A stretch of 64,000 nucleotides of DNA, taken from contig NZ_LRPB01000047.1 in assembly GCF_001592945.1 (NCBI RefSeq), forward strand, positions 124,001 to 188,000. The letters run 5' to 3'. Origin of the DNA: Roseivirga seohaensis (GTDB lineage: Bacteria > Bacteroidota > Bacteroidia > Cytophagales > Cyclobacteriaceae). This document shows, piece after piece, positions 1 to 64,000 of this stretch. The translations under genes were made by a program, and so were the position numbers. A model generated the notes under the pieces. It made no database searches and was not told the origin of the DNA. It saw nothing but the letters and a program-made list of their open reading frames with translations. Positions within the stretch are counted from its first letter, which is position 1; each line of letters starts with the position of its first letter.

Positions 1-138
1 TGCAGATTGAAAAATGCATATGAAAAAGTATAAAAATCATCTAAGCTTAGTATAGGCTGTTTAACTATCCTCTATTGGGTATTTATCAAGGAAAACTGAA
101 AAGTCGATCAGAATGGTTTACTATGTATAAGCTCTTAA

Positions 139-990
139 TCATTTTAAATAATCAAGTGTATTTACCATTTCGAATTTAGGGCTTCTCTCAAGTAATTCCC
201 TTAAAAACGAAGCATGAGCCGCTCCCATAAGAATAAAAACCCTGTCATTTTTAGTCATCGGGATTCGGTTGAGGTTTGAGTAAATTCTCAGATTTCTTTG
301 ATAGAATTTAGCGGCTTCGTCTGCACCTTCAAAACCATCTTCAGTACCTACATAGAGCAGATTATCTGCATTGATGTTGATATTGAAATCAAGAACTTTT
401 GGATGGTTATAAAACCTCAATTTTTCTAACAGTGGTAGGTTGTCAAAATTTTTGTCAAGCTCAGCCAATTCCGGAGAATCTTTGAACGGGTTGTTCATAT
501 AGTCTCTATAAGTGGCTGAGTCGATGGTATTGACCATCTGCTCTCCGATCAGGTAATTGTAATCCATATAACTATCGATTCCATACAACTGAGCTACATT
601 ATTGAGTCTAGCTACATCAAAAGCCACCATACTTCTCTCTCCATAATTGGTGTTCAATTGAGATGGATCATTTAAGTATTCCTGATATACCCGATTGATT
701 TCTGCATCATATTGAGGATGGTTTTCTATGCAAATAATGGTGGGTTTAAACTCTGCCAACATTTTAGAAAGGGCACGAATTTCTTCCTGTGTTTTACGGT
801 CCTCTTCGTCAAAATCCACTTTGTTGGCATCTGTGGTATAACCAAAATGGAAGGTGGCCACATTCAGCACTTTGATTTTATCTGAGGTTTCATGTGTTCC
901 TTCGGGCTGTTTTTCAATAGTTTTCTTTTGGTCGCAGCCCATCAGTGCTATAAATAGCAAAGACAATAATAGGGTAGTTGTTTTGTGCAT
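139..990 (-). CDS. DUF5694-family lipoprotein
   Basis: Protein of 283 residues with a lipoprotein signal: hydrophobic stretch followed by LFIALMGC, so Cys19 is the likely lipidated residue. The mature part begins with VLNVATFHFGY and closes with VFILMGAAHASFLRELL. That arrangement is typical of the DUF5694 family, which looks related to the TraB/ChaN-like fold (early His motif and a late GAAH motif). No catalytic activity is established for the family and none is assigned here. It stands alone, reading leftward, with repeat DNA upstream. The family call rests on recalled sequence patterns; the lipoprotein call is seen directly. Confidence 0.7.
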   Translation of the reverse strand: MHKTTTLLLSLLFIALMGCDQKKTIEKQPEGTHETSDKIKVLNVATFHFGYTTDANKVDFDEEDRKTQEEIRALSKMLAEFKPTIICIENHPQYDAEINRVYQEYLNDPSQLNTNYGERSMVAFDVARLNNVAQLYGIDSYMDYNYLIGEQMVNTIDSATYRDYMNNPFKDSPELAELDKNFDNLPLLEKLRFYNHPKVLDFNININADNLLYVGTEDGFEGADEAAKFYQRNLRIYSNLNRIPMTKNDRVFILMGAAHASFLRELLERSPKFEMVNTLDYLK

Positions 991-1128
991 AAAATTCGGG
1001 AATTTGATCTTATCTGAATTTTGCGCGGAAGATGAAGAAAAGTGATTTATGAATCAATCATATGGGGTATTAAAGTTGGGAAGCGTAACAAAACAAAACA
1101 CCAAAGAAGTTGAAGGATGATTTATCTC

Positions 1129-1212
1129 GTCCCTTCAGGACTTTAAAAACGATTGGGTTATGCTTTCCGAAGGGCTTCACCCTTCGTTATATTATTGCGC
1201 CCTTTCAGGGCG
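1129..1212. repeat. Cluster of three small palindromes (REP-like)
   Basis: The 254-base gap 1046-1300 has no gene but carries three short hairpins. GTCC-cttca-GGAC lies at 1129-1141. CGAAGGG-cttca-CCCTTCG lies at 1168-1186 and is perfect. CGCCCT-ttc-AGGGCG lies at 1198-1212 and is perfect. The near-identical loops suggest one composite element rather than three chance palindromes. Similar extragenic palindrome clusters are common in Bacteroidota and are often mobilised by REP-associated (Y1) transposases; no such transposase is in this window. Confidence 0.6.
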
Positions 1213-1300
1213 AATGATTAGCAAAATATGGCTTTTATCGAAACACTATGTCTCTAGGCTTTATGGGTTTGGATTGGAAAGAGGTGAAAGCTCTTGCAAG

Positions 1301-1840
1301 TTAATTGAGCTGGGTTACAATTGAATGGGTGTCCTTGTTTCTGAATTCTATTTGAAATAAATCTGTATCTGCGAAACTCTGTAAATAGTTATTTCTTCCC
1401 TCCCAAAATAGCATTAAGCCAAAATCTTTTCCCGTGATTTCCCCAAGAGTCTTTAGTAGATATGAATTCAAGCTTTTGCTAACTGCTTCGAATTCATCGA
1501 AATCACTTTTTCTGAAATCCCATCTTATCTTAAAGAGTTTTCCCTGATAAAAGAAAAATGTAGTTTTTGAAGCAGGTATCTGATTTATCGTGTTAAGAGT
1601 ATTGCCTCTATAAATGCCTTCGCGTATTTCGTTTTTAATGTTGTTAAGTATGCTATTTCTTAGAGATGAATCTCTTTGATAAATAGCTTCATTACCAGAT
1701 ATATAGTAAAAATTGTTTTCGTATTCAGAAATGTGCTGACCGAGCTTGATAGAATTAAATGAAATGCTATCCACTGCGTTTTGGCTAATCCCTAAGTTTT
1801 GTAAAAGAACTAAAAACGAAATAAGACTGATTAATTTCAT
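1301..1840 (-). CDS. Hypothetical secreted protein
   Basis: Protein of 179 residues that begins with a basic residue and a hydrophobic signal segment ending near LGISQNA, so it is probably exported. The rest contains aromatic, polar beta-strand-like stretches (FFFYQGKLFKIRW, DFGLMLFWEGR) and no motif I recognise. The sense of FYQGKLFKI is compatible with a small stand-alone periplasmic or surface domain. It reads leftward, 129 bases after the next leftward gene, so it may be transcribed with it. Function unknown. Confidence 0.5.
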   Translation of the reverse strand: MKLISLISFLVLLQNLGISQNAVDSISFNSIKLGQHISEYENNFYYISGNEAIYQRDSSLRNSILNNIKNEIREGIYRGNTLNTINQIPASKTTFFFYQGKLFKIRWDFRKSDFDEFEAVSKSLNSYLLKTLGEITGKDFGLMLFWEGRNNYLQSFADTDLFQIEFRNKDTHSIVTQLN

Positions 1841-1969
1841 GAATTTTAGATTGTATTATGAAATCGAAAATTCCATAATTATTGATGAATATACAAGACA
1901 GAATTATTTGGAGCTCGTATTAGCGAGTGATATAGAAGAGGATGAAGAAACATGGAATCGGTTAGTTTC

Positions 1970-2437
1970 TTAAGCGGTCATCAATTCACGAACCTTGCTT
2001 AATATTCTTTCTAATTCTATTTTATAAATGTTCACATCAAGACTATCAGATGCTTCATCTTTAAAGGTCATCTCTATTCCGTAGTCTAATCCTTGTAACG
2101 ATTTTCTATAATAGAATGCCAGAAACGAGGAGTCATATGATCTACCTCTGATTGAAGTAAGTTCGCTAATTTTGAATTTTCTGGTTTTGGATAGTTGGGG
2201 TAGGATTGAGGTGTTTAGAAAATAGAAATATTCTCGATCCACAGCAATATCTGCTTTTCGTGCTAATACAGTGGCTAGTAAAATAATGATTGTCAAGATG
2301 TACCGAATGTATTCATATGGCGCTTCAAACTCCCATATGAACAATTGAATGATCAGAATTAATGCAATGAATGCTCTACCAAACCAAACACTTGGTTTTG
2401 AAAAGTTATTCGTTCTATCTAAAAAGTGGTGGTTCAA
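1970..2437 (-). CDS. Hypothetical two-TM membrane protein (PH-like tail)
   Basis: Protein of 155 residues. Two hydrophobic segments (about residues 19-37 and 43-60) form a membrane hairpin. They are followed by a soluble region with ISELTSIRGRSYDSSFLAFYYR and ALternating strands, then a C-terminal helix KIELERILSKVRELM. Strand-rich domain plus terminal helix after two TM segments resembles the bacterial PH-domain layout, but no signature proves it. It sits 19 bases downstream of another small membrane protein on the same strand, so the two are probably co-transcribed. Function unknown. Confidence 0.5.
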   Translation of the reverse strand: MNHHFLDRTNNFSKPSVWFGRAFIALILIIQLFIWEFEAPYEYIRYILTIIILLATVLARKADIAVDREYFYFLNTSILPQLSKTRKFKISELTSIRGRSYDSSFLAFYYRKSLQGLDYGIEMTFKDEASDSLDVNIYKIELERILSKVRELMTA

Positions 2438-2456
2438 GTTTAGTGTTTATTTAAAT

Positions 2457-2972
2457 TTAACGCTGATGGCTAGGCTTTAACTCATCAACTAAATATTTCT
2501 TGATTAGGCCAGAAGTCTTTAAATTAATAACCAATGGAACAGTACACATTAATCCAAGTAGGAGCATCCCCATTAAGGCTCTTGGAATAAGGTATTGTAA
2601 TTCATTATTTTCTTGGATGACAATACTTTGCAAAACCCCATATGCCATTGCTGCGGTTATTGAAAGAAAAATAGCTCTTCCAATTGAATTCATTTTTGAA
2701 TTGATCTTTATTTCAGTCCCTTGACTTAAAGGATTTAATTTTCCTCTAACTACTGGGTAGAAAACACCTGTTAAACCTAGTCTGCCTTGTTCATGTATCC
2801 ACAACTTGAAAGAATCATTTTTTATATTTCCGGAAACCATCTCTTCATTTTTGAACAACATTGTCTGTCTAAAATGTGTAAGAAAGTTATCTTCGGCTTC
2901 AACTTCAATCATCAAACGGAGTTGCGATTTCAATTCCTTTAAATCATAATGGGTAAAGAACTTCTTCCTCAT
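2457..2972 (-). CDS. Hypothetical two-TM membrane protein
   Basis: Protein of 171 residues. The N-terminal 95 residues are soluble, with GLTGVFYPVVRGKL and GTEIKINSKMN. Two hydrophobic segments follow (about residues 98-116 and 128-149), ending in a charged tail. The layout of a soluble strand-rich part with a GTxI turn just before a membrane hairpin recurs in uncharacterised Bacteroidota proteins, but I know no function. It is first of a likely two-gene unit with the protein ending at 1970. Confidence 0.5.
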   Translation of the reverse strand: MRKKFFTHYDLKELKSQLRLMIEVEAEDNFLTHFRQTMLFKNEEMVSGNIKNDSFKLWIHEQGRLGLTGVFYPVVRGKLNPLSQGTEIKINSKMNSIGRAIFLSITAAMAYGVLQSIVIQENNELQYLIPRALMGMLLLGLMCTVPLVINLKTSGLIKKYLVDELKPSHQR

Positions 2973-3027
2973 AAACTAGTTCGACCTAATAACTGATAAC
3001 TGATAACTAATCTCTCTTAACCAATAA

Positions 3028-6000
3028 CTACCTCCCCCCAGTCTTCTCAATCGTCAAAGTTCTATTCTTCTTCTCAAGGGCTTTATTGAATTTCTCGATA
3101 TCGTTTTCCTTGATTTGCTCGAACTGCTTTACAGCATTTTGCAAGCGTTCATTCAAAATTTCAGAAACTTCTCCTTGTTGGTTGGTAGGTCGGAAGTCGA
3201 TGCCGCTGCCATTAATGTCGCTGGCTAAGGCACTTAAACGGCCATAAAGTTTCATCGGAGAACGGAAGGCATCTTCACGTGCTCCTGTTAAATGGATGTC
3301 GTATAGCTTGCTGGCAATCTCTTCCGCAATGGCTTTTAAGCGAATGGCCTCTTTCTGAATTTTCTTATCGCTTTCTTCAGCAATAATGGCCTCTAGTTCG
3401 CTACGCAAAATCTCCACTGCATTGATACTGCTGACTGCTATGTTCATGGCATCACGCAGTTGTAAAGAAAAGTCCACTTGAGCTTGAATATCGGCAATAG
3501 TGCCTTCCGAGTGAGGGTCTTTCAATACGTTGAATTCTTGCGTGATTTCTTTCTGTAGGTTATCATTATTGTCCATCAATTTAAGCACCGCTTTGTATTT
3601 ACCGGGCACTACTCTTGGGCCTAACTGACCAGCATTCAAGTCCAAATCCCAAGTGGTGAGCGGACGCCAGCCTTCACCATTTAATTGCACCCAAGGGCGA
3701 CCAGGAGGCTGTGTTCTCAGCCGTGGACGGTAAGTAGATTCGTACCTGAGGTTCCAAACCATGCGGTTTACACCAGCATTAGTCGAAGCGGGCAAAGTGC
3801 GTATCACATCACCATCCATCGACTGAATTTCTACCGTTAACTTTCCTTGATGTTTCTCTGGTAAATAGTAATTGATGATTGCTCCATCAGGAGGATTTTG
3901 CCCCGAGTTATTGCTTGGTCCATCAGTTTTAATGCTTTCTCTTGAGTTGAAACGGTAAGTATCGCGCATTTCAAAAATCTGTGGTTCATTGCCCAATTTG
4001 TCTGCATTGCGGATAGCCCCTAAATCATCTAAAATGTAATAACCACGGCCATAAGTACCCACTACCAAATCGTCAAAACGTTCTTGTACTTCCATCCAAT
4101 ACACCGGTGCAGGAGGTAGGTTGTTTCTTAATCTGGCCCATGTTTTTCCATCGTTATGGCTGATGTAAATCCCCTTGTCGATGCCCGCGTAAAGCATTCC
4201 TTCTTTTTTAGGGTCTTCCTTCACTACATGCACAAAGCTCGATTCTGACTTTGGAATTCCATCCGATATTTTCGTCCAAGTCTTTCCATAATCGGCTGTT
4301 TTATAAATGTAGGGGTCGAAATCGCCCATTTGGTGAAGATCAACCGAAATGTAAGCTGTACCAGCCTTATATTTGGATGGATGAATATTGGCAATGGTGC
4401 CCCAAGCGGGCAAGCCTTTGATATTGGCGGTAAGGTTCGTCCAGTTCTTACCGGCATCACGGGTCAATTGCACTTGGCCGTCATTCGTTCCTACCCAAAT
4501 TAAACCTGCCTCTAAAGGCGATTCTTCAATTGCAAATAGGGTGGAACCGTCAAAAGTCATGAGGTTGTCAATGGCCACTCCACCAGAACTCTCTTGATGG
4601 CTTTTATCATTCAATGTCAAATCCGGACTGATGATTTGCCAGCTCTGACCACCATCGTCAGATTGGTGTACAAACTGACTTCCCACATAAACCCTGTGCT
4701 TTACGTGGGTTGAAAAACTCAAAGGGAAATTCCAATGCCAGCGGTATTTCATGTCTTTTGGTGCCCAGCCATAACCTGCTTCTGGCCAAACCCGCACTTC
4801 TCTGGAGTAGCCAGTGCGTAAATCATGCCTTTCCAAACCACCGTCATAACAACCCGACCAAACAATATTATTATCATTCGGATCTGGCTTAGCGAAGCCA
4901 CTTTCGCAACCTCCCACACCTTTCCATAATCCCAAAGGAATGTAGCCTTGTAGTGAATTGCTCGGCCCCATGTAGGACCAGCCATCTTGTCTGTTTCCGA
5001 ATACATTGTAAGGAATTTGTTCATCTACAGAAACGTGATACATCTGTGCAATCGGTAATACCACACGTTGGAATGAGCGGCCATGGTCTAAAGTGATACT
5101 TGCACCACCATCGTGAGCCACCATCATTCTATCTGGGTTGGTTGGGTCAATCCACATGTCGTGATTGTCACCACCACCGCTCGGAGGTCTTCTTTCTCTT
5201 GTCTTTCCACCATCTAGTGATTGCACAAAACGCACACTCAGCGAGTAAACTTCATCTGGATTTCCAGTGCCCACTGCAATACGGGTATAATAAGGCGCTC
5301 GCTCGTTCCAGTCATGGTCTTGACTCATCAAAGCCCATGTTTCGCCTTTGTTATCCGATCTCCAAAGCTCTGGGCTGTTGATTTCAAATAGGGCGTAAAC
5401 CACATTTGGATTGCTATAAGAAACGGCAACTGCGGTTTTCCCCACAGGTCTTTTTTCTCCTTCAGGAAGACCTTTTAAGTTCATCGGCTCCCAGGTGTCA
5501 CCACCATCCATTGAGCGGTAAATTCCACCGCCTTGGCCACCACTGTTCAAACCCCATGAGTTAATATGCACCGACCACATGGCGGCATACAGAATATTTG
5601 GATTCTTGGGGTCGATGGCTAAGTCAGATGCGCCTGTGTTTTCATCAATGAAAAGAATACGTTCCCAAGTGTTGCCACCGTTTTTACTGCGGTAAATGCC
5701 ACGCTCTTGTTGTGGGCCGTAGGTATGCCCTAAAGATGCGGCATAAATGACGTTGGCATTGGTGGGGTGAACAATCACTCGACCGATACGGCCAGTTTTT
5801 TCTAAGCCTTTATGCTCCCAAGTTTTCCCAGCATCTGGTGAAAAGTAAATACCATTGCCCATAGCATGAGCTGGGCGAATGATGAAAGTCTCACCTGTTC
5901 CTACCCAAACTTGCTTGGGGTCGGTAGGGGCTAAGGCTACAGAACCGATGGATGAAATGTCTTGGTCATCGAAGATTGGTCTCCAGTTAAGCCCGCCATT

Positions 6001-6210
6001 CTCGGTTTTCCATAGTCCGCCAGAAGCGGCACCAATGTAATTGACCATTGGATTGCCCGGTTCGCCCGCGATGGCGATTGCTCGGTTGCCTTCTGGGCCA
6101 ATAAAGCGAAAGCGTTGTGATCCGAATTGGTCATCTAGGCTGGCTTGAGCTGAAATAAATAGCGGAGCGATAAAAAGTAAGGCTAAGAGAATGAATTTGT
6201 TGGTACGCAT
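3028..6210 (-). CDS. Secreted BNR/sortilin (VPS10)-type beta-propeller protein
   Basis: Protein of 1060 residues with a clear signal peptide (hydrophobic core then FISAQA). Residues about 30-750 carry repeated Asp-box style blades: GLWKTENGGLNW, GIYFSPDAGKTW, GIYRSKNGGNTW, GIYRSMDGGDTW, LWRSDNKGETW, IYKTADYGKTW and IYISHNDGKTW. These SxDxGxTW repeats are the hallmark of BNR/sortilin propellers, here probably two propellers. A C-terminal region (about 800-950) contains strand-rich FlgD-like sequence, then a helical, Glu/Lys-rich tail. Such proteins are often annotated as glycosyl hydrolases, but no hydrolytic residues can be assigned, so binding or an unknown enzymatic role is equally possible. 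It is a single gene with a repeat-rich upstream region. Confidence 0.8.
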   Translation of the reverse strand: MRTNKFILLALLFIAPLFISAQASLDDQFGSQRFRFIGPEGNRAIAIAGEPGNPMVNYIGAASGGLWKTENGGLNWRPIFDDQDISSIGSVALAPTDPKQVWVGTGETFIIRPAHAMGNGIYFSPDAGKTWEHKGLEKTGRIGRVIVHPTNANVIYAASLGHTYGPQQERGIYRSKNGGNTWERILFIDENTGASDLAIDPKNPNILYAAMWSVHINSWGLNSGGQGGGIYRSMDGGDTWEPMNLKGLPEGEKRPVGKTAVAVSYSNPNVVYALFEINSPELWRSDNKGETWALMSQDHDWNERAPYYTRIAVGTGNPDEVYSLSVRFVQSLDGGKTRERRPPSGGGDNHDMWIDPTNPDRMMVAHDGGASITLDHGRSFQRVVLPIAQMYHVSVDEQIPYNVFGNRQDGWSYMGPSNSLQGYIPLGLWKGVGGCESGFAKPDPNDNNIVWSGCYDGGLERHDLRTGYSREVRVWPEAGYGWAPKDMKYRWHWNFPLSFSTHVKHRVYVGSQFVHQSDDGGQSWQIISPDLTLNDKSHQESSGGVAIDNLMTFDGSTLFAIEESPLEAGLIWVGTNDGQVQLTRDAGKNWTNLTANIKGLPAWGTIANIHPSKYKAGTAYISVDLHQMGDFDPYIYKTADYGKTWTKISDGIPKSESSFVHVVKEDPKKEGMLYAGIDKGIYISHNDGKTWARLRNNLPPAPVYWMEVQERFDDLVVGTYGRGYYILDDLGAIRNADKLGNEPQIFEMRDTYRFNSRESIKTDGPSNNSGQNPPDGAIINYYLPEKHQGKLTVEIQSMDGDVIRTLPASTNAGVNRMVWNLRYESTYRPRLRTQPPGRPWVQLNGEGWRPLTTWDLDLNAGQLGPRVVPGKYKAVLKLMDNNDNLQKEITQEFNVLKDPHSEGTIADIQAQVDFSLQLRDAMNIAVSSINAVEILRSELEAIIAEESDKKIQKEAIRLKAIAEEIASKLYDIHLTGAREDAFRSPMKLYGRLSALASDINGSGIDFRPTNQQGEVSEILNERLQNAVKQFEQIKENDIEKFNKALEKKNRTLTIEKTGGR

Positions 6211-6486
6211 AGTTGTGGTTGTTTCTTCAGCAAAAGATAGAAAATATTATTAGGATGAACTGCTTAAAGTTTACTGGTGGGAGATTTGGTACTTGAAACT
6301 CTTTAATATTAAATAATCAACATGTGTAAATATGTATAAATGAAATTATTGTAATAATTAGTTTTAAATAATAAGCGCAGAAGTTTACTATTTAAGTCAC
6401 CTCGTAGAGGTCTTTTTCAGCAACCCAAGATGGTTTGATTTTACCGCAAAGCACACAAAGAAGCGCGAAGGAATGGGGGTACGTCA

Positions 6487-6575
6487 TTGCGAACCTGCTG
6501 ATGCTATTCGGAGTTGAGGTATATACGTGAAGCAATCTCAATTTCAAATTAAGTAAGCTGCTTGCTAGAGACTGC
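6487..6575. repeat. Direct repeat, copy 1
   Basis: First of two nearly identical copies of an 86-89 base sequence (second at 6742-6827). Both contain the core GTGAAGCAATCT, then AATTTCAAATTAAGTAAGC and TGCTTGCTAGAGACTGC. The 734-base gap 6211-6944 between the propeller gene and the YciI-like gene holds these copies, scattered CGTCATTGCGA-type pieces that recur in other gaps of this window, and no convincing open reading frame. Confidence 0.8.
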
Positions 6576-6741
6576 TTCGTTACAGTCCATTGCTATTGCA
6601 TGGGCTGTGCCTCGCAGTGACACTCCGATTGGGCGTTTGCGGTGGTTTTGATTCAGGAATAAAGTGTGATTGAGACTGTTATTAACCGAACATACCTGCG
6701 TTACCCGTCATTGCTCCTTCGCTGTAGCTTCAGCGCAAGCG

Positions 6742-6827
6742 TTGCGAACCTGCTGATGCTATTTGAGGTATATTTTACGTGAAGCAATCTTAATTTCAAA
6801 TTAAGTAAGCTGCTTGCTAGAGACTGC
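6742..6827. repeat. Direct repeat, copy 2
   Basis: Second copy of the element at 6487-6575, with a small deletion and a few substitutions near its left end and then near-identity to the end. It ends about 118 bases upstream of the start codon of the YciI-like gene. The pair looks like a duplicated extragenic element rather than regulatory DNA. Confidence 0.8.
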
Positions 6828-6944
6828 AAGAGCGAAGCGATCTATCGGCCTACTTTTCGCATCATAGTTTTTTAAAAAAAATTACCTTTGATATCTTGAA
6901 CAGTATGAACAGCTATAAATAAGCACTTATATTAGAAGGTATTT

Positions 6945-7658
6945 ATGAAACACACTATGACACGTATTTTATTTTCAGCCTTTCTTTTTTCCTTGTCATT
7001 CTTGCTCTCAGCGCAATATGGAAATGGGCGATACACTTTCGTTTTTCTGAATACTAACCCGAACAAAGCTGAAATATCTAAGGCTGCTGTAGACTCTTTA
7101 CAAACTGGGCATATGAATAATATCAACCGCTTGGTTAAGGAGAGGAAGATGATTGCGGCTGGACCTTTTTTTACGGGCGGGGGTGTTTTCTTATTTGATA
7201 CTAATGTGGAAGAAACAAAAGCCATTCTCAATTCAGACCCTGCCATTGCTGCCGATCGCTATATTTTGGAGGTTTTCGCTGTTGACCCAATTCCGCACAA
7301 TGCTGTAAATAAAACACTCTGTACACTTTGGGATAAAAATGAAGCCGATGTAGAAATGGCAATGAACTATTATTTTGTTCGGTACAAACCTAATAAGGAA
7401 AATGAAGACATTGCTGCTGTTAAAACCAACCGTTTCACTGAAAATTTAATCAAATCCGTTTCCAAGAAAAATGGGCAGAATACCATCATAGGCGCTTTAA
7501 ATCTCAATGATAATGAAGGCCAATTGATTTTTTATCAGTCTGATATTGAAGGAGGAATGGAAGCTGATTTTGCCGCCCATGAGCTGGTGAAAAAGGGTTT
7601 AATGACTTATGAGCACAGTCAGATTTATTTCCCTAAAGGTGTGTTTTGTGAAAATTGA
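6945..7658 (+). CDS. YciI-like domain protein, secreted
   Basis: Protein of 237 residues with a signal peptide (FSAFLFSLSFLLSAQ). Residues about 25-115 resemble a YCII domain: YTFVFLNTNP, GHMNNINRLVKERKMIAAGPFF and DPAIAADRYILEVFAVD. YciI proteins are small alpha-beta barrels with a conserved His-Asp pair; here the His is in GHMNN and the Asp in NSDPAIAADR. Residues 120-237 look like a second, diverged copy (MNYYFVRYKPNK, YEHSQIYFPKG). Function is unknown. The start could also be the Met five codons in. It ends 51 bases before the ilv leader, so read-through into the ilv leader is possible. Confidence 0.6.
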   Translation: MKHTMTRILFSAFLFSLSFLLSAQYGNGRYTFVFLNTNPNKAEISKAAVDSLQTGHMNNINRLVKERKMIAAGPFFTGGGVFLFDTNVEETKAILNSDPAIAADRYILEVFAVDPIPHNAVNKTLCTLWDKNEADVEMAMNYYFVRYKPNKENEDIAAVKTNRFTENLIKSVSKKNGQNTIIGALNLNDNEGQLIFYQSDIEGGMEADFAAHELVKKGLMTYEHSQIYFPKGVFCEN

Positions 7659-7709
7659 ATTTAAAAATTCTTTGATTAGAAAAACAATCTACTTTCCTTT
7701 GGGTCAACA

Positions 7710-7763
7710 ATGAGAACAAACACTATTATTATCACCCAAATTATTACTGTCGTGAAAACATGA
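7710..7763 (+). CDS. ilv leader peptide 1
   Basis: Short reading frame ATG to TGA encoding MRTNTIIITQIITVVKT. Twelve of its 17 residues are Thr (5), Ile (5) or Val (2), with runs of three and two Ile codons and a Val pair. It lies 33 bases before a strong terminator and upstream of ilvE, as expected for an attenuation leader. Threonine is not a product of the operon but is the precursor of isoleucine, so the peptide may sense both supplies. Confidence 0.85.
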   Translation: MRTNTIIITQIITVVKT

Positions 7764-7795
7764 TGGGAGGGGATGGTGTAGTTTAAAATATCGAG

Positions 7796-7824
7796 AGCCT
7801 TTCCCAACCGGAAAGGCTTTTTTT
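7796..7824 (+). terminator. Attenuator 1 terminator
   Basis: Perfect nine-pair stem AGCCTTTCC / GGAAAGGCT (7796-7804 and 7810-7818) with the loop CAACC and a run of seven T (7818-7824). It is an intrinsic terminator in front of, rather than behind, the ilv genes. A further small hairpin TCCTGAA-cttgt-TTCAGGA at 7841-7859 lies between the two attenuators. Confidence 0.9.
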
Positions 7825-7888
7825 ATGTCCTCAAGTGTCTTCCTGAACTTGTTTCAGGATATGTTAGAATTTAAAGAATTAAGATTAG

Positions 7889-7945
7889 ATGTTAAAGTAC
7901 ACAGCCATTATTACAGTAGTCATTATTACCACCCAGACGGGGTGA
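7889..7945 (+). CDS. ilv leader peptide 2
   Basis: Short reading frame ATG to TGA encoding MLKYTAIITVVIITTQTG. Eleven of its 18 residues are Thr (5), Ile (4) or Val (2), arranged as Ile-Ile-Thr-Val-Val-Ile-Ile-Thr-Thr. The order resembles leader 1 without being an exact copy. Its stop codon lies inside the antiterminator sequence GGGTGAAA, which ties translation of this peptide directly to the RNA switch. Confidence 0.85.
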   Translation: MLKYTAIITVVIITTQTG

Positions 7946-7973
7946 AATAGGATACTATTGTCAATGCATTAGA

Positions 7974-8005
7974 AGCCTTTTTCACCCAGTGAGAAAGGCT
8001 TTTTT
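7974..8005 (+). terminator. Attenuator 2 terminator
   Basis: Twelve-base arms AGCCTTTTTCAC / GTGAGAAAGGCT (7974-7985 and 7989-8000) with one mismatch, a three-base loop and a run of six T (8000-8005). It shares the AGCCTTT/AAAGGCT base with terminator 1, which suggests the two units arose by duplication. Confidence 0.9.
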
Positions 8006-8192
8006 AATGTCCAAATGTCAAAATCAGTTGCTAAAAACGGTCAGAAAGAAGGATGTTGAAGTTGTAAGCTGAATTAATGTAAAGTATTGATTTACAGTAT
8101 TTATCAAAAACAAAGAGAGTGCATTGAGATTGTAGAAGCAGAGAAATTCATAATCAAAGTAAAAAATAGCCAAGATAATTTTAAACCATAAA

Positions 8193-9086
8193 ATGATGTA
8201 TTACGGATCAAATACCACAGTTTTTTTAGATGGCCAATGGCTGAAAGCCTCAGAGGCCAGCGCTAGTTTATATAGTCAAAGTATGCACTACGGAAGTGGT
8301 GTCTTTGAAGGTATTCGTGCTTATGATGTACACGGATCGCCTGCTGTATTCAAAGCGGAAGCACACTATGAAAGGCTATTGACCTCAGCAGCTTCAATGC
8401 ATATTCCTTGTAATTATTCGGTTGAGGAATTAACGGAGCTGACTTATGAATTATTAGAGAGAAATCACCTGACAGATGCCTATATCCGTCCCTTAATTTA
8501 TTTGGGTGAGAACATGACACTGGGCACCGTTGAGGAATCTCATCTGTTTCTTTGTGCTTGGGAATGGGGTAAATATTTAGGTGATAAGAGCCTAAATGTA
8601 ATGGTCTCTTCTTACGAAAGACCAAACCCTCGTTCGGTGCCAGTTGCCGCCAAAGTTACAGGGCATTATACCAATTCCATTTTAGCCACTACCGAAGCCA
8701 AACGCAAAGGTTTTGATGAGGCTTTACTTCTGGATGAGAATGGATCTGTAGCAGAGGGTAGTGGAGCGAATTTCTTCTTTGAACAAGATAAAGTGCTCTA
8801 CACACCGCCATTGGGGAATATTCTTCCAGGAATAACAAGAGAAACAGCCATGGACATAGCTAGAGATTTAGGCTATGAGGTGGTTGAAGCCTATTTCCCC
8901 CCAGAGAAAGTAAAAGGAACCGATGGCGCTTTCTTTACAGGAACTGCAGTAGAAGTTGCTGGAATTGGTCTATTGGATGGGAACCCTTTTCGCTTGCCTT
9001 GGGAAGAAACCATTGGTTATCAAGTGGCCAAAGTTTATCAAAACTTAGTACGTCAGTCTTCAAAAACACAATTAGTAAATACCTGA
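8193..9086 (+). CDS. ilvE: Branched-chain amino acid aminotransferase
   Basis: PLP-dependent fold-type IV aminotransferase of 297 residues that moves the amino group between glutamate and the 2-oxo acids of valine, isoleucine and leucine. It shows [15 protein letters not shown] near residue 30, the PLP lysine in [11 protein letters not shown] (about residue 153), the EGSGANFF cofactor-phosphate region, and [10 protein letters not shown] near the C terminus. The length is normal for the family. Two ATGs in a row offer alternative starts one codon apart. It is the first structural gene of the ilv operon, 187 bases after the second attenuator terminator. Its TGA overlaps the ilvD start (ATGA-type coupling). 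Confidence 0.93.
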
Positions 9087-10759
9087 TGGAACTGAATAAA
9101 TATAGTAAGCGACTTACGCAAGATGAAACTCAACCAGCTTCGCAAGCCATGCTTTACGGTGTGGGTTTGTCGGAAGCGGACATGAAAAAAGCGCAAGTGG
9201 GAATTGTGAGCATGGGTTATGATGGCAACACTTGCAATATGCACTTGAATCAACTGGCTCAACAAGTGAAAGTAAGCGTTTGGGACAATGATTTGGTAGG
9301 CCTCATTTATCATACCATTGGAGTGAGTGACGGCATTGCAAACGGCACCGAAGGCATGCGCTATTCGCTGGTTTCCAGAGAAATAATTGCCGATTCCATC
9401 GAAGCAGTGGCTGGTGCGCATTATTACGATGCCATAATTGCAGTAGCTGGCTGTGACAAAAACATGCCGGGCTCGGTGATTGCCATGGCCAGATTGAACC
9501 GCCCCTCGATTATGCTTTATGGAGGCACCATTGCTTCGGGCTGCTACAAAGACAAGAAGCTGAATATTGTTTCTTCATTTGAAGCATTGGGAGAACGTTT
9601 TTCAGGGAATATATCAGACGAAGACTACAAAGGCGTAATCAAAAATTCATGTCCCGGAGCAGGTGCTTGTGGTGGAATGTATACGGCCAACACCATGTCG
9701 TCTGCCATAGAAGCTTTAGGAATGTCATTACCTTTCAGCTCTTCAAACCCTGCGGTAAGTGATGTAAAAAATCAGGAATGCGAGGCCATTGGCAAAGCCA
9801 TTAAGAACCTTCTCGAACTGGATTTGAAACCTAAAGACATCATGACCAAAAAATCATTTGAAAATGCCATTCGGGTGGTGATTGTTTTGGGCGGATCAAC
9901 CAATGCCGTAATGCATTTATTGGCCATAGCTAAGAGCATTGATGTTGATTTGACACTGGCTGATTTCCAAAGACTATCTGATTCTACTCCGCTTTTGGGT
10001 GACTTAAAACCTAGTGGTAAATATCTGATGGAAGACCTTTTCCAAGTAGGTGGAGTACCTGCAGTCATGAAATATATGCTTGAAAAAGGTATGCTTCATG
10101 GAGATTGCATGACAGTAACGGGCAAAACCGTAGCAGAGAACTTGGCCGATGTTCACTCATTGAGTTCAGGTCAGCAAGTAATCCGTCCAACTGAAAATCC
10201 AATAAAGCCCCAAGGCCACTTACAGATGCTTTTCGGGAATCTGGCTGAAGAAGGTGCTGTAGCGAAAATCACAGGGAAAGAGGGTGAAAGATTTGAAGGT
10301 AAAGCCATTGTTTTCGATAACGAATTTTTGGCGATTCAAGGAATTAGGCGAGGAAAAGTAAAAGCGGGGCATGTAGTGGTTATTCGGTACGAAGGACCAA
10401 AAGGCGGCCCGGGAATGCCTGAAATGCTTAAGCCAACTGCAGCCATTATGGGCGCTGGCTTGGGTAATTCTGTGGCATTGATTACCGATGGCCGATTTTC
10501 CGGAGGAAGTCATGGTTTTGTGGTAGGGCACGTTACCCCAGAAGCTCAAGAAGGCGGTACCATTGCCGTGGTTCGAGATGGCGACCCAATTACTATCGAT
10601 GCCATTCAGAATAGAATTTCATTGGACATTCCTTCCGAAGAAATTACCCAAAGGAAAGCGGAATGGAAAGCCCCGGCCTTAAAAGTGAGCCGGGGAGCCT
10701 TGTATAAATATGCCAAAGCCGTAGCCTCTGCATCAGAAGGCTGCATAACCGATCAATGA
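9086..10759 (+). CDS. ilvD: Dihydroxy-acid dehydratase
   Basis: Enzyme of 557 residues that dehydrates 2,3-dihydroxy-isovalerate and 2,3-dihydroxy-3-methylvalerate to the 2-oxo acids used by IlvE. Iron-sulphur ligands are visible at Cys50 (NTCNMH), Cys123 (AGCDKNMPG) and Cys195 ([16 protein letters not shown]), the pattern of the IlvD/EDD family. The C-terminal swivel domain contains [20 protein letters not shown]. The reading frame is open 29 codons further upstream, but that stretch lies inside ilvE. The ATG at 9086, overlapping the ilvE stop, gives the usual family N terminus. One base separates it from ilvB. Confidence 0.95.
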
Positions 10760-10760
10760 T

Positions 10761-12488
10761 ATGTATTTAGAAGCTACACTTACTCCACCAGTTAAGGAAA
10801 CAATGCGTACTTCGGGCGCAGATGCAGTGCTCAGGTCATTTATTGCAGAAGAAGTTGATTTGATTTTTGGCTATCCTGGCGGTGCAATTATGCCCGTTTA
10901 TGATGCCCTTTATCATTATCAAGAACAAGTTAGACATGTCTTAACTAGGCATGAGCAAGGTGCCATTCATGCAGCTCAAGGTTATGCCCGCGTAACAGGA
11001 AAAGTAGGTGTGGTGCTCGCCACCTCTGGTCCTGGCGCTACCAATTTGATTACTGGAATTGCAGATGCGATGATTGATTCTACTCCCTTGGTATGTATTA
11101 CCGGGCAAGTTGGGTCGCATTTATTGGGCACAGATGCTTTTCAAGAAATTGACATCATCAGTATTTCCATGCCAGCCACCAAATGGAACTATCAAGTAAC
11201 TAAAGCCGAACAATTGCCAGAAGCACTTTCACGTGCCTTTTACATTGCTCGCTCTGGTCGATCTGGCCCAGTTTTGATTGACATTACCAAGGATGCGCAA
11301 TTCGAAATGTTTGATTTCGCGTATCGTAAATGCAAGCAGATTAGGAGCTATACACCTGTTCCAGCTTTGAACTTAAAACAAGTAGAAGATGCTGCTGACT
11401 TGATTAATTCAGCCAAGAAGCCATTAGTGGTTTTTGGACAGGGGGTGATTTTGGGCAATGCTGAAAATGAATTTAAACAACTGATTGAAAAAGCCAATTT
11501 ACCTGCTGCATCTACACTTTTAGGACTTTCCGCGCTTCCGTCAGACCATCCTTTGCATGTAGGAATGTTGGGAATGCACGGCAATTATGCTCCGAATGTG
11601 CTGACTAATGAATGTGATGTTTTGATTGCCATAGGAATGCGCTTTGACGACCGCGTTACTGGTGACCTAAACCGTTATGCCAAGCAAGCCAAGGTGATTC
11701 ATTTTGATATAGATCCAGCCGAAATCAATAAGAATGTGCAGGCCGATATAGCTGTACTGGGCGATTGCAAGGAAAGTTTACAAGCGCTAATTCCTCTGGT
11801 ATATGAGCGCTCTCATCAAGGTTGGTTGAAAGAATTCGAAGCATTGACAGGAGTGGAGCAAACCAAAGTCATCGAACATGATTTAAGACCTACTTCTGGC
11901 CCAATTTCTATGGGAGAAGTAATTCATCAGGTGAACTTACAAACCGATGGCAATGCGGTTTTGGTGACAGATGTGGGGCAACATCAAATGGTAGCCACCA
12001 GGTATACCCATTTCAAACAGAGTAAAAGCAATATCACTTCTGGTGGTTTAGGAACAATGGGTTTCTGTTTACCAGCGGCTTTGGGTGCTAAACTGGGTGT
12101 GCCAGAACGTGAGGTTATTGCGGTTATTGGCGATGGTGGTTTTCAAATGACCATTCAAGAATTGGGAACCATCTTTCAGACCAAAGCGGCTGTTAAAATT
12201 ATCATTCTAAATAACTCTTTCTTGGGCATGGTGCGCCAATGGCAACAGCTCTTCTTCGACAAACGATATTCTTCTACCGAAATGGAAAACCCTGATTTTG
12301 TGGCCATAGCCAAAGGTTATGGGATTGATGGAAAGTCCATTTCTGAAAGAGATGACTTGAAAACTGCGGTCATGGAAATGCTATCACATAATGGAAGTTA
12401 TTTGTTAGAGGTACATGTGGGCAAAGAAGACAATGTATTTCCGATGGTGCCCACGGGCGCTTCGGTGTCAGAAATCAGATTAGAATAA
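10761..12488 (+). CDS. ilvB: Acetolactate synthase large (catalytic) subunit
   Basis: Thiamine-diphosphate enzyme of 575 residues that condenses pyruvate with pyruvate or 2-oxobutyrate, the first common step to valine and isoleucine. The TPP-activating glutamate is Glu65 in TRHEQGAIHAAQGYAR. The FAD-binding middle domain includes GMLGMHGNYAPN and MRFDDRVTG. The magnesium/TPP motif GDGGFQMTIQEL followed by ILNNSFLGMVRQWQ is in the C-terminal domain. The length matches the family. Its partner ilvN starts one base after the stop codon. Confidence 0.95.
   Translation: MYLEATLTPPVKETMRTSGADAVLRSFIAEEVDLIFGYPGGAIMPVYDALYHYQEQVRHVLTRHEQGAIHAAQGYARVTGKVGVVLATSGPGATNLITGIADAMIDSTPLVCITGQVGSHLLGTDAFQEIDIISISMPATKWNYQVTKAEQLPEALSRAFYIARSGRSGPVLIDITKDAQFEMFDFAYRKCKQIRSYTPVPALNLKQVEDAADLINSAKKPLVVFGQGVILGNAENEFKQLIEKANLPAASTLLGLSALPSDHPLHVGMLGMHGNYAPNVLTNECDVLIAIGMRFDDRVTGDLNRYAKQAKVIHFDIDPAEINKNVQADIAVLGDCKESLQALIPLVYERSHQGWLKEFEALTGVEQTKVIEHDLRPTSGPISMGEVIHQVNLQTDGNAVLVTDVGQHQMVATRYTHFKQSKSNITSGGLGTMGFCLPAALGAKLGVPEREVIAVIGDGGFQMTIQELGTIFQTKAAVKIIILNNSFLGMVRQWQQLFFDKRYSSTEMENPDFVAIAKGYGIDGKSISERDDLKTAVMEMLSHNGSYLLEVHVGKEDNVFPMVPTGASVSEIRLE
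10857..10859 (+). other. Start-site note for ilvB
   Basis: The first ATG of ilvB is at 10761, directly after the ilvD stop; a second in-frame Met occurs 15 codons later (VKETMRTSG), just before the conserved SGADAVLRSF block. The extra N-terminal tail is not conserved in the family as I know it, so the second Met is a possible alternative start. Tight spacing to ilvD favours the first. Confidence 0.25.
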
Positions 12489-12489
12489 T

Positions 12490-12993
12490 ATGAAACAAGC
12501 ATATACACTTTCAATTTTCTCAGAAAACAGTGTTGGGTTATTGAACCGCATCACTTCTATACTGACCAGACGGCATTTAAATATTGATAGTATTAATAGC
12601 TCTGAATCAGAGAGTTCAGGGATTTATCGGTTTACCATTGTAGTAAAAACCACCGAGGCTCAGGTGAAGAAACTCGTGCTTCAACTTGAAAAGCAAGTGG
12701 AGGTAATGAAGGCGGTGTACCATACCGATAGTGATACGGTATTTCAAGAAATCGCTTTGTATAAAATATCCACAAGGTCGATTTCAGAAGGAAATCTGGT
12801 GGAAAAGCTCATTCGGGATAACAATGCTCGGATACTTTCTGTGGAATCGGATTTCATGATAATTGAGAAAACAGGGCATAAAGAAGAAACGCAGGAATTG
12901 CTTGATTTTCTAAGTCCTTATGGTGTGCTGGAGTTTGTCCGTTCAGGGCGAGTTTCAGTAACTAAGCCGATGGGGGAGTTGGAAGGGATTTAG
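12490..12993 (+). CDS. ilvN: Acetolactate synthase small (regulatory) subunit
   Basis: Protein of 167 residues with an N-terminal ACT domain (TLSIFSENSVGLLNRITSILTRRHLNIDSINSS), the valine-binding regulatory module of acetolactate synthase. The second half (YKISTRSISEGNLVEKLIRDNNARILSVESDF... and ETQELLDFLSPYGVLEFVRSGR) is the usual C-terminal domain. It binds the IlvB dimer and confers feedback inhibition by valine. The gene starts one base after ilvB and is followed by a 253-base gap full of palindromic repeats before ilvC. Confidence 0.93.
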   Translation: MKQAYTLSIFSENSVGLLNRITSILTRRHLNIDSINSSESESSGIYRFTIVVKTTEAQVKKLVLQLEKQVEVMKAVYHTDSDTVFQEIALYKISTRSISEGNLVEKLIRDNNARILSVESDFMIIEKTGHKEETQELLDFLSPYGVLEFVRSGRVSVTKPMGELEGI

Positions 12994-13246
12994 ATTGAGC
13001 GATGGGATTGCTTCGTCATCAAGCTTTTATCAAAGCTTAATTTCTCGCAATGACGGTTCGAAGGGACTGTGTACTGAACCATCACTGCGAGTTCTTTTTC
13101 GACCAAAGGGAGATAAAGAGCGCGGCAGTCTCGACAGATTGCCCCAGTCGTAACCTTGTCTATCGACAAGTCTACTTCCTCGCAATGACGGGCATAGAAG
13201 TAGGAGAAAGATTTAAACAAAATTAGAAACACTAAAAACAATAATA
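12994..13246. repeat. Palindromic repeat pair between ilvN and ilvC
   Basis: No gene is supported in this gap. It holds two copies of one module: a hairpin with a TATC loop followed shortly by CTCGCAATGACGG. The first hairpin is AAGCTTT-TATC-AAAGCTT at 13021-13038, with the box at 13044-13056. The second is CTTGTC-TATC-GACAAG at 13155-13170, with the box at 13179-13191. The stems differ in sequence but keep the fold, as expected of an element under structural selection. Related CGTCATTGCGA pieces occur at 6482-6495 and in other gaps. It interrupts the ilv operon without obvious terminator features. Confidence 0.7.
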
Positions 13247-14323
13247 ATGGCAAAGATCAACTTTGGCGGGGTAGAAGAAAACGTAGTGACCCGTAATGAA
13301 TTTCCGCTAGCAAAAGCACAAGAAGTATTATCGAACGAAACGGTTGCGGTAATTGGTTATGGCGTTCAAGGCCCTGGGCAATCGCTCAATTTGAAAGATA
13401 ATGGCATTAATGTAATTGTTGGGCAAAGGAAGGAATCCAAAACATGGGATAAAGCCGTGGCTGATGGTTGGGTGCCGGGAGAAACACTTTTTCCAATTGA
13501 GGAAGCGCTAGAACGAGGGACAATTATTTGCTATTTGCTTTCTGATGCTGCTCAAATTGCAGTTTGGCCTACCGTGAAAAAGCACCTCACTGCTGGTAAA
13601 ATGCTTTATTTCTCTCATGGTTTTGGAGTGGCCTATAGCGAAAAAACGGGCATTGTTCCTCCGTCAGATGTTGATGTAGCTTTGGTAGCACCAAAGGGTT
13701 CTGGTACTTCATTGCGCTCACTTTTTGTAGAAGGAAAAGGATTGAATTCTTCCTTCGCTATTCACCAAGACGCTACCGGTAAAGCCAGAGATCGCGTCAT
13801 TGCTTTGGGTATTGCAGTGGGTTCGGGTTACCTTTTCGAAACCACTTTTTACAAAGAAGTAACCTCTGACCTTACGGGCGAAAGAGGTACTTTGATGGGC
13901 GCCATTCAAGGTTTATTCCAAGCTCAATATGAAGTACTTCGAGCGAATGGACATTCACCCTCTGAGGCCTTCAACGAAACGGTAGAAGAAGCAACGCAAT
14001 CCCTCTATCCGCTTATTGCTGATAATGGCATGGATTGGATGTATGCCAATTGCTCTACTACCGCACAACGTGGCGCTTTAGACTGGAAAGATAAATTCTA
14101 TGCTGCTACAAAACCTGTTTTTGAGCAGTTATACAAGTCCGTTACGGATGGCGTAGAAGCCAAAAACTCCATTGACTCTAACTCTCAGTCAGATTATCGT
14201 GAGAAGCTTGAGGTAGAATTGGAAGCTATTCGCAATTCTGAAATGTGGCAAGCTGGCAGGGCGGTAAGAGGTTTAAGACCTGAAAATGTACCTGTAGCAA
14301 AACCAGAAGAGGAATTGGTTTAG
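13247..14323 (+). CDS. ilvC: Ketol-acid reductoisomerase
   Basis: Protein of 358 residues that isomerises and reduces acetolactate and acetohydroxybutyrate with NAD(P)H. The N-terminal Rossmann domain has the dinucleotide motif GYGVQGPGQSLNLKDNG, followed by the specificity loop VGQRKESKTWDKA. The C-terminal knotted domain carries SDLTGERGTLMGAIQGLFQAQYEV and the acidic metal ligands in NETVEEATQSLYPLI. The family is identified with confidence; cofactor preference cannot be read safely, although the Arg/Lys/Ser loop favours NADPH. It is the last ilv gene, with possible separate expression because of the repeat-filled gap upstream. Confidence 0.93.
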   Translation: MAKINFGGVEENVVTRNEFPLAKAQEVLSNETVAVIGYGVQGPGQSLNLKDNGINVIVGQRKESKTWDKAVADGWVPGETLFPIEEALERGTIICYLLSDAAQIAVWPTVKKHLTAGKMLYFSHGFGVAYSEKTGIVPPSDVDVALVAPKGSGTSLRSLFVEGKGLNSSFAIHQDATGKARDRVIALGIAVGSGYLFETTFYKEVTSDLTGERGTLMGAIQGLFQAQYEVLRANGHSPSEAFNETVEEATQSLYPLIADNGMDWMYANCSTTAQRGALDWKDKFYAATKPVFEQLYKSVTDGVEAKNSIDSNSQSDYREKLEVELEAIRNSEMWQAGRAVRGLRPENVPVAKPEEELV

Positions 14324-14362
14324 GTCTATCTACACTTCGGTAAGTATTAATCAATCAGGTGA

Positions 14363-14462
14363 AACCGTTAAAACGGTTAATGCTGGTTAGCTAAGTCCAT
14401 AGCCCACGGTTTAAACCGTGGGCTATTAGTATAAATGTCTTTGAGTAATGGTTTAAACCATT
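14363..14462. repeat. Three perfect palindromes with TTAA/TTTAAA centres
   Basis: The 277-base gap after ilvC holds three perfect palindromes in a row. They are AACCGTT-AA-AACGGTT at 14363-14378, a 28-base palindrome at 14399-14426 (arm ATAGCCCACGGTTT), and AATGGTTTAAACCATT at 14447-14462. All share a GGTTTAAACC- or CCGTTAAAACGG-like centre. They may also serve as a bidirectional terminator for ilvC, but none has a following T run. Confidence 0.75.
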
Positions 14463-14471
14463 TTAACGGAC

Positions 14472-14525
14472 AGAGTCCTTGATGAATAGTTGGTCACAGG
14501 TTCGGAGAACCTGCGACAGGGAGTT
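14472..14525. repeat. Dispersed repeat (GTCACAGGT...GCGACAGGGAGTT), copy 1
   Basis: The 3' part GTCACAGGTTCGGAGAACC-TGCGACAGGGAGTT at 14493-14525 matches 20658-20690 with a single difference, and similarity continues about 20 bases further left. A shorter relative (CAGCTCAGAGAGCTTGCGACAGGGG) is at 15260-15284. GGTTC...GAACC and AGCTC...GAGCT form small stems of the same fold with different bases. Confidence 0.75.
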
Positions 14526-14600
14526 CAAAATAAGCATTCATAAAATTGCTATTCGGGTAAATAGTACTTTCTTTAATTGATAAACGGGTAATGCAGAGTA

Positions 14601-15209
14601 ATGAAAATAATAAGGTTTTTACTTTTCAACAGGCTATCAAGGCGAATTATCGCAGAAGAATATAGTCCTGAAAACCGGACTCCATATAGGCAGAAATTGT
14701 TTGCCAGGGAGTTCGTGTGTTTTGCCATTTGCATGATGACGATTTTTATGATACTACCGGTTTTCACGCTTTTTTTAGAAAAGGTATTTCCAAATACAGT
14801 TTCCAAATATGATGTGTTGTTAAGCTTGATTGATGTAATGCTGTTATTGTTTTTATTCGTACTAGCGCTAAACAAAGATTTTTTTAGCAGTCAGTCTTTG
14901 GTCAAAAGGTATTGGGGTTATCAAGTTGTGAGTGCTAAGACGCTGAAGCCAGCCGGCCAACTTAAATGTATGATCAGAAATATCACAACTCTGATTCTCC
15001 CTATTGAGATGTTTTTTCTTCTCATTAACAAGGAAAAAAGGTTAGGCGATTACATTGCAGGGACTAAATTAGTCCAAGTTGAGAAAAGTGATCCTGCTTT
15101 GCTTTTTGATGAAATGGGAAATTACCAACTTGATTCTGAGTCTTGGTGGGCATTAATTATTCCAGTTATCATTTTTAAGCCTTATGCTCTTTTAGTTTTG
15201 TTAGCGTAA
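14601..15209 (+). CDS. RDD-family membrane protein
   Basis: Protein of 202 residues. Hydrophobic segments lie at about residues 34-57, 70-92 and 184-202, with a further weaker one near 128-142. The motif KRLGDYIAGTKLVQVEK and the earlier SQSLVKRYWGYQVVS fit the RDD family of integral membrane proteins, some of which have been proposed to transport ions or compatible solutes. The family assignment is fairly good, while the substrate is unknown. It is flanked by repeats on both sides and appears to be a single gene. Confidence 0.6.
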   Translation: MKIIRFLLFNRLSRRIIAEEYSPENRTPYRQKLFAREFVCFAICMMTIFMILPVFTLFLEKVFPNTVSKYDVLLSLIDVMLLLFLFVLALNKDFFSSQSLVKRYWGYQVVSAKTLKPAGQLKCMIRNITTLILPIEMFFLLINKEKRLGDYIAGTKLVQVEKSDPALLFDEMGNYQLDSESWWALIIPVIIFKPYALLVLLA

Positions 15210-15298
15210 AAAGCATGATCCAAATACCAGCACAAAGCGCAATGAAAAAGTAGTACCTACAGCTCAGAGAGCTTGCGACAGGGGTATACCAGTGTTTT

Positions 15299-15607
15299 TT
15301 ACATACCCTTTACCGATTGATTAATTATGGCTTCCACAGGTGTTTTTCCTATTTCTGTTGTGAACAACGTGTAAGTTAAACTAGTTTTTTCTGTCGACTT
15401 GAGTTTGTCTTTCAGTTCTATTTCTACATCAATAGAAACCCTTTCAAACTCGGTATTGATTTTAATAAGCTTACATGGGTGAACTGTTTTGCCACTGAAG
15501 CTAACGAAATATTGATCCCCTACAATTAACTCAGGTGCTTTCGGGGTTTGATTCTTGATTTTCCTTAAATCAATTTCTGTTTTAAGTGTTTTAAATTGAC
15601 TGGCCAT
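15299..15607 (-). CDS. Hypothetical small protein (KOW-like/strand-rich)
   Basis: Protein of 102 residues from the ATG at 15607 (MASQFKTLKTEIDLRK). The frame extends further upstream only into the 3' end of the neighbouring dehydrogenase, so that extension is discarded. The sequence is strand-rich (GDQYFVSFSGKTVHPCKLIKINTEFERVSIDVEIEL) with no motif I know. It lies 37 bases downstream of the glutaryl-CoA dehydrogenase gene on the same strand, so they may be co-transcribed. Function unknown. Confidence 0.5.
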   Translation of the reverse strand: MASQFKTLKTEIDLRKIKNQTPKAPELIVGDQYFVSFSGKTVHPCKLIKINTEFERVSIDVEIELKDKLKSTEKTSLTYTLFTTEIGKTPVEAIINQSVKGM

Positions 15608-15644
15608 ATTTTTTTTGTTAAACTCACCTAATGTAGGAGTTTTC

Positions 15645-16859
15645 CTACTTAAAAGCAGGAATCCCTGTAATTTCGGCACCGAGAATTAGCAAGTGAATAT
15701 CATGTGTTCCTTCATAAGTAACTACAGATTCTAAGTTGGCCATATGGCGCATCATTGGGTATTCGCCTGTAATGCCCATTCCACCATGCATTTGTCTTGC
15801 TTCGCGGGCAATGTTTAATGCCGTTTCAACCGCATTGCGCTTGGCCATAGAAATTTGAGAGGTAGTGGCTTTTCCTTCGTTAAAAAGTTGACCTAAGCGG
15901 AAGTTCAATAATTGCGCTTTGGTAATTTCTGTCAGCATTTCAGCCAACTTCTTTTGCTGTAATTGGAAAGACCCGATGGGCTTATCGAATTGAATTCGCT
16001 CTGCACAATACTTTCTAGCAGACTCATAACAGTCCATTGCGGCACCAATTGCACCCCAAGCAATGCCATAACGGGCTGAATCCAAGCACATCATTGGTGC
16101 GCCCAAACCACTTTTATTTGGTAACAGATTTTCCTTCGGCACTTTCACATTGTCGAATACCAATTCACCAGTAGCACTGGCTCGTAAAGACCATTTTCCA
16201 TGAGTAGTAGGGGTAGAGAAACCTTCCATCCCACGTTCTACAATCAGTCCGTGAATTCTTCCTTCTTCATTTTTTGCCCACACCACAGCCACATCGGCAT
16301 GAGGAGCATTTGAGATCCACATTTTAGCACCATTTAGAAGGTAATGGTCGCCCATGTCTTTAAAATTGGTGGTCATGCCAGAAGGGTTAGAGCCGTGATC
16401 GGGCTCTGTCAAACCAAAGCAGCCCAACCATTCGCCAGAAGCGAGTTTCGGTAAGTATTTATGGCGTTGTTCCTCGTTTCCAAACTTGTAAATAGGGTAC
16501 ATTACCAAAGAGCCTTGCACCGAAGCCGTAGAACGCATGCCTGAGTCACCACGCTCAATTTCTTGCATAATCAAACCGTAGGAAATGTAGTCCATACCAC
16601 CGCAACCATATTCGGTTGGTAACTGAGGCCCAAAAGCTCCGATATCTCCAAATTTCTTCACCATTTCGAGCGGGAAATGAGCGTTTTGCGCCCAGCTTTC
16701 TATGTAAGGAGAAATTTCTTGTTTAACAAAATCACGTACAGCGCCACGCACCATGATGTGCTCTTCGGTAAGCAGGGAATCCATTCCGTAGAAATCAGGG
16801 TGTTCAAAAGTATCTTGCTTAGACGATTTCTGGATTTTAGCGTGGTTATCGGTGTTCAT
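15645..16859 (-). CDS. Glutaryl-CoA dehydrogenase-type acyl-CoA dehydrogenase
   Basis: Flavoprotein of 404 residues. The family marks are CFGLTEPDHGSNPSGM in the middle domain, the catalytic glutamate in VVTYEGTHDIHLLILG near residue 385, and RQMHGGMGITGEYPMMRHMANLE. MRSTASVQGSLVMYPIYKFG near residue 108 and ARYGIAWGAIGAAMDCY are the pattern of glutaryl-CoA dehydrogenase rather than of fatty-acid enzymes; the Arg and Ser of the former bind the glutaryl carboxylate. It would oxidise and decarboxylate glutaryl-CoA to crotonyl-CoA. Its divergence from kynA across 63 bases supports a role in tryptophan (or lysine) breakdown. Confidence 0.85.
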   Translation of the reverse strand: MNTDNHAKIQKSSKQDTFEHPDFYGMDSLLTEEHIMVRGAVRDFVKQEISPYIESWAQNAHFPLEMVKKFGDIGAFGPQLPTEYGCGGMDYISYGLIMQEIERGDSGMRSTASVQGSLVMYPIYKFGNEEQRHKYLPKLASGEWLGCFGLTEPDHGSNPSGMTTNFKDMGDHYLLNGAKMWISNAPHADVAVVWAKNEEGRIHGLIVERGMEGFSTPTTHGKWSLRASATGELVFDNVKVPKENLLPNKSGLGAPMMCLDSARYGIAWGAIGAAMDCYESARKYCAERIQFDKPIGSFQLQQKKLAEMLTEITKAQLLNFRLGQLFNEGKATTSQISMAKRNAVETALNIAREARQMHGGMGITGEYPMMRHMANLESVVTYEGTHDIHLLILGAEITGIPAFK

Positions 16860-16922
16860 ATCTTCTTTGGTTTCTAAATATTATCTTTCAAATTTGCACG
16901 TATTTCAGTACAATACAAACGT

Positions 16923-17885
16923 ATGAACAACAAGGAAATCGACCAAGGGATATTAGATAGAATTAAAAAACTTGAAGCCAAATACGAAGCAATGGGGCAA
17001 GATATGGCTTCATACCTTGATGGTTTGCTACACGCTGATTACCTCAAATATTGGGAATACATTAATTTAGAGTCGCTTTTGGCGCTTCAACATCCCAAAA
17101 CACATTTTCCTGATGAAATGATTTTCATTGTTTATCATCAGTCTACAGAGCTGTATTTCAAACTGATTCTGTGGGAAATGAAACAAATGCAATCGGCTGA
17201 ACATCCAAACCTTGAATTTTTCACGGCCCGAGTAAAGCGTATTAATAACTACTTCGAACACCTTTGTCATTCTTTTTCCATCATGATTCAAGGCATGGAA
17301 AAGGAGCAATTTTTACAGTTCAGAATGTCGCTTTTGCCAGCCTCGGGTTTTCAATCGGCTCAATACCGCATGATTGAAATTGCATCTACAGACATGATTA
17401 ACCTGGTAAATCATGAAAAGCGCGATGACTTCGATCCTTATGCTTCAATCGAAGAGCTTTATGATTCTATTTACTGGAAGACAGGAGCAACCGAACTAAA
17501 AACAGGCAAAAAAACTTTGACCTTGGATCAGTTTGAAGCTAAATATTCTAAAGATTTTGTTCAGTTGGCCAATGAGGTAAAGTCTACTAATTTAAACCAA
17601 CTCTATAGCCGTTTTTATAAAGAATTAGAAGGAACGGAAGAGCTTGTTGCCGAACTGAAACGTTACGATTTGCTCGCCAATGTTGATTGGCCTTTGGTGC
17701 ATTATAAGTCGGCCGTTCGTTATTTGCAGCGTAATCCAGAAGATATTAAAGCTACGGGGGGGACTAATTGGCAGAAGTATTTACCGCCAAGATTCCAGAA
17801 AGTGATGTTCTTTCCTGAATTATGGAATGAAGAAGAACAGAATGAGTGGGGCAAGCATTGGGTAGATCAGAATGTTCTGAACTAA
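16923..17885 (+). CDS. kynA: Tryptophan 2,3-dioxygenase
   Basis: Haem enzyme of 320 residues that opens the indole ring of tryptophan to N-formylkynurenine. Visible signatures are YWEYINLESLLALQHPKTHFPDEMIFIVYHQSTELYFKLIL, with the distal His in YHQ, then FRMSLLPASGFQSAQYRMIE. The proximal haem His lies in LVHYKSAVRYL. Length is in the usual range for bacterial TDO. It is transcribed away from a glutaryl-CoA dehydrogenase gene. A terminator follows the stop codon, so it is a single-gene unit. The kynurenine-processing genes themselves are not in this window. Confidence 0.92.
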   Translation: MNNKEIDQGILDRIKKLEAKYEAMGQDMASYLDGLLHADYLKYWEYINLESLLALQHPKTHFPDEMIFIVYHQSTELYFKLILWEMKQMQSAEHPNLEFFTARVKRINNYFEHLCHSFSIMIQGMEKEQFLQFRMSLLPASGFQSAQYRMIEIASTDMINLVNHEKRDDFDPYASIEELYDSIYWKTGATELKTGKKTLTLDQFEAKYSKDFVQLANEVKSTNLNQLYSRFYKELEGTEELVAELKRYDLLANVDWPLVHYKSAVRYLQRNPEDIKATGGTNWQKYLPPRFQKVMFFPELWNEEEQNEWGKHWVDQNVLN

Positions 17886-17913
17886 TCCGACTTTATAACA
17901 AAAGATATTATTG

Positions 17914-17940
17914 ACCTCTAGAGAAATCTGGAGGTTTTTT
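17914..17940 (+). terminator. kynA terminator
   Basis: Stem ACCTCTAGA / TCTGGAGGT (17914-17922 and 17927-17935, one G-U pair) with the loop GAAA, followed by six T. Confidence 0.85.
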
Positions 17941-17983
17941 GTTTTATAGGCTATAAATGCTATAACCATGTGAAGTAGTTGTA

Positions 17984-18179
17984 TGCACAATGCTTTTCAT
18001 CCTGACCCCGAGCGTTTCGGGGGAAGGAACTAAGAATTGTTTGCGAAAATGGATTTAGATCCTTCGTTTCACTCAGGAAAAGAAATCGGTAAGTATACTT
18101 CAGATGTTTACTATACATTTTAAAGAGAGTTATATTTTATCCTATAAACCAATTGTGTGCACACTGCTTTTCATCCTGA
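17984..18179. repeat. Direct repeats in the kynA-katG gap
   Basis: The gap 17886-18311 holds two copies of TGCACAnTGCTTTTCATCCTGA, at 17984-18005 and 18158-18179, each followed by AAGGAACTAA. The inside of each is different: an GCGTTTCGGGG-containing arm in the first, AGTGGCAGCG in the second. Related TCATCCTGA/TCAGGA pieces occur at 7841-7859 and 21928-21948. Apart from these and the katG operator the gap holds no gene. Confidence 0.7.
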
Positions 18180-18214
18180 GTGGCAGCGAAGGAACTAAAG
18201 CACAATCTTAGCTC

Positions 18215-18235
18215 GATATAGTCTTTGTCTATATC
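18215..18235 (+). promoter_or_regulatory. OxyR-like operator upstream of katG
   Basis: Perfect inverted repeat GATATAG-N7-CTATATC, containing the ATAG-N7-CTAT half of the OxyR consensus, 76 bases upstream of the katG start codon. OxyR is a LysR-type peroxide sensor that controls katG in many bacteria, including some Bacteroidota. The full OxyR site has two such dyads; only one is clear here. The match is seen in the sequence, while the regulator is inferred. Confidence 0.55.
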
Positions 18236-18299
18236 TTCATAAAAACTATAAATAAAAATTATCTAAAGGGTTTTCTTAAATTGTATTCGTTAACAATAA

Positions 18300-20525
<2,226 letters not shown>

Positions 20526-20558
20526 TTTAAAGGGTGAAATACCCAGAGTAAATACTGA

Positions 20559-20590
20559 AAGGTGGTTCTGCAAAGGAACCACCTTTTTTG
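20559..20590 (+). terminator. katG terminator
   Basis: Perfect ten-pair stem AAGGTGGTTC / GAACCACCTT (20559-20568 and 20576-20585) with a seven-base loop, followed by TTTTTTG and a further T run. Confidence 0.92.
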
Positions 20591-20637
20591 TTTTTTGAAG
20601 GAAATTAGGTGATGAATTTATGCTGTGTAGATAGGTC

Positions 20638-20690
20638 AGAGTTCTTGATTATAAATCGTCACAGGTACGGAGAACCTGCGACAGGGAGTT
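20638..20690. repeat. Dispersed repeat, copy 2
   Basis: Second copy of the element at 14472-14525. Its last bases overlap the stop codon of the ParE-like toxin gene, so the repeat borders that module directly. Confidence 0.75.
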
Positions 20691-20976
20691 AGTTCTTTAT
20701 CCCGTCTTCAAGTTTTACGAGGGCAAACACAGAAGTTAAGTTGGCATTTATATCGACTTTATAAACGATTGTATAACCTTTAAAAGTCATATCCCTTATT
20801 TCGTCTCTATCAAAGTAGATTGATTTTTTATACTTAAATGGCTGATTCGTTAGTTGTTTACATCTATCAAGAATGTCTGTTTTAAATTTGCGGGCTGCTT
20901 TTGGCTTGTCTGCTGCAATGTAGTCTACTTGCTTATTGAGTTTTTTGACGAAGGAGTCGCGAAATTCAATTTTCAT
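20689..20976 (-). CDS. ParE/RelE-superfamily toxin
   Basis: Protein of 95 residues with the ParE/RelE layout: an N-terminal helix pair (FRDSFVKKLNKQVDYIAADKPKAARKFKTDILDRCKQLTNQPFKY) followed by a strand sheet (IYFDRDEIRDMTFKGYTIVYKVD, TSVFALVKLE). The FKGYTIVYKVD strand is typical of ParE-like members. It overlaps its upstream partner by 11 bases, the usual arrangement of antitoxin first, toxin second. Whether it attacks gyrase or mRNA cannot be read from the sequence. Confidence 0.75.
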   Translation of the reverse strand: MKIEFRDSFVKKLNKQVDYIAADKPKAARKFKTDILDRCKQLTNQPFKYKKSIYFDRDEIRDMTFKGYTIVYKVDINANLTSVFALVKLEDGIKN

Positions 20977-21199
20977 ATTTGCGAATAGAATTTTCTAATA
21001 AGTTGTCTACTTCTTCGATAGAGTAAGCCTTGGATTCTCCAGATTCAAGCCTTTTAAGCTCGTTTTGGACATAGCGTTTGTCAGTCTCAAACGTGCCTTC
21101 AGCGTCAAGGATCTGAAGATCTTCCTTCTTAAATTGACTGAGTAGCCAAAGAACTTTGTCAAGAATTTTGTCGCTGACTTTGAGTTTTAATGTTGCCAT
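20966..21199 (-). CDS. Antitoxin of the ParE-like pair
   Basis: Protein of 77 residues with a short N-terminal strand (MATLKLKVSDKILDKV) and a C-terminal region typical of antitoxins that wrap their toxin: KRLESGESKAYSIEEVDNLLENSI. The SxSIEEVDxLLE phrase is common among partners of ParE/RelE-type toxins in Bacteroidota. No clear DNA-binding fold is visible, so autoregulation is not assumed. The 184 bases upstream to the next gene hold no further feature I recognise. Confidence 0.7.
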   Translation of the reverse strand: MATLKLKVSDKILDKVLWLLSQFKKEDLQILDAEGTFETDKRYVQNELKRLESGESKAYSIEEVDNLLENSIRKYEN

Positions 21200-21383
21200 A
21201 AACCAAAGATAAGGTATTTGTGTTTCTTTTTTAATTGACTCCTGTATGATTATAGAAGAGAGTTAGTAAGTTTTTGTTAAACGAGTACTCGCTAGGTTGA
21301 CCTGAATGGATCTTTTTGATAAACATGGAGAAGATGGTGTTAGCTTGATTTATTTTGAGTGAATGACACTACGGATGAACCAC

Positions 21384-21749
21384 TTAGGCAACCCTCAATA
21401 TCTTCTCCATCTTGCGGCCTTTGGCTAATTCATCTACCAGTTTATCTAAATACCTAACTTGTTGTGTCAATCGGTTTTCAATGTCTTCGATTCGATAACC
21501 ACAGATTACACCAGTAATAAGTGGAGCATTAGGGTTTAACGCAGCCTTTTGAAAGAACTCTTCGAAAGTTGCTTTTTTGTCAATGAGTGCTTGTAGTTGC
21601 TTTTTGTCATAGCCGGTTAACCACTCTATTACTTCGTGCAACTCCTCTATTGTTCGTCCTTTCTTCTCAACTTTTGTAACATAATGTGGGTAAACCGAGG
21701 CGAATGACATTTTCGCAATACGCTCATCGTGGTGGCTTGTGTCGGTCAT
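21384..21749 (-). CDS. DUF2200 family protein
   Basis: Protein of 121 residues that matches the DUF2200 family closely over its full length: [87 protein letters not shown]. The family is small, soluble and uncharacterised. The gene is alone and reads leftward. The family call comes from recalled sequence patterns. Confidence 0.8.
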
Positions 21750-21927
21750 GTGTTGTACTTTAGGGTTTGTATCTCAAGTTAATCAAACTCTTTATATAAA
21801 ATGAATCTGACTAAAACTTCAATAATAACCTAAAATGAATTGATTTCTGAAGTGGTTACAATTACCCGTCCCTCTTCTCCATAGCTTCGGAGAGAATGAC
21901 GCTCCGATTAGGTCTTTTTGGACAGTC

Positions 21928-21948
21928 ATCCTGAGTCTGACTCAGGAT
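21928..21948. repeat. 21-base inverted repeat
   Basis: Perfect inverted repeat ATCCTGAGTC-t-GACTCAGGAT in the 236-base gap 21750-21985. The gap also carries a CTCTTCTCC-AT-...GGAGAGAATGACG hairpin, akin to the CAATGACGG elements elsewhere. No gene is seen in the gap. With no T run and a position downstream of two genes, it may act as a weak terminator or be an extragenic palindrome. Confidence 0.6.
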
Positions 21949-21985
21949 CCGTTTGCTTTTACCATAAAACAGCAGAGGCTAAAAG

Positions 21986-22681
21986 CTACCCCTTCTTTCC
22001 ACTCACCAAACCCTTGGTAAATTTGGCGAAGTCTTTAAAGCCCTCTTTGGTGAACACAGATTTGATTACTTCCCAGCGGGTGATGGGATTTGCGGGAGTA
22101 GGTTTTGGTGCTTTGTTTTCTGCTTTAGGCAGCGGATTGGTCTTGGTTGGGTCGTAGCCCACAAGATCGTTTGACCGATCAAAACTTTGTTTTGCTTGGT
22201 CTTTATAGCCTAATTTTTCTTCTACCAAACCTTTGTTGTTCAAAGCAATGGCATCTTCTGGGTCTAGTTCAATGGCCTTTTCATAATCGGCAATGGCGCC
22301 TTCTAAGTCACCCGTTCTGTCTTTAAAAAAGGCACGGCTAGAGTAACGATAAGGATTGGTAGGCTCAAGTTGGAGTGCTTTCTCAAAATGAAATAAGGCC
22401 AATTCATTTTTGTCATTGAGGTGGAGGGCAACGGCATAGTCGCCAATAAAAGAAGCATGGGTAGGGAAGAGTACGGTCAGTTTTTCGAAGTCGGCTAAAG
22501 CAGCCTCTAATTGGCCAATTCTAGAAAGGGCTCTGGCGCGGTTGTGCAAACCTGTGGTATGGTTCGGTTCTTTTTCCAGTGCTTTATTAAAGCACTTTAC
22601 GCCTTCTTCAAACTTTGCATTCTCGCAGTGTTTAACTCCTTCTTCAATCCACTTTTCAACCATTTCTCTCATTTTGTGCAA
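21986..22681 (-). CDS. TPR-repeat protein
   Basis: Protein of 231 residues with about five tetratricopeptide repeats between residues 5 and 180 (for example FEEGVKCFNKALEKEPNHTTGLHNRARALSRIG and LEGAIADYEKAIELDPEDAIALNNKGLVEEKLG). The C-terminal 50 residues (PLPKAENKAPKPTPANPITRWEVIKSVFTKEGFKDFAKFTKG) are proline-rich then helical. There is no signal peptide, so it is likely cytoplasmic and acts as a protein-binding scaffold. Its partner is unknown. Confidence 0.75.
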   Translation of the reverse strand: MHKMREMVEKWIEEGVKHCENAKFEEGVKCFNKALEKEPNHTTGLHNRARALSRIGQLEAALADFEKLTVLFPTHASFIGDYAVALHLNDKNELALFHFEKALQLEPTNPYRYSSRAFFKDRTGDLEGAIADYEKAIELDPEDAIALNNKGLVEEKLGYKDQAKQSFDRSNDLVGYDPTKTNPLPKAENKAPKPTPANPITRWEVIKSVFTKEGFKDFAKFTKGLVSGKKG

Positions 22682-22691
22682 ATATAATCAG

Positions 22692-22856
22692 TCAACCCAA
22701 GCATTCCCCAAATTGATTCCATTGTTCACTAGTTTTTCCTTTTTCAGCCTGCTTTTCATACTCTTTCTTAGAGATGATTGGAATATTTAGATTTGTGGCC
22801 ATGGCTTGCCATTTATTTCTAAAACCAGTGAACAGATACTTGCTTTTGTATATGCT
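22692..22856 (-). pseudogene. Possible remnant of a BRCT-like domain protein
   Basis: The minus-strand frame reads SKYLFTGFRNKWQAMATNLNIPIISKKEYEK and ends 36 residues after the internal Met, at 22692. The FTGF...A.NLNIPIISKKEYE pattern resembles the second half of a BRCT domain, where a late-strand NxxIPIISxxEY motif is common. Upstream the frame runs into the holA start region, so no complete protein fits. Most likely it is a 5'-truncated gene fragment, though a very short expressed protein cannot be excluded. The similarity is my pattern judgement only. Confidence 0.35.
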
Positions 22857-22897
22857 AAAACGGAATGCGAATTGTATATTCGTGACAAATTGATTCC

Positions 22898-23920
22898 ATG
22901 AGTTTGCATCCTGATCAGGTCTTACAATCATTAAAATCCGGTGACTTCAAACCCGTCTATTTTTTGCAGGGCGAAGAACCTTTTTACATCGATCAAATCT
23001 TAGATTATATCGAGGACAACTGTCTTCAAGAAGCTGAAAAAGGCTTTAATCAAACCATTCTTTACGGTAAGGATGTGAGTATGGCCGAGGTGCTGACCCA
23101 CGCCCGTAGGTTTCCTATGATGGCCGAAAGGCAAGTGGTGATTGTAAAAGAGGCCAAGGATATTCAGGATTTGAATAAAGAAGACGGCCAAAAGTTATTG
23201 ATTCAATATTTAGAAAAACCTGTGCCCAGTACAGTATTGGTTTTTGGACATAAGCATAAGAAAGTAGACGGCAGACGGCCTTTGGCCAAAGCCTTGAAAG
23301 ATAAATCGGTGTTGGTAACCACTACACCCTTAAGAGATTACGAGTTACCTGCTTGGATTGATAAGTATGTGAAGTCTCAGGGCTACAGCATCAATCAAAA
23401 TTCGGTGCAAATGCTGGCTGAATATATTGGAACGAACCTGGAAAGGCTTTCCAATGAAATTAGCAAAGTGATAGTGAACCTCGGTGAAGGAAAAGCCATT
23501 AACGAAGACCTGATTCAGAAGTACGTTGGGATTAGTAAAGAGTACAATGTTTTTGAATTGCAAAAGGCCATTTCGCAGCGCGATATATTAAAGGCCAATA
23601 AGATGGTGAATTATTTTGCGGCTAATTCAAAAGCCAATCCTATTATACCAATGATAGCGGCTTTGTATTCGTATTATGCAAAATTGTTGATTCTTCATGG
23701 AAGTAAAGACCAGTCGGATAAAGGCTTGGCGTCTGCTATGGGTACAAACCCTTTCTTTGTAAAAGAGTATAAGCTTGCTGCACGAAATTACCCCGTAGGT
23801 AAGGTAATGCAAAATATGAGCATTCTTCGCGAAGCAGATTTAAGGAGTAAGGGAGTAGGAGCCGGCAGTATGTCGGACGGAGATATTTTTAAGGAATTGG
23901 TGTATCGGTTGATGCATTAA
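22898..23920 (+). CDS. holA: DNA polymerase III delta subunit
   Basis: Protein of 340 residues, the clamp-loader subunit that opens the beta sliding clamp. The N terminus FKPVYFLQGEEPFYIDQILDYIE is the usual HolA start. The region RRFPMMAERQVVIVKEAKD and the central IDKYVKSQGYSINQNSVQMLAEYIGTNLERLSNEISKV are characteristic of HolA. It ends with FKELVYRLM. No Walker A lysine motif is expected, because delta is a degenerate AAA protein. The gene is preceded by the suspected gene fragment and followed 96 bases later by the TPR operon. Confidence 0.9.
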   Translation: MSLHPDQVLQSLKSGDFKPVYFLQGEEPFYIDQILDYIEDNCLQEAEKGFNQTILYGKDVSMAEVLTHARRFPMMAERQVVIVKEAKDIQDLNKEDGQKLLIQYLEKPVPSTVLVFGHKHKKVDGRRPLAKALKDKSVLVTTTPLRDYELPAWIDKYVKSQGYSINQNSVQMLAEYIGTNLERLSNEISKVIVNLGEGKAINEDLIQKYVGISKEYNVFELQKAISQRDILKANKMVNYFAANSKANPIIPMIAALYSYYAKLLILHGSKDQSDKGLASAMGTNPFFVKEYKLAARNYPVGKVMQNMSILREADLRSKGVGAGSMSDGDIFKELVYRLMH

Positions 23921-24016
23921 TAAATAGGTTGAAGAAATTATTCATGGTGGTAATTGTTCAACAGCAATATTCATAAGAGATTAGAGTTTAGATAAAGAGT
24001 GAACAAACAGAGATAA

Positions 24017-27000
24017 ATGAAGCACAAAATTCTTTTGATCGCCACACTGTTCTGTCTTCACGGGTCATTAAACGCACAAAATACACTACATCCATCTAAC
24101 CCGAATATTTATTTTTCTTCGGGACTAGAACTTTTGGAGATGGAGAAGTATAGCGCAGCCCGTGATCAGTTTGAGCGATACTTGGCCGAAGGCGATGACG
24201 AAATTAAAAAGGCAGATGCCGAATACTATATGGCATTTTGCGCCCTCAACCTCGATAATGGCGATGGGGCACAATTGATATCACAATTTGTAAGAAACAG
24301 ACCTAATCACCCAAAGGCGGCAAAAGCCTATTATAATTTAGGGGTAGTGAGTTTTAAAAATGGTGATTTTACTACTGCCGAAAGATATTTTAAACTGGTA
24401 AATCCTTCCGCCCTAAACGGGGAAGAAAGGGTAGAAACCAATTTTAAAATTGCCTATTCGCTGTATGCCTTAAGGCGATACGAGGAATCTGTTCCTTATT
24501 TCGATAAAGCCAAACGGAGTAAAGGGCCTTACTTTGCAGATGCTAATTACTATGCTGGTTATTTGGCTTATGCTTATAAAGAGTACGATAAGGCTTTAGT
24601 GGATCTGAAAAATGCTGGAACAACTGAAAAGTATAAAAACAGGGTGCCAATTATGGTGGCCAGTGCTTATTATCAGCAGAAGCGCTATGGAGAATTGGTG
24701 CAATATGCTTCACAGTTTAAAACAGCAATAGCCGAAAATAGAAAGCTAGATTATCTGTATCAGATTTATCAGATAACCGCTGAGTCTTACTATAATCAAG
24801 GACAGTATAAAGAGAGTTTAGAGTATTATGATTTGTACAGCCAGTTGGCGCAGCAAAACGTAACACAAGAGACATTGTACAGAATGGGCTTTGCTTATTA
24901 CAGCACAGGTCAGGCTGAAGAATCCATTGAGCAGTTTAAGAAAGTGGCGCTCAATAGCGATACGCTTGCCCAAAACGCTTCTTATTATTTAGGAAGGCTT
25001 TATGTAGAACAAGAAAATTTCCTTTTTGCCATCGCTGCTTTCGATAAAGCGGCAAGTTTAGGTTTCAATAAAGAAATTCAGGAAGAGGCTGCTTTCAATT
25101 CGGCCAAAGTGAATTTTCAAGCTGGCAAATACTCTCAGTCTATTATTGCCTTGGACAAGTTTATGAGAAATTATCCGACCAGTGATTACATTCCTGAGGC
25201 GAACAATTTGTTGAGCGAAGCCTTTTTGAATACGAATGATTACTCGAGGGCGATTACTTTTATTGAAAGAATTGAAAATAAATCTGACCGATTAAAAGAA
25301 GCCTATCAAAAAGTGACCTTCTTTAAAGGAACCGAGTTTTACAATGCCAGAAAGTATGACAATGCAGTGCAGTTGTTCGATAAGTCATTACAATATCCAA
25401 TTGATAAGGATTTGGCCACTGCCACTTACTTCTGGAAAGGAGAGGCCTTTGCCACTGCTCGTAATTATCCTCAAGCGATTGCTTCTTATAAGAAGGTAAT
25501 TACTTCAGGAAGTAGAAATTCAGAATATTTGGTGAAGGCTAATTATGGTTTGGGCTACGCTTACTATAATGGTAAATCATATACTGAGGCCAGAACTTAC
25601 TTTAAGCGTTATGTAGATGCCCTTGAAAATGCACGAGATAAACAAAATTATAACGATGCGTTGATTAGGCTTGCCGACTGCTATTATGTAGATAAGGAAT
25701 ATGCCAGTGCGATTACATATTATGATAAAGCTATTGGCACAAATAACCCCAATATCGATTATGCTTATTTCCAGAAAGGAGTAGTATATGACTTTGAAGG
25801 AAAGCCATCAGAGGCCATTGCTAGCTTAGATGTGGTAATCAATCGTTTTGCTGATTCGCGTTATTACGACGATGCCATTTATAAAAAAGCGCAAATTCAG
25901 TTGGAAGACCGTCAGTTCAGAAATTCGATTCAGGGTTTTAATCGAATTATTGACAGATTAAGTCAAAGCCCATTTATTCCTTATGCTTATGAAAGCCGAG
26001 CTTTGGCCTACTTTAATTTAGAAGATTACGATCAGGCAGAGCGTGACTACAAAACCATTTTGGACAATTATATCACCAGTTCGGTTTCTAATTCGGCCTT
26101 GCTTGGTTTGCAGAATACTCTAAAGCTTCAGAATAAAACTATTCAGTTCGATCAATATTTGGCACGTTATAAAAGTGCTCACCCTGAAAATCAGGCCTTG
26201 GAGAACATAGAATTTGAATCGGCCAAAAACTTATTCTTTGGGCAAGAATACAGTGCTGCCATTGGTGCTTTAGAAGATTACAGAAAGAATTACCCTAACA
26301 GTGGTTTAGTGCACGAAGCCAAATATTACCAGGCCGAAAGCTATTACCGTTTGAGCGATACTGAAAAAGCTTTGGAGATGTTCTATGAAATTAATCGTGA
26401 CAGTAAAATCACTGGAATGGATCGTGTATTCGAACGCATTGGCGAATTGCAATTGAAGGCAGGTGACTTTAAGGAAGCAACCAACTTTTATGGTCAGCTA
26501 GAAAAGGTAGCCAAAAGCAAAAGGCAAGAAAACGATGCTTGGTTAGGTTTGTTAGAAGCCCACTATCAATTGAGTGAATATGCTCAAATGCGAATTTATG
26601 CTAAGAATATCATTACTAAAGGGGCTGTTACGCAAGAAGCCACCGATAAAGCACAGCTTTATTTAGGTAAAGCGGCCTATGCAGAAGGTAATTTTGATGA
26701 AGCCATTGATCAGTTTTTGACCACCCTGAATACAGCTAAAAACCAATATGGAGCCGAAGCACAATTTATGGTGGGTAAAATTTTCTATCAACAAAAGCAA
26801 TATCAACAGTCGTTGAATACGCTTTTTGAGATGAACGAGAACTTCTCGGCCTATGATGAATGGCTGGGTAAGGCTTTCTTGTTGATTGCCGATAACTATA
26901 TTGCTTTGAATGAGATTTTCCAAGCAAAAGCTACGGTGAATTCAATCATTCAATATTCTCAATTAGACAATATTAAAGAAGATGCAAGAGCCAAGCTGAA

Positions 27001-27079
27001 ACAGATAGAGAAGTTGGAAGCAGAGGCGCCATCGCAAGAAGAAGTAAATGCAGACACCACAAGAAAAGGAGGGAATTAA
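24017..27079 (+). CDS. Large TPR-repeat periplasmic protein
   Basis: Protein of 1020 residues with a signal peptide ending at LNAQN and more than a dozen tetratricopeptide repeats over nearly its full length, as in YSAARDQFERYLAEGDDEIKKADAEYYMAFCALN and YTEARTYFKRYVDA. It therefore sits in the periplasm or at the outer membrane. Its C terminus ends in a short charged tail. It begins a chain with an outer-membrane barrel protein (one base downstream) and a Tol/ExbB-like motor. This suggests it helps assemble or hold proteins for that envelope machine, similar to the YbgF/CpoB TPR protein of Tol operons. Specific partners are unknown. Confidence 0.8.
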   Translation: MKHKILLIATLFCLHGSLNAQNTLHPSNPNIYFSSGLELLEMEKYSAARDQFERYLAEGDDEIKKADAEYYMAFCALNLDNGDGAQLISQFVRNRPNHPKAAKAYYNLGVVSFKNGDFTTAERYFKLVNPSALNGEERVETNFKIAYSLYALRRYEESVPYFDKAKRSKGPYFADANYYAGYLAYAYKEYDKALVDLKNAGTTEKYKNRVPIMVASAYYQQKRYGELVQYASQFKTAIAENRKLDYLYQIYQITAESYYNQGQYKESLEYYDLYSQLAQQNVTQETLYRMGFAYYSTGQAEESIEQFKKVALNSDTLAQNASYYLGRLYVEQENFLFAIAAFDKAASLGFNKEIQEEAAFNSAKVNFQAGKYSQSIIALDKFMRNYPTSDYIPEANNLLSEAFLNTNDYSRAITFIERIENKSDRLKEAYQKVTFFKGTEFYNARKYDNAVQLFDKSLQYPIDKDLATATYFWKGEAFATARNYPQAIASYKKVITSGSRNSEYLVKANYGLGYAYYNGKSYTEARTYFKRYVDALENARDKQNYNDALIRLADCYYVDKEYASAITYYDKAIGTNNPNIDYAYFQKGVVYDFEGKPSEAIASLDVVINRFADSRYYDDAIYKKAQIQLEDRQFRNSIQGFNRIIDRLSQSPFIPYAYESRALAYFNLEDYDQAERDYKTILDNYITSSVSNSALLGLQNTLKLQNKTIQFDQYLARYKSAHPENQALENIEFESAKNLFFGQEYSAAIGALEDYRKNYPNSGLVHEAKYYQAESYYRLSDTEKALEMFYEINRDSKITGMDRVFERIGELQLKAGDFKEATNFYGQLEKVAKSKRQENDAWLGLLEAHYQLSEYAQMRIYAKNIITKGAVTQEATDKAQLYLGKAAYAEGNFDEAIDQFLTTLNTAKNQYGAEAQFMVGKIFYQQKQYQQSLNTLFEMNENFSAYDEWLGKAFLLIADNYIALNEIFQAKATVNSIIQYSQLDNIKEDARAKLKQIEKLEAEAPSQEEVNADTTRKGGN

Positions 27080-27080
27080 G

Positions 27081-28736
27081 ATGAAAAATTTCAGATATAT
27101 CATAACTCTTGTTTTTGGACTGTTCGCTATTACTGCTTATGGCCAACAAGGTGAATTGGAAGAATCAGAGATTGTAATTAGAAAGGACAGGAAGATAACC
27201 CTTCCGCCTGCTACTAGAAATTTCGAGAAAATACCGCAGCTTCCTGTGCAAAAAGCACAGTCGCAGCAAACTTATACTTTTCATGAATATGTATTGAGCT
27301 TAACACCAATTCAGCCCAATTTTAGAGCTGTTAACCTGACCATCAATCAAACCGAAAAGGCCATAACAGGCAACTACTTCAAGCTTGGTTATGGTAACTA
27401 TGGCACTTTGTTAGGCGAAGCTTATTTAGGATCAACCAGAAACCCCAATTACCTGTATAATCTGTATGTAAGACATCGTTCTTCTGCCAGAGGCCCTGTA
27501 TTTGATAAAAATTCAGGAGACGCTAAAACAGATGTTGTATTGGGCGGAAAGTTCTTTAATGGAAAGAATACTATTTCTGGCGACATTCAGTATGGCGAAA
27601 GAAAAGTCCATTTCTATGGCTATAACCCTGCTTTAGACCTTAGTCCTGATATGGTGGAAAGAAAGTTTAATAGCTTTACCGCCAGGGCCGGTGTGGAAAA
27701 AACCGCTCTAGATGAAGTAACTACATACCATTTTAGAACCAACTGGGATTTCTTCAGAGATAACTTCGAGGCAAAAGAAAGCCGATTCAATTTCGATTTG
27801 GGCTTAGGTTACAAGTTTTCAGAAGAACTTCGCTTTAAAGTAGGCGGACAAGCCACCTTTTCAAGCCGCGAAGACACTGAGAAAATTGGAAGAAATTTTT
27901 TCAATGCCAAGCCACGTTTAGAGTATGCAACGAAAAGCTTTAAAGTGAGTGTGGGAGCAAATTTGGCAGGTGATAACGATGATTTAACGCAAATTACTAC
28001 CACTGCTGAAGATGGCTTTAAAGTTTATCCTTATGCTCGATTGGATGTTAACCCCACCAATACCATCAATATATATGGAGGTTATCAAGGAGATTTGGAA
28101 TACAATTCGTTTCAGGGCTTTGCTATGGAGAATGCCTTTTTACAGAGAGATTTTATTCTATTAAATACGGATAAGGAGAGCGATATTTTTGCAGGAATAA
28201 ATTTAGACCTGACCAATGAACTTAGGTTGAATGCAGGGCTTTCAATGGCCTCTATTCAGCGTATCCCATTCTTTACAAATAGCATAACTGATTCTACTCG
28301 TTTTGAAGTATTGTATGATACTGATGCAGTAGATCGTACCAATGTATATGGTGAAGTGGTTTTTGAGAAGACTGGAAATGTAAGAAGCGGTTTGAGGTTT
28401 GATTACTTCGATTACACTCTGAGCACTTTAGCCGACCCTTACCATAAGCCACAGTATCAAGCCGTTTTTAATAACATCTTTTACCCAGTGCAAAATTTAA
28501 AAGTAACTGCGGACGTCTATTATATGGGAGGACTTGTAGGCTTAAACAGAGAAAGCAGTACTAGGGTAGAAATGGATGATATTGTCGATATGAACTTGGG
28601 TGGCGATTATGATCTAAATGAAAGAGTTTCTGTGTTTTTGGAGTTCAAAAATGTTTTTGGAAAAGAGTATGAGCGATACTTGAATTACCCAAGCAGAGGT
28701 ATTCAAGTGCTAGGTGGGATTACAGTATCCTTCTAA
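27081..28736 (+). CDS. Outer-membrane beta-barrel protein (TonB-receptor-like, no plug)
   Basis: Protein of 551 residues starting at the ATG at 27081 (signal FGLFAITAYGQQ), preceded by a good AAGGAGGG ribosome site. The reading frame is open further upstream only inside the TPR gene. The body alternates short strands with aromatic ends (NFDLGLGYKFSEELRFKVGGQATFSSRED), the hallmark of a barrel. The C terminus VFGKEYERYLNYPSRGIQVLGGITVSF is that of a TonB-dependent receptor barrel, with terminal Phe. There is no recognisable plug domain, so it may not be a true transporter. Confidence 0.75.
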   Translation: MKNFRYIITLVFGLFAITAYGQQGELEESEIVIRKDRKITLPPATRNFEKIPQLPVQKAQSQQTYTFHEYVLSLTPIQPNFRAVNLTINQTEKAITGNYFKLGYGNYGTLLGEAYLGSTRNPNYLYNLYVRHRSSARGPVFDKNSGDAKTDVVLGGKFFNGKNTISGDIQYGERKVHFYGYNPALDLSPDMVERKFNSFTARAGVEKTALDEVTTYHFRTNWDFFRDNFEAKESRFNFDLGLGYKFSEELRFKVGGQATFSSREDTEKIGRNFFNAKPRLEYATKSFKVSVGANLAGDNDDLTQITTTAEDGFKVYPYARLDVNPTNTINIYGGYQGDLEYNSFQGFAMENAFLQRDFILLNTDKESDIFAGINLDLTNELRLNAGLSMASIQRIPFFTNSITDSTRFEVLYDTDAVDRTNVYGEVVFEKTGNVRSGLRFDYFDYTLSTLADPYHKPQYQAVFNNIFYPVQNLKVTADVYYMGGLVGLNRESSTRVEMDDIVDMNLGGDYDLNERVSVFLEFKNVFGKEYERYLNYPSRGIQVLGGITVSF

Positions 28737-28821
28737 TTTTGTAGATTCGCATGAGCCACGCCTTTAATATGGCGGCTATATTTTGTTAATTTGAACAAAT
28801 ATCAACCAATAACTATTTCTT

Positions 28822-29637
28822 ATGGCTGCTAAAAAGAAGAACAGTTCTTCAGACAACAATAAAAAAGGAGGCCGAGCATCAGCTAACGCAGGTAAAAAAA
28901 GAGCTCCTAAAAAAGAAGAACCAAAGGTGTCTGACGATGACTTTGGTTTAGATGATATTGATGATTTGAACACCATTGACGATGGTACTGAAGAATTAGA
29001 TCTTATTGAAGAAAACGAAACTCCGATTGATACTCCTAAAGAGGAAGAAGTTACCGCGGAAGAGCCGTTGGTAGAAGAGGAAAAAGAAGAGCCAGTTCCA
29101 GTAGTAGTAGCTCCGGTTATCGTAGAAGAAGAAACTCAAGCTCCGGCTCCTGAAAAAAAGGTAGTTATGGAAGAAAAGAAAGAGGAAGAAAAAAAGGGTG
29201 GTGGTTTTTGGATAGTCCTCATAGTATTATTGATTGTGGCTGCTGCCATTTACTATTTTGGTTTCTATAATAAAGAAGAAGCTAAGCCAGCTCCTGTAGA
29301 AAAACCTAAAACGGAGCAACCTAAAGTAGAACCACAGCCTGAGCCAGAACCAGTAAAAGTTGAGGCGCCAAAAGCTGAATTAATTACAATTTCTGCACTT
29401 GAAGGACGTTATTTTGCCGTAGTCGGTAGTTTCTTCGATGGCGACTTGGCAGAAGATAAAGGAAACGAATTGGTTGCTTCAGGAATCACCGCTTACATTA
29501 TGAAACCTATTGGCGATGTAAGTTTCCATAGGGTAGGAATCTTGATTCCGAATGTGAGTTCGATAAAAGAAGCAGAAGCCGCTTTAGCGTCTTACAGAGA
29601 AAAATACGGAAAAGAAGTCTGGGCACTTAAATATTAA
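28822..29637 (+). CDS. SPOR-domain membrane protein
   Basis: Protein of 271 residues. The N-terminal 110 residues are Lys/Glu/Asp-rich and cytoplasmic. One transmembrane helix (FWIVLIVLLIVAAAIYYFGF, about 130-149) follows. A Pro/Glu/Lys-rich periplasmic linker leads to a C-terminal SPOR domain (YFAVVGSFFDGDLAEDKGNELVASG through SIKEAEAALASYREKYGKEVWALKY). SPOR domains bind denuded glycan strands at the division septum. Its position directly before the TolQ/TolR pair, with one base between, links this operon to cell division or septal envelope work. Confidence 0.8.
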   Translation: MAAKKKNSSSDNNKKGGRASANAGKKRAPKKEEPKVSDDDFGLDDIDDLNTIDDGTEELDLIEENETPIDTPKEEEVTAEEPLVEEEKEEPVPVVVAPVIVEEETQAPAPEKKVVMEEKKEEEKKGGGFWIVLIVLLIVAAAIYYFGFYNKEEAKPAPVEKPKTEQPKVEPQPEPEPVKVEAPKAELITISALEGRYFAVVGSFFDGDLAEDKGNELVASGITAYIMKPIGDVSFHRVGILIPNVSSIKEAEAALASYREKYGKEVWALKY

Positions 29638-29638
29638 A

Positions 29639-30319
29639 ATGACATTTATTCAAGAACTCGCAGCATCTGATTCATTGAACGTTTCAGGTGGCGATGGAGG
29701 AGCCTTATTTTGGTTCGATTTATTGTTAAAAGGTGGAATTTGGCTGGTTCCCTTACTGGCACTATGGGTCACCGCGATTTATATATTTTTTGAACGATAT
29801 AGGAATATCAACAGAGCGTCTAAAACTCCTTTTGAGTTTATGGACAAGATCAAAAACTTGGTTTTAGCTGGCGATATCAATGGAGCGAAACTCCTTTGTT
29901 CTCAAACCGAATCACCAATTGCCAAAATGATAGAAAAGGGAATTCATAGAATCGGAAGCCCACTAAAAACCATTGAGGCTTCTATCGAAAATGTTGGTAA
30001 AATTGAAGTGTATAAGCTTGAAAAAAACCTGTCAATGCTTGCTACTATAGCGGGAGCTGCACCAATGGTCGGTTTCTTAGGTACGGTAACGGGTATGATT
30101 CAAGCCTTTATTGCCATTGCACAAGAAGAAGGTTCGGTGAGCCCTAAGCTTTTATCTACTGGTATTTATGAAGCTATGATTACAACCGCCTTAGGTTTGG
30201 TGGTGGGAATTATAGCCTACCTTGGATATAATTACCTAGTTTCTAGGGTTCAAAAGGCCATTCATTACATGGAGTACACTTCGGTAGACTTTATTGATTT
30301 ACTTCAAGAGCCTCAATAA
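29639..30319 (+). CDS. MotA/TolQ/ExbB proton channel protein
   Basis: Protein of 226 residues with three transmembrane segments (about 31-50, 133-155 and 175-200). It has the TolQ/ExbB pattern ATIAGAAPMVGFLGTVTGMIQAF and ITTALGLVVGIIAYLGYNYLV. Together with the following ExbD/TolR protein it forms the proton-driven stator that energises TonB- or TolA-type proteins. The adjacent genes alone do not settle whether it serves TonB-style transport or Tol-style outer-membrane constriction. The SPOR protein and TPR protein favour the latter. Its stop codon overlaps the next start by one base. Confidence 0.9.
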   Translation: MTFIQELAASDSLNVSGGDGGALFWFDLLLKGGIWLVPLLALWVTAIYIFFERYRNINRASKTPFEFMDKIKNLVLAGDINGAKLLCSQTESPIAKMIEKGIHRIGSPLKTIEASIENVGKIEVYKLEKNLSMLATIAGAAPMVGFLGTVTGMIQAFIAIAQEEGSVSPKLLSTGIYEAMITTALGLVVGIIAYLGYNYLVSRVQKAIHYMEYTSVDFIDLLQEPQ

Positions 30320-30708
30320 TGGATATAAAATCGAAACTTAAGGTAGACGCCAACTTCAGTATGTCATCAATGACAGACATTGTGTTCTTGTTGTTGATCT
30401 TCTTCATGTTGACGGCTTCTTTTATTACTCCTTCTGGCTTGCCAGTAAACTTACCTTCCTCAGCGGCTTCAAATATAGTAATGCAGAAAAATAGCGTTAC
30501 TATTACTGAAAATCTACGCTATTATGTGAATGATAAGGAAGTTATACTTTCAAACTTGGAACAAGAATTGCGTAATGTAATAAGCGGGCCAGACGGCTCG
30601 GTTACTTTACATGTAGATAAAACTGTAGATGCCGAATACTTTATGAAAGTGGCGGGCATAGCAGCGCTATTAAAGCAAAAAGTGACAATCGTTACAAAAC
30701 CAGAGTAA
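30319..30708 (+). CDS. ExbD/TolR biopolymer transport protein
   Basis: Protein of 129 residues with one transmembrane helix (DIVFLLLIFFMLTASFI). Asp20 in this helix is the proton-carrying residue of the family. The remainder is the periplasmic domain (NLRYYVNDKEVILSNLEQELRNVISG), ending in KVTIVTKPE. It overlaps tolQ/exbB by one base and is followed two bases later by the tonB-like gene, so the three form a coupled motor unit. Confidence 0.9.
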   Translation: MDIKSKLKVDANFSMSSMTDIVFLLLIFFMLTASFITPSGLPVNLPSSAASNIVMQKNSVTITENLRYYVNDKEVILSNLEQELRNVISGPDGSVTLHVDKTVDAEYFMKVAGIAALLKQKVTIVTKPE

Positions 30709-30710
30709 GA

Positions 30711-31685
30711 ATGTCAGATCAAGAAAAAAAAGATAAGAAGTTCAGTATGATCATGTCGGTAATCGTACATGGAACAATACTGACTTTTCTTTTATTTCTA
30801 GTCGCTTGGCGTCAACCCGATCCGCCAATTCCAGAATATGGTATTGAATTGAATTTTGGTTTCGAAGAGGTAGGTTCTGGCGATATCGAAAGAGAAAATG
30901 AAGCCGAAATTGAAGAAACTGAAAACGACACTCCACCTGAATCTGAGCAAGAATCAGAAGAGGATCCTGTAGAGGAAACTCCTGTTGAGCAGGAAGTTCA
31001 AGAAGTGGTACCACCCAAGCAAGAGGTGGTCAAGGAAGTAGCCAAAGAAACTCCTAAGCCGAAGGAAGAAGTGAAGGCCGAAGTGGTTCAAGAAAAGGAG
31101 AGCGAAGTTAAAGCGGAAGAAAAGAAACTAGAAGAGGTTGTTGAGAAGAAGGAGGAAGAGAAGCCTCCAGTTGAGGTTAAAAAAGAAGTAACCAAACCTG
31201 TTGAGGAAAAGAAAGAAGAGGTAAAGCCTAAACCAAAACCAGTAGTAGACCAGCGTGCTATTATGGGGGGCGGTAAGAAAGCCGAATCTGACAGCAAGGA
31301 AGCCGCTTCGAACAATCAAGGTAAGGAAGTCGACAAAAGAGGCAATATGGGCGACCCTAAAGGGAAGACAACTGCCAATGGTACCAAGCCTGGCGGTGCC
31401 GATTTAGGCGTTAGCTTGAGCCTTGATGGCTGGAAATGGGAGAGACCACCTGCAGAAAAAGACGATTCGCAAATAGAAGGAGTGATTAAGTTTAGAATAG
31501 AAGTGGATGACCGAGGAACGGTGATTAACGTCACCAAAATCCCGGGTACTACCATTAGCGATAACACCATTATCGAGTTCTATAAAAAGCAAGTGGAGAA
31601 GCTGGCCTTTATTCAAACAGATCCTTCAAAAATGGCTGCGAATATCTCTAGAGGTGAAATTACTTTTGTTATCAAAACGAGTTAA
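30711..31685 (+). CDS. TonB-family energy transducer
   Basis: Protein of 324 residues with an N-terminal membrane anchor (about 12-32), a long Glu/Lys/Pro-rich periplasmic spacer, and a globular C-terminal domain from about 230 (GVIKFRIEVDDRGTVINVTKIPGTT). The C-terminal motif is TonB/TolA-like. The extended spacer would span the periplasm to outer-membrane partners, presumably the barrel encoded four genes upstream. The C terminus ends in FVIKTS. It is the last gene of the operon. Confidence 0.85.
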   Translation: MSDQEKKDKKFSMIMSVIVHGTILTFLLFLVAWRQPDPPIPEYGIELNFGFEEVGSGDIERENEAEIEETENDTPPESEQESEEDPVEETPVEQEVQEVVPPKQEVVKEVAKETPKPKEEVKAEVVQEKESEVKAEEKKLEEVVEKKEEEKPPVEVKKEVTKPVEEKKEEVKPKPKPVVDQRAIMGGGKKAESDSKEAASNNQGKEVDKRGNMGDPKGKTTANGTKPGGADLGVSLSLDGWKWERPPAEKDDSQIEGVIKFRIEVDDRGTVINVTKIPGTTISDNTIIEFYKKQVEKLAFIQTDPSKMAANISRGEITFVIKTS

Positions 31686-31738
31686 TGTAAATGCGTTTTT
31701 GGCCTCTGCCTAAATAAGACGATTATAAAATTAAATTC

Positions 31739-31770
31739 ATGAAGAGGGAATAATTATTATTTCCTCTTCA
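31739..31770. terminator. Candidate terminator after the TonB operon
   Basis: Near-perfect inverted repeat with GAAGAGG / CCTCTTC arms around an AT-rich centre, about 55 bases after the tonB-like stop codon. It lacks a clean T run in the forward direction, so the call is moderate. Confidence 0.45.
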
Positions 31771-31884
31771 TTGTTTATGGCCATGTATGTCGGCCAATCT
31801 ACCGTTAGTCTACAAAATCACTATACTTCTTGTACGGTTACGTGGATTGAACTAATATAGTAGCTTAACTAAAAAATTACTGAC

Positions 31885-33306
31885 TTGGGTTATATAGAAG
31901 ACGCTGTATCTAGTTTTAGTGGCTGGATTTGGGGAGTTCCCCTCTTAATATTGGTAATGGGTGGAGGCTTAATATTTATGCTCTATTCTCGATTTTTACC
32001 ATTTAAATACCTTGGCCATGCCATCAATGTTTTAAGGGGGAAATATGATACTCATGAAGAGGAAGGGCAAATAACGCATTATGAAGCTCTTTCTACTGCT
32101 TTGGCCGCCACAGTAGGTATGGGCAATATCAGTGGTGTGGCAGTGGCTATTACCATGGGTGGTCCAGGTGCTATTTTTTGGATGTGGGTTTCTGCATTTG
32201 TAGGCATGGCTACCAAGTTTTTCACTTGTACACTTTCGGTGATGTACCGAGGAAAAGATAGTGAAGGAGAAGTAAGAGGAGGGCCTATGTATGTGATTAC
32301 CGAAGGTTTAGGTAAGAAATGGAAACCAATGGCCGTATTCTTTTGTGTTTTTACACTGATTGGCGCTTTACCTATTTTTCAAGCAAATCAGCTTACTGCA
32401 GCAATGAATGCTGTTTTAGGGCCTACCGTTGGTTACAATACCGAAGCAACATTTAGTCTATTTGGAGCACCTGTTGGAATTGCCTCATTTATTACTGGGC
32501 TTATTTTAATGGCTTTGGTATCCATGGTTATTTTTGGCGGAATTAAAAGAATTAGTAGTGTAGCTGCTAAGTTGGTGCCTTCTATGGTAGTGCTTTATTT
32601 TGGTTTGGTAATTTATATTCTACTTCAGAACATAGGGGGTATTCCCGATATTTTCGCTTCTATTTTCGAAGAAGCATTTTCGGGTAGTGCTATTTTAGGT
32701 GGTGGAATTGGTGCTGTAATTATTGTAGGGGCAAAAAGAGCTGCTTTTTCTAACGAAGCAGGTATTGGAACTGCGCCAATGGTACATGGCGATACCAAAA
32801 CAGAAGAGCCAGTACGTGAAGGGCTTGTGGCTATGCTCGGCCCAGCAATTGATACTCTTTTAGTCTGTACACTTACTGCATTGGTGATTTTAGGCACTGG
32901 CGTTCATCATGAGTTTATTGGTGCCGCTGATACTGGCTTGCTTGGTGTAACATTAACATTGAAGGCTTTTAACGCTGCTATTCCAGGCGTTGGTGGTTAT
33001 TTGTTAGGACTTTGTATTTTGGTATTCGCTGTGTCTAGCTTGCTTTCTTATTCTTATTATGGAGTGAAGAGTGTTTCCTACTTATTCGGAGCCAAAAAAG
33101 GAGAGCTTTATAATTATGTATACATCGGTACAATTATTCTTGGAGCCGTAGCTTCTTTGGGGTTTGTAGTGAACTTGATTGATGGAAGTTTCGCTTTGAT
33201 GGCGATTCCAACCATGGTGTCGGCATTAATATTGGCGCCTAAAGTAATGCAGGCTACAAAGTCTTACTTTGCCCGCCACAAAGCAGGAGAGTTTAAGAAG
33301 AATTAA
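31885..33306 (+). CDS. Alanine/glycine:sodium symporter (AGCS family)
   Basis: Membrane carrier of 473 residues with about 11 hydrophobic segments. The AGCS signature is clear near residue 75: VGMGNISGVAVAITMGGPGAIFWMWVSAFVGMATKF. IFSNEAGIGTAPM-like sequence (AAFSNEAGIGTAPMVHGDTKTEEPVREG) follows near residue 290. It would import alanine or glycine with sodium. The start is a TTG at 31885; no ATG occurs at a suitable place before the first membrane segment. The gene has its own terminator and is probably not part of the Tol-like operon. Confidence 0.88.
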   Translation: MGYIEDAVSSFSGWIWGVPLLILVMGGGLIFMLYSRFLPFKYLGHAINVLRGKYDTHEEEGQITHYEALSTALAATVGMGNISGVAVAITMGGPGAIFWMWVSAFVGMATKFFTCTLSVMYRGKDSEGEVRGGPMYVITEGLGKKWKPMAVFFCVFTLIGALPIFQANQLTAAMNAVLGPTVGYNTEATFSLFGAPVGIASFITGLILMALVSMVIFGGIKRISSVAAKLVPSMVVLYFGLVIYILLQNIGGIPDIFASIFEEAFSGSAILGGGIGAVIIVGAKRAAFSNEAGIGTAPMVHGDTKTEEPVREGLVAMLGPAIDTLLVCTLTALVILGTGVHHEFIGAADTGLLGVTLTLKAFNAAIPGVGGYLLGLCILVFAVSSLLSYSYYGVKSVSYLFGAKKGELYNYVYIGTIILGAVASLGFVVNLIDGSFALMAIPTMVSALILAPKVMQATKSYFARHKAGEFKKN

Positions 33307-33328
33307 AAATATGAGATAGAGATATGAG

Positions 33329-33364
33329 AAAGTCGGTTTGGTTTCCAGACCGACTTTTTTGTTT
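33329..33364 (+). terminator. AGCS symporter terminator
   Basis: Stem AAAGTCGGT / ACCGACTTT (33329-33337 and 33349-33357) plus one G-U pair, followed by TTTTTTGTTTT. The recN gene converges from the right, so it may serve both directions. Confidence 0.85.
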
Positions 33365-33382
33365 TAAGTGATAAAGAAAGGC

Positions 33383-35032
33383 TTACTTCATAAGCTCTCT
33401 CGCGCTCTCTAACGAACTTTCAGAGAATTGCTTACCACCAATCATCTGCGCCAATTCAGATAAGCGTTCCTCATGATTTAGCTTCCTGATGTTACTTGCC
33501 GTCACATCTTGCGCATTGTCCTTATACACATAGTAATGCGATTTTCCTCGGGCGGCAATTTGCGGCAAATGCGTAATGGTAATCACCTGATGGTTTTGCG
33601 CCATCTTATTCATCATTTCTGCCATTTGAATGGAGATTTCTCCAGAAATACCAGCGTCAATTTCATCGAATACAATTGTAGGTAGAGCGGTTTTGTCTGC
33701 CAAAATGTATTTCACAGCAAACATCAGTCTTGAAAATTCACCACCAGAGGCCACTTGCTTTAGCGGCTGTGGCGCAATTCCTTTGTTGGCCGAAAACAAT
33801 AAATTGATTTTGTCAACGCCTGATTCTGAAGGTGCCTGTTTTTCATGCTGAATAGCCAGTTTGGCGTGTGGCATTCCAAGGTCATCGAGCAATGCACCAA
33901 TTTGATTTTCAAAAGCAGTGAATACTTTGGTTCTCGATTGGCTTAAGGCTTCGCCAGAAGTTTCAACCAACTCAAATGCTTGATTCATTTGTTTTTCTGC
34001 TGCCTCAATAGCATCGTCTAAATTACCAACTTTCAGCACTTTATTTCCAAGTTCTTCATAAATGGAAAGGAGGGAAGCAATATCCGATACTTGATGTTTT
34101 TGTTGGAGTTTATAAATCAGACTCAATCTTTCTTGTACTTCTTCTGCTCTTTGTGGCTCGTACTCAACTTGCTCTTCCTCTGTTTCTAGCTCGGCAATAA
34201 TATCTTTTAGTTCAATCCAGCTGCTGTTCAATCGTTCAAAAAGACTATCGTATTCTTTCGCGAACTTATTGATTTGACTTAAAGCTGTTTTAGCCCCTTG
34301 TAGCATTTGGTTAGCATTAAACTCTGACTGGTCTAAAGCACTCAAAGCCTCATTCAGCTTGAGCTTAATTTCTTCAGCGTTTTCAAGTTTATTGAGTTCA
34401 GCCTCTAAGATTTCTTGCTCGTCTGCTTGAAGTTGAGCTTTATCTAATTCATCAAATAAAAACTGATGATAGTCGGCTTCTTTCCTTAATTCGGCAGACT
34501 CTGATTTGAGCTGTTCCAGAATCTCATACTTTTCGCGATAGTCAGAAAAGGCTTTGCTGTATTTTTGTAAAAGAGCATTATTCTGAGCAAAAGCGTCAAC
34601 CAAACTTAGCTGATAGCCATTTGAACCTAATAACAAATTATCATGCTGAGAATGAATGTCCATTAACCGTTTTCCGAGCAGTTTCAGAAAGTCAAGGTTG
34701 GTGACTCCATCATTAATAAATGCTCTAGATTTTCCGTTTGGACTTATTTCTCTTCGAATAATACACTCAACATCATAGTCCATGTCGTTTTCTTCGAAAA
34801 GAGCAGTGAGCTGGTAAGCAGAAATATCGAAAACACCTTCGATTACGCATTTCTTCTCTTGATCGAGTAGTGATTTGCTATCGGCACGATTGCCAAGAAG
34901 TAAACCTAAAGCTCCTAGAATAATAGATTTTCCTGCACCGGTTTCACCCGTAATGATATTCAATTGCGCATCTGGATTGATTTCCAGCTGCTGAATCAGT
35001 GCGTAATTTTCTATACTCAGGCGTTGAAGCAT
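33383..35032 (-). CDS. recN: DNA repair protein RecN
   Basis: SMC-like ATPase of 549 residues that gathers double-strand breaks for recombination repair. The N terminus LSIENYALIQQLEI and Walker A ITGETGAGKSIILGALGLLLG are followed by a long coiled coil (about residues 150-380) and the C-terminal half-ATPase with ASGGEFSRLMFAVKYIL and Walker B TIVFDEIDAGISGEI. The length is typical. It is the last gene of the leftward bamD-rpoZ-coaBC-DUF4835 series, separated by 37 bases from the preceding gene. Confidence 0.95.
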   Translation of the reverse strand: MLQRLSIENYALIQQLEINPDAQLNIITGETGAGKSIILGALGLLLGNRADSKSLLDQEKKCVIEGVFDISAYQLTALFEENDMDYDVECIIRREISPNGKSRAFINDGVTNLDFLKLLGKRLMDIHSQHDNLLLGSNGYQLSLVDAFAQNNALLQKYSKAFSDYREKYEILEQLKSESAELRKEADYHQFLFDELDKAQLQADEQEILEAELNKLENAEEIKLKLNEALSALDQSEFNANQMLQGAKTALSQINKFAKEYDSLFERLNSSWIELKDIIAELETEEEQVEYEPQRAEEVQERLSLIYKLQQKHQVSDIASLLSIYEELGNKVLKVGNLDDAIEAAEKQMNQAFELVETSGEALSQSRTKVFTAFENQIGALLDDLGMPHAKLAIQHEKQAPSESGVDKINLLFSANKGIAPQPLKQVASGGEFSRLMFAVKYILADKTALPTIVFDEIDAGISGEISIQMAEMMNKMAQNHQVITITHLPQIAARGKSHYYVYKDNAQDVTASNIRKLNHEERLSELAQMIGGKQFSESSLESARELMK

Positions 35033-35069
35033 ATCACAAATGTATCAATTAGATGGGCTTGTGACAATA

Positions 35070-35987
35070 CTAGTTTTGCACGATTTTCTGGTATTTGTTT
35101 CTGCGTGTGGGATCGAGTTTCAATAACTCATTGTAAACCTCTTTTCTGATGTTGGTTTGTCCTTCTGAAAAAACACTGGTGATTTCATCATTTTTGGCAT
35201 CTAGAAATGCAGTAATCAAAATTGCGTTGGGAAGTATCTCATTTACGGCTTGGATGTTTTTAATCACCTGACTGATTGTTTCTCTACTCGCCTTCGGATC
35301 ATCTTTGAATTTATCCAAACCATTAATGTGGTAATCGTAAAGCCCTTTTCTGACAGCCTCATATTGACTGTTAATGGCTAGGTTTTCAACTAACCAGTAG
35401 CGATTTCTTCTGCTTTGAAATTGTCCCCAACCTATGCCTCCACTAGTCTGTGCATTGTTCACTACATTTAAGGCAGCTCTATAATAAGGTGTGCCGCCTA
35501 AAGGACTGAAAGAATCGTAATCTAAGCCTATGGCGATGTATGCGTAAAAACCCAGAAGGGAAGTAATGTTATTGAGGAATCTATTTTCACTAAAATCCAT
35601 GTTCTGACCTTGAGTAAATTGAAATTCCCAATCTCGGTCGGCAAAATTCAATAGTAGGGTTTCATAAGAAGCGCCATAAACTGGTCGAATAATCTGAATT
35701 TGAGCATTGGCCTTAAACTGACCTATGGAAGGCTGATCTTGAATATTGAGAATTAGGTTGCCTTTAATCTTTTCGTTGGCCTGAAAGTTATCGTTTGTCC
35801 AAACTCTATCATTGAAGAAACGCTGCATTGCTGTTTCCATTTCAGAAAAAATAGCCCTTTCGGTAGTTTGTACATTCGATGCATTAACACTCACCGTAAA
35901 GTCTAGCTCTTGAGCGACCATTTGGAGTGGGAGGGTGGCTATAAATAGGCCGAAAAAACTAAGCTTCCAGTTTTTGAACGATAGCAT
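35070..35987 (-). CDS. DUF4835 family secreted protein
   Basis: Protein of 305 residues from the ATG at 35987, with a signal peptide ending at MVAQELDF. A TTG six codons upstream is less likely. Motifs such as ISQPSIGQFKANAQIQIIRPVYGASYETLLLNFADRDW and YAYIAIGLDYDSFSPLGGTPYYRAALNVVNNAQ define DUF4835. This family is almost restricted to Bacteroidota and is sometimes annotated as PorD of the type IX secretion system; direct evidence for that role is weak to my knowledge. The gene overlaps coaBC by 29 bases. Confidence 0.75.
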   Translation of the reverse strand: MLSFKNWKLSFFGLFIATLPLQMVAQELDFTVSVNASNVQTTERAIFSEMETAMQRFFNDRVWTNDNFQANEKIKGNLILNIQDQPSIGQFKANAQIQIIRPVYGASYETLLLNFADRDWEFQFTQGQNMDFSENRFLNNITSLLGFYAYIAIGLDYDSFSPLGGTPYYRAALNVVNNAQTSGGIGWGQFQSRRNRYWLVENLAINSQYEAVRKGLYDYHINGLDKFKDDPKASRETISQVIKNIQAVNEILPNAILITAFLDAKNDEITSVFSEGQTNIRKEVYNELLKLDPTRRNKYQKIVQN

Positions 35988-37164
35988 TGATGATGTCTTT
36001 GGCAACTTCCCTTTTTGACTTTAACTCAAAATGCTGAATATTATTTTGATTGTCAATGATGGTAACCTTATTCGTATCGTGCCCAAACCCTGCTCCTTTG
36101 TCGTTAAGAGAGTTAAGTACAATGAGGTCGAAATTTTTACTTTTTATTTTTTGTTGAGCGTGTTCTATTTCTGCTTCTGTTTCGAGTGCAAAGCCGATAT
36201 TCAGCTGGTTTTCCCTTTTAATAGCCCCCAGTGATTTAGCTATATCCGTGGTCTTCACTAATTCCACAGTCATTTCACTGCCTTTTTTCTTAATCTTTTG
36301 ATCGGCTACAGTTTTTGGCGTGTAATCAGCTACGGCAGCAGCCATTATATTTATGTCGGAAGTTTCATTAGCAATGGAACATGCTTCATACATCTGATTG
36401 CCCGATTTCACTCGAATAAGTTTAACATTCGCATGTTCAATCGTCAAATGTGTTGGTCCTGAAATTAGAGTTACTTCAGCACCTTGATTGGCAGCTTCTT
36501 CCGCCAAGGCATAGCCCATTTTACCAGTAGAATGGTTACCAATGAAACGCACAGGATCGATAGCCTCGTAAGTTGGGCCTGCGGTAATCATTATTTTTTT
36601 ACCTTTCAGTGCAGATTTTTTTGAGAAGAAATCTGAAAGAAAAGTGACTAGATTTTCTGGTTCAGCCATTCGGCCTTGCCCAATAAGCCCACTGGCCAAT
36701 TCACCATGTTCAGCTTCAATCAAATGATTCCCGAAAGAAATTAGCTTTTGAATGTTGGCCAATACCGATGGGTGTTGGTACATGTCTAAGTCCATGGCCG
36801 GAGCGAAAAACACTGGGCATCTTGCCGACAGGTAAGTTGCCAAAAGCAGGTTGTCACAAAGTCCATTGGCCATTTTGCCAATAGTGTTAGCGCTGGCAGG
36901 TGCCATAATCATGGCGTCTGCCCAAAGTCCTAAATCAACATGATTATTCCATTCGCCTGTTTTGTCTTTTTGAAAATCAATCAAAACAGGGTTTTTGGAA
37001 AGGGTAGCAAGGGTAAGGGGTGTAATAAAATCAGTGGCTGCTTTTGTCATTATAACTTTAACTTCCGCCTCTTCTTTCACTAGTAACCTAACGAAAATAG
37101 CAGCCTTGTAAGCTGCTATACTTCCGGATACTCCCAGAATAATTTTCTTACCCTTTAATAACAT
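35959..37164 (-). CDS. coaBC: Bifunctional CoaBC (coenzyme A biosynthesis)
   Basis: Fusion protein of 401 residues. The N-terminal flavoprotein half is phosphopantothenoylcysteine decarboxylase (GKKIILGVSGSIAAYKAAIFVRLLVKE, APAMDLDMYQHPSV, ADAMIMAPASANTIGKMANGLCDNLLLATYLSA). The C-terminal half is phosphopantothenoylcysteine synthetase (ITAGPTYEAIDPVRFIGNHSTGKMGYALAEEAANQGAEV and MAAAVADYTP). The start at ATG 37164 gives the standard N terminus; the open frame before it overlaps rpoZ. Seven bases separate it from rpoZ. Confidence 0.93.
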   Translation of the reverse strand: MLLKGKKIILGVSGSIAAYKAAIFVRLLVKEEAEVKVIMTKAATDFITPLTLATLSKNPVLIDFQKDKTGEWNNHVDLGLWADAMIMAPASANTIGKMANGLCDNLLLATYLSARCPVFFAPAMDLDMYQHPSVLANIQKLISFGNHLIEAEHGELASGLIGQGRMAEPENLVTFLSDFFSKKSALKGKKIMITAGPTYEAIDPVRFIGNHSTGKMGYALAEEAANQGAEVTLISGPTHLTIEHANVKLIRVKSGNQMYEACSIANETSDINIMAAAVADYTPKTVADQKIKKKGSEMTVELVKTTDIAKSLGAIKRENQLNIGFALETEAEIEHAQQKIKSKNFDLIVLNSLNDKGAGFGHDTNKVTIIDNQNNIQHFELKSKREVAKDIINAIVQKLEA

Positions 37165-37171
37165 TGGGGTT

Positions 37172-37495
37172 TTATTTTGATTCTGTAGCTTTTTCAGCCT
37201 CATTCATTCTCCAATAGATTTCATCATTGGTGAATTCTTCTATAGCCAAGGCAGTTGGCTTTGGCATTCTTTCATAGAATTTAGAGATTTCGATTTGCTC
37301 TCTGTTTTCGAAAATCTCCTCAAGATTATCTACTGTAGAAGCGAACTCTGAAAGTTTTCCGTTTAGCTCTTCTTTCATATCAGTAGCAATCTGCTTTGCT
37401 CTTTTAGAGATTACAGCAATTGATTTGTAAATGTTACCAGTTGATTCACCGATTTTATCTGTGTCTCTAGTGATGATTGATGCGCTTGCGGCCAT
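37172..37495 (-). CDS. rpoZ: RNA polymerase omega subunit (Bacteroidota type)
   Basis: Protein of 107 residues. The block TGNIYKSIAVISKRAKQIATDMKEELNGKLSEFA is the omega helix region, with the AxxIxKRAxQI pattern. The remainder (ERMPKPTALAIEEFTNDEIYWRM) is typical of Bacteroidota omega proteins, which are longer than the enteric one. Omega promotes assembly and stability of RNA polymerase. The gene sits between bamD (two bases upstream) and coaBC, the conserved order in this phylum. Confidence 0.82.
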   Translation of the reverse strand: MAASASIITRDTDKIGESTGNIYKSIAVISKRAKQIATDMKEELNGKLSEFASTVDNLEEIFENREQIEISKFYERMPKPTALAIEEFTNDEIYWRMNEAEKATESK

Positions 37496-37497
37496 AA

Positions 37498-38328
37498 TTA
37501 TTGCGTTTTATTAAGTTCTTTTAATTCTTCTAACGACTGGTTATACCAGTCAGATACTTTGTCCATATACTTGCTATCAGGGTATTTCTCTGAAAATTCT
37601 TTATAGAAAGCAACGGTTTTATTGAATCGCTCTTTTTTCTTAGACTGAATACTGTTGTCCGCCAGTTTAAACTCTGTTTCAACGGCTAGATAAAGCAACT
37701 CTTCATTATACTTTGAATCTGGATAGTCATTTTTAAAAGCTTCAATCGTAACGATAGCGGCCTCTAAATAGTTTCTGTATGATAATCCGGTAGTGAGTTT
37801 GTGGTAAAGTTTGGCCTTCAAATAAGCCTTGGTTTCGAACCTTACTTGTAGTTCGTCAATAATTCTGTTAGCATCATCATAGTATCGAGAGGCCGGCCAT
37901 CTGTTCAAAAAGTTCTGCATTGCTACTACAGCTTCTTCAGAACTTGTTTGGTCTAGGTTCGCATCCGGGGCGTCCTTATAAAGTGAATAGGCAGCCATGT
38001 ACTCCGATTCTTCTGCATATTGGCTTCTTCCGTAAGTTTGATAGAAATTTTTGAAACGGAAAGATGCTAACTGATAAAGTCTTTGGTAATATAAACTGTA
38101 GGCCCAGTAGAACTGAACTTTCTCTGCCTCAATGTTTCCACGATAATAAGGAGATATTTTTTCGAAAAGTATTTGCGCTTTGCTGTATTTACCTTGTTCA
38201 TAAAAAGCAATAGCCCCTTTGTATAATTCTTCGTAATCATCGCTTTTTTCAAGCTTGGCTAAACTGTTAGCACAACTTGATAGTGAAATGATCACTGTTA
38301 AAAGGGTTAGAAATACCGTTTTTTTCAT
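37498..38328 (-). CDS. bamD: Outer-membrane assembly lipoprotein BamD
   Basis: Lipoprotein of 276 residues with the lipobox LLTVIISLSSC (Cys19). It contains about five TPR-like repeats, including YKGAIAFYEQGKYSKAQILFEKISPYYRGN and YADESEYMAAYSLYK-type helices (AEESEYMAAYSLYKDAPDANLDQ). It ends in a helix with FYKEFSEKYPDSKYMDKV. BamD recruits BamA for insertion of outer-membrane barrels. The call is supported by the length, lipobox, repeats and the gene order bamD-rpoZ-coaBC. Confidence 0.88.
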   Translation of the reverse strand: MKKTVFLTLLTVIISLSSCANSLAKLEKSDDYEELYKGAIAFYEQGKYSKAQILFEKISPYYRGNIEAEKVQFYWAYSLYYQRLYQLASFRFKNFYQTYGRSQYAEESEYMAAYSLYKDAPDANLDQTSSEEAVVAMQNFLNRWPASRYYDDANRIIDELQVRFETKAYLKAKLYHKLTTGLSYRNYLEAAIVTIEAFKNDYPDSKYNEELLYLAVETEFKLADNSIQSKKKERFNKTVAFYKEFSEKYPDSKYMDKVSDWYNQSLEELKELNKTQ

Positions 38329-38435
38329 AAGCCTGCAAAGTTATTAGTAAAGTCCGATAATTCCAATCTTATTGAACTCTCTTACTGGAACAAATAAAAC
38401 GAGTTTTTTGGCTTCTATTGAGCGATTAACCTTTT

Positions 38436-39965
38436 TTAACGCTGTTTAATTTCCTCCCTTTCTATCTGTTTCTGATTTCCAGTGATGCCCTCAAGGGTGG
38501 GCTTTTGATCAATTAGCCATTTAAAGCCTCTAAGCCTTCGGTCGGGCTGGACTATCTGAGGTTCGGGGATAAGTCTACCGTCTACTTCGCGATATGTTCT
38601 TAATTCGGTTACTACATTTTGATCGAAATAGAGTACCATGTTTGAACAGCTCAATTTATTCATGGTTACAGCGCCATTTTTATCGAAAGCAAAATATATG
38701 CTTTCTCCGTTTCCGAAAACATCTGTTTTACTAATTATGCCTTCTTTAAAGTCGACAACCATTTCTCTTCCTTTTACCTGATTAAAGTTCTGGGCTGAGT
38801 CTTGAGAAATCACGAAAGAATTTTGGTTCAAAAACATTTTCGAGATTCGATTATTTGCCAACTGAATTTTAATGGAATCGGCAGAAATTTGGCTATCAGC
38901 ATTCCAGATTAGGGGCGAGCTATACATATAAATAGTCGAATCCATCATATTGTATGAAAGTGAATCGGCCGCACCCTGAAAATCAGATTTATACAGTTGA
39001 ACATTATTAAAAGCGGTGAGGTATTTCTTTCCGAGCTCTTCATTTTGTACAGACTTCAAGGTGTCACCTTTAATAAAAAGGCTATCACCTTTCATGATTT
39101 TACGCAGATAGGCATTATCATAAACAATAGCAGTGCTTTCTATTTTGTTGTACCGAACGTGATCACCGAAAGCAGTAATTGAATCGGCAAAGGATTCCAT
39201 TTTCACATTCATGTCTCCTTGATAATACTTGGTGCTATCATCAGCAATAAGTTTGTCTCCGTAAATGCGGTAGTCAGCTGTTTTGATCCATCCAAAGTAA
39301 ACTTCACTGTATTTTTCAAGGGATTTATAAAGAAAACCAACCTTGGTTGAAAGCGAGTCCCCATCCGCTGAAACCGCTAGGGTTTTCCCTTTGGTAATAG
39401 ATACTTTTTCTACTGTGGTATACTCTAGCGAATCGGTGTCGAGTGTAAAGTCTGGGTTGGTGAGGTTAACAGAATCTAGAAAAAGTGCCGATTTGGTTTC
39501 TGAATAATAGTAACCTCGTTTACTCTTCAACACGTTTGTACTGTCCACCAATCTTCCACCATTATAGTAATAGCCTGTTTGTGTGTTTCTATCATAATCC
39601 AGAAAATTGGTATAGAGATTTGTGCTGTCGTCTTTTAGCACTACATTTTTTCGCATTTTAGCTATGCCCGTACTTCCTGAATACTCCATGTAATCTCCAG
39701 AAAGGTCTAAATTGTCTTCTGTGTCGATAATTCTTACATGACCATAGGCAATGGCTTTGTTTGTACTTGAGTATAAGTAGGCCGAATCGCAATAAATTAC
39801 AGTACTGCCTTGTACCAATTTTACTGAGCTAATCAGCCTCTGAAGTGGCTCTCCATTCTGGGTTCCATAATGTAGGTATACAGCAGTATCGACTCGCACC
39901 CTCTTTTGGGCTGAAACCCAAGTGGTAGTAACTAGAAATAAAAATAAAAATAAGGGTCTGATCAT
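38436..39965 (-). CDS. OstA/LptA-like lipopolysaccharide transport protein
   Basis: Protein of 509 residues with a signal peptide ending at WVSAQ. OstA-like strands run through most of it: VQGSTVIYCDSAYLYSSTNKAIAYGHVRIIDTEDNLDLSGDYMEYSGSTGIAKMRKNVVLKDDST and repeats of this kind. OstA_N/LptA domains form a periplasmic bridge for lipopolysaccharide. The long form with several consecutive domains is usual in Bacteroidota. It diverges from tilS over 44 bases and starts a leftward group with bamD after 107 bases, possibly a separate unit. Confidence 0.82.
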   Translation of the reverse strand: MIRPLFLFLFLVTTTWVSAQKRVRVDTAVYLHYGTQNGEPLQRLISSVKLVQGSTVIYCDSAYLYSSTNKAIAYGHVRIIDTEDNLDLSGDYMEYSGSTGIAKMRKNVVLKDDSTNLYTNFLDYDRNTQTGYYYNGGRLVDSTNVLKSKRGYYYSETKSALFLDSVNLTNPDFTLDTDSLEYTTVEKVSITKGKTLAVSADGDSLSTKVGFLYKSLEKYSEVYFGWIKTADYRIYGDKLIADDSTKYYQGDMNVKMESFADSITAFGDHVRYNKIESTAIVYDNAYLRKIMKGDSLFIKGDTLKSVQNEELGKKYLTAFNNVQLYKSDFQGAADSLSYNMMDSTIYMYSSPLIWNADSQISADSIKIQLANNRISKMFLNQNSFVISQDSAQNFNQVKGREMVVDFKEGIISKTDVFGNGESIYFAFDKNGAVTMNKLSCSNMVLYFDQNVVTELRTYREVDGRLIPEPQIVQPDRRLRGFKWLIDQKPTLEGITGNQKQIEREEIKQR

Positions 39966-39978
39966 GTTTTCGAAAGTG

Positions 39979-40005
39979 CAAAATTATCGATTTATGCTAA
40001 TTTTG
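39979..40005. promoter_or_regulatory. Candidate divergent -7 boxes between ostA-like gene and tilS
   Basis: TAATTTTG, matching the Bacteroidota -7 consensus TAnnTTTG, occurs at 39998-40005 on the plus strand (towards tilS) and at 39979-39986 on the minus strand (towards the ostA-like gene). Neither has a clear TTG box at the usual upstream distance, and the sequence is AT-rich. The plus-strand box would start transcription about at the tilS start codon, implying a very short or absent leader. Confidence 0.3.
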
Positions 40006-40009
40006 ATTC

Positions 40010-41326
40010 ATGTTGAATAGGTTTTTGAGTTTTATCAAAAAGCATGCCCTCAATTCGGAGGGAGAAAAGTGGTTGTTGGCGGTGAGTGGTGGCATGGATT
40101 CCATGGTGCTTTTAAATCTTTGTCATCAGGCTGGTTTTAATATTTCGGTTGCGCATTGCAATTTTAATTTGAGGGGAGAAGAGTCTGATGCAGACGCTCA
40201 ATTTGTGAAAGACACCTGTTTTAGGCTTAAAATACCCTATTTTGAAAAACACTTCGGTACTAAAGAATATTCGTCAGAGCATGGTATTTCTACCCAAATG
40301 GCAGCTCGTGATTTACGGTATGCTTGGTTCAATGAACTTTTGAAGGAGCAGAATTTGGATCAATTGGCGGTGGCACATCACGCTCAAGATAATTTAGAAA
40401 CGATATTACTGAACCTAGCCAGAGGCACATCTATTTCTGGTTTGAGGGGAATGCTACCGAAATCAGGAAATATAGTTCGTCCGCTTTTAGGCTTTGAAAG
40501 AGACGAAATCGAAAACTTCGCGAAGCAAGAAAATATTCAATGGCGAGAAGATAGTTCGAATGCTTCGGAAAATTACAAGCGTAATTATTTGCGTCATCAG
40601 GTAATTCCTTTGTTCACTCAACTCAACAAAGGTTTCTATTCTACTTTTGAAAATACGCTCGAAAAGAACCTAGAAGTTGAGAAGGTTTTTCAAGAGAAAA
40701 TTAATGCCTTAAAACCTTATATCGAAAAAACAGAGGGTGGTTACCGATTTTCCAAAGACCAAATTATACAGAGTGGTATTGGTGCTTTTCAGCTTTCTGA
40801 ATTGTTAAAACCTTTTGGATTAAATTACGAGCAAAGCAAAGAGCTTTTATTGGCTTTAGAAGGAATTTCTGGAAAGATTTTCACCACCAAATCGCATCAG
40901 TTTACCGTGGATAGATCGTATGTTTTTATTACCCTTAATCAACCTAATAAATTGGAGTCTTTCTTAATAGAAGAAGGGCAGAGGCAGTTTAGCCTTTCAG
41001 GTCAAACTTATAAAGTGGAACGATTGAATGGTAATATTAAATTGGATAGAAATTCAGCAAAAGCTTTTTTAGACTTTAGTAAACTGATTTTTCCTTTAGA
41101 GGTGAGGACTTGGAAAGAGGGTGACCACTTTTTTCCTTTAGGTATGAAAGGCAAAAAAAAGTTGAGTGACTTTATGATTGACCAGAAAATTCCTCTAAAC
41201 TTAAAAGACCAGATAAGAGTATTAACTTCTGAAGGAAATATTGTTTGGGTGATTGGTTACAGAATTGACAACCGATATAAAATCACCGAACACACAAAGG
41301 AAGTTTTAAGCATTAGCCCAAATTAG
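40010..41326 (+). CDS. tilS: tRNA(Ile)-lysidine synthase
   Basis: ATP-dependent enzyme of 438 residues that converts the wobble cytidine of the CAU-anticodon tRNA-Ile to lysidine. The PP-loop LAVSGGMDSMVLLNLC is near residue 25. Further family blocks are AHCNFNLRGEESDADAQFV, HHAQDNLETILLNLARGTSISGL and YKRNYLRHQVIPL. The C-terminal domain contains RTWKEGDHFFPLGMKGKKKLSDFMIDQKIPL. The gene is essential in most bacteria. It is followed after three bases by a cyclic-nucleotide-binding-type gene. Confidence 0.95.
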   Translation: MLNRFLSFIKKHALNSEGEKWLLAVSGGMDSMVLLNLCHQAGFNISVAHCNFNLRGEESDADAQFVKDTCFRLKIPYFEKHFGTKEYSSEHGISTQMAARDLRYAWFNELLKEQNLDQLAVAHHAQDNLETILLNLARGTSISGLRGMLPKSGNIVRPLLGFERDEIENFAKQENIQWREDSSNASENYKRNYLRHQVIPLFTQLNKGFYSTFENTLEKNLEVEKVFQEKINALKPYIEKTEGGYRFSKDQIIQSGIGAFQLSELLKPFGLNYEQSKELLLALEGISGKIFTTKSHQFTVDRSYVFITLNQPNKLESFLIEEGQRQFSLSGQTYKVERLNGNIKLDRNSAKAFLDFSKLIFPLEVRTWKEGDHFFPLGMKGKKKLSDFMIDQKIPLNLKDQIRVLTSEGNIVWVIGYRIDNRYKITEHTKEVLSISPN

Positions 41327-41329
41327 ATA

Positions 41330-41878
41330 ATGTATAATCCATTTAAGAAAACATACAGCCAGTCCGAAAAGGAACAAATCAACTTTTTGAAAGGAGTAGG
41401 GCCTTTTAGAAAACTTACGGATGATCAGCTTTTTGTTTTTGTGCCTTATTTATACACCAGAAAATACAGAAAGAACGAGGCGGTTTTCTTCGCTAAAGAC
41501 CCGAGTCAGGCAGTATATATTGTAAACCACGGTGTAGTTTCTTTGAGTTTAGAGCGCAATGGTTCTTTTGAAGAGTTAGACCAAGCTGGGAAAAAGGAGT
41601 GTTTTGGCGATAATGCCTTTGTTTTAGATAATCATAGACTTTACAGTGCTATTGTGGTGAGCGAGGATGCAGAGATTTTTGTTCTACCTCAAGGTAATAT
41701 TATGGATATTTTTGAATCCTATCCAGAAATTAAAGCTTCAATATTAGAGTGCTTGATGGAACGTTACAATCACTATACGGAAAGCTTATTTAAGGCCTAC
41801 AAAGAGTCCTTCGGATTTTTCGAATTAAAACAGGCCTATTCCGATCATCACAATTCAGAAAGAAACCGTAGCCTCTAA
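41330..41878 (+). CDS. Cyclic-nucleotide-binding-fold (Crp-like) protein without HTH
   Basis: Protein of 182 residues with one cupin-like cNMP-binding domain: LTDDQLFVFVPYLYTRKYRKNEAVFFAKDPSQAVYIVNHGVVSLSLERNG and KKECFGDNAFVLDNHRLYSAIVVSEDAEIFVLPQGNIMDIFESYPEIKASIL. The phosphate-binding residues of true cAMP binders are not obvious (GD of FGDNAF but no Arg-Thr pair). No helix-turn-helix follows, so it is not a regular Crp/Fnr regulator. It begins three bases after tilS and is likely co-transcribed. The ligand is unknown. Confidence 0.7.
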   Translation: MYNPFKKTYSQSEKEQINFLKGVGPFRKLTDDQLFVFVPYLYTRKYRKNEAVFFAKDPSQAVYIVNHGVVSLSLERNGSFEELDQAGKKECFGDNAFVLDNHRLYSAIVVSEDAEIFVLPQGNIMDIFESYPEIKASILECLMERYNHYTESLFKAYKESFGFFELKQAYSDHHNSERNRSL

Positions 41879-41902
41879 GTTTTATTTAGACGTTTCGCTT
41901 GT

Positions 41903-41910
41903 TATCTTTG
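41903..41910 (+). promoter_or_regulatory. Candidate mdh promoter -7 box
   Basis: TATCTTTG is an exact match to the Bacteroidota -7 consensus TAnnTTTG, 38 bases upstream of the mdh start codon, giving a leader of about 30 bases. No clear TTG box lies at the expected upstream position, so only half of the promoter signal is present. Confidence 0.45.
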
Positions 41911-41947
41911 TTCATCTAATTAATTTAAATCAAATCCAGTATACCCT

Positions 41948-42877
41948 ATGAAAGTTACAGTAGTCGGTGCCGGAAATGTAGGCGCAACCTGCGCAGACGT
42001 TTTGGCCTATAGAGAAATTGCCAACGAAGTAGTGCTTTTAGACATTAAAGAAGGTGTTGCAGAAGGAAAAGCACTAGATATTTGGCAGAAAGCTCCTATC
42101 AATCTTTACGACACAAGAACAGTTGGTTCTACCAACGATTATGCTAAAACAGCAGATTCTGATGTTGTAGTTATCACTTCGGGTTTACCAAGAAAACCGG
42201 GTATGACCAGAGATGATTTAATTCAAACCAACGCTGGTATTGTTAAAAGTGTAACTGAAAATGTTGTAAAACATTCTCCAAACGCAATCATTATTATCGT
42301 TTCAAATCCTTTGGACGTAATGACTTACCAAGCACACATTACTTCTAAATTTCCAAGAACTAGAGTAATGGGTATGGCTGGTATTTTAGATACCGCAAGA
42401 TACAGAGCGTTTTTAGCTGAGGCCTTAAACGTATCGCCAAAAGACATCCAAGCAGTATTGATGGGTGGTCATGGTGACACCATGGTGCCACTTCCGCGCT
42501 ACACTACTGTTGGTGGTATTCCTGTAACTGAGTTGATCGGTAAGGAAGAGCTAGACGCAATTATCGAAAGAACTAAAACTGGTGGTGGCGAATTGGTAAA
42601 ACTTATGGGTACTTCAGCTTGGTATGCGCCAGGTTCGGCAGCTGCTCAAATGGTTGAGGCGATTGCAAGAGATCAAAGAAGAGTATTCCCAGTTTGCGTT
42701 AAGTTAGAAGGTGAATACGGAATTAAAGATTGCTATTTAGGTGTGCCTGTAATTTTGGGTAAAAATGGTATTGAAAAAGTAATCGAGCTTGATTTGAACG
42801 CTGAAGAGATGGAGCTATTGAAAGTTTCAGAAGGTCACGTAAAAGAAGTAATGAACGTATTGGATAACTTGGCTTAA
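41948..42877 (+). CDS. mdh: Malate dehydrogenase
   Basis: NAD-dependent enzyme of 309 residues of the citric acid cycle. The N terminus VTVVGAGNVGATCADVLA is the dinucleotide-binding turn. GLPRKPGMTRDDLIQTNAGIV carries the arginines that bind malate and distinguish it from lactate dehydrogenase. MGGHGDTMVPLPRY contains the catalytic His. It is of the bacterial, LDH-like class. It has its own candidate promoter and a strong terminator, so it is a single-gene unit. Confidence 0.96.
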   Translation: MKVTVVGAGNVGATCADVLAYREIANEVVLLDIKEGVAEGKALDIWQKAPINLYDTRTVGSTNDYAKTADSDVVVITSGLPRKPGMTRDDLIQTNAGIVKSVTENVVKHSPNAIIIIVSNPLDVMTYQAHITSKFPRTRVMGMAGILDTARYRAFLAEALNVSPKDIQAVLMGGHGDTMVPLPRYTTVGGIPVTELIGKEELDAIIERTKTGGGELVKLMGTSAWYAPGSAAAQMVEAIARDQRRVFPVCVKLEGEYGIKDCYLGVPVILGKNGIEKVIELDLNAEEMELLKVSEGHVKEVMNVLDNLA

Positions 42878-42902
42878 CCCATACCGATTTCTGATAAAAT
42901 AT

Positions 42903-42934
42903 AAATCCCGATTCACAAGAGTCGGGATTTTTTT
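42903..42934 (+). terminator. mdh terminator
   Basis: Stem of twelve pairs AAATCCCGATTC / GAGTCGGGATTT (42903-42914 and 42919-42930, one G-U pair) with the loop ACAA, followed by T. Confidence 0.9.
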
Positions 42935-42992
42935 GTGGGCATATATTCATGTACTTAAATAGCGCTGAATCCAAAGTAATGTTTCTCTTAAT

Positions 42993-44891
42993 CTAGGCCT
43001 CTCCGTTTTTCTTGGCTGCCAGTCGCATTTCTTCGCTATTCCACTGGCGGCTATCATCAATAATACCGCGCTTTAAATCTTCTTCTAATTGTTCCTCTTG
43101 CTTTTTAATTTCCTCACGCACTTTGAAAATATATTCCTTTGTGTCCTTAGGTTTTTCGGTTAGTTTTCTAAGCATTTCTTCATCGTACTGAATAAATTTT
43201 TGAGATTGACGATGTACGGTATATTTCCTATGCCCCATATTAGCCAATACGTCAGCAGCCATTTTCACGGAAGTATCAAGCGATTCGCGATATACATTTT
43301 GAATTCCAAGCTCCAAAAGTTCATAAGCATCGTAACGATTCTTCGCTCTAAACATCAGTTTCAAATGTGGGTATTTCTTAATTAACGTTTTAGCAAAAGG
43401 AATAGCAACATCGGGGTTATCAATTGAGCAAATTAAAATCTTAGCTTCTGTAATTCCAGCCGATTCAAGCAGGTCTATTCGAGTGGCATCGCCATAATAA
43501 ACCTCAAACCCCATTTTTCTCAATAAATCTACCCGGTTTGAGTCATGATCTAGAATAGTAGCTTCAACTCCTGAAGCCCTTAGAAAACGGCCAACAGTGC
43601 TTCCGAAATGTCCAAAACCAACCAGAATCACTTTATGGGTCTTGGCAATATGATCAATAGGTCTTTTTTCTGCTTCCTTAGTACCTACCTTAGGTAAAAT
43701 CAATCGCTCGTTTATAATGCCTAAAATTGGGGCTATGGTCATACTTAATGCGGTAACTACCAGCATCATATCAAGCTGTTCAGTATTTAAAATATTTAAG
43801 TCGAAGGCAAAGGAGAGCAGCACAAAAGCGAATTCCCCAACTTGCGCCAAGCCAACAGTGAGTAATAATTTTTGGTCAAGTTTGAGATTAAAAATGGAGC
43901 CGACAATAAACAGGACAATAGCTTTTAAGAGAATAGTACCAAGAAGCAGACCTGTAATAGTAAGTGGGTAAGTGCTTAAAACTACAAAGTTAATGGACGC
44001 ACCAACTGCCATGAAAAATAAACCTAGTAATAATCCTTTAAAGGGCTCTAGAGTGCTTTCCAATTCATGTTTGAACTCACTGGTAGCCAAGACCACACCG
44101 GCTAAGAAGGCGCCTAAAGCTGGGCTTAGTCCAACTAATTCCATTAGGAAAGAAATACTCACAACAATAAATAGAGAGGATGCTGTAAGTAGCTCTCTTA
44201 CTCTTGCTTTAGCTACTAATCTGAGCATTGGCACTATTACATAACGCCCTAGAATTACCACTAGAATAACTGAAGAGAAAACAGCAAGTGCTTGCAAACC
44301 AATGGGTAAACTGTCGAGTAACGATCTGTGAGCTTCAGTTGTAACTGACGTTGCAGCAGGAGGAATGTCGTCAGTTTTGGCGAGTAGAGGAATAACCGCC
44401 AACATAACGATGACAATAATATCTTGAAAGAGCAAAATAGAAAAGGAGGAAACACCATAAGTAGTGTCCATTAAGCCCTTTTCTTTTAGTGTTTGAAGCG
44501 CTATGGCTGTAGAAGACAAAGCTATGGCCATGGAGATGGTAAGTGCCACTTGCCAGTTTAAGCCAAGTAAAATCAAGATAAAGTAGGAGAGAAGCATCGT
44601 CAATATAACTTGAGCACCTCCCATGCCTACAATGGTTTTCCGCATCTGCCAAAAATTTTTGGGCTCTATTTCTAGGCCAATCAAAAAGAGCATCATTACA
44701 ACGCCAAATTCTGCAAAATGCATTATGTCTTCACCTTCGTTGCCAATAAAGCCCAAAACGTAAGGCCCAATAAGGATGCCTGCTAACAGATAGCCAAGTA
44801 CAGAACTTAATCCAAGCCTTTTAGCAATAGGTACACAAATGACCGCACCCGCCAAAAGAACAATTGCATTAAAGAGAATACTACCGCTCAT
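42993..44891 (-). CDS. Monovalent cation:proton antiporter (KefB/KefC type) with TrkA-N domain
   Basis: Protein of 632 residues: about 12-13 transmembrane segments over residues 5-385, then a Rossmann-like TrkA-N domain (KVILVGFGHFGSTVGRFLRASGVEATILDHDSNRVDLLRKMGFEVYYGDATRIDLLESAG) and an acidic, helical tail. This layout is CPA2 family, KefB/KefC-like: a potassium/proton exchanger gated by the cytosolic nucleotide domain. It overlaps the upstream NAD(P)H oxidoreductase gene by 11 bases, exactly the pairing of KefG with KefB or KefF with KefC. Whether glutathione adducts gate it here cannot be read. Confidence 0.88.
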   Translation of the reverse strand: MSGSILFNAIVLLAGAVICVPIAKRLGLSSVLGYLLAGILIGPYVLGFIGNEGEDIMHFAEFGVVMMLFLIGLEIEPKNFWQMRKTIVGMGGAQVILTMLLSYFILILLGLNWQVALTISMAIALSSTAIALQTLKEKGLMDTTYGVSSFSILLFQDIIVIVMLAVIPLLAKTDDIPPAATSVTTEAHRSLLDSLPIGLQALAVFSSVILVVILGRYVIVPMLRLVAKARVRELLTASSLFIVVSISFLMELVGLSPALGAFLAGVVLATSEFKHELESTLEPFKGLLLGLFFMAVGASINFVVLSTYPLTITGLLLGTILLKAIVLFIVGSIFNLKLDQKLLLTVGLAQVGEFAFVLLSFAFDLNILNTEQLDMMLVVTALSMTIAPILGIINERLILPKVGTKEAEKRPIDHIAKTHKVILVGFGHFGSTVGRFLRASGVEATILDHDSNRVDLLRKMGFEVYYGDATRIDLLESAGITEAKILICSIDNPDVAIPFAKTLIKKYPHLKLMFRAKNRYDAYELLELGIQNVYRESLDTSVKMAADVLANMGHRKYTVHRQSQKFIQYDEEMLRKLTEKPKDTKEYIFKVREEIKKQEEQLEEDLKRGIIDDSRQWNSEEMRLAAKKNGEA

Positions 44892-45492
44892 TCGTCTTTA
44901 TTTTTTTGAGTAAAGGTGTATCATTTAAAAAATCACAATCCTTGGTGATTTTAAATGCTTTGTCTTCTTGCAGTGCACTAATGAGCTGATCGTATTGATT
45001 AACATGAATCTCTAGATCTTCTTTCGATAGATTATGTGTGCCCATCACTGTAAATGGAGGCAGGTATTCCATGCCACACAGGCGTGCGGTTTGTTCAAAA
45101 GGTCTCAAAAACTCATTCACAGAATAATGGTTGTTTCCGCTCGAACAATATACTTCTCGAGTACCGCCCGTGGTAATTACATTTAAGCATTTCTTATCTT
45201 GAAGTGCATTTCCCTTCGGACCATAAGCCCAATTAAATTCTAATACAACATCTATCCACTGTTTCATAAGCGGAGGGCAATTGTACCAGTAAAATGGGTG
45301 GTGCCATATAATCACATCGTGCGTATTCAGAAGCTCTTTCTCCTTAGGTAAATCAATATTGAAATCTGGGTATCGCTCATAAAGATCATGAAAGGTGATA
45401 CCCTCACGATTCTGTATTTTATCCACAAGAGCCTTATTCGTTTTTGAATGTTCGAATTTAGGATGAGCAAATAAGACCAATACGTTTTTCAT
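44881..45492 (-). CDS. KefF/KefG-like NAD(P)H oxidoreductase
   Basis: Flavodoxin-fold protein of 203 residues: VLVLFAHPKFEHSKTNKALVDKI, IIWHHPFYWYNCPPLMKQWIDVVLEFNWAYGPKGNALQDKKCLNVITTGGTREVYCSSGNNHYSVNEFL. The HHPFYWYNCPPLMKQWIDVV region binds FMN. Family members reduce quinones and stimulate the partner Kef potassium exporter. The gene overlap with the antiporter is strong evidence for that role here. Confidence 0.85.
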   Translation of the reverse strand: MKNVLVLFAHPKFEHSKTNKALVDKIQNREGITFHDLYERYPDFNIDLPKEKELLNTHDVIIWHHPFYWYNCPPLMKQWIDVVLEFNWAYGPKGNALQDKKCLNVITTGGTREVYCSSGNNHYSVNEFLRPFEQTARLCGMEYLPPFTVMGTHNLSKEDLEIHVNQYDQLISALQEDKAFKITKDCDFLNDTPLLKKIKTNER

Positions 45493-45592
45493 TCTTATGA
45501 TTTAGGTGACAAAGAATTTGACGCTATAAATAGTTCCTTCAATGTTGTATTTCACTTTGATTTTGAATTCAGCTGATTGAGCAGAAGTTCTT

Positions 45593-46870
45593 TTACTCTT
45601 CTATGGCTTCATAAATTAGTTTGTACATATCGTTCCAAAAGGCATTGTCATTAAAAGGTACAATTTGAGTCATACCTACGAACACCATTTCTTCTTTAGG
45701 ATCAATAAAGAACTTGGTGTTGAAGTATCCACTCCATTCGTAAGTGCCAGCTGATTTGGGGCTTTTTTTGTTTTCGCTATCTAAATAGACAGTGAAACCC
45801 AACCCGAAGGATTGGCCTGAGTTATTCTCTTTATAGTCTGTAATTACATTCGGCATTTGGTCGCTCGACATTTCTTTCAAGGCTTCTGCGCCTAAAATAT
45901 CGCCACCGCCTAATGCCAACGTATTAATGAATTTGGCGTAATCCATAGCGGTAGACGTAAGGCCACCGCCTCCTGCAAAAATATTTCTAGGGCCTTCCAT
46001 TGGATAACTGGCTTGAGCAGCCATTCCCATTTCATCTAAAGTAATGAGTTGGCCTTGCGCTTTGGTGTAAACAGGCACTAAACGATCGAACTTTTCTTTG
46101 GGTAAATAGAAATAAGTGTCTGTCATTCCAGCCTTATCGAAAATGTGTTGCTTGAAGTATTCGTCTAAAGCCTGATTTGAAACCACTTCAATCACTCTGC
46201 CCAAAACATCCATGCTGAGTCCATAAGAAAATTTTGCACCTGGCTGATGAGCTAAGGGTACTTTGGCCAGTTTGTCAATCCACTCTTCTGTACTCCAAGT
46301 AGGGTGAGAAAAACCTACGTTCATATTATATTTCTCGTAAACCGCCATCAACTTTCCAGGGTTAAAACTTCCGTAAACAATGCCCGAAGTGTGGGTTAGG
46401 AGGTTGCGGATGGTCACAGGTTTTTCTACAGGTACTGTTGTAAAACTTGAGTCGGAAGGCTCGAACGTATCAAGTACTACTTGGTCTTTAAATGATGGGA
46501 TATATTTATAAACGGGATCATCCAAGTCAATTTTTCCTTGTTCATACAGCTGCATAATACCAACTGAAGTAATGGCTTTGGTCATGGAAGCAATTCGGTA
46601 AATATCATCGTTCTGGTAAGCTTTTTCTTTTTTAGAAGTTCTGTAACCAAAGCTTTTATTGTAAACTATTTGACCATTTTTGGCCAATAAGAATGTTCCC
46701 CCCGGAAGCCTTTTTTCATCAATGGCTTTCATGATGAGATTATCTATTTCTGATAATTTATCAGCAGAAACACTAACACTTTCAGGTTTTAAATTGGTTT
46801 TAAGCGCTGTGTTTTCATTGCATGAATAAATTGAAACACAGAGTAAGAGGAGTAAGGCTAGCTTTTTCAT
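45593..46870 (-). CDS. Class C beta-lactamase-like serine hydrolase, lipoprotein
   Basis: Protein of 425 residues from the ATG at 46870; an upstream in-frame start adds a region before the signal and is less likely. The signal LALLLLLCVSIYSC ends in a lipobox. The SxxK motif is IASMTKAITS, with the lysine that activates the nucleophilic serine. YGLSMDVLG provides the YxN-type tyrosine. The KTG-type region is not obvious; GGGGLTST is a possible stand-in. The family includes peptidases, esterases and beta-lactamases, so no substrate is assigned. Confidence 0.82.
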   Translation of the reverse strand: MKKLALLLLLCVSIYSCNENTALKTNLKPESVSVSADKLSEIDNLIMKAIDEKRLPGGTFLLAKNGQIVYNKSFGYRTSKKEKAYQNDDIYRIASMTKAITSVGIMQLYEQGKIDLDDPVYKYIPSFKDQVVLDTFEPSDSSFTTVPVEKPVTIRNLLTHTSGIVYGSFNPGKLMAVYEKYNMNVGFSHPTWSTEEWIDKLAKVPLAHQPGAKFSYGLSMDVLGRVIEVVSNQALDEYFKQHIFDKAGMTDTYFYLPKEKFDRLVPVYTKAQGQLITLDEMGMAAQASYPMEGPRNIFAGGGGLTSTAMDYAKFINTLALGGGDILGAEALKEMSSDQMPNVITDYKENNSGQSFGLGFTVYLDSENKKSPKSAGTYEWSGYFNTKFFIDPKEEMVFVGMTQIVPFNDNAFWNDMYKLIYEAIEE

Positions 46871-46987
46871 TAGGTCGATTTTGATGAGAAGATAAGCACA
46901 ATAGACCAAAAGATTTTTACCACTTATAAGTTTATAAGAAAGGTAAAGCCGTCAACCTCTAGTAATACTCAAAAAATGTAATGTTTG

Positions 46988-48082
46988 CTAGTCACCAAAT
47001 GAAATACCGATGCCTTTGGCAGCATGCACCAAATAGGAGAGTGGATCTACATTATTGTAGGCTTCGGTAGCGGCTTCTAATGATACTGAACTGATCTCAT
47101 TGTTTTTGAAGGTGACCATTTTTCCGAAATCACCCGTTAAAGCCAATTCCATGGCCTTTACCCCATATTGGGTTGCTAAAACTCTATCGAAGGCATTTGG
47201 ACTGCCACCCCTTTGTAAATGGCCAAGCACCATTTCACGGATATCTGCCTTACAGCCGACATTTTTCAGTTGTTGGGTAAGCTGATAAGCTACACCTCCC
47301 AAACGTAAGTTTTGGTAGCCTGCTTCATCGCTTTTTCTGGCCGTAATACTCCCGTCTTTTGGTTTTGCTCCTTCTGCTATTACAATGTTTACAAACCCTC
47401 TACCGTTATTGTATCGCGATTCAATTCTTTCTTTTACGGCTTCAATATCATAAGGAATTTCTGGAATTAGGCAGATTTCAGCTCCACCAGCTATGGCTGA
47501 ATGGAGTGCAATCCAACCTGCAGAGCGTCCCATCACTTCAAGAATAATTACTCGGTGATGACTTTCAGCGGTTGAAACCAGTTTGTCTACAGCGTCTGTC
47601 GCTTCTTGCACTGCGGTTTGAAACCCGAAAGTGTAATCGGTGGCAGAAAGGTCGTTGTCTATGGTTTTCGGAACACCCACTACGGGCATCCCTTTATCGA
47701 ACAAGGCTTTACTGATACGCTGAGAACCGTCTCCGCCAATACTGATTACACAATCAAAATCCATTTCTTTTATCATGTGCACCATTTCGTCTGAACGATC
47801 TATGGTTTCAACTTCTCCATTTTCTTTAGTAATGGTGAAGTTGAAAGGGTCTGATTTAGTAGTAGTACCCAGAATGGTACCGCCTTTTACATGAATACCC
47901 GCAACGGTTTTATTGGTAAGCCTAATAATTTCTTGCGGAGCACGAAGTACACCATTATAAGCTTCGATACTACCATATACTTCTACATCGCCTTCATGAT
48001 CGGCTCTTTTCACAATAGCTCTGATTACGGCATTTAAGCCAGGGCAGTCGCCACCTCCAGTAAGTACTAGTATCTTTTTCAT
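46988..48082 (-). CDS. pfkA: 6-phosphofructokinase
   Basis: Protein of 364 residues. The N-terminal GGGDCPGLNAVIRAIV is the phosphofructokinase start. SIGGDGSQRISKAL (about residue 117) carries the Gly in place of the Asp of PPi-dependent enzymes and suggests ATP use. PKTIDNDLSATDYTFGFQTAV contains the catalytic aspartate, but with Lys where classical ATP enzymes have Gly, which is a mixed signature. MGRSAGWIALHSAIAGGAEICLIPE and GHLQRGGSPNAFDRV complete the family. It catalyses the committed step of glycolysis. It has its own upstream region with a 15-base inverted repeat. Confidence 0.93.
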   Translation of the reverse strand: MKKILVLTGGGDCPGLNAVIRAIVKRADHEGDVEVYGSIEAYNGVLRAPQEIIRLTNKTVAGIHVKGGTILGTTTKSDPFNFTITKENGEVETIDRSDEMVHMIKEMDFDCVISIGGDGSQRISKALFDKGMPVVGVPKTIDNDLSATDYTFGFQTAVQEATDAVDKLVSTAESHHRVIILEVMGRSAGWIALHSAIAGGAEICLIPEIPYDIEAVKERIESRYNNGRGFVNIVIAEGAKPKDGSITARKSDEAGYQNLRLGGVAYQLTQQLKNVGCKADIREMVLGHLQRGGSPNAFDRVLATQYGVKAMELALTGDFGKMVTFKNNEISSVSLEAATEAYNNVDPLSYLVHAAKGIGISFGD

Positions 48083-48115
48083 GCTATTTCTTTATGAATC
48101 ATTTCAAGATGAGAG

Positions 48116-48197
48116 AACCCTCCAAAAGTTGTTATTATAAAGCTATGCAAATTCATCTCGATTTAGATGTTTGTTTAAGCTTAACTTTTGGAGGGTT
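48116..48197. repeat. 15-base perfect inverted repeat upstream of pfkA
   Basis: AACCCTCCAAAAGTT at 48116-48130 is repeated inverted as AACTTTTGGAGGGTT at 48183-48197, with 52 bases between. The repeat lies between typA and the pfkA start codon. The arms could pair in single-stranded DNA or RNA, or could be two binding sites; the loop is not a gene. Confidence 0.75.
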
Positions 48198-48231
48198 TCC
48201 TTATGCTTATTTGAGTGCTAAAGTTATAAAC

Positions 48232-48264
48232 AAAAAAACTCCTGAATTTGATTTCAGGAGTTTT
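48232..48264 (-). terminator. typA terminator
   Basis: Perfect twelve-pair stem AAAACTCCTGAA / TTCAGGAGTTTT (48235-48246 and 48253-48264) with the loop TTTGAT. Reading on the minus strand the stem is followed by a run of T (48238-48232). Confidence 0.88.
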
Positions 48265-48287
48265 GAATTTTAGTGGTTAAAAAGGAA

Positions 48288-50090
48288 TTAGTCCTTTTTG
48301 GCCATTCTTAAACGAGTGCTCTCGTCTAACCATATTTTTCTCATTCTTATTGATTGAGGAGTGATTTCTAAGTATTCATCCTTTTGGATGTATTCCATGG
48401 CTTCTTCTAAAGAGAATCTGCGCGGAGGAACAATTTTAGAGTTGTCGTCAGAGCCTGACGCACGCATGTTGGTCAGTTTTTTTCCTTTTTGAATGTTTAC
48501 CACCAAGTCATTTTCACGGCTATGTTCGCCAATAACTTGACCTGTGTAAAGTTCTTCTCCAGGAGCAACGAAGAATACACCTCTGTCTTGAAGTTTATCA
48601 ATAGAGTAGGCAGTACCTGGTCCGTTTTCCATTGAAATTAGAGAGCCATTTGCACGGCCTTTAATTTCACCTTTCATTGGCTGATACTCTTTAAACCTGT
48701 GGTTCATAACGGCCTCACCAGCAGTGGCGGTAAGTACGTTGTTTCTTAAACCAATTAATCCTCTTGAAGGAATTTCGAACTCTAAATGTTGTTGGTCGCC
48801 TTTCGGCTCCATAATTTTAAGCTCACCTTTTCTTTGGGTAGCCAATTCAATTACTTTACCTGCAACGTTATCTGGCACATCAACGACCAATGTTTCGATT
48901 GGTTCGCATTTCTTACCATCAATTTCTTTGTAAATAACTTGTGGCTGACCTACCATAAGCTCGTAACCTTCTCTACGCATGGTTTCGATCAAAACAGAAA
49001 GGTGAAGGATACCACGGCCAAAAACCAAGAACTTATCTTCAGAATCAGTATCCTGAATTTTAAGAGCAAGGTTCTTTTCGATTTCTTTGTATAGTCTTTC
49101 TCTTAAGTGTCTTGAGGTTACAAATTTACCTTCACTACCAAAGCCAGGAGAGTTGTTGATGGTAAACAACATGTTCATTGTTGGCTCATCAATTTTTAGC
49201 CTTTTTAATGGCTGTGGATTATCAAAATCGGTAAGGGTATCACCAATTTCAAAACCTTCTAAGCCCACAATAGCACAAAGATCACCTGCTTTTACTTCGG
49301 TTACTTTAGCGCGGCCTAAGCCTTCAAAAACCTGTAATTCTTTAATTCTAACTCTTTTAACAGAGCCGTCAGCTTTGGTTAAGCCCATTGCTTTTCCTTC
49401 TTCCAATTTACCTTGGTACACTCTACCAATTGCAATTCTACCTACAAAAGAAGAGTAGTCGAGAGAAGTAACTTGAAACTGAGGAATGCCATCAGGAGAA
49501 GGTGCTTCTGGAATTACTTCCAATATTTTATCTAAAAGAGGGAAAATGTTATCAGTTGGTTTTTGCCAATCGGTACTCATCCATCCTTGTTTAGAAGAAC
49601 CATAAATGGTATGAAAATCTAATTGTTCTTCTGTAGCGTCAAGATTGAACATTAAGTCAAAAACTTGCTCATGAACCTCGTCAGGTCTACAGTTTTCTTT
49701 ATCAACTTTATTTACTACTACGATTGGTGTAAGGCCAAGCTCAAGTGCTTTACCCAATACAAATCGTGTTTGAGGCATTGCACCTTCAAAAGCATCAACA
49801 AGCAAAAGAACACCATCGGCCATTCTTAAAACACGCTCTACCTCACCGCCAAAATCTGCGTGACCAGGAGTGTCAATAATATTAATCTTAACTCCTTTAT
49901 AAACAACTGATACGTTTTTAGAAAGAATGGTAATTCCTCTTTCACGCTCTAAGTCGTTGTTATCCAGTATTAAGTCACCTGTTTCTTGATTCTCTCTGAA
50001 AATCTGAGAAGCGTGGATGATTTTATCTACCAAGGTTGTTTTACCGTGGTCAACGTGTGCGATAATCGCGATGTTTCTTATGCTTTGCAT
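48288..50090 (-). CDS. typA: Translational GTPase TypA/BipA
   Basis: Ribosome-associated GTPase of 600 residues. G1 AHVDHGKTTLVDKII, G2 RGITI, G3 DTPGHADFGGEVERV and G4 NKVD are present, followed by EF-G-like domains and the C-terminal domain unique to TypA (GRGILHLSVLIETMRREGYELMVGQPQVI and ARGLIGLRNNVLTATAGEAVMNHRF). It assists ribosome assembly and stress adaptation. It is a single leftward gene with its own terminator. The 302-base region upstream (50091-50393) holds no recognisable feature. Confidence 0.96.
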   Translation of the reverse strand: MQSIRNIAIIAHVDHGKTTLVDKIIHASQIFRENQETGDLILDNNDLERERGITILSKNVSVVYKGVKINIIDTPGHADFGGEVERVLRMADGVLLLVDAFEGAMPQTRFVLGKALELGLTPIVVVNKVDKENCRPDEVHEQVFDLMFNLDATEEQLDFHTIYGSSKQGWMSTDWQKPTDNIFPLLDKILEVIPEAPSPDGIPQFQVTSLDYSSFVGRIAIGRVYQGKLEEGKAMGLTKADGSVKRVRIKELQVFEGLGRAKVTEVKAGDLCAIVGLEGFEIGDTLTDFDNPQPLKRLKIDEPTMNMLFTINNSPGFGSEGKFVTSRHLRERLYKEIEKNLALKIQDTDSEDKFLVFGRGILHLSVLIETMRREGYELMVGQPQVIYKEIDGKKCEPIETLVVDVPDNVAGKVIELATQRKGELKIMEPKGDQQHLEFEIPSRGLIGLRNNVLTATAGEAVMNHRFKEYQPMKGEIKGRANGSLISMENGPGTAYSIDKLQDRGVFFVAPGEELYTGQVIGEHSRENDLVVNIQKGKKLTNMRASGSDDNSKIVPPRRFSLEEAMEYIQKDEYLEITPQSIRMRKIWLDESTRLRMAKKD

Positions 50091-50393
50091 GACAGCTTAA
50101 AATTGAAGGCGCAAAGGTAAGGATTCCGATTTAATAATTGTGATTTCTTTATTAAATGAATATTAGCAAGCAACCGAACTGATCATTATATGTTCACAGA
50201 GCAAGTAAAAAGGTCTATCTTGTTGAAATAAAGGTTACTTGGGTGTTGTTAGAGGTTATACAAATAACTTTGTTTTAGGTTGATAAAAATACCCATGTGT
50301 GGAGAAATTACGCTATGTTACTTTAACAAAAGTAGGTTCTAGAGTGTTTTTTACAGCTTTTGATCATGGCAAGATTTTAGAAATATATTACTC

Positions 50394-51446
50394 ATGAAAC
50401 TCTCTCTCTCAAAAACAGCATATGCCCTTATTATCATTGTACTTGGTGTACTAGTTTTAAAGCAAGGTGGCTTTTTGTTTATTCCATTAGCTTTTGCCTT
50501 TATTGGCGTGTCTTTTTATCTAAAGCCCGTACAGTGGTTAGAATCAAAGGGGTTCAACTCCTTTTGGTCTATTTTCACCCCTTTGGTTACAGGTAGTATC
50601 ATTATTTTTTTTGCTGGCTACTTTATGGTTTCACAAATTGTAGGTGTGGCTAAATCAATGGATTCTGATGTGAACATTGAGAATGCATCTGGCAAAATTG
50701 CTGAGTTCTTCAATGATAAAGTTCCAGATGGAATGATGTCGGTAGATAAGGAGGAAGTTTCTGAAAGTATGAAGAATATGCTGGGTAATTTGGGCATGCC
50801 GTTAATCGGAGGAACTTTTAAGGCTACCGGTTGGGTAGTAAGTAATGGTACTTTAGCTCTTGTATTTACATTTCTTATTTTATTGTACCGAAAAGGTATA
50901 GCCGATATAGTAACCCATTTAGGGAATAAAGCCAATGCTAAAGAGCATACCGAATTGCTTTTGAGGCTGACCAAAACAGGGCAGCAATATATGTCGGGGC
51001 TTGGGTTATTGATCGTAATTCTAACTACTCTATATACAATTGCTTTTTATGCCTTTGGGCTCAAATATTCACTTGTGTTTGCTTTTGTAGCGGCTACTCT
51101 GGCTATCATTCCTTATATCGGTACTACGCTTGGCGCCTCACTACCAGTAATTTACGCCTATATTACTTACGATAATCACTATATCGCTTTAGGTCTTATA
51201 GGTTGTATAATCCTTATTCAGAGTTTAGAGGGTAATTTCCTGACACCTAAAATTGTTGGAGGAAGCATGAAGTTAAACCCATTGGCTTCGCTTATGGCCT
51301 TAGTAATCGGGAATTACATTTGGGGTTTAGCAGGAATGATTTTGTTCTTGCCTTTGGCCGCCATGGCGCGTATTGTTATTAAGGAAATAGAACCTTTGAA
51401 GCCACTGGCTGAGTTGTCGGGTGAAAAAATCACTAATACCGAATGA
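50394..51446 (+). CDS. AI-2E/PerM-family membrane transporter
   Basis: Protein of 350 residues with about eight transmembrane segments. It starts with two closely spaced helices (YALIIIVLGVLVLKQGGFLFIPLAFAFIGVSFYLKP), continues with a soluble loop, and closes with the signature LAIIPYIGTTLGASLPVIYAYITY and EGNFLTPKIVGGSMKLNPLASLMALVIGNYIWGLAGMILFLPLAA. The family is called AI-2E (PerM) after a proposed autoinducer-2 exporter; the true substrate is usually unknown. It converges on the SCO gene over 21 bases. Confidence 0.88.
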   Translation: MKLSLSKTAYALIIIVLGVLVLKQGGFLFIPLAFAFIGVSFYLKPVQWLESKGFNSFWSIFTPLVTGSIIIFFAGYFMVSQIVGVAKSMDSDVNIENASGKIAEFFNDKVPDGMMSVDKEEVSESMKNMLGNLGMPLIGGTFKATGWVVSNGTLALVFTFLILLYRKGIADIVTHLGNKANAKEHTELLLRLTKTGQQYMSGLGLLIVILTTLYTIAFYAFGLKYSLVFAFVAATLAIIPYIGTTLGASLPVIYAYITYDNHYIALGLIGCIILIQSLEGNFLTPKIVGGSMKLNPLASLMALVIGNYIWGLAGMILFLPLAAMARIVIKEIEPLKPLAELSGEKITNTE

Positions 51447-51467
51447 TTCTTTATGATTGATGGCCGC

Positions 51468-52058
51468 TTATTTTGCTAAGTCTATAATGGCCTGTATAGT
51501 TTCTCCATTATTAACACCTAGTCCTTCTTTTTGGTGAACCAATTCACCTTCTTGATTGAAAACACTGATGATGTTAGAGTGAGAAAAATCCATTGGAGAA
51601 ATTTTCTTATAGTTCACGGCCAATACAGCAGCAAACTCACGAGTGTCACTTTCTGAACCTCTTAAGAAAAGCCATTGGTCTGAATCCATTTCGTTTTCAA
51701 TAGCGAACTCTTTCAGCCTTTCAGGTGTGTCGGTTTCTGGGTCTATACTGACTAGTACGAATTTGACGTTTTGCTTTTTTTCATTAGGTAGTTTTGATTC
51801 TATATCCCTCATGTCTGCTACTAGGCGTGGACAGGCTACCTGACATGAAGTATAAATCATTACCATTACCAAAACGTCTCCTCTTAAGTCTTTTAGTTCA
51901 GTTTCTTTATTGTTCTGAGACGTCCAAACCGAAGGCAGGTTGTAGATAGAGAGTTCAGAAAGCTCTTTATTAGTTTCTGCTACTTCTTGTTTCTTCTTGT
52001 TTCCGCATGAAGAGAACAGGAGGGTGATGATTATGATAAATACGGAGAGATTTTTCAT
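51468..52058 (-). CDS. SCO1/SenC-family copper-binding lipoprotein
   Basis: Lipoprotein of 196 residues (lipobox TLLFSSC, then GNKKK). It has the thioredoxin-like SCO fold: TSCQVACPRLVADMRDIE carries the CxxxC copper motif, SIDPETDTPERLKEFAIENE follows, and the copper-binding His is in DFSHSNIISVF. SCO proteins deliver copper to oxidases or to NirK-type enzymes. It is the last gene of the leftward nirK cluster, 44 bases after the FGE-type gene, which fits a copper-loading role for NirK. Confidence 0.87.
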   Translation of the reverse strand: MKNLSVFIIIITLLFSSCGNKKKQEVAETNKELSELSIYNLPSVWTSQNNKETELKDLRGDVLVMVMIYTSCQVACPRLVADMRDIESKLPNEKKQNVKFVLVSIDPETDTPERLKEFAIENEMDSDQWLFLRGSESDTREFAAVLAVNYKKISPMDFSHSNIISVFNQEGELVHQKEGLGVNNGETIQAIIDLAK

Positions 52059-52102
52059 CTTGAGGGTTTGTTTGCTGTGAGTTTTACCAATTTTTAAATG
52101 GC

Positions 52103-52888
52103 TTATTGATTAGTATTCACATCTTGAATACATCTAAACCCAAGGTTTTTAATTGAGTACTGCGCCTTAATGCTGCCTCTAAAAGCATAACGCATAAAGG
52201 CCGCGTAATTCATTAGGTCTGAAGCACCAACTGCCGCGCTACCGCAAAACAGGTCGCTGTCTTTATCCACATCTTTTCTGGATTCACCTGAAATGAGTAC
52301 AGAATTAAAATCTAAAGTCCATTCCCAAGCAGCACCGTGTAAATCGTAGATTCCCCAATAATTTTTGAATGTGGAGCCAATAGGGTTTTTGATGGTGTTG
52401 GAAGTTTCATACCAACTTAAAATATACTTATTGTAGTCCTCTTTCTTTCGGGCATCAGGCGAAACAGCATCGGCCATTGCCGCATATTCCCATTCGTCTA
52501 CAGTTGGAAGCCTTTTTCCTTGGTATTCACAATAGGATTTGGCGGCAAACCAAGAAACACTTGTAATAGGAGCATCGGGGAGAAAGTCTTTACTGAATGT
52601 TGTATCATTTTCCCAGTTGGCTAAATAGCTGGCATCTGCATACAACTTAAGGACTTTACTTTTTCTCCATTTAGGATGGTCAATTACAAACTGTTGGTAT
52701 TCCGCATTTGTAACAGGGTAAACATCCATGAAAAATGAATTGACTTTTACGGTAGCAGAATCGACCCCATATAAGGGGATGAATTCACCCCCTTTAACCA
52801 ATACCATATTCTTTTGTTGCGCCAATGTAGTTAGCGGTATAATTAGGCAGAGCCAAGTGGTCACTATCTTTCCGTAAAAGGAATTCAT
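52103..52888 (-). CDS. Formylglycine-generating-enzyme-fold (SUMF1) protein, secreted
   Basis: Protein of 261 residues with a signal ending at TTLAQQ. SUMF1 blocks are MVLVKGGEFIPL, VNSFFMDVYPVTNAEYQQFV, PITSVSWFAAKSYCEYQGKRLPTVDEWEYAAMA and NYWGIYDLHGAAWEWT. The terminal GFRCI has only one of the two cysteines of true formylglycine-generating enzymes, so it is probably structural, as in gliding or nirK-associated homologues. The gene lies 12 bases after nirK and 44 before the SCO gene, so it belongs to the same unit. Its role in nitrite reduction is unknown. Confidence 0.8.
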   Translation of the reverse strand: MNSFYGKIVTTWLCLIIPLTTLAQQKNMVLVKGGEFIPLYGVDSATVKVNSFFMDVYPVTNAEYQQFVIDHPKWRKSKVLKLYADASYLANWENDTTFSKDFLPDAPITSVSWFAAKSYCEYQGKRLPTVDEWEYAAMADAVSPDARKKEDYNKYILSWYETSNTIKNPIGSTFKNYWGIYDLHGAAWEWTLDFNSVLISGESRKDVDKDSDLFCGSAAVGASDLMNYAAFMRYAFRGSIKAQYSIKNLGFRCIQDVNTNQ

Positions 52889-52900
52889 TTCGATCAGTTT

Positions 52901-54367
52901 TTACTTAATATTTCTTCTGCTTTTCACCATTGCACCAGTAACCTCTGACTTGTTATTGCCCCAGTTGTTATAAACATAGGTCAATACACTGGCTATTTCA
53001 TTGTCGGTTAGTGTTTGCTTGGTCATTACACTGTTGTATTTCGTGCCGTTAACAGTAATCTCACCAGATTTGCCATGCAGTACAATGTCTATTGCTCTGT
53101 TTACGTCTGCGTTTAAATAGTCAGCCTTTGCCAAAGGAGGGAAGATGGTTGGAATACCTTGACCTTCTGGTTGGTGACAAGCAAAACAGGTTTGTTGGTA
53201 GACCGTTTTACCCAAATTCAATTTTTCTGCAAGCGATAACTCTTGAGGTGCCTCTTCTTTGGCGGTAGCTGTAGATGGCATTGTTTGGATACCGCTACCT
53301 TCTGGTAGGTAAATGCCTTCCATTTGCGTTCCAGAGTAAACTTGTTCATCTTCTTCGCCTGAAACTTTTAACATACCCAAAGCTCCTTTATTAAAAGCTC
53401 TGAAGATAGAGTGATCAACCAATACGAGAGTTCCCGGTACATCTACTTTGAATTCAACCATAGCAGCCCCACCTGCAGGAATTAGCGTAGTCTGTACGTT
53501 CTTGTTGACCATAGAACCACCTTCAACTGATACTTTATCGAAAATTTCACCAATCACGTGGAAAGAAGATACAAGGTTAGGGCCTCCATTTCCAACAAAG
53601 AGTCTAATGGTTTCACCAACATTTGCAGTCAAGGCATTATCGCCAGTAAGTCCATTAACTTGACCGTTGAAAACTACATAATCAGCATCTTCATTTACAG
53701 CCTTTTGCATATCGAAGGCCTGCAAACCACGCTCACCGTTGGCGCCTTTTGTATAGAAGTCGCCTTGCATTACATAATATTCTTTGTCAACCGGAGGTAA
53801 ACCACCTTCTGGCTCTACTAAGATTAAGCCGTACATTCCGTTAGCAATGTGCATTCCCACCGGGGCAGTAGCACAGTGGTATACATAAAGCCCTGGGTTT
53901 AAGGTTTTAAAAGAGAATGTTTTTTCATGACCTGGAGCAACAAATGATGATTCAGCTCCTCCTCCAGGACCAGTTACAGCATGTAAATCAATATTGTGAG
54001 GTAACTTGTTGTCTGGGTGATTTGATAATGTAAATTCTACTTCGTCACCTACACGAGTTCTGATGAAACTTCCTGGTACTGAACCCCCGAAAGTCCAATA
54101 GATGTACTTTACTCCATCGGTCATGGTTCCTTCTTGTTCAAGGATTTCCATGTTTACAATCACCTTTTTGGCTTTTCTATCGCCAATGGGAACTGGAACG
54201 TTTGGTGGAGAAGTTAGGTCTGCAATGACTTGGCCTGTTATAGGCATGTCTTTTGGGTTTCTAATCGTGGGCTTGTCATTCGAACAGGAAGGTAGAATGG
54301 CTATAAAAAGCGCCAAAACCATGGCTTTTTTAATGTCCCAAAATGAGTGGTTGGCAGTGTTTTTCAT
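52901..54367 (-). CDS. nirK: Copper nitrite reductase NirK with fused cytochrome c
   Basis: Lipoprotein of 488 residues (ATG 54367; the open frame before it holds no signal). Cys28 in AILPSC is the lipidated residue. The two cupredoxin domains carry type 1 copper ligands His124, Cys165, His173, Met178 and type 2 ligands His129, His164 and His319 ([16 protein letters not shown]). Asp127 and His270 ([12 protein letters not shown]) are the catalytic pair, as in AniA-type enzymes. From about residue 400 a cytochrome c domain follows with CFACHQ haem motif. It reduces nitrite to NO. An operator dyad lies upstream. Confidence 0.95.
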
Positions 54368-54439
54368 AGTGCTGAATTTAGCTGTGTGGAATCGACTTAT
54401 TTGTCTATATAAAAGTAAATTATAAACATGCTGGACTAT

Positions 54440-54453
54440 ATGATCTAGGTCAT
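54440..54453. promoter_or_regulatory. Candidate Crp/Fnr-type operator upstream of nirK
   Basis: ATGATCTAGGTCAT is a 14-base near-palindrome (TGA-N6-TCA core, two mismatched positions), 73-86 bases upstream of the nirK start. The spacing fits a Crp/Fnr-family site; such regulators (NO- or oxygen-sensing) usually control nirK. A second, looser inverted repeat CATGCT...AGCATG surrounds it (about 54427-54464). Which regulator binds is not known. Confidence 0.45.
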
Positions 54454-54533
54454 GTTTTAGCATGATTTAAACTATGTATTATCGGTGTAATCAACTGATT
54501 AATGGTTATGTATGTGTTGTTTTGATGAGGCTA

Positions 54534-55823
54534 CTAATTGCGGCTTAGTAACTGTTTTTCGGTTTTGGTACTTTTGAACAGGTTAGGAGTAATATCAAGC
54601 ATTATCCAAACCCAATTGTTCGTATTATTGTCGGAGTTTCCTTTTAAAATCGCCATGCCTTCAGATGCGAAAAGCTGTGAATAGCCTACCTTTAAGGAGA
54701 TACTCTTTCGTACTGCGTGAGAAAACACCAAGTCTACTTCGTTACCCAATCGCTTTTTGCTGCTACCTGCTAAATCTGAAGCTGCTGAGAAGTTGTGTAA
54801 GGTTACAGATAAGCTGCTTTTAGCATTTAACTTAGTGGTGTTGGTAAGGTAAATATCGGTCAAGCCTACGTTGGGGTAATGGTTGCCCACATAGAAATAG
54901 TCCATCAAACCATTGAACTTATGATTGGTGCCATACAATGGGTTAAAGGCTTTATTCTTTTGGTTATTAGGCGCTCCATTATCGTTTCCACTGATTATTT
55001 CTGCACCAAATACAACTTTCGATTTTTCCGAAACTTGATAGTCAGCAGAGAAAGCGAGGAGGTAGGCGTTTAGGCTACTGTTGATGATGTCTTTCCCACC
55101 TTGGTAATAAATGTTAGAGGATAACCCAAGCTTGTCCTTTTTGTAGTTGGAGTGGATTCCAACAGTTTGGCTATACCTTACTTCATTGTTCTGATTGTTG
55201 GTATTGTCAATGTGCTGCAAACCATTGTTCAAAAATAGAAAACTACCTGAAAAATTAGTCCAATCCTTGTGAAGCCACATGTATTGAAAGGTTTTATAGG
55301 TACCTAAAATGTTATAGTCGTTTCCTGTGAGTTGCTCGTTCGTCTGATTGTAAGCCAAACCAACATCTAGTTTGAAGCCCTCATTTTGCCATTTCAATTG
55401 CAAGGCGTCATGACTTCTCCCTTGGGTGGCCCAATCCACATTTCCAAAAATTCGACTGTCGTCATAAATGATTTCTTGACGGCCAGCCTTAATTGCGAAT
55501 GATTCAGACAAATAAACCTTTGCCCAAGCCTGATAAATCATGAGGCCGTTTCTATCGGCTGTATTTAATTGGGGGACATCGCCCCAAACACTGATATTTT
55601 GAAAACTCAGCAATACATCAAGATTTTCGGTCTTGTAATCAATATTTAGGCGAGTTCTCTGTCCAATGAATGCTGCTGGATCGGTATTGTCTGGAAATAA
55701 GGTTTTGTAGCCATGCCGGTATTCAAAGCGACTTCTCAGCTGAGCATCTACACTGATCTGCGCATGGAGGTTTGAAAAAATGGTTAAAAACAGCACTACG
55801 AATATTCCCTTTTGTATTCCCAT
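54534..55823 (-). CDS. Alginate-export-type outer-membrane porin
   Basis: Protein of 429 residues with a signal ending at LHAQIS. It consists of antiparallel strand segments (AWAKVYLSESFAIKAGRQEIIYDDSRIFGNVDWATQGRSHDALQLKW) typical of the Alginate_exp family, found in many Bacteroidota porins. The GRQEIxYDDxR...GNVDWxxQGRxxD block is diagnostic. It lies upstream of nirK on the same strand with 166 bases between. It may carry nitrite, nitrate or other anions across the outer membrane, but the family is broad. Confidence 0.82.
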   Translation of the reverse strand: MGIQKGIFVVLFLTIFSNLHAQISVDAQLRSRFEYRHGYKTLFPDNTDPAAFIGQRTRLNIDYKTENLDVLLSFQNISVWGDVPQLNTADRNGLMIYQAWAKVYLSESFAIKAGRQEIIYDDSRIFGNVDWATQGRSHDALQLKWQNEGFKLDVGLAYNQTNEQLTGNDYNILGTYKTFQYMWLHKDWTNFSGSFLFLNNGLQHIDNTNNQNNEVRYSQTVGIHSNYKKDKLGLSSNIYYQGGKDIINSSLNAYLLAFSADYQVSEKSKVVFGAEIISGNDNGAPNNQKNKAFNPLYGTNHKFNGLMDYFYVGNHYPNVGLTDIYLTNTTKLNAKSSLSVTLHNFSAASDLAGSSKKRLGNEVDLVFSHAVRKSISLKVGYSQLFASEGMAILKGNSDNNTNNWVWIMLDITPNLFKSTKTEKQLLSRN

Positions 55824-55959
55824 AACACATTGGTTTTATGTCGAATACAAAAGTTGTATGAAATGCTAGGCTAGTCTATGATTTTAATCACCCAATTAGA
55901 TGATATAGATTGGTAGAAATAAAAAGGTTTTGAATTTATTGAATCAAAGCGTCCTTAAG

Positions 55960-58443
55960 CTAATACTTTTTCTTTACTCCCTTAATCGCAGGTTCGTTCC
56001 AAGGATCATCGGGCCAAACGTGTTTAGGGTAGCGTCTTTTCAGTTCTTTCTTCACTTCAAAATAAGCATCTGACCAAAAGCTCTTTAGATCCGAAGTGAT
56101 TTGTACTGGTTTAAAACCAGGGGAGAGCAGGTGCAGCAAAACGGATTGCTTGCCTTCATTCACCTTTGGCGTTTCGGCCAAACCAAATACTTCCTGAATG
56201 CGAACGGCCAATACAGGCGGTTCGGCATTGTCGCGGTACATCAGCTTAATTTTGGACCCACTCGGTACGGTCAAATGCGTTGGAGCCTGTTTGTCTAATT
56301 GTTGTTGCTGCTCAAAAGTGAGGCTGTGTTGCAGCACTTCTTTTAGGTTGATTTTCTTTAAATCTTCAGGCCGTTTGACGTTGGCTAAATACGGACTCAG
56401 CCATTCAGCATTGGTTTGTAAAAGGCTAGAGGTGCTTACTTCTGGCCATTGTTCTTGCGGGTTCCACTTTCTCAAACTGAGAATTCTATTTTGCCATTGC
56501 TGAACCTCTTCGTTAAAATCTAGAAGTTGTTCACCTTCCTTTTTTAATGCTTCAGAAATGGCAGCCACCTTATGACTTTCATCTGGCGAGGGCAGGGGCT
56601 TGCTTTGCAATACGATGCTACCAATGCGTAAATCCTTTGTGGCAATCAATCCACCTTCACTGGTATCCCAAGTAATGACTTCCGTTTCTTTTACCAAAGG
56701 TGCTAAATCGCGAGGGTTCAAAGGCGAAGCCATAAAAATTTTGCCCATTCCTTCACGGGCGTCAATATGGCAAATGGCCAACCAAGGCTCATCGGCCAAG
56801 TCTTCTCGGTGGCCTGCCATAGCGTATCGACCGTTAGAAAGTTGGAATTGGGCATTGTTGCCGGGACGCGCAAAGGCAATTCTTTCGGGGTAAGCACGGG
56901 TAATTAGCACGCCTGTTTCAAAAGGATCAACACTGTTATTGTCGGGTTCGATATTGAAAAGACTACGATACTGCTCTGCAATTTTCTCGATACGGCCCAT
57001 TTTGCGGTTGTCGCGGTTTTCTCGCCTATGGACTCTGAGCGCCTCAATTCGGGCGTTGATGTCAATGCCTGCTTCTCGGCCCAGCGGATCTCTTTCTTCT
57101 AATAAAGCGGCAATATCAGTGGCCAATTCCAATTGATCATCTTCTTTAGCCATCAGCAGCATATGCGCAATTCGTGGATGACAAGGCAAACGAAGCATCT
57201 TCTTACCATGTGCTGTGATTCTACCGTTTTCTAATGCTTCTAACTGATGCAATAAATCAGTGGCTTGCGCTAAAGGGCCTTTCGGAGGAGGCGTAAGCCA
57301 AGTCATTTGTTGCACATCCGTTATGCCCCATTGCGACATGTCGAGGACTAGTGAAGCCAAATCTGCTTCAAGAATTTCTGGGGTAATGTGTTCTGTTAAT
57401 CGTTGTTGGGTTACTGCAGACCACATGCGATAACAAACGCCTGAACTTAATCGGCCAGCCCTTCCTGCCCGTTGGTCGGCTGAATCTCTTGAAATACGAA
57501 CCGTTTCTAGTCGAGACAAACCAGAGTTGGGATCGAATTTAGAGGTGCGTCCAAAACCACTATCCACCACTACTTTAATGCCTTCAATGGTTAAACTGGT
57601 TTCGGCAATGGAAGTGGCTAAAACTACTTTTCGATTTCCATTTCTATCTGGTAAAATGGCTGCAGCTTGTTGCCTTTGGGGCAGCGAACCGTAGAGCATA
57701 TGGATGGAAAACCCACGTAGTTCTCTCCTTAAAATTTCGTTGGCGGTATGGATTTCCCGCTGTCCAGGCAAGAAAACCAGAATGTCACCTTCATGGGCTT
57801 TTGCGGCTTTCATCACGGTTCTGGCACAAAGCTCGGCCATTGAAAATTCATCAATATCGTTTTCGTAACGCACTTCAACTGGATATTGCTTGCCTTTACT
57901 GACTATGGCAGGCGCCTTCAACAGTGAAGTTAATTGCGGCATGTTCAGTGTGGCCGACATAACCATAATGCGCAAATCGCTGCGTAAAACTTGTTGGGCT
58001 TCGCGGCAGAGCGCCAAGGCCACATCGGCATGGATACTGCGTTCGTGGAATTCATCAAAAATAACCAAACCCACATTCTCCAAAGCATTATCGTTTTGGA
58101 TCATTCGAGTCAGAATTCCTTCGGTAAGTACTTCTATTTTAGTGTGTTCAGAAGTTCTGTTTTCAAACCGAATCCGAAAACCGACTGTTTGGCCCACAGG
58201 TTCTTCCAAAAAGTAGGAGAGGCGTTCGGCAATGGTTCTGGCGGCCAATCTTCGTGGTTCTAGCATCAATATCTTCTTTCCTTCTAACCACGGCTCGCTC
58301 AGCAAAGCAAGAGGAAGAAGCGTGCTTTTACCAGCTCCTGGAGGTGCATTTACGATCAGCGTATTTCCTTGGCTAAGGTGCTGGCGCACATCGTCAATAA
58401 TTTCGGTAACGGGAAGCTGAACGGAATGCGGATCGAATGACAA
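55960..58443 (-). CDS. hrpB: ATP-dependent helicase HrpB
   Basis: DExH-box helicase of 827 residues. Walker A VNAPPGAGKSTLLPLALL, EPRRLAARTIAERLS, DEFHERSIHADVALALCRE, the SATLN motif and SSGVCYRMWS are all in place. The helicase C-terminal half includes DQRAGRAGRLSSGVCY, and the tail is the long HrpB-type C-terminal domain ending with HVWPDDPWNEPAIKGVKKKY. The length is typical for HrpB. Its RNA substrates are poorly known. A single gene reading leftward. Confidence 0.95.
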   Translation of the reverse strand: MSFDPHSVQLPVTEIIDDVRQHLSQGNTLIVNAPPGAGKSTLLPLALLSEPWLEGKKILMLEPRRLAARTIAERLSYFLEEPVGQTVGFRIRFENRTSEHTKIEVLTEGILTRMIQNDNALENVGLVIFDEFHERSIHADVALALCREAQQVLRSDLRIMVMSATLNMPQLTSLLKAPAIVSKGKQYPVEVRYENDIDEFSMAELCARTVMKAAKAHEGDILVFLPGQREIHTANEILRRELRGFSIHMLYGSLPQRQQAAAILPDRNGNRKVVLATSIAETSLTIEGIKVVVDSGFGRTSKFDPNSGLSRLETVRISRDSADQRAGRAGRLSSGVCYRMWSAVTQQRLTEHITPEILEADLASLVLDMSQWGITDVQQMTWLTPPPKGPLAQATDLLHQLEALENGRITAHGKKMLRLPCHPRIAHMLLMAKEDDQLELATDIAALLEERDPLGREAGIDINARIEALRVHRRENRDNRKMGRIEKIAEQYRSLFNIEPDNNSVDPFETGVLITRAYPERIAFARPGNNAQFQLSNGRYAMAGHREDLADEPWLAICHIDAREGMGKIFMASPLNPRDLAPLVKETEVITWDTSEGGLIATKDLRIGSIVLQSKPLPSPDESHKVAAISEALKKEGEQLLDFNEEVQQWQNRILSLRKWNPQEQWPEVSTSSLLQTNAEWLSPYLANVKRPEDLKKINLKEVLQHSLTFEQQQQLDKQAPTHLTVPSGSKIKLMYRDNAEPPVLAVRIQEVFGLAETPKVNEGKQSVLLHLLSPGFKPVQITSDLKSFWSDAYFEVKKELKRRYPKHVWPDDPWNEPAIKGVKKKY

Positions 58444-58601
58444 AGCTTGATTAAATTTAGATTAGATGAGTAAGCAAAATTAAGCTGCTTTTATTTAGCT
58501 TAAAAACCCTTTGGGGCAAAAGCTTTGAATGACACTAGCGGTAGCAAGGATTGATGAAAATTATCCTAAATTCACCCCGTACACAAATTGATTATTACAC
58601 C

Positions 58602-59909
58602 ATGAAAAAGCCCATTTTATCGCTTATTACATTTTTTATCGTTTCCTCGCTAAGCTTTACGAGTTGCCAAACGCCTTATGAGATCACTCAGGATGAAGTG
58701 ACAAGAGTTGTTTCCACCTTGGCTTCCGATGAAATGGAAGGTCGAATGATTTTTACTCCAGGAATTGAAAAGGCCTCTCAGTTTATTCAGGAAGAGTTTA
58801 AAAAGGCAGGTTTAGAGTATTTGGAAGGAATGGACAGCTACAATCAGCAGTTTAATATTTATTCGATTGCTCCAGAAAGCATGGCAGCTACATTGAATGG
58901 AAAAGCGATTGACGCGGCAGATATGATGGCCATGTCGAATTCTGAAGGTTTTGATTGGACGAATGTTGCCGACTTAAACGTAAGAACGATTGGTGCTGAT
59001 GATAATTTTCAGAGCACTTACAATGAAATTAGAAGAGGAACAGGCAAGAATTTGGTATTGGTAAATCCTGCGCACAAAGATATATTCAATCGTTACAAAG
59101 GCTTTTCATCACGTGGAAGCAGAGTGGTTGCTTTAGACCCTGACAATGCTACTGTGATGGTAATTTCTGATTTGACCGCAGTATCGTCTGTTGATATTGA
59201 AGTGCAAAACACGGTAACCACACAAAGCCTTTCTAACGTAACAGGAAAAATTTCAGGTAACAGAGCCAACGAAATTGTTCTTTTTGGAGCGCATTACGAT
59301 CACTTGGGTATTCGTGAAGGTATGGAAGGCGATAACCTTTTCAACGGGGCTAATGACGATGCTTCTGGTACTACAGCAGTAATTGAATTGGCGAAATACT
59401 TTGCCGCATCGGGCAAGAAGCCAGAAAGAACAATTGTTTTTGTAGCCTTTACGGCTGAAGAAAGTGGGGGATATGGCTCAAGACATTTCTCTGAACAATT
59501 GAATCCAGACGAAATTGTAGCCATGTTTAATATTGAAATGATTGGAAAAGGAGCGAAAGAAGGGCCAAACACGGCTTGGATTACAGGTTTTGAAAAGTCT
59601 AGCTTTGGTAAATTATTACAAGATGCGGTGGAAGGAACGGAATATACTTTCTATCCAGATCCTTATCCAACTCAGAACTTATTCTACAGATCTGACAATG
59701 CTACATTGGCGAGATTGGGCGTTCCTGCACACTCTATCAGTACTACGCAAATCGACATTGATCAGGATTACCACAAAGCTTCTGATGAAGTAAGTACTTT
59801 GGATATGGCGCATATGACCAATACCATCAAGGCCATTGCGAAAGCTGCAGAAGGAATGATCTCTGGTGAACAAACACCAACAAGGGTTGACCCAACTGGT
59901 TTAAGATAA
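58602..59909 (+). CDS. M28-family zinc peptidase, lipoprotein
   Basis: Lipoprotein of 435 residues from the ATG at 58602 (VSSLSFTSC lipobox), upstream in-frame Met codons rejected because they add no signal. Zinc ligands of M28 peptidases are visible: His and Asp in FGAHYDHLG and GANDDASGTTAVIELAKYF, the Glu pair in AFTAEESGGYGSRHF, and the final His in LGVPAHSISTTQIDIDQDYHKASDE. Where many M28 members have NxDMIG, here it reads FNIEMIGKG, an Asp-to-Glu change. It is an aminopeptidase-like enzyme on the envelope surface. It has its own terminator. Confidence 0.88.
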   Translation: MKKPILSLITFFIVSSLSFTSCQTPYEITQDEVTRVVSTLASDEMEGRMIFTPGIEKASQFIQEEFKKAGLEYLEGMDSYNQQFNIYSIAPESMAATLNGKAIDAADMMAMSNSEGFDWTNVADLNVRTIGADDNFQSTYNEIRRGTGKNLVLVNPAHKDIFNRYKGFSSRGSRVVALDPDNATVMVISDLTAVSSVDIEVQNTVTTQSLSNVTGKISGNRANEIVLFGAHYDHLGIREGMEGDNLFNGANDDASGTTAVIELAKYFAASGKKPERTIVFVAFTAEESGGYGSRHFSEQLNPDEIVAMFNIEMIGKGAKEGPNTAWITGFEKSSFGKLLQDAVEGTEYTFYPDPYPTQNLFYRSDNATLARLGVPAHSISTTQIDIDQDYHKASDEVSTLDMAHMTNTIKAIAKAAEGMISGEQTPTRVDPTGLR

Positions 59910-59930
59910 ACCGAAAGAAAATTTATTAAA

Positions 59931-59964
59931 AAGGCTCATTCGCATTTGCGGATGAGCCTTTTTT
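59931..59964 (+). terminator. Terminator of the M28 peptidase gene
   Basis: Long stem AAGGCTCAT-TCGC / GCGG-ATGAGCCTT (59931-59943 and 59948-59960, one G-U pair) with the loop ATTT, followed by six T. Confidence 0.9.
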
Positions 59965-60034
59965 GGTTCTATGCATATAGGTGAGGAACTATCGGTTGGA
60001 AACCGATTTGTAGTTCCTTTGTGATACTATCGGG

Positions 60035-60275
60035 TAGGAGTTGGTAGGTGGTGTTCCGAAGTATCGAGAGGCGCACCTCGTCAGTTACAACTGTTGAGGC
60101 CGTCTACTCGATTATCGCTTCGGTGTTCTTTTTCGTCCGTCTGTTTGTCGGTCGTTTTGGTCGTGCGGTTGGACAGACACACTCTTTGACAAGCTTTGGA
60201 TTGAGCGGTGGCTTGCGCGGCTTAGCAATGTATGTGGCTGTGAAGCGTGGGCTTTATGTTGTATTGTTCCTGTCA
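60035..60275. other. Atypical G+C-richer block at the island boundary
   Basis: Between the peptidase terminator and the hsdR stop codon lies about 240 bases visibly richer in G and C than the surrounding DNA (for example GAGGCGCACCTC, GTCGTTTTGGTCGTGCGGTTGG, GGATTGAGCGGTGGCTTGCG). A plus-strand open frame at 60048-60299 has a low-complexity, unconvincing translation and overlaps hsdR, so no gene is called. The composition shift suggests imported DNA at the island edge, possibly part of the integrated element. Confidence 0.4.
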
Positions 60276-62603
60276 TTACGCCACTTTCTGATTATATAGA
60301 TGTTCCTGAAATTCAATAAACAGTCGGCTGATGTTTGCTACGTCTCCCAATATTTCTTTTGCATCTTCCAATGATTGATACTTGTTTGTCAGTAGGATTG
60401 GCAATTTCTCCTGGTCGAGTTCATCAACGCCTGTATCAACGTATTTGCTCAATACGAAGGCGATAAATTCTCTTTGTTTGTCATTCAGTAAGGCAAAGAT
60501 TGTTGCTTCGGCTGCTTTGGCTCTCGCTTCTCTGGTCATGGCGATATAGTCTCCATTGAAAACATATTCCAATACGTCATACAAGTCACTTTTTTCCATA
60601 TTTACCAACTTTTGTAAAGTCAGTAAGTCTTCTTTTGGAAAACCTGCTGCATCTAAGTTTTCGAGTAAAGTTTTTCGGGTCAGTGGATTGCTCCATAGTT
60701 TCTGCAGTTCTTCTTCATCTTTGAAAAGTTTGGGTAATTCACCAAACAGATTATTCAAAAATTCTTCTGCCGAAATCGGTTTGCCATCTGCACTCCAAAA
60801 GGAGGTTTGAACGGTATGCTGAATGGTTCTTTCTTTACCGTCTCGAAGTTTGACCTTAACTCTTTTCTTTTTGGGTCTTGGCTCGTCAGGATCTTCGACA
60901 TCTGGCTTGTCTTTAGGATCAGGTGTTGGATAGGGTTTTGGTTCTCTCGGTTCAGGTTCTAATGGTTCGCCATCCCATTCAGGGTCGCTGAAATGTTTGT
61001 AGGCATCTACAAAGTCGTAAATGGTAAAAAACTCTTTGTCGTCAAATAAGCGTGTGCCACGACCAACAATTTGTTTAAACTCAATCATGGAGTTAACAGG
61101 GCGAAGCAAAACGATATTCCGAATATTTCTTGCATCTACTCCTGTTGAAAGCTTTTGTGAAGTGGTTAGAATGGTTGGCAAAGTCTTTTCATTGTCCTGA
61201 AATTCCCGTAACAGTCTTTCGCCTTCTTCTCCATCATTGGCAGTTACGCGAACGCAATAGAATGGGTCTTTACTCTTGGCATATTGGTTTACCAAATCTC
61301 TAAGCAACGCTGCATGAGCTTGATTGGCTCCAAAGATGATGGCCTTTTCATTTTGGTTGGCTTCTTCCAAAAAGATGTTTACCCGCTTGGCTTCACGCTC
61401 TACAATTTCAATGCTTCGGTTAAAGTCTTTTTCTTCATAGAGTTTGCCTTCTTCAATTTCGCCTTCCACAATGGTATCGTCCGAAGTGTAGCGGTAATCG
61501 TCTAAAGTGGTTTTGATGCGTTTTACTTTGAAAGGCGTTAAGAAACCATCATTGATACCTTCTTTCAGCGAATAGATGTAAACAGGCTCACCAAAGTATT
61601 TGTAGGTGTCCACATTATCGTCTCGTTTGGGTGTAGCGGTTAAACCCAATTGAACGGCTGGACTGAAATACTCTAAAATGCCACGCCAATTGCTTTCATT
61701 ATTTGCTCCACCACGGTGGCACTCGTCAATGATGATGAAATCAAAATAGTCTTTGGGATATTCTCCAAAATAGGGAGCAGGTTTTCCTTCTTCGTCTGTT
61801 CCGCTCATGAAGGTTTGGAAAATGGTAAAGAAAATGCTGCCGTTGGTTGGTACTCTTCCTTTCTTTTTGATCTCGCTGGGCTTTATCCGAACCAATGCAT
61901 CTTCGGGAAATGCTGAAAAGGAATTGAAAGCCTGATTGGCTAAAATATTTCTGTCTGCTAAAAACAAAATTCTCGGTCTGCGGCTGCCGTCTCGTTGCAA
62001 AGTCCAACGTGTTTGAAACAACTTCCAAGTGATTTGAAAAGCAATGGCCGTTTTTCCTGTTCCTGTCGCAAGAGTGAGTAATAATTTGTCTTTGCCGCTT
62101 GCTATGACTTCAAGAGCACGTTGAACAGCTATTTCTTGATAATAACGCAATTGCCAGGTCCCGCTCTTATCTTCAAATGGAACATTGGCAAATTTCTCTC
62201 TCCATTCGTTTTGTTCTGCAAAGGTCTTGTTCCAAAGTTCTTCTGGGCTTAGAAAGTTCGCTACCAAACCTTCTTCGCCTGTTTTCATGCAGATTTGGTA
62301 AATGGCTTTGCCGTTGCTGCTGTAGGTGGTTTCTAATTGAAGCTTCTCGGCATATTGCTTGGCTTGCATCACGCCTTCACCTACTTCCAATTCATCACTT
62401 TTGGCTTCTATCACGGCCAACTTGATGCCTTTATGCACTAAAATATAATCCGCAATAATCTTCCTGCCACGACCGCCACCTGATTGGATTTTGCCTTCAG
62501 TAATGCGGTATTCACGCAGCACCTTAGAGCCTTCTACCACGCCCCAACCGCAAGCCTTTAGTTTGGGGTCAATTAGTTCTGCTCTTGTTTCTGCTTCGTT
62601 CAT
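60276..62603 (-). CDS. hsdR: Type I restriction enzyme R subunit (HsdR-like)
   Basis: Protein of 775 residues that cuts DNA after ATP-driven translocation. The endonuclease core is in the first 70 residues: KIIADYILVHKGIKLAVIEAKSDE, a PD-(D/E)xK-like Asp-Glu-Ala-Lys pattern. The helicase motor has LLTLATGTGKTAIAFQ (motif I), IIIDECHRGG (DECH), LTATPKRDDNV (III) and VGRGTRLFDDKEFFTIYDFVDAYKHFSDP (VI). A proline-rich linker (PKPYPTPDPKDKPDVEDP) leads to a C-terminal EcoEI-like domain. The hsdM and hsdS genes are not in the window, so they must lie to the right. Confidence 0.88.
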   Translation of the reverse strand: MNEAETRAELIDPKLKACGWGVVEGSKVLREYRITEGKIQSGGGRGRKIIADYILVHKGIKLAVIEAKSDELEVGEGVMQAKQYAEKLQLETTYSSNGKAIYQICMKTGEEGLVANFLSPEELWNKTFAEQNEWREKFANVPFEDKSGTWQLRYYQEIAVQRALEVIASGKDKLLLTLATGTGKTAIAFQITWKLFQTRWTLQRDGSRRPRILFLADRNILANQAFNSFSAFPEDALVRIKPSEIKKKGRVPTNGSIFFTIFQTFMSGTDEEGKPAPYFGEYPKDYFDFIIIDECHRGGANNESNWRGILEYFSPAVQLGLTATPKRDDNVDTYKYFGEPVYIYSLKEGINDGFLTPFKVKRIKTTLDDYRYTSDDTIVEGEIEEGKLYEEKDFNRSIEIVEREAKRVNIFLEEANQNEKAIIFGANQAHAALLRDLVNQYAKSKDPFYCVRVTANDGEEGERLLREFQDNEKTLPTILTTSQKLSTGVDARNIRNIVLLRPVNSMIEFKQIVGRGTRLFDDKEFFTIYDFVDAYKHFSDPEWDGEPLEPEPREPKPYPTPDPKDKPDVEDPDEPRPKKKRVKVKLRDGKERTIQHTVQTSFWSADGKPISAEEFLNNLFGELPKLFKDEEELQKLWSNPLTRKTLLENLDAAGFPKEDLLTLQKLVNMEKSDLYDVLEYVFNGDYIAMTREARAKAAEATIFALLNDKQREFIAFVLSKYVDTGVDELDQEKLPILLTNKYQSLEDAKEILGDVANISRLFIEFQEHLYNQKVA

Positions 62604-62612
62604 CTTGTATGT

Positions 62613-62702
62613 TTTATCAAATGACTATCAAATAAGCTCCCCTTGGTTTTCAACAATTTAGGGTAGTTTTCAACAAGATTTGTCAAATAACCATCAAATA
62701 AG
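62613..62702. repeat. Direct repeats between hsdR and the AlbA_2 gene
   Basis: Two 24-base near-identical repeats occupy the ends of the 102-base gap: TTTATCAAATGACTATCAAATAAG-type at 62613-62636 and the TTTGTCAAATAACCATCAAATAAG-type at 62679-62702. Between them GTTTTCAACAA is present twice with a 20-base period (62646-62656 and 62666-62676). The double repeat has the form of a tandem protein-binding array. Confidence 0.6.
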
Positions 62703-62705
62703 AAT

Positions 62706-64000
62706 TCAAGCCCAAAACGGTACATAGCTTCTGTGTTTACGTGATTTGTTATTAGGGTCATCTTCTTTAATCATATCTGCTTCAAACGTGTCTTTAATAA
62801 TACGTGATGCTATCGCTGCATTCTTATCATCAATCGAAAACCGTTCTCTTAAACTTTGATTGGTCATTTTCTCATTAGACACCCATTTCAAACACGAGTG
62901 TTGATAGCATGCTCGTATTTTCTCTCTTTTATCCAAATCATTAAGTTTCTTGTAACTGAAAATAGTTACTCGGGTTCTGTTTTCATCAGTTATTACATTT
63001 ATGGGTGGGAGTTGGTAAAGCTCATTGTAGAAAATAACCTTATCTAATCCGCTACCTTTTTCTTCACAAAAACCCATTCTTCTCATTAAATCGGCCAATT
63101 TTTCGTTTCTCGAAATGTATGAATCGATGAAACGTTCAGGAGTAATCAATGGATTGCCTGGATTGGAAATTTCAATTCTGTCTGAAAAAACTTCAATCAT
63201 TGGAAATCCTTTCACCGATAAATCTTGATGAATTAAAGCATTTGCAACCAATTCTCTGATGGCTATTTCCGGATACATTCGAGACTCTTTTCTAAGTGCT
63301 TTCCCTATTTCTTCATTGGCTGGTAGTTGACTATTAACCCAATCTACCAAACCGAGAAAGCCTAATGCATAGCCCTTTGCTCCAATCTGTTCACGAACGG
63401 TTTCTACTTTGTTATTACCCTTATAAACGATTACCCGAACCGATTTTCGTTCTACTGATTCAAATTCGGATAAACTTTTAGCAAATAATATTGCCCCAAG
63501 ATTAGTAACAGCATACCTACGAGATTTAACTATCAACTTTTCGTCAATGAATTTCTGAATAACTCCTTCTTGATTCGAAGGATAAGGAAGCTTCATTAAA
63601 TCAAAATAAGTCTCAGTACTCAGTAATCGGATTACATCGCTGGCGTTAAGATTATCTCTGGCAATCTCTTGCTCATAAGGTTTAACTTTTTTACGCCAAA
63701 TTTTAGCTTCCTTTTCTGGAAATTCTGAAAGTTTCCTTGTAATACTTCCCACCCTGATGTAAGCATTGTGCAAGAAATCTACAGGACGATTTTGAGCAGC
63801 AGGTATTACGAAAACTGCCATATGACGACTGTCATCGTATGCAAATTCATAAATACGAAAGTCAATTCTTGGATCAAGGCGCTGGGCTAGCCAATGTTCT
63901 AACTCCTCATTACCTTTTTTATGTGTTTTTGGTTTAAAGATGGTTCCCTTAATGAGGTGTGTTTTGTCTTCAACGCCAAAAACCAAATAACCAAAATCTT
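62706..64000 (-). CDS. AlbA_2/Schlafen-domain ATPase regulator (5' end cut by window)
   Basis: Partial gene; about 431 residues are visible and the N terminus lies beyond the right edge. The frame is open to the window end with DFGYLVFGVEDKTHLIKGT, the end of an AlbA_2 (Schlafen-like) DNA/RNA-binding domain. The middle (NHRELVANALIHQDLSVKGFPMIEVFSDRIEISNPGNPL and MGFCEEKGSGLDKV) is a degenerate HATPase region of COG2865-type regulators. The tail NQSLRERFSIDDKNAAIASRIIKDTFEADMIKEDDPNN is winged-helix-like. It may regulate the adjacent restriction genes; this is inference. Confidence 0.75.
   Translation of the reverse strand, partial: DFGYLVFGVEDKTHLIKGTIFKPKTHKKGNEELEHWLAQRLDPRIDFRIYEFAYDDSRHMAVFVIPAAQNRPVDFLHNAYIRVGSITRKLSEFPEKEAKIWRKKVKPYEQEIARDNLNASDVIRLLSTETYFDLMKLPYPSNQEGVIQKFIDEKLIVKSRRYAVTNLGAILFAKSLSEFESVERKSVRVIVYKGNNKVETVREQIGAKGYALGFLGLVDWVNSQLPANEEIGKALRKESRMYPEIAIRELVANALIHQDLSVKGFPMIEVFSDRIEISNPGNPLITPERFIDSYISRNEKLADLMRRMGFCEEKGSGLDKVIFYNELYQLPPINVITDENRTRVTIFSYKKLNDLDKREKIRACYQHSCLKWVSNEKMTNQSLRERFSIDDKNAAIASRIIKDTFEADMIKEDDPNNKSRKHRSYVPFWA

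Follow-up and report, generated by a model that had tools for sequence, protein, structure and literature searches.

Ribosome-mediated transcription attenuators of the ilv, leu and thr operons are described in Escherichia coli and Salmonella typhimurium (PMC1183508), and ilv leader attenuators have also been found in Actinobacteria (PMC1262725), in Listeria, as Rli60 (PMC5864092), and at ilvBNC of Corynebacterium (PMC11857589, PMC10272879). Such leaders are therefore not confined to the Proteobacteria, the group in which the original prediction for the present locus placed the well-known single ilv leaders. As described in these sources, the known ilv, leu and thr systems each combine one leader, rich in residues of the end product, with one attenuator composed of antiterminator and terminator hairpins. 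Within the Bacteroidota, attenuation by leader peptides has been recorded for amino-acid operons of Flavobacterium psychrophilum (PMC9723704), and short ORFs in 5′ UTRs are reported from this species and from Bacteroides thetaiotaomicron (PMC7366714); the main texts of these two papers have no word starting with "ilv", and their passages on such leaders mention no tandem pair.

Paired regulatory units are known from other leaders. The Salmonella mgtCBR leader mRNA carries two leader ORFs, mgtM and mgtP, which are translated and which both affect transcription of the operon; they respond to different signals, ATP and proline, and the arrangement has been called a singular example of tandem attenuators with different signals (PMC3641672). 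Tandem riboswitches for the same ligand (PMC9481103) and tandem T-boxes (PMC12452182) place two sensor-terminator units under one signal, with a steeper response expected, and for the riboswitches multiplied decisions have been proposed and termed pseudo-cooperative and "digital" (PMC9481103). The rimP-leader of several Gammaproteobacteria also contains two tandem terminators, the upstream one with a possible antiterminator, and its description includes no leader peptides (PMC2965389).

The locus considered here lies on the + strand of a 64,000-nucleotide stretch of Roseivirga seohaensis DNA, all of which is referred to as the window. The operon genes ilvE, ilvD, ilvB, ilvN and ilvC (8193-14323) each have an NCBIfam match above the curated cut-off, and IlvE shares 97% identity with its R. 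ehrenbergii counterpart. The 534-base gap before ilvE (7659-8192) contains two leader ORFs, each followed by a predicted terminator that is mutually exclusive with an antiterminator, as the original prediction had proposed. Leader ORF 1 (7710-7763; MRTNTIIITQIITVVKT) has a core that is conserved in the nine aligned genomes, and leader ORF 2 (7889-7945; MLKYTAIITVVIITTQTG) contains six consecutive codons that are invariant in 10 genomes; both were found by direct reading and by a caller. Unit 1 comprises an alternative hairpin (7723-7781, pairing 7723-7737 with 7769-7781 and 7747-7754 with 7759-7767), an antiterminator (7764-7806) in which 7764-7772 pairs with 7798-7806 through nine pairs, two of them G-U, and a predicted intrinsic terminator (7793-7824) in which 7793-7804 pairs with 7810-7821 ahead of a T tract. 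In unit 2, the corresponding elements are an alternative hairpin (7913-7961, pairing 7913-7921 with 7950-7961 and 7926-7930 with 7941-7945), an antiterminator (7940-7987) with eight Watson-Crick pairs between 7940-7947 and 7980-7987, and a predicted intrinsic terminator (7971-8006), in which 7971-7985 pairs with 7989-8003 before its own T tract. The alternative hairpins come from RNAalifold consensus structures and the unit 1 antiterminator from direct reading and the caller; terminator 1 was recovered by a terminator scan, the caller and RNAalifold, and terminator 2 by the caller and RNAalifold. Both antiterminator pairings put forward in the original prediction are present, and T-tailed terminators closing the units are predicted at 7793-7821 and 7971-8003.

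This anatomy is most readily interpreted as two classical ribosome-mediated transcription attenuators acting in series on a single transcript, a reading to which we assign a probability of about 85%. Most of the tested sequence features that define a ribosome-mediated attenuator are found here: a leader ORF with control codons is present, and a terminator between leader and first gene is predicted. Like the known ilv, leu and thr attenuators, the locus precedes branched-chain genes, but it has two units rather than one, Leu is nearly absent from its leaders and Thr is prominent. It shares with mgtCBR the presence of two leader ORFs in one leader mRNA but differs in that the same amino acids are predicted to act on both, each unit having its own predicted terminator; both cores contain Ile, Thr and Val, which speaks against the different signals that characterize mgtCBR. 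The arrangement of two sensor-terminator units under one signal resembles that of the tandem riboswitches and T-boxes, although there the sensor is an aptamer or a tRNA-binding RNA and here it would be a ribosome translating a leader ORF. The rimP-leader differs from the Roseivirga locus in that leader peptides are not part of its description. No Rfam family reaches its gathering score in the window, the T-box included, and T-box is also absent from the 13 matches (E≤10) listed for 7600-8250; the best sub-threshold match by E-value is Thr_leader (RF00506), which covers 7716-7826 in unit 1 with 23.5 bits against a gathering score of 55 bits. No earlier report of tandem ilv leader attenuators was found among the open-access papers listed, and tandem leader attenuators with the same signal, their recurrence within a phylum and the change from Leu to Thr seem to be new.

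In the proposed mechanism, RNA polymerase would initiate upstream of leader 1. With ample charged Ile-, Val- and perhaps Thr-tRNA, a ribosome would reach the leader 1 stop codon and mask the adjoining antiterminator arm, allowing terminator 1 to fold; stalling within the Ile/Thr/Val core would instead leave this arm free to pair with the 5′ arm of the terminator, and polymerase would proceed. A second, identical decision would follow at leader 2, whose core is IITVVIIT, and terminator 2. Since the two cores share their residues, the arrangement is most simply read as two serial decisions on the same signal, with readthrough into ilvEDBNC being the product of two readthrough probabilities, and a pair reading the same amino acids would be expected to lower the basal level and to steepen the response relative to a single unit. 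Leader translation, termination, the acting amino acids, the promoter and the multiplication are what we infer from this arrangement.

Several comparisons indicate how far these elements exceed chance. Relative to dinucleotide shuffles, the sequence that starts ahead of the leader and runs as far as the T tract has a folding z of −3.23 for unit 1 and −5.67 for unit 2, and without the leader these values are −4.60 for unit 2 and only −1.42 for unit 1. The + strand terminator scan listed terminator 1 only, and its count for the region (2) is close to the shuffle mean of 1.9. A strict caller, requiring an Ile/Val/Leu/Thr-rich ATG ORF, a terminator and an antiterminator, was applied to 151 distinct stretches preceding ilvE and reports at least one unit in 116 of them and two units in 26; among 755 shuffles of these stretches, two gave one unit and none gave two. 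When the antiterminator is dropped, the counts become 125 and 30 of 151, with one unit in 6 of 1510 shuffles. The antiterminator criterion by itself adds little, since 64% of shuffled spacers reach its threshold; in 97 of 116 units from outside the genus, the 5′ arm of the antiterminator starts before the leader stop codon has ended, versus 166 of 371 shuffled spacers that attain the same pairing score. The case for both units is therefore one of leader and terminator combined, together with sequence conservation. Elsewhere in the same genome, no other attenuator was found with 1500-base flanks at the loci of homoserine dehydrogenase, a leuA-like gene, a second weak leuA and eight PALP-family genes, the sole call being an implausible Leu-rich ORF (L176). 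The leuA-like gene falls below the cut-off of its family and the probable ilvA was assigned by reading among the eight PALP-family genes; the upstream stretches of these two were additionally inspected by eye. Model R1, built on unit 2, recovers just the two units from this genome at E≤0.01 (strict filters, eight candidates scored).

Among 19 genomes of the genus, that of R. seohaensis included, this IlvE (E≤1e-80) occurs in 10 and the IlvD of the operon in 17. Of the 17 genomes with ilvD, 10 (again counting R. seohaensis) carry both units in front of the operon. One of these lacks this ilvE and nonetheless has both units upstream of ilvD (G017, locus L196), which indicates that the units go with the operon rather than with ilvE. 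Among the other seven, just one unit is present in G015, G009 shows only unit 2 on a contig that stops 403 bases short of ilvE, and in five (G003, G005, G007, G012, G014) the caller found no unit within 1500 bases upstream of ilvD. The five genomes of the genus that keep ilvD but have neither this ilvE (E≤1e-80) nor an attenuator call are represented by loci L203, L205, L206, L207 and L198. A 21-base core pattern of unit 2, allowing up to two mismatches, occurs exactly once in each of 11 of the 19 genomes. About 480 bases upstream of ilvD at L195, where no attenuator was called, there is a hairpin, GGCCTTCTCGTTTCCGGGAAGGCC, within which the terminator stem-loop of unit 1 in L003 recurs as its reverse complement.

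The original prediction had proposed leader conservation and covarying stems in related genomes as its support, and both are seen: besides the retention of the pair in these genomes, the helices of both units covary. From alignments of nine unit 1 and 10 unit 2 sequences, RNAalifold, run without a supplied structure, returned for each unit a terminator and an alternative hairpin that absorbs the 5′ arm of the antiterminator. In the unit 1 structure, 94.0% of cells are paired (42-60% in slid versions) and 13 cells contain a double-sided change as compared with 4.4 in shuffles; in that of unit 2, the values are 97.4% (49-61% in slid versions) and 6 versus 2.1. The covariation score of either structure is matched by 0 of 500 shuffles, and because the shuffles disregard relatedness, the covariation figures are supports rather than probabilities. 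Double-sided changes affect four pairs of the alternative hairpin in unit 1. In unit 2 they are confined to three pairs of the terminator, and the alternative hairpin has an invariant leader arm facing a variable opposite arm, with 95.7% of cells of its first helix remaining paired. The unit 2 antiterminator is paired in 96.3% of cells (24-68% when slid), its covariation score is equalled by 1 of 500 shuffles, and one of its pairs is G-C in 7 and A-U in 3 of the 10 genomes; its two pairs with double-sided change are equalled by 249 of 500 shuffles. Further pair types do not exceed shuffles for unit 1, unit 2 or the unit 2 antiterminator. The register of the unit 1 antiterminator varies across genomes.

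The proposed coupling to translation was modelled by folding transcripts that end before the 3′ arm of the terminator, with a ribosome mask of chosen size shifted codon by codon. For unit 2 of the window, upstream sequence sequesters 13 terminator-arm bases at every A-site position from Ile7 to Ile13, and one base at the stop codon. In all 10 genomes, unit 2 holds 11-17 bases as long as the A site is within the core and has not passed the second Ile of VVII, and at the stop codon 1-7 bases are held in the other nine. In seven of nine genomes, unit 1 holds 9-11 bases while the core is being read and 1-6 once the stop codon is reached, the exceptions being L007, which fails (11 bases held at the stop), and L077, which is weak (seven). 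The codons at which sequestration drops come immediately after the conserved core, and a modelled ribosome at the leader stop covers the antiterminator 5′ arm in 10 of 10 genomes for unit 2 and seven of nine for unit 1. Ribosome-free RNA also largely sequesters the terminator arm (8.4 and 12.8 bases in the window), so that equilibrium folding does not reproduce a protective role of the alternative hairpin. Sequence and prediction together yield the anatomies of both units, their conservation and covariation, and the modelled masking of the unit 2 arm by a ribosome at the stop codon.

The greater regularity of unit 2 raises the alternative that only one attenuator, probably unit 2, works, the other unit being either an alternative copy or one in decay. 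The unit 2 leader is indeed far better conserved than that of unit 1, the ribosome-position test is clean for unit 2 and less so for unit 1, and G015 gets by with one unit. In a decaying copy, however, covariation would be unexpected, and it is unit 1 that has the larger number of double-sided changed cells; a leader 1 with an Ile/Thr/Val core is moreover present in every one of the 10 tandem genomes, and we consider this alternative improbable. It is also improbable that unit 2 has a promoter of its own in the spacer, in which case the units would stand in parallel on two transcripts. Measured from the end of the terminator 1 stem to the longest ATG frame of leader 2, the Roseivirga spacer is 51-175 bases long, which is enough for a promoter, but the consensus match before unit 2 is equalled by at least 130 of 300 shuffles in nine of 10 genomes (L076 is borderline, at 46). 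In 15 of 16 tandem loci outside the genus the spacer is at most 30 bases, measured to the longest ATG frame of leader 2, the true start possibly being further in for some; so short a spacer could hardly accommodate another promoter, which speaks for serial transcription (the remaining spacer, at L080, is 65 bases).

The promoter consensus of Bacteroidota includes a −33 part. Before unit 1 there is a promoter-like site at 7671-7701, with TTTG at 7671-7674, a 19-base spacer and TTCCTTTG at 7694-7701, that may be compared with the −33/−7 type; TAnnTTTG is the −7 box of flavobacteria (PMC9723704). The site agrees at nine of 10 consensus positions and is weak in that 30 of 300 shuffles do equally well; the corresponding counts are 17-30 across the window, L001, L002 and L007, and 131-193 at the other five loci. 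Between unit 2 and ilvE lies an AT-rich conserved stretch (8043-8192) with two TGTA boxes 68 bases apart, TTGAT..ACA between them and ATAAgTTTAAA near the start codon. The TGTA pair recurs at a distance of 66-68 bases in 13 of 19 aligned rows (loci of the genus and L081), the other six having no exact pair. No consensus RNA fold was obtained for this stretch, which is possibly promoter or operator DNA. A promoter here would bypass both units, and it could be that the main promoter is situated within 8043-8192 and that the attenuators control a minor transcript only. Conservation of the stretch across the genus, and in part even where both attenuators are absent and ilvD comes next, accords with this. 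No clear TAnnTTTG box is seen in it by eye, however, and the strong constraint on the two units farther upstream suggests that these are of importance; we consider a main promoter in this position unlikely.

Under the preferred reading of serial attenuation, the leader codons would specify the signal. The leader 2 core codons ACA GTA GTC ATT ATT ACC and the terminal GGG TGA are identical in all 10 genomes. By comparison, ilvE of the same genomes keeps one codon in only two of 149 columns with an invariant amino acid (Met and Trp excluded) and has no adjacent pair of invariant codons. Most of the invariant leader 2 bases fall in paired arms of the alternative hairpin, so this codon freeze may reflect RNA pairing; a second possible reason is a need for particular control codons, and attenuator theory does require a specific choice among synonymous codons (PMC1183508). 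The prominence of Thr noted in the original prediction is borne out: the Thr content is 18.8% in the leaders of unit 1 and 23.5% in those of unit 2, compared with 5.8% in the 130 leaders from outside Roseivirga and 5.7% in seven genes of the window; for Leu the values are 0.6% and 2.8%, compared with 11.0% in the leaders from outside. The highest Thr values elsewhere are 20% (L035) and 19% (L081), and the Thr signature is thus real and, within this sample, nearly limited to Roseivirga. The idea that separate amino acids grade the two units, by contrast, finds no counterpart in the conserved cores, which share one set of Ile, Thr and Val. The invariant codons and the Thr residues may themselves be a matter of RNA pairing rather than of Thr sensing, in which case the operon would sense Ile and Val only. 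Both invariant Thr codons of unit 2 (ACA and ACC) sit in paired arms, and L077 has Ser in place of a Thr of the unit 1 core; on the other side, the low Thr content of leaders elsewhere in the phylum, obtained by a similar search, implies that such a structure does not in general need Thr. We regard this possibility as a serious contender, at somewhat less than even odds.

Comparable pairs exist beyond the genus. The survey covers 151 distinct stretches of up to 900 bases, some shorter, upstream of relatives of IlvE, and includes eight far rows, most without a Bacteroidota label; it is tied to IlvE, which at E≤1e-60 occurs in only 31 of 392 genomes of a phylum-wide draw. Some of the single calls among the 116 loci with a unit are doubtful, for instance L061, a row labelled Planctomycetales. 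Five false tandem calls, in which the first ORF looks coding, were set aside by judgement (L123, L124, L126, L130, L132), leaving 25 tandem loci, nine from Roseivirga and 16 others; three further loci that appear tandem by eye despite a unit missed by the caller were then added (L017, L025, L087). None of the counts includes the further unit noticed in L021 or the stretch in L082 that resembles a second unit but has no ATG start, so tandem pairs are undercounted and the changes counted on a tree set no bound. A quick IlvE tree of 110 rows carries 26 two-unit and 72 one-unit rows, with 12 rows without a call excluded from counting. The one- or two-unit label changes 11 times on it, or 9-10 times without doubtful rows, a figure that missed units inflate and that does not separate gain from loss; in 50 label shuffles the mean is 22.9 and the minimum 18. 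On this sequence evidence, tandem pairs are clustered yet spread over several clades. The tandem pair in Bacteroidota that the original prediction could not place therefore stands as a pair but is not unique, tandem pairs being found in other lineages of the phylum too, and their scatter suggests that doubling of the sensor is a repeated evolutionary solution.

The original prediction saw in a shared AGCCTTT stem base a hint that the Roseivirga pair arose by duplication, but such stem bases prove to be common: AGCCTT occurs in 32 and AGCC..GGCT in 57 of 130 attenuator terminators outside the genus, and these motifs are present in none of seven other terminator-like hairpins of the window. Likeness between the units was also rejected as a sign of duplication, as it does not exceed that of unrelated units; the similarity of unit 1 to unit 2 ranks 18-183 of 262 over nine loci, the best being 18 at L005. 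That the units are no more alike than foreign ones indicates that the pair is old relative to the genus. A hit of model R1 on unit 1 was likewise not accepted as demonstrating descent of unit 1 from unit 2, its 47.9 bits being surpassed by some foreign units (up to 68.2). A recent duplication of a whole attenuator is clear from sequence at L107, where nearly identical tandem leaders, MKTNSNIIIISIIIRSFE and MKTNMNIIIISIIIRSFE, precede ilvE with a similarity above that of all 296 foreign comparisons. In L110/L112 and L120/L129, orthologous units score 176-204 and the two units within one locus 28-55, a pattern showing that units, once diverged, are inherited separately.

Tentatively, and with rather more doubt than confidence, these observations can be drawn together in a scenario in which doubling of the same attenuator is recurrent at Bacteroidota ilv operons, by duplication or re-invention, and is kept as a steep, low-leak switch, Roseivirga having retuned its leaders from Leu/Ile/Val to Thr/Ile/Val and so reading Thr, the precursor of Ile. 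If true, tandem leader attenuators with the same signal would be a ribosome-based counterpart of the pseudo-cooperative tandem riboswitches. With no unit, one unit, two diverged units and two nearly identical units all occurring naturally, the gain in steepness can be measured directly, and the codon freeze in unit 2 allows the theory of required synonymous codons (PMC1183508) to be tested. The survey also suggests that attenuation of branched-chain synthesis is common in Bacteroidota, a subject that few of the open-access papers found touch upon.

Some minor features were observed among the surveyed loci. A contig labelled as a Gammaproteobacteria MAG (L037) encodes an IlvE 55% identical to that of the window and has an attenuator call, MNLILIIVVIIILLPMR; the label is probably a binning error. 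An Rfam search of six relatives gave nothing except a SAM-II riboswitch, above its gathering score, near the ilvE locus of Aureisphaera galaxeae (L017:1627-1685, − strand). At five related loci upstream of ilvE (L021, L025, L026, L027, L059), the first leader has Leu-Tyr ahead of its Ile/Val run, as in LYIIIIIQT and LYIIVIIHP.
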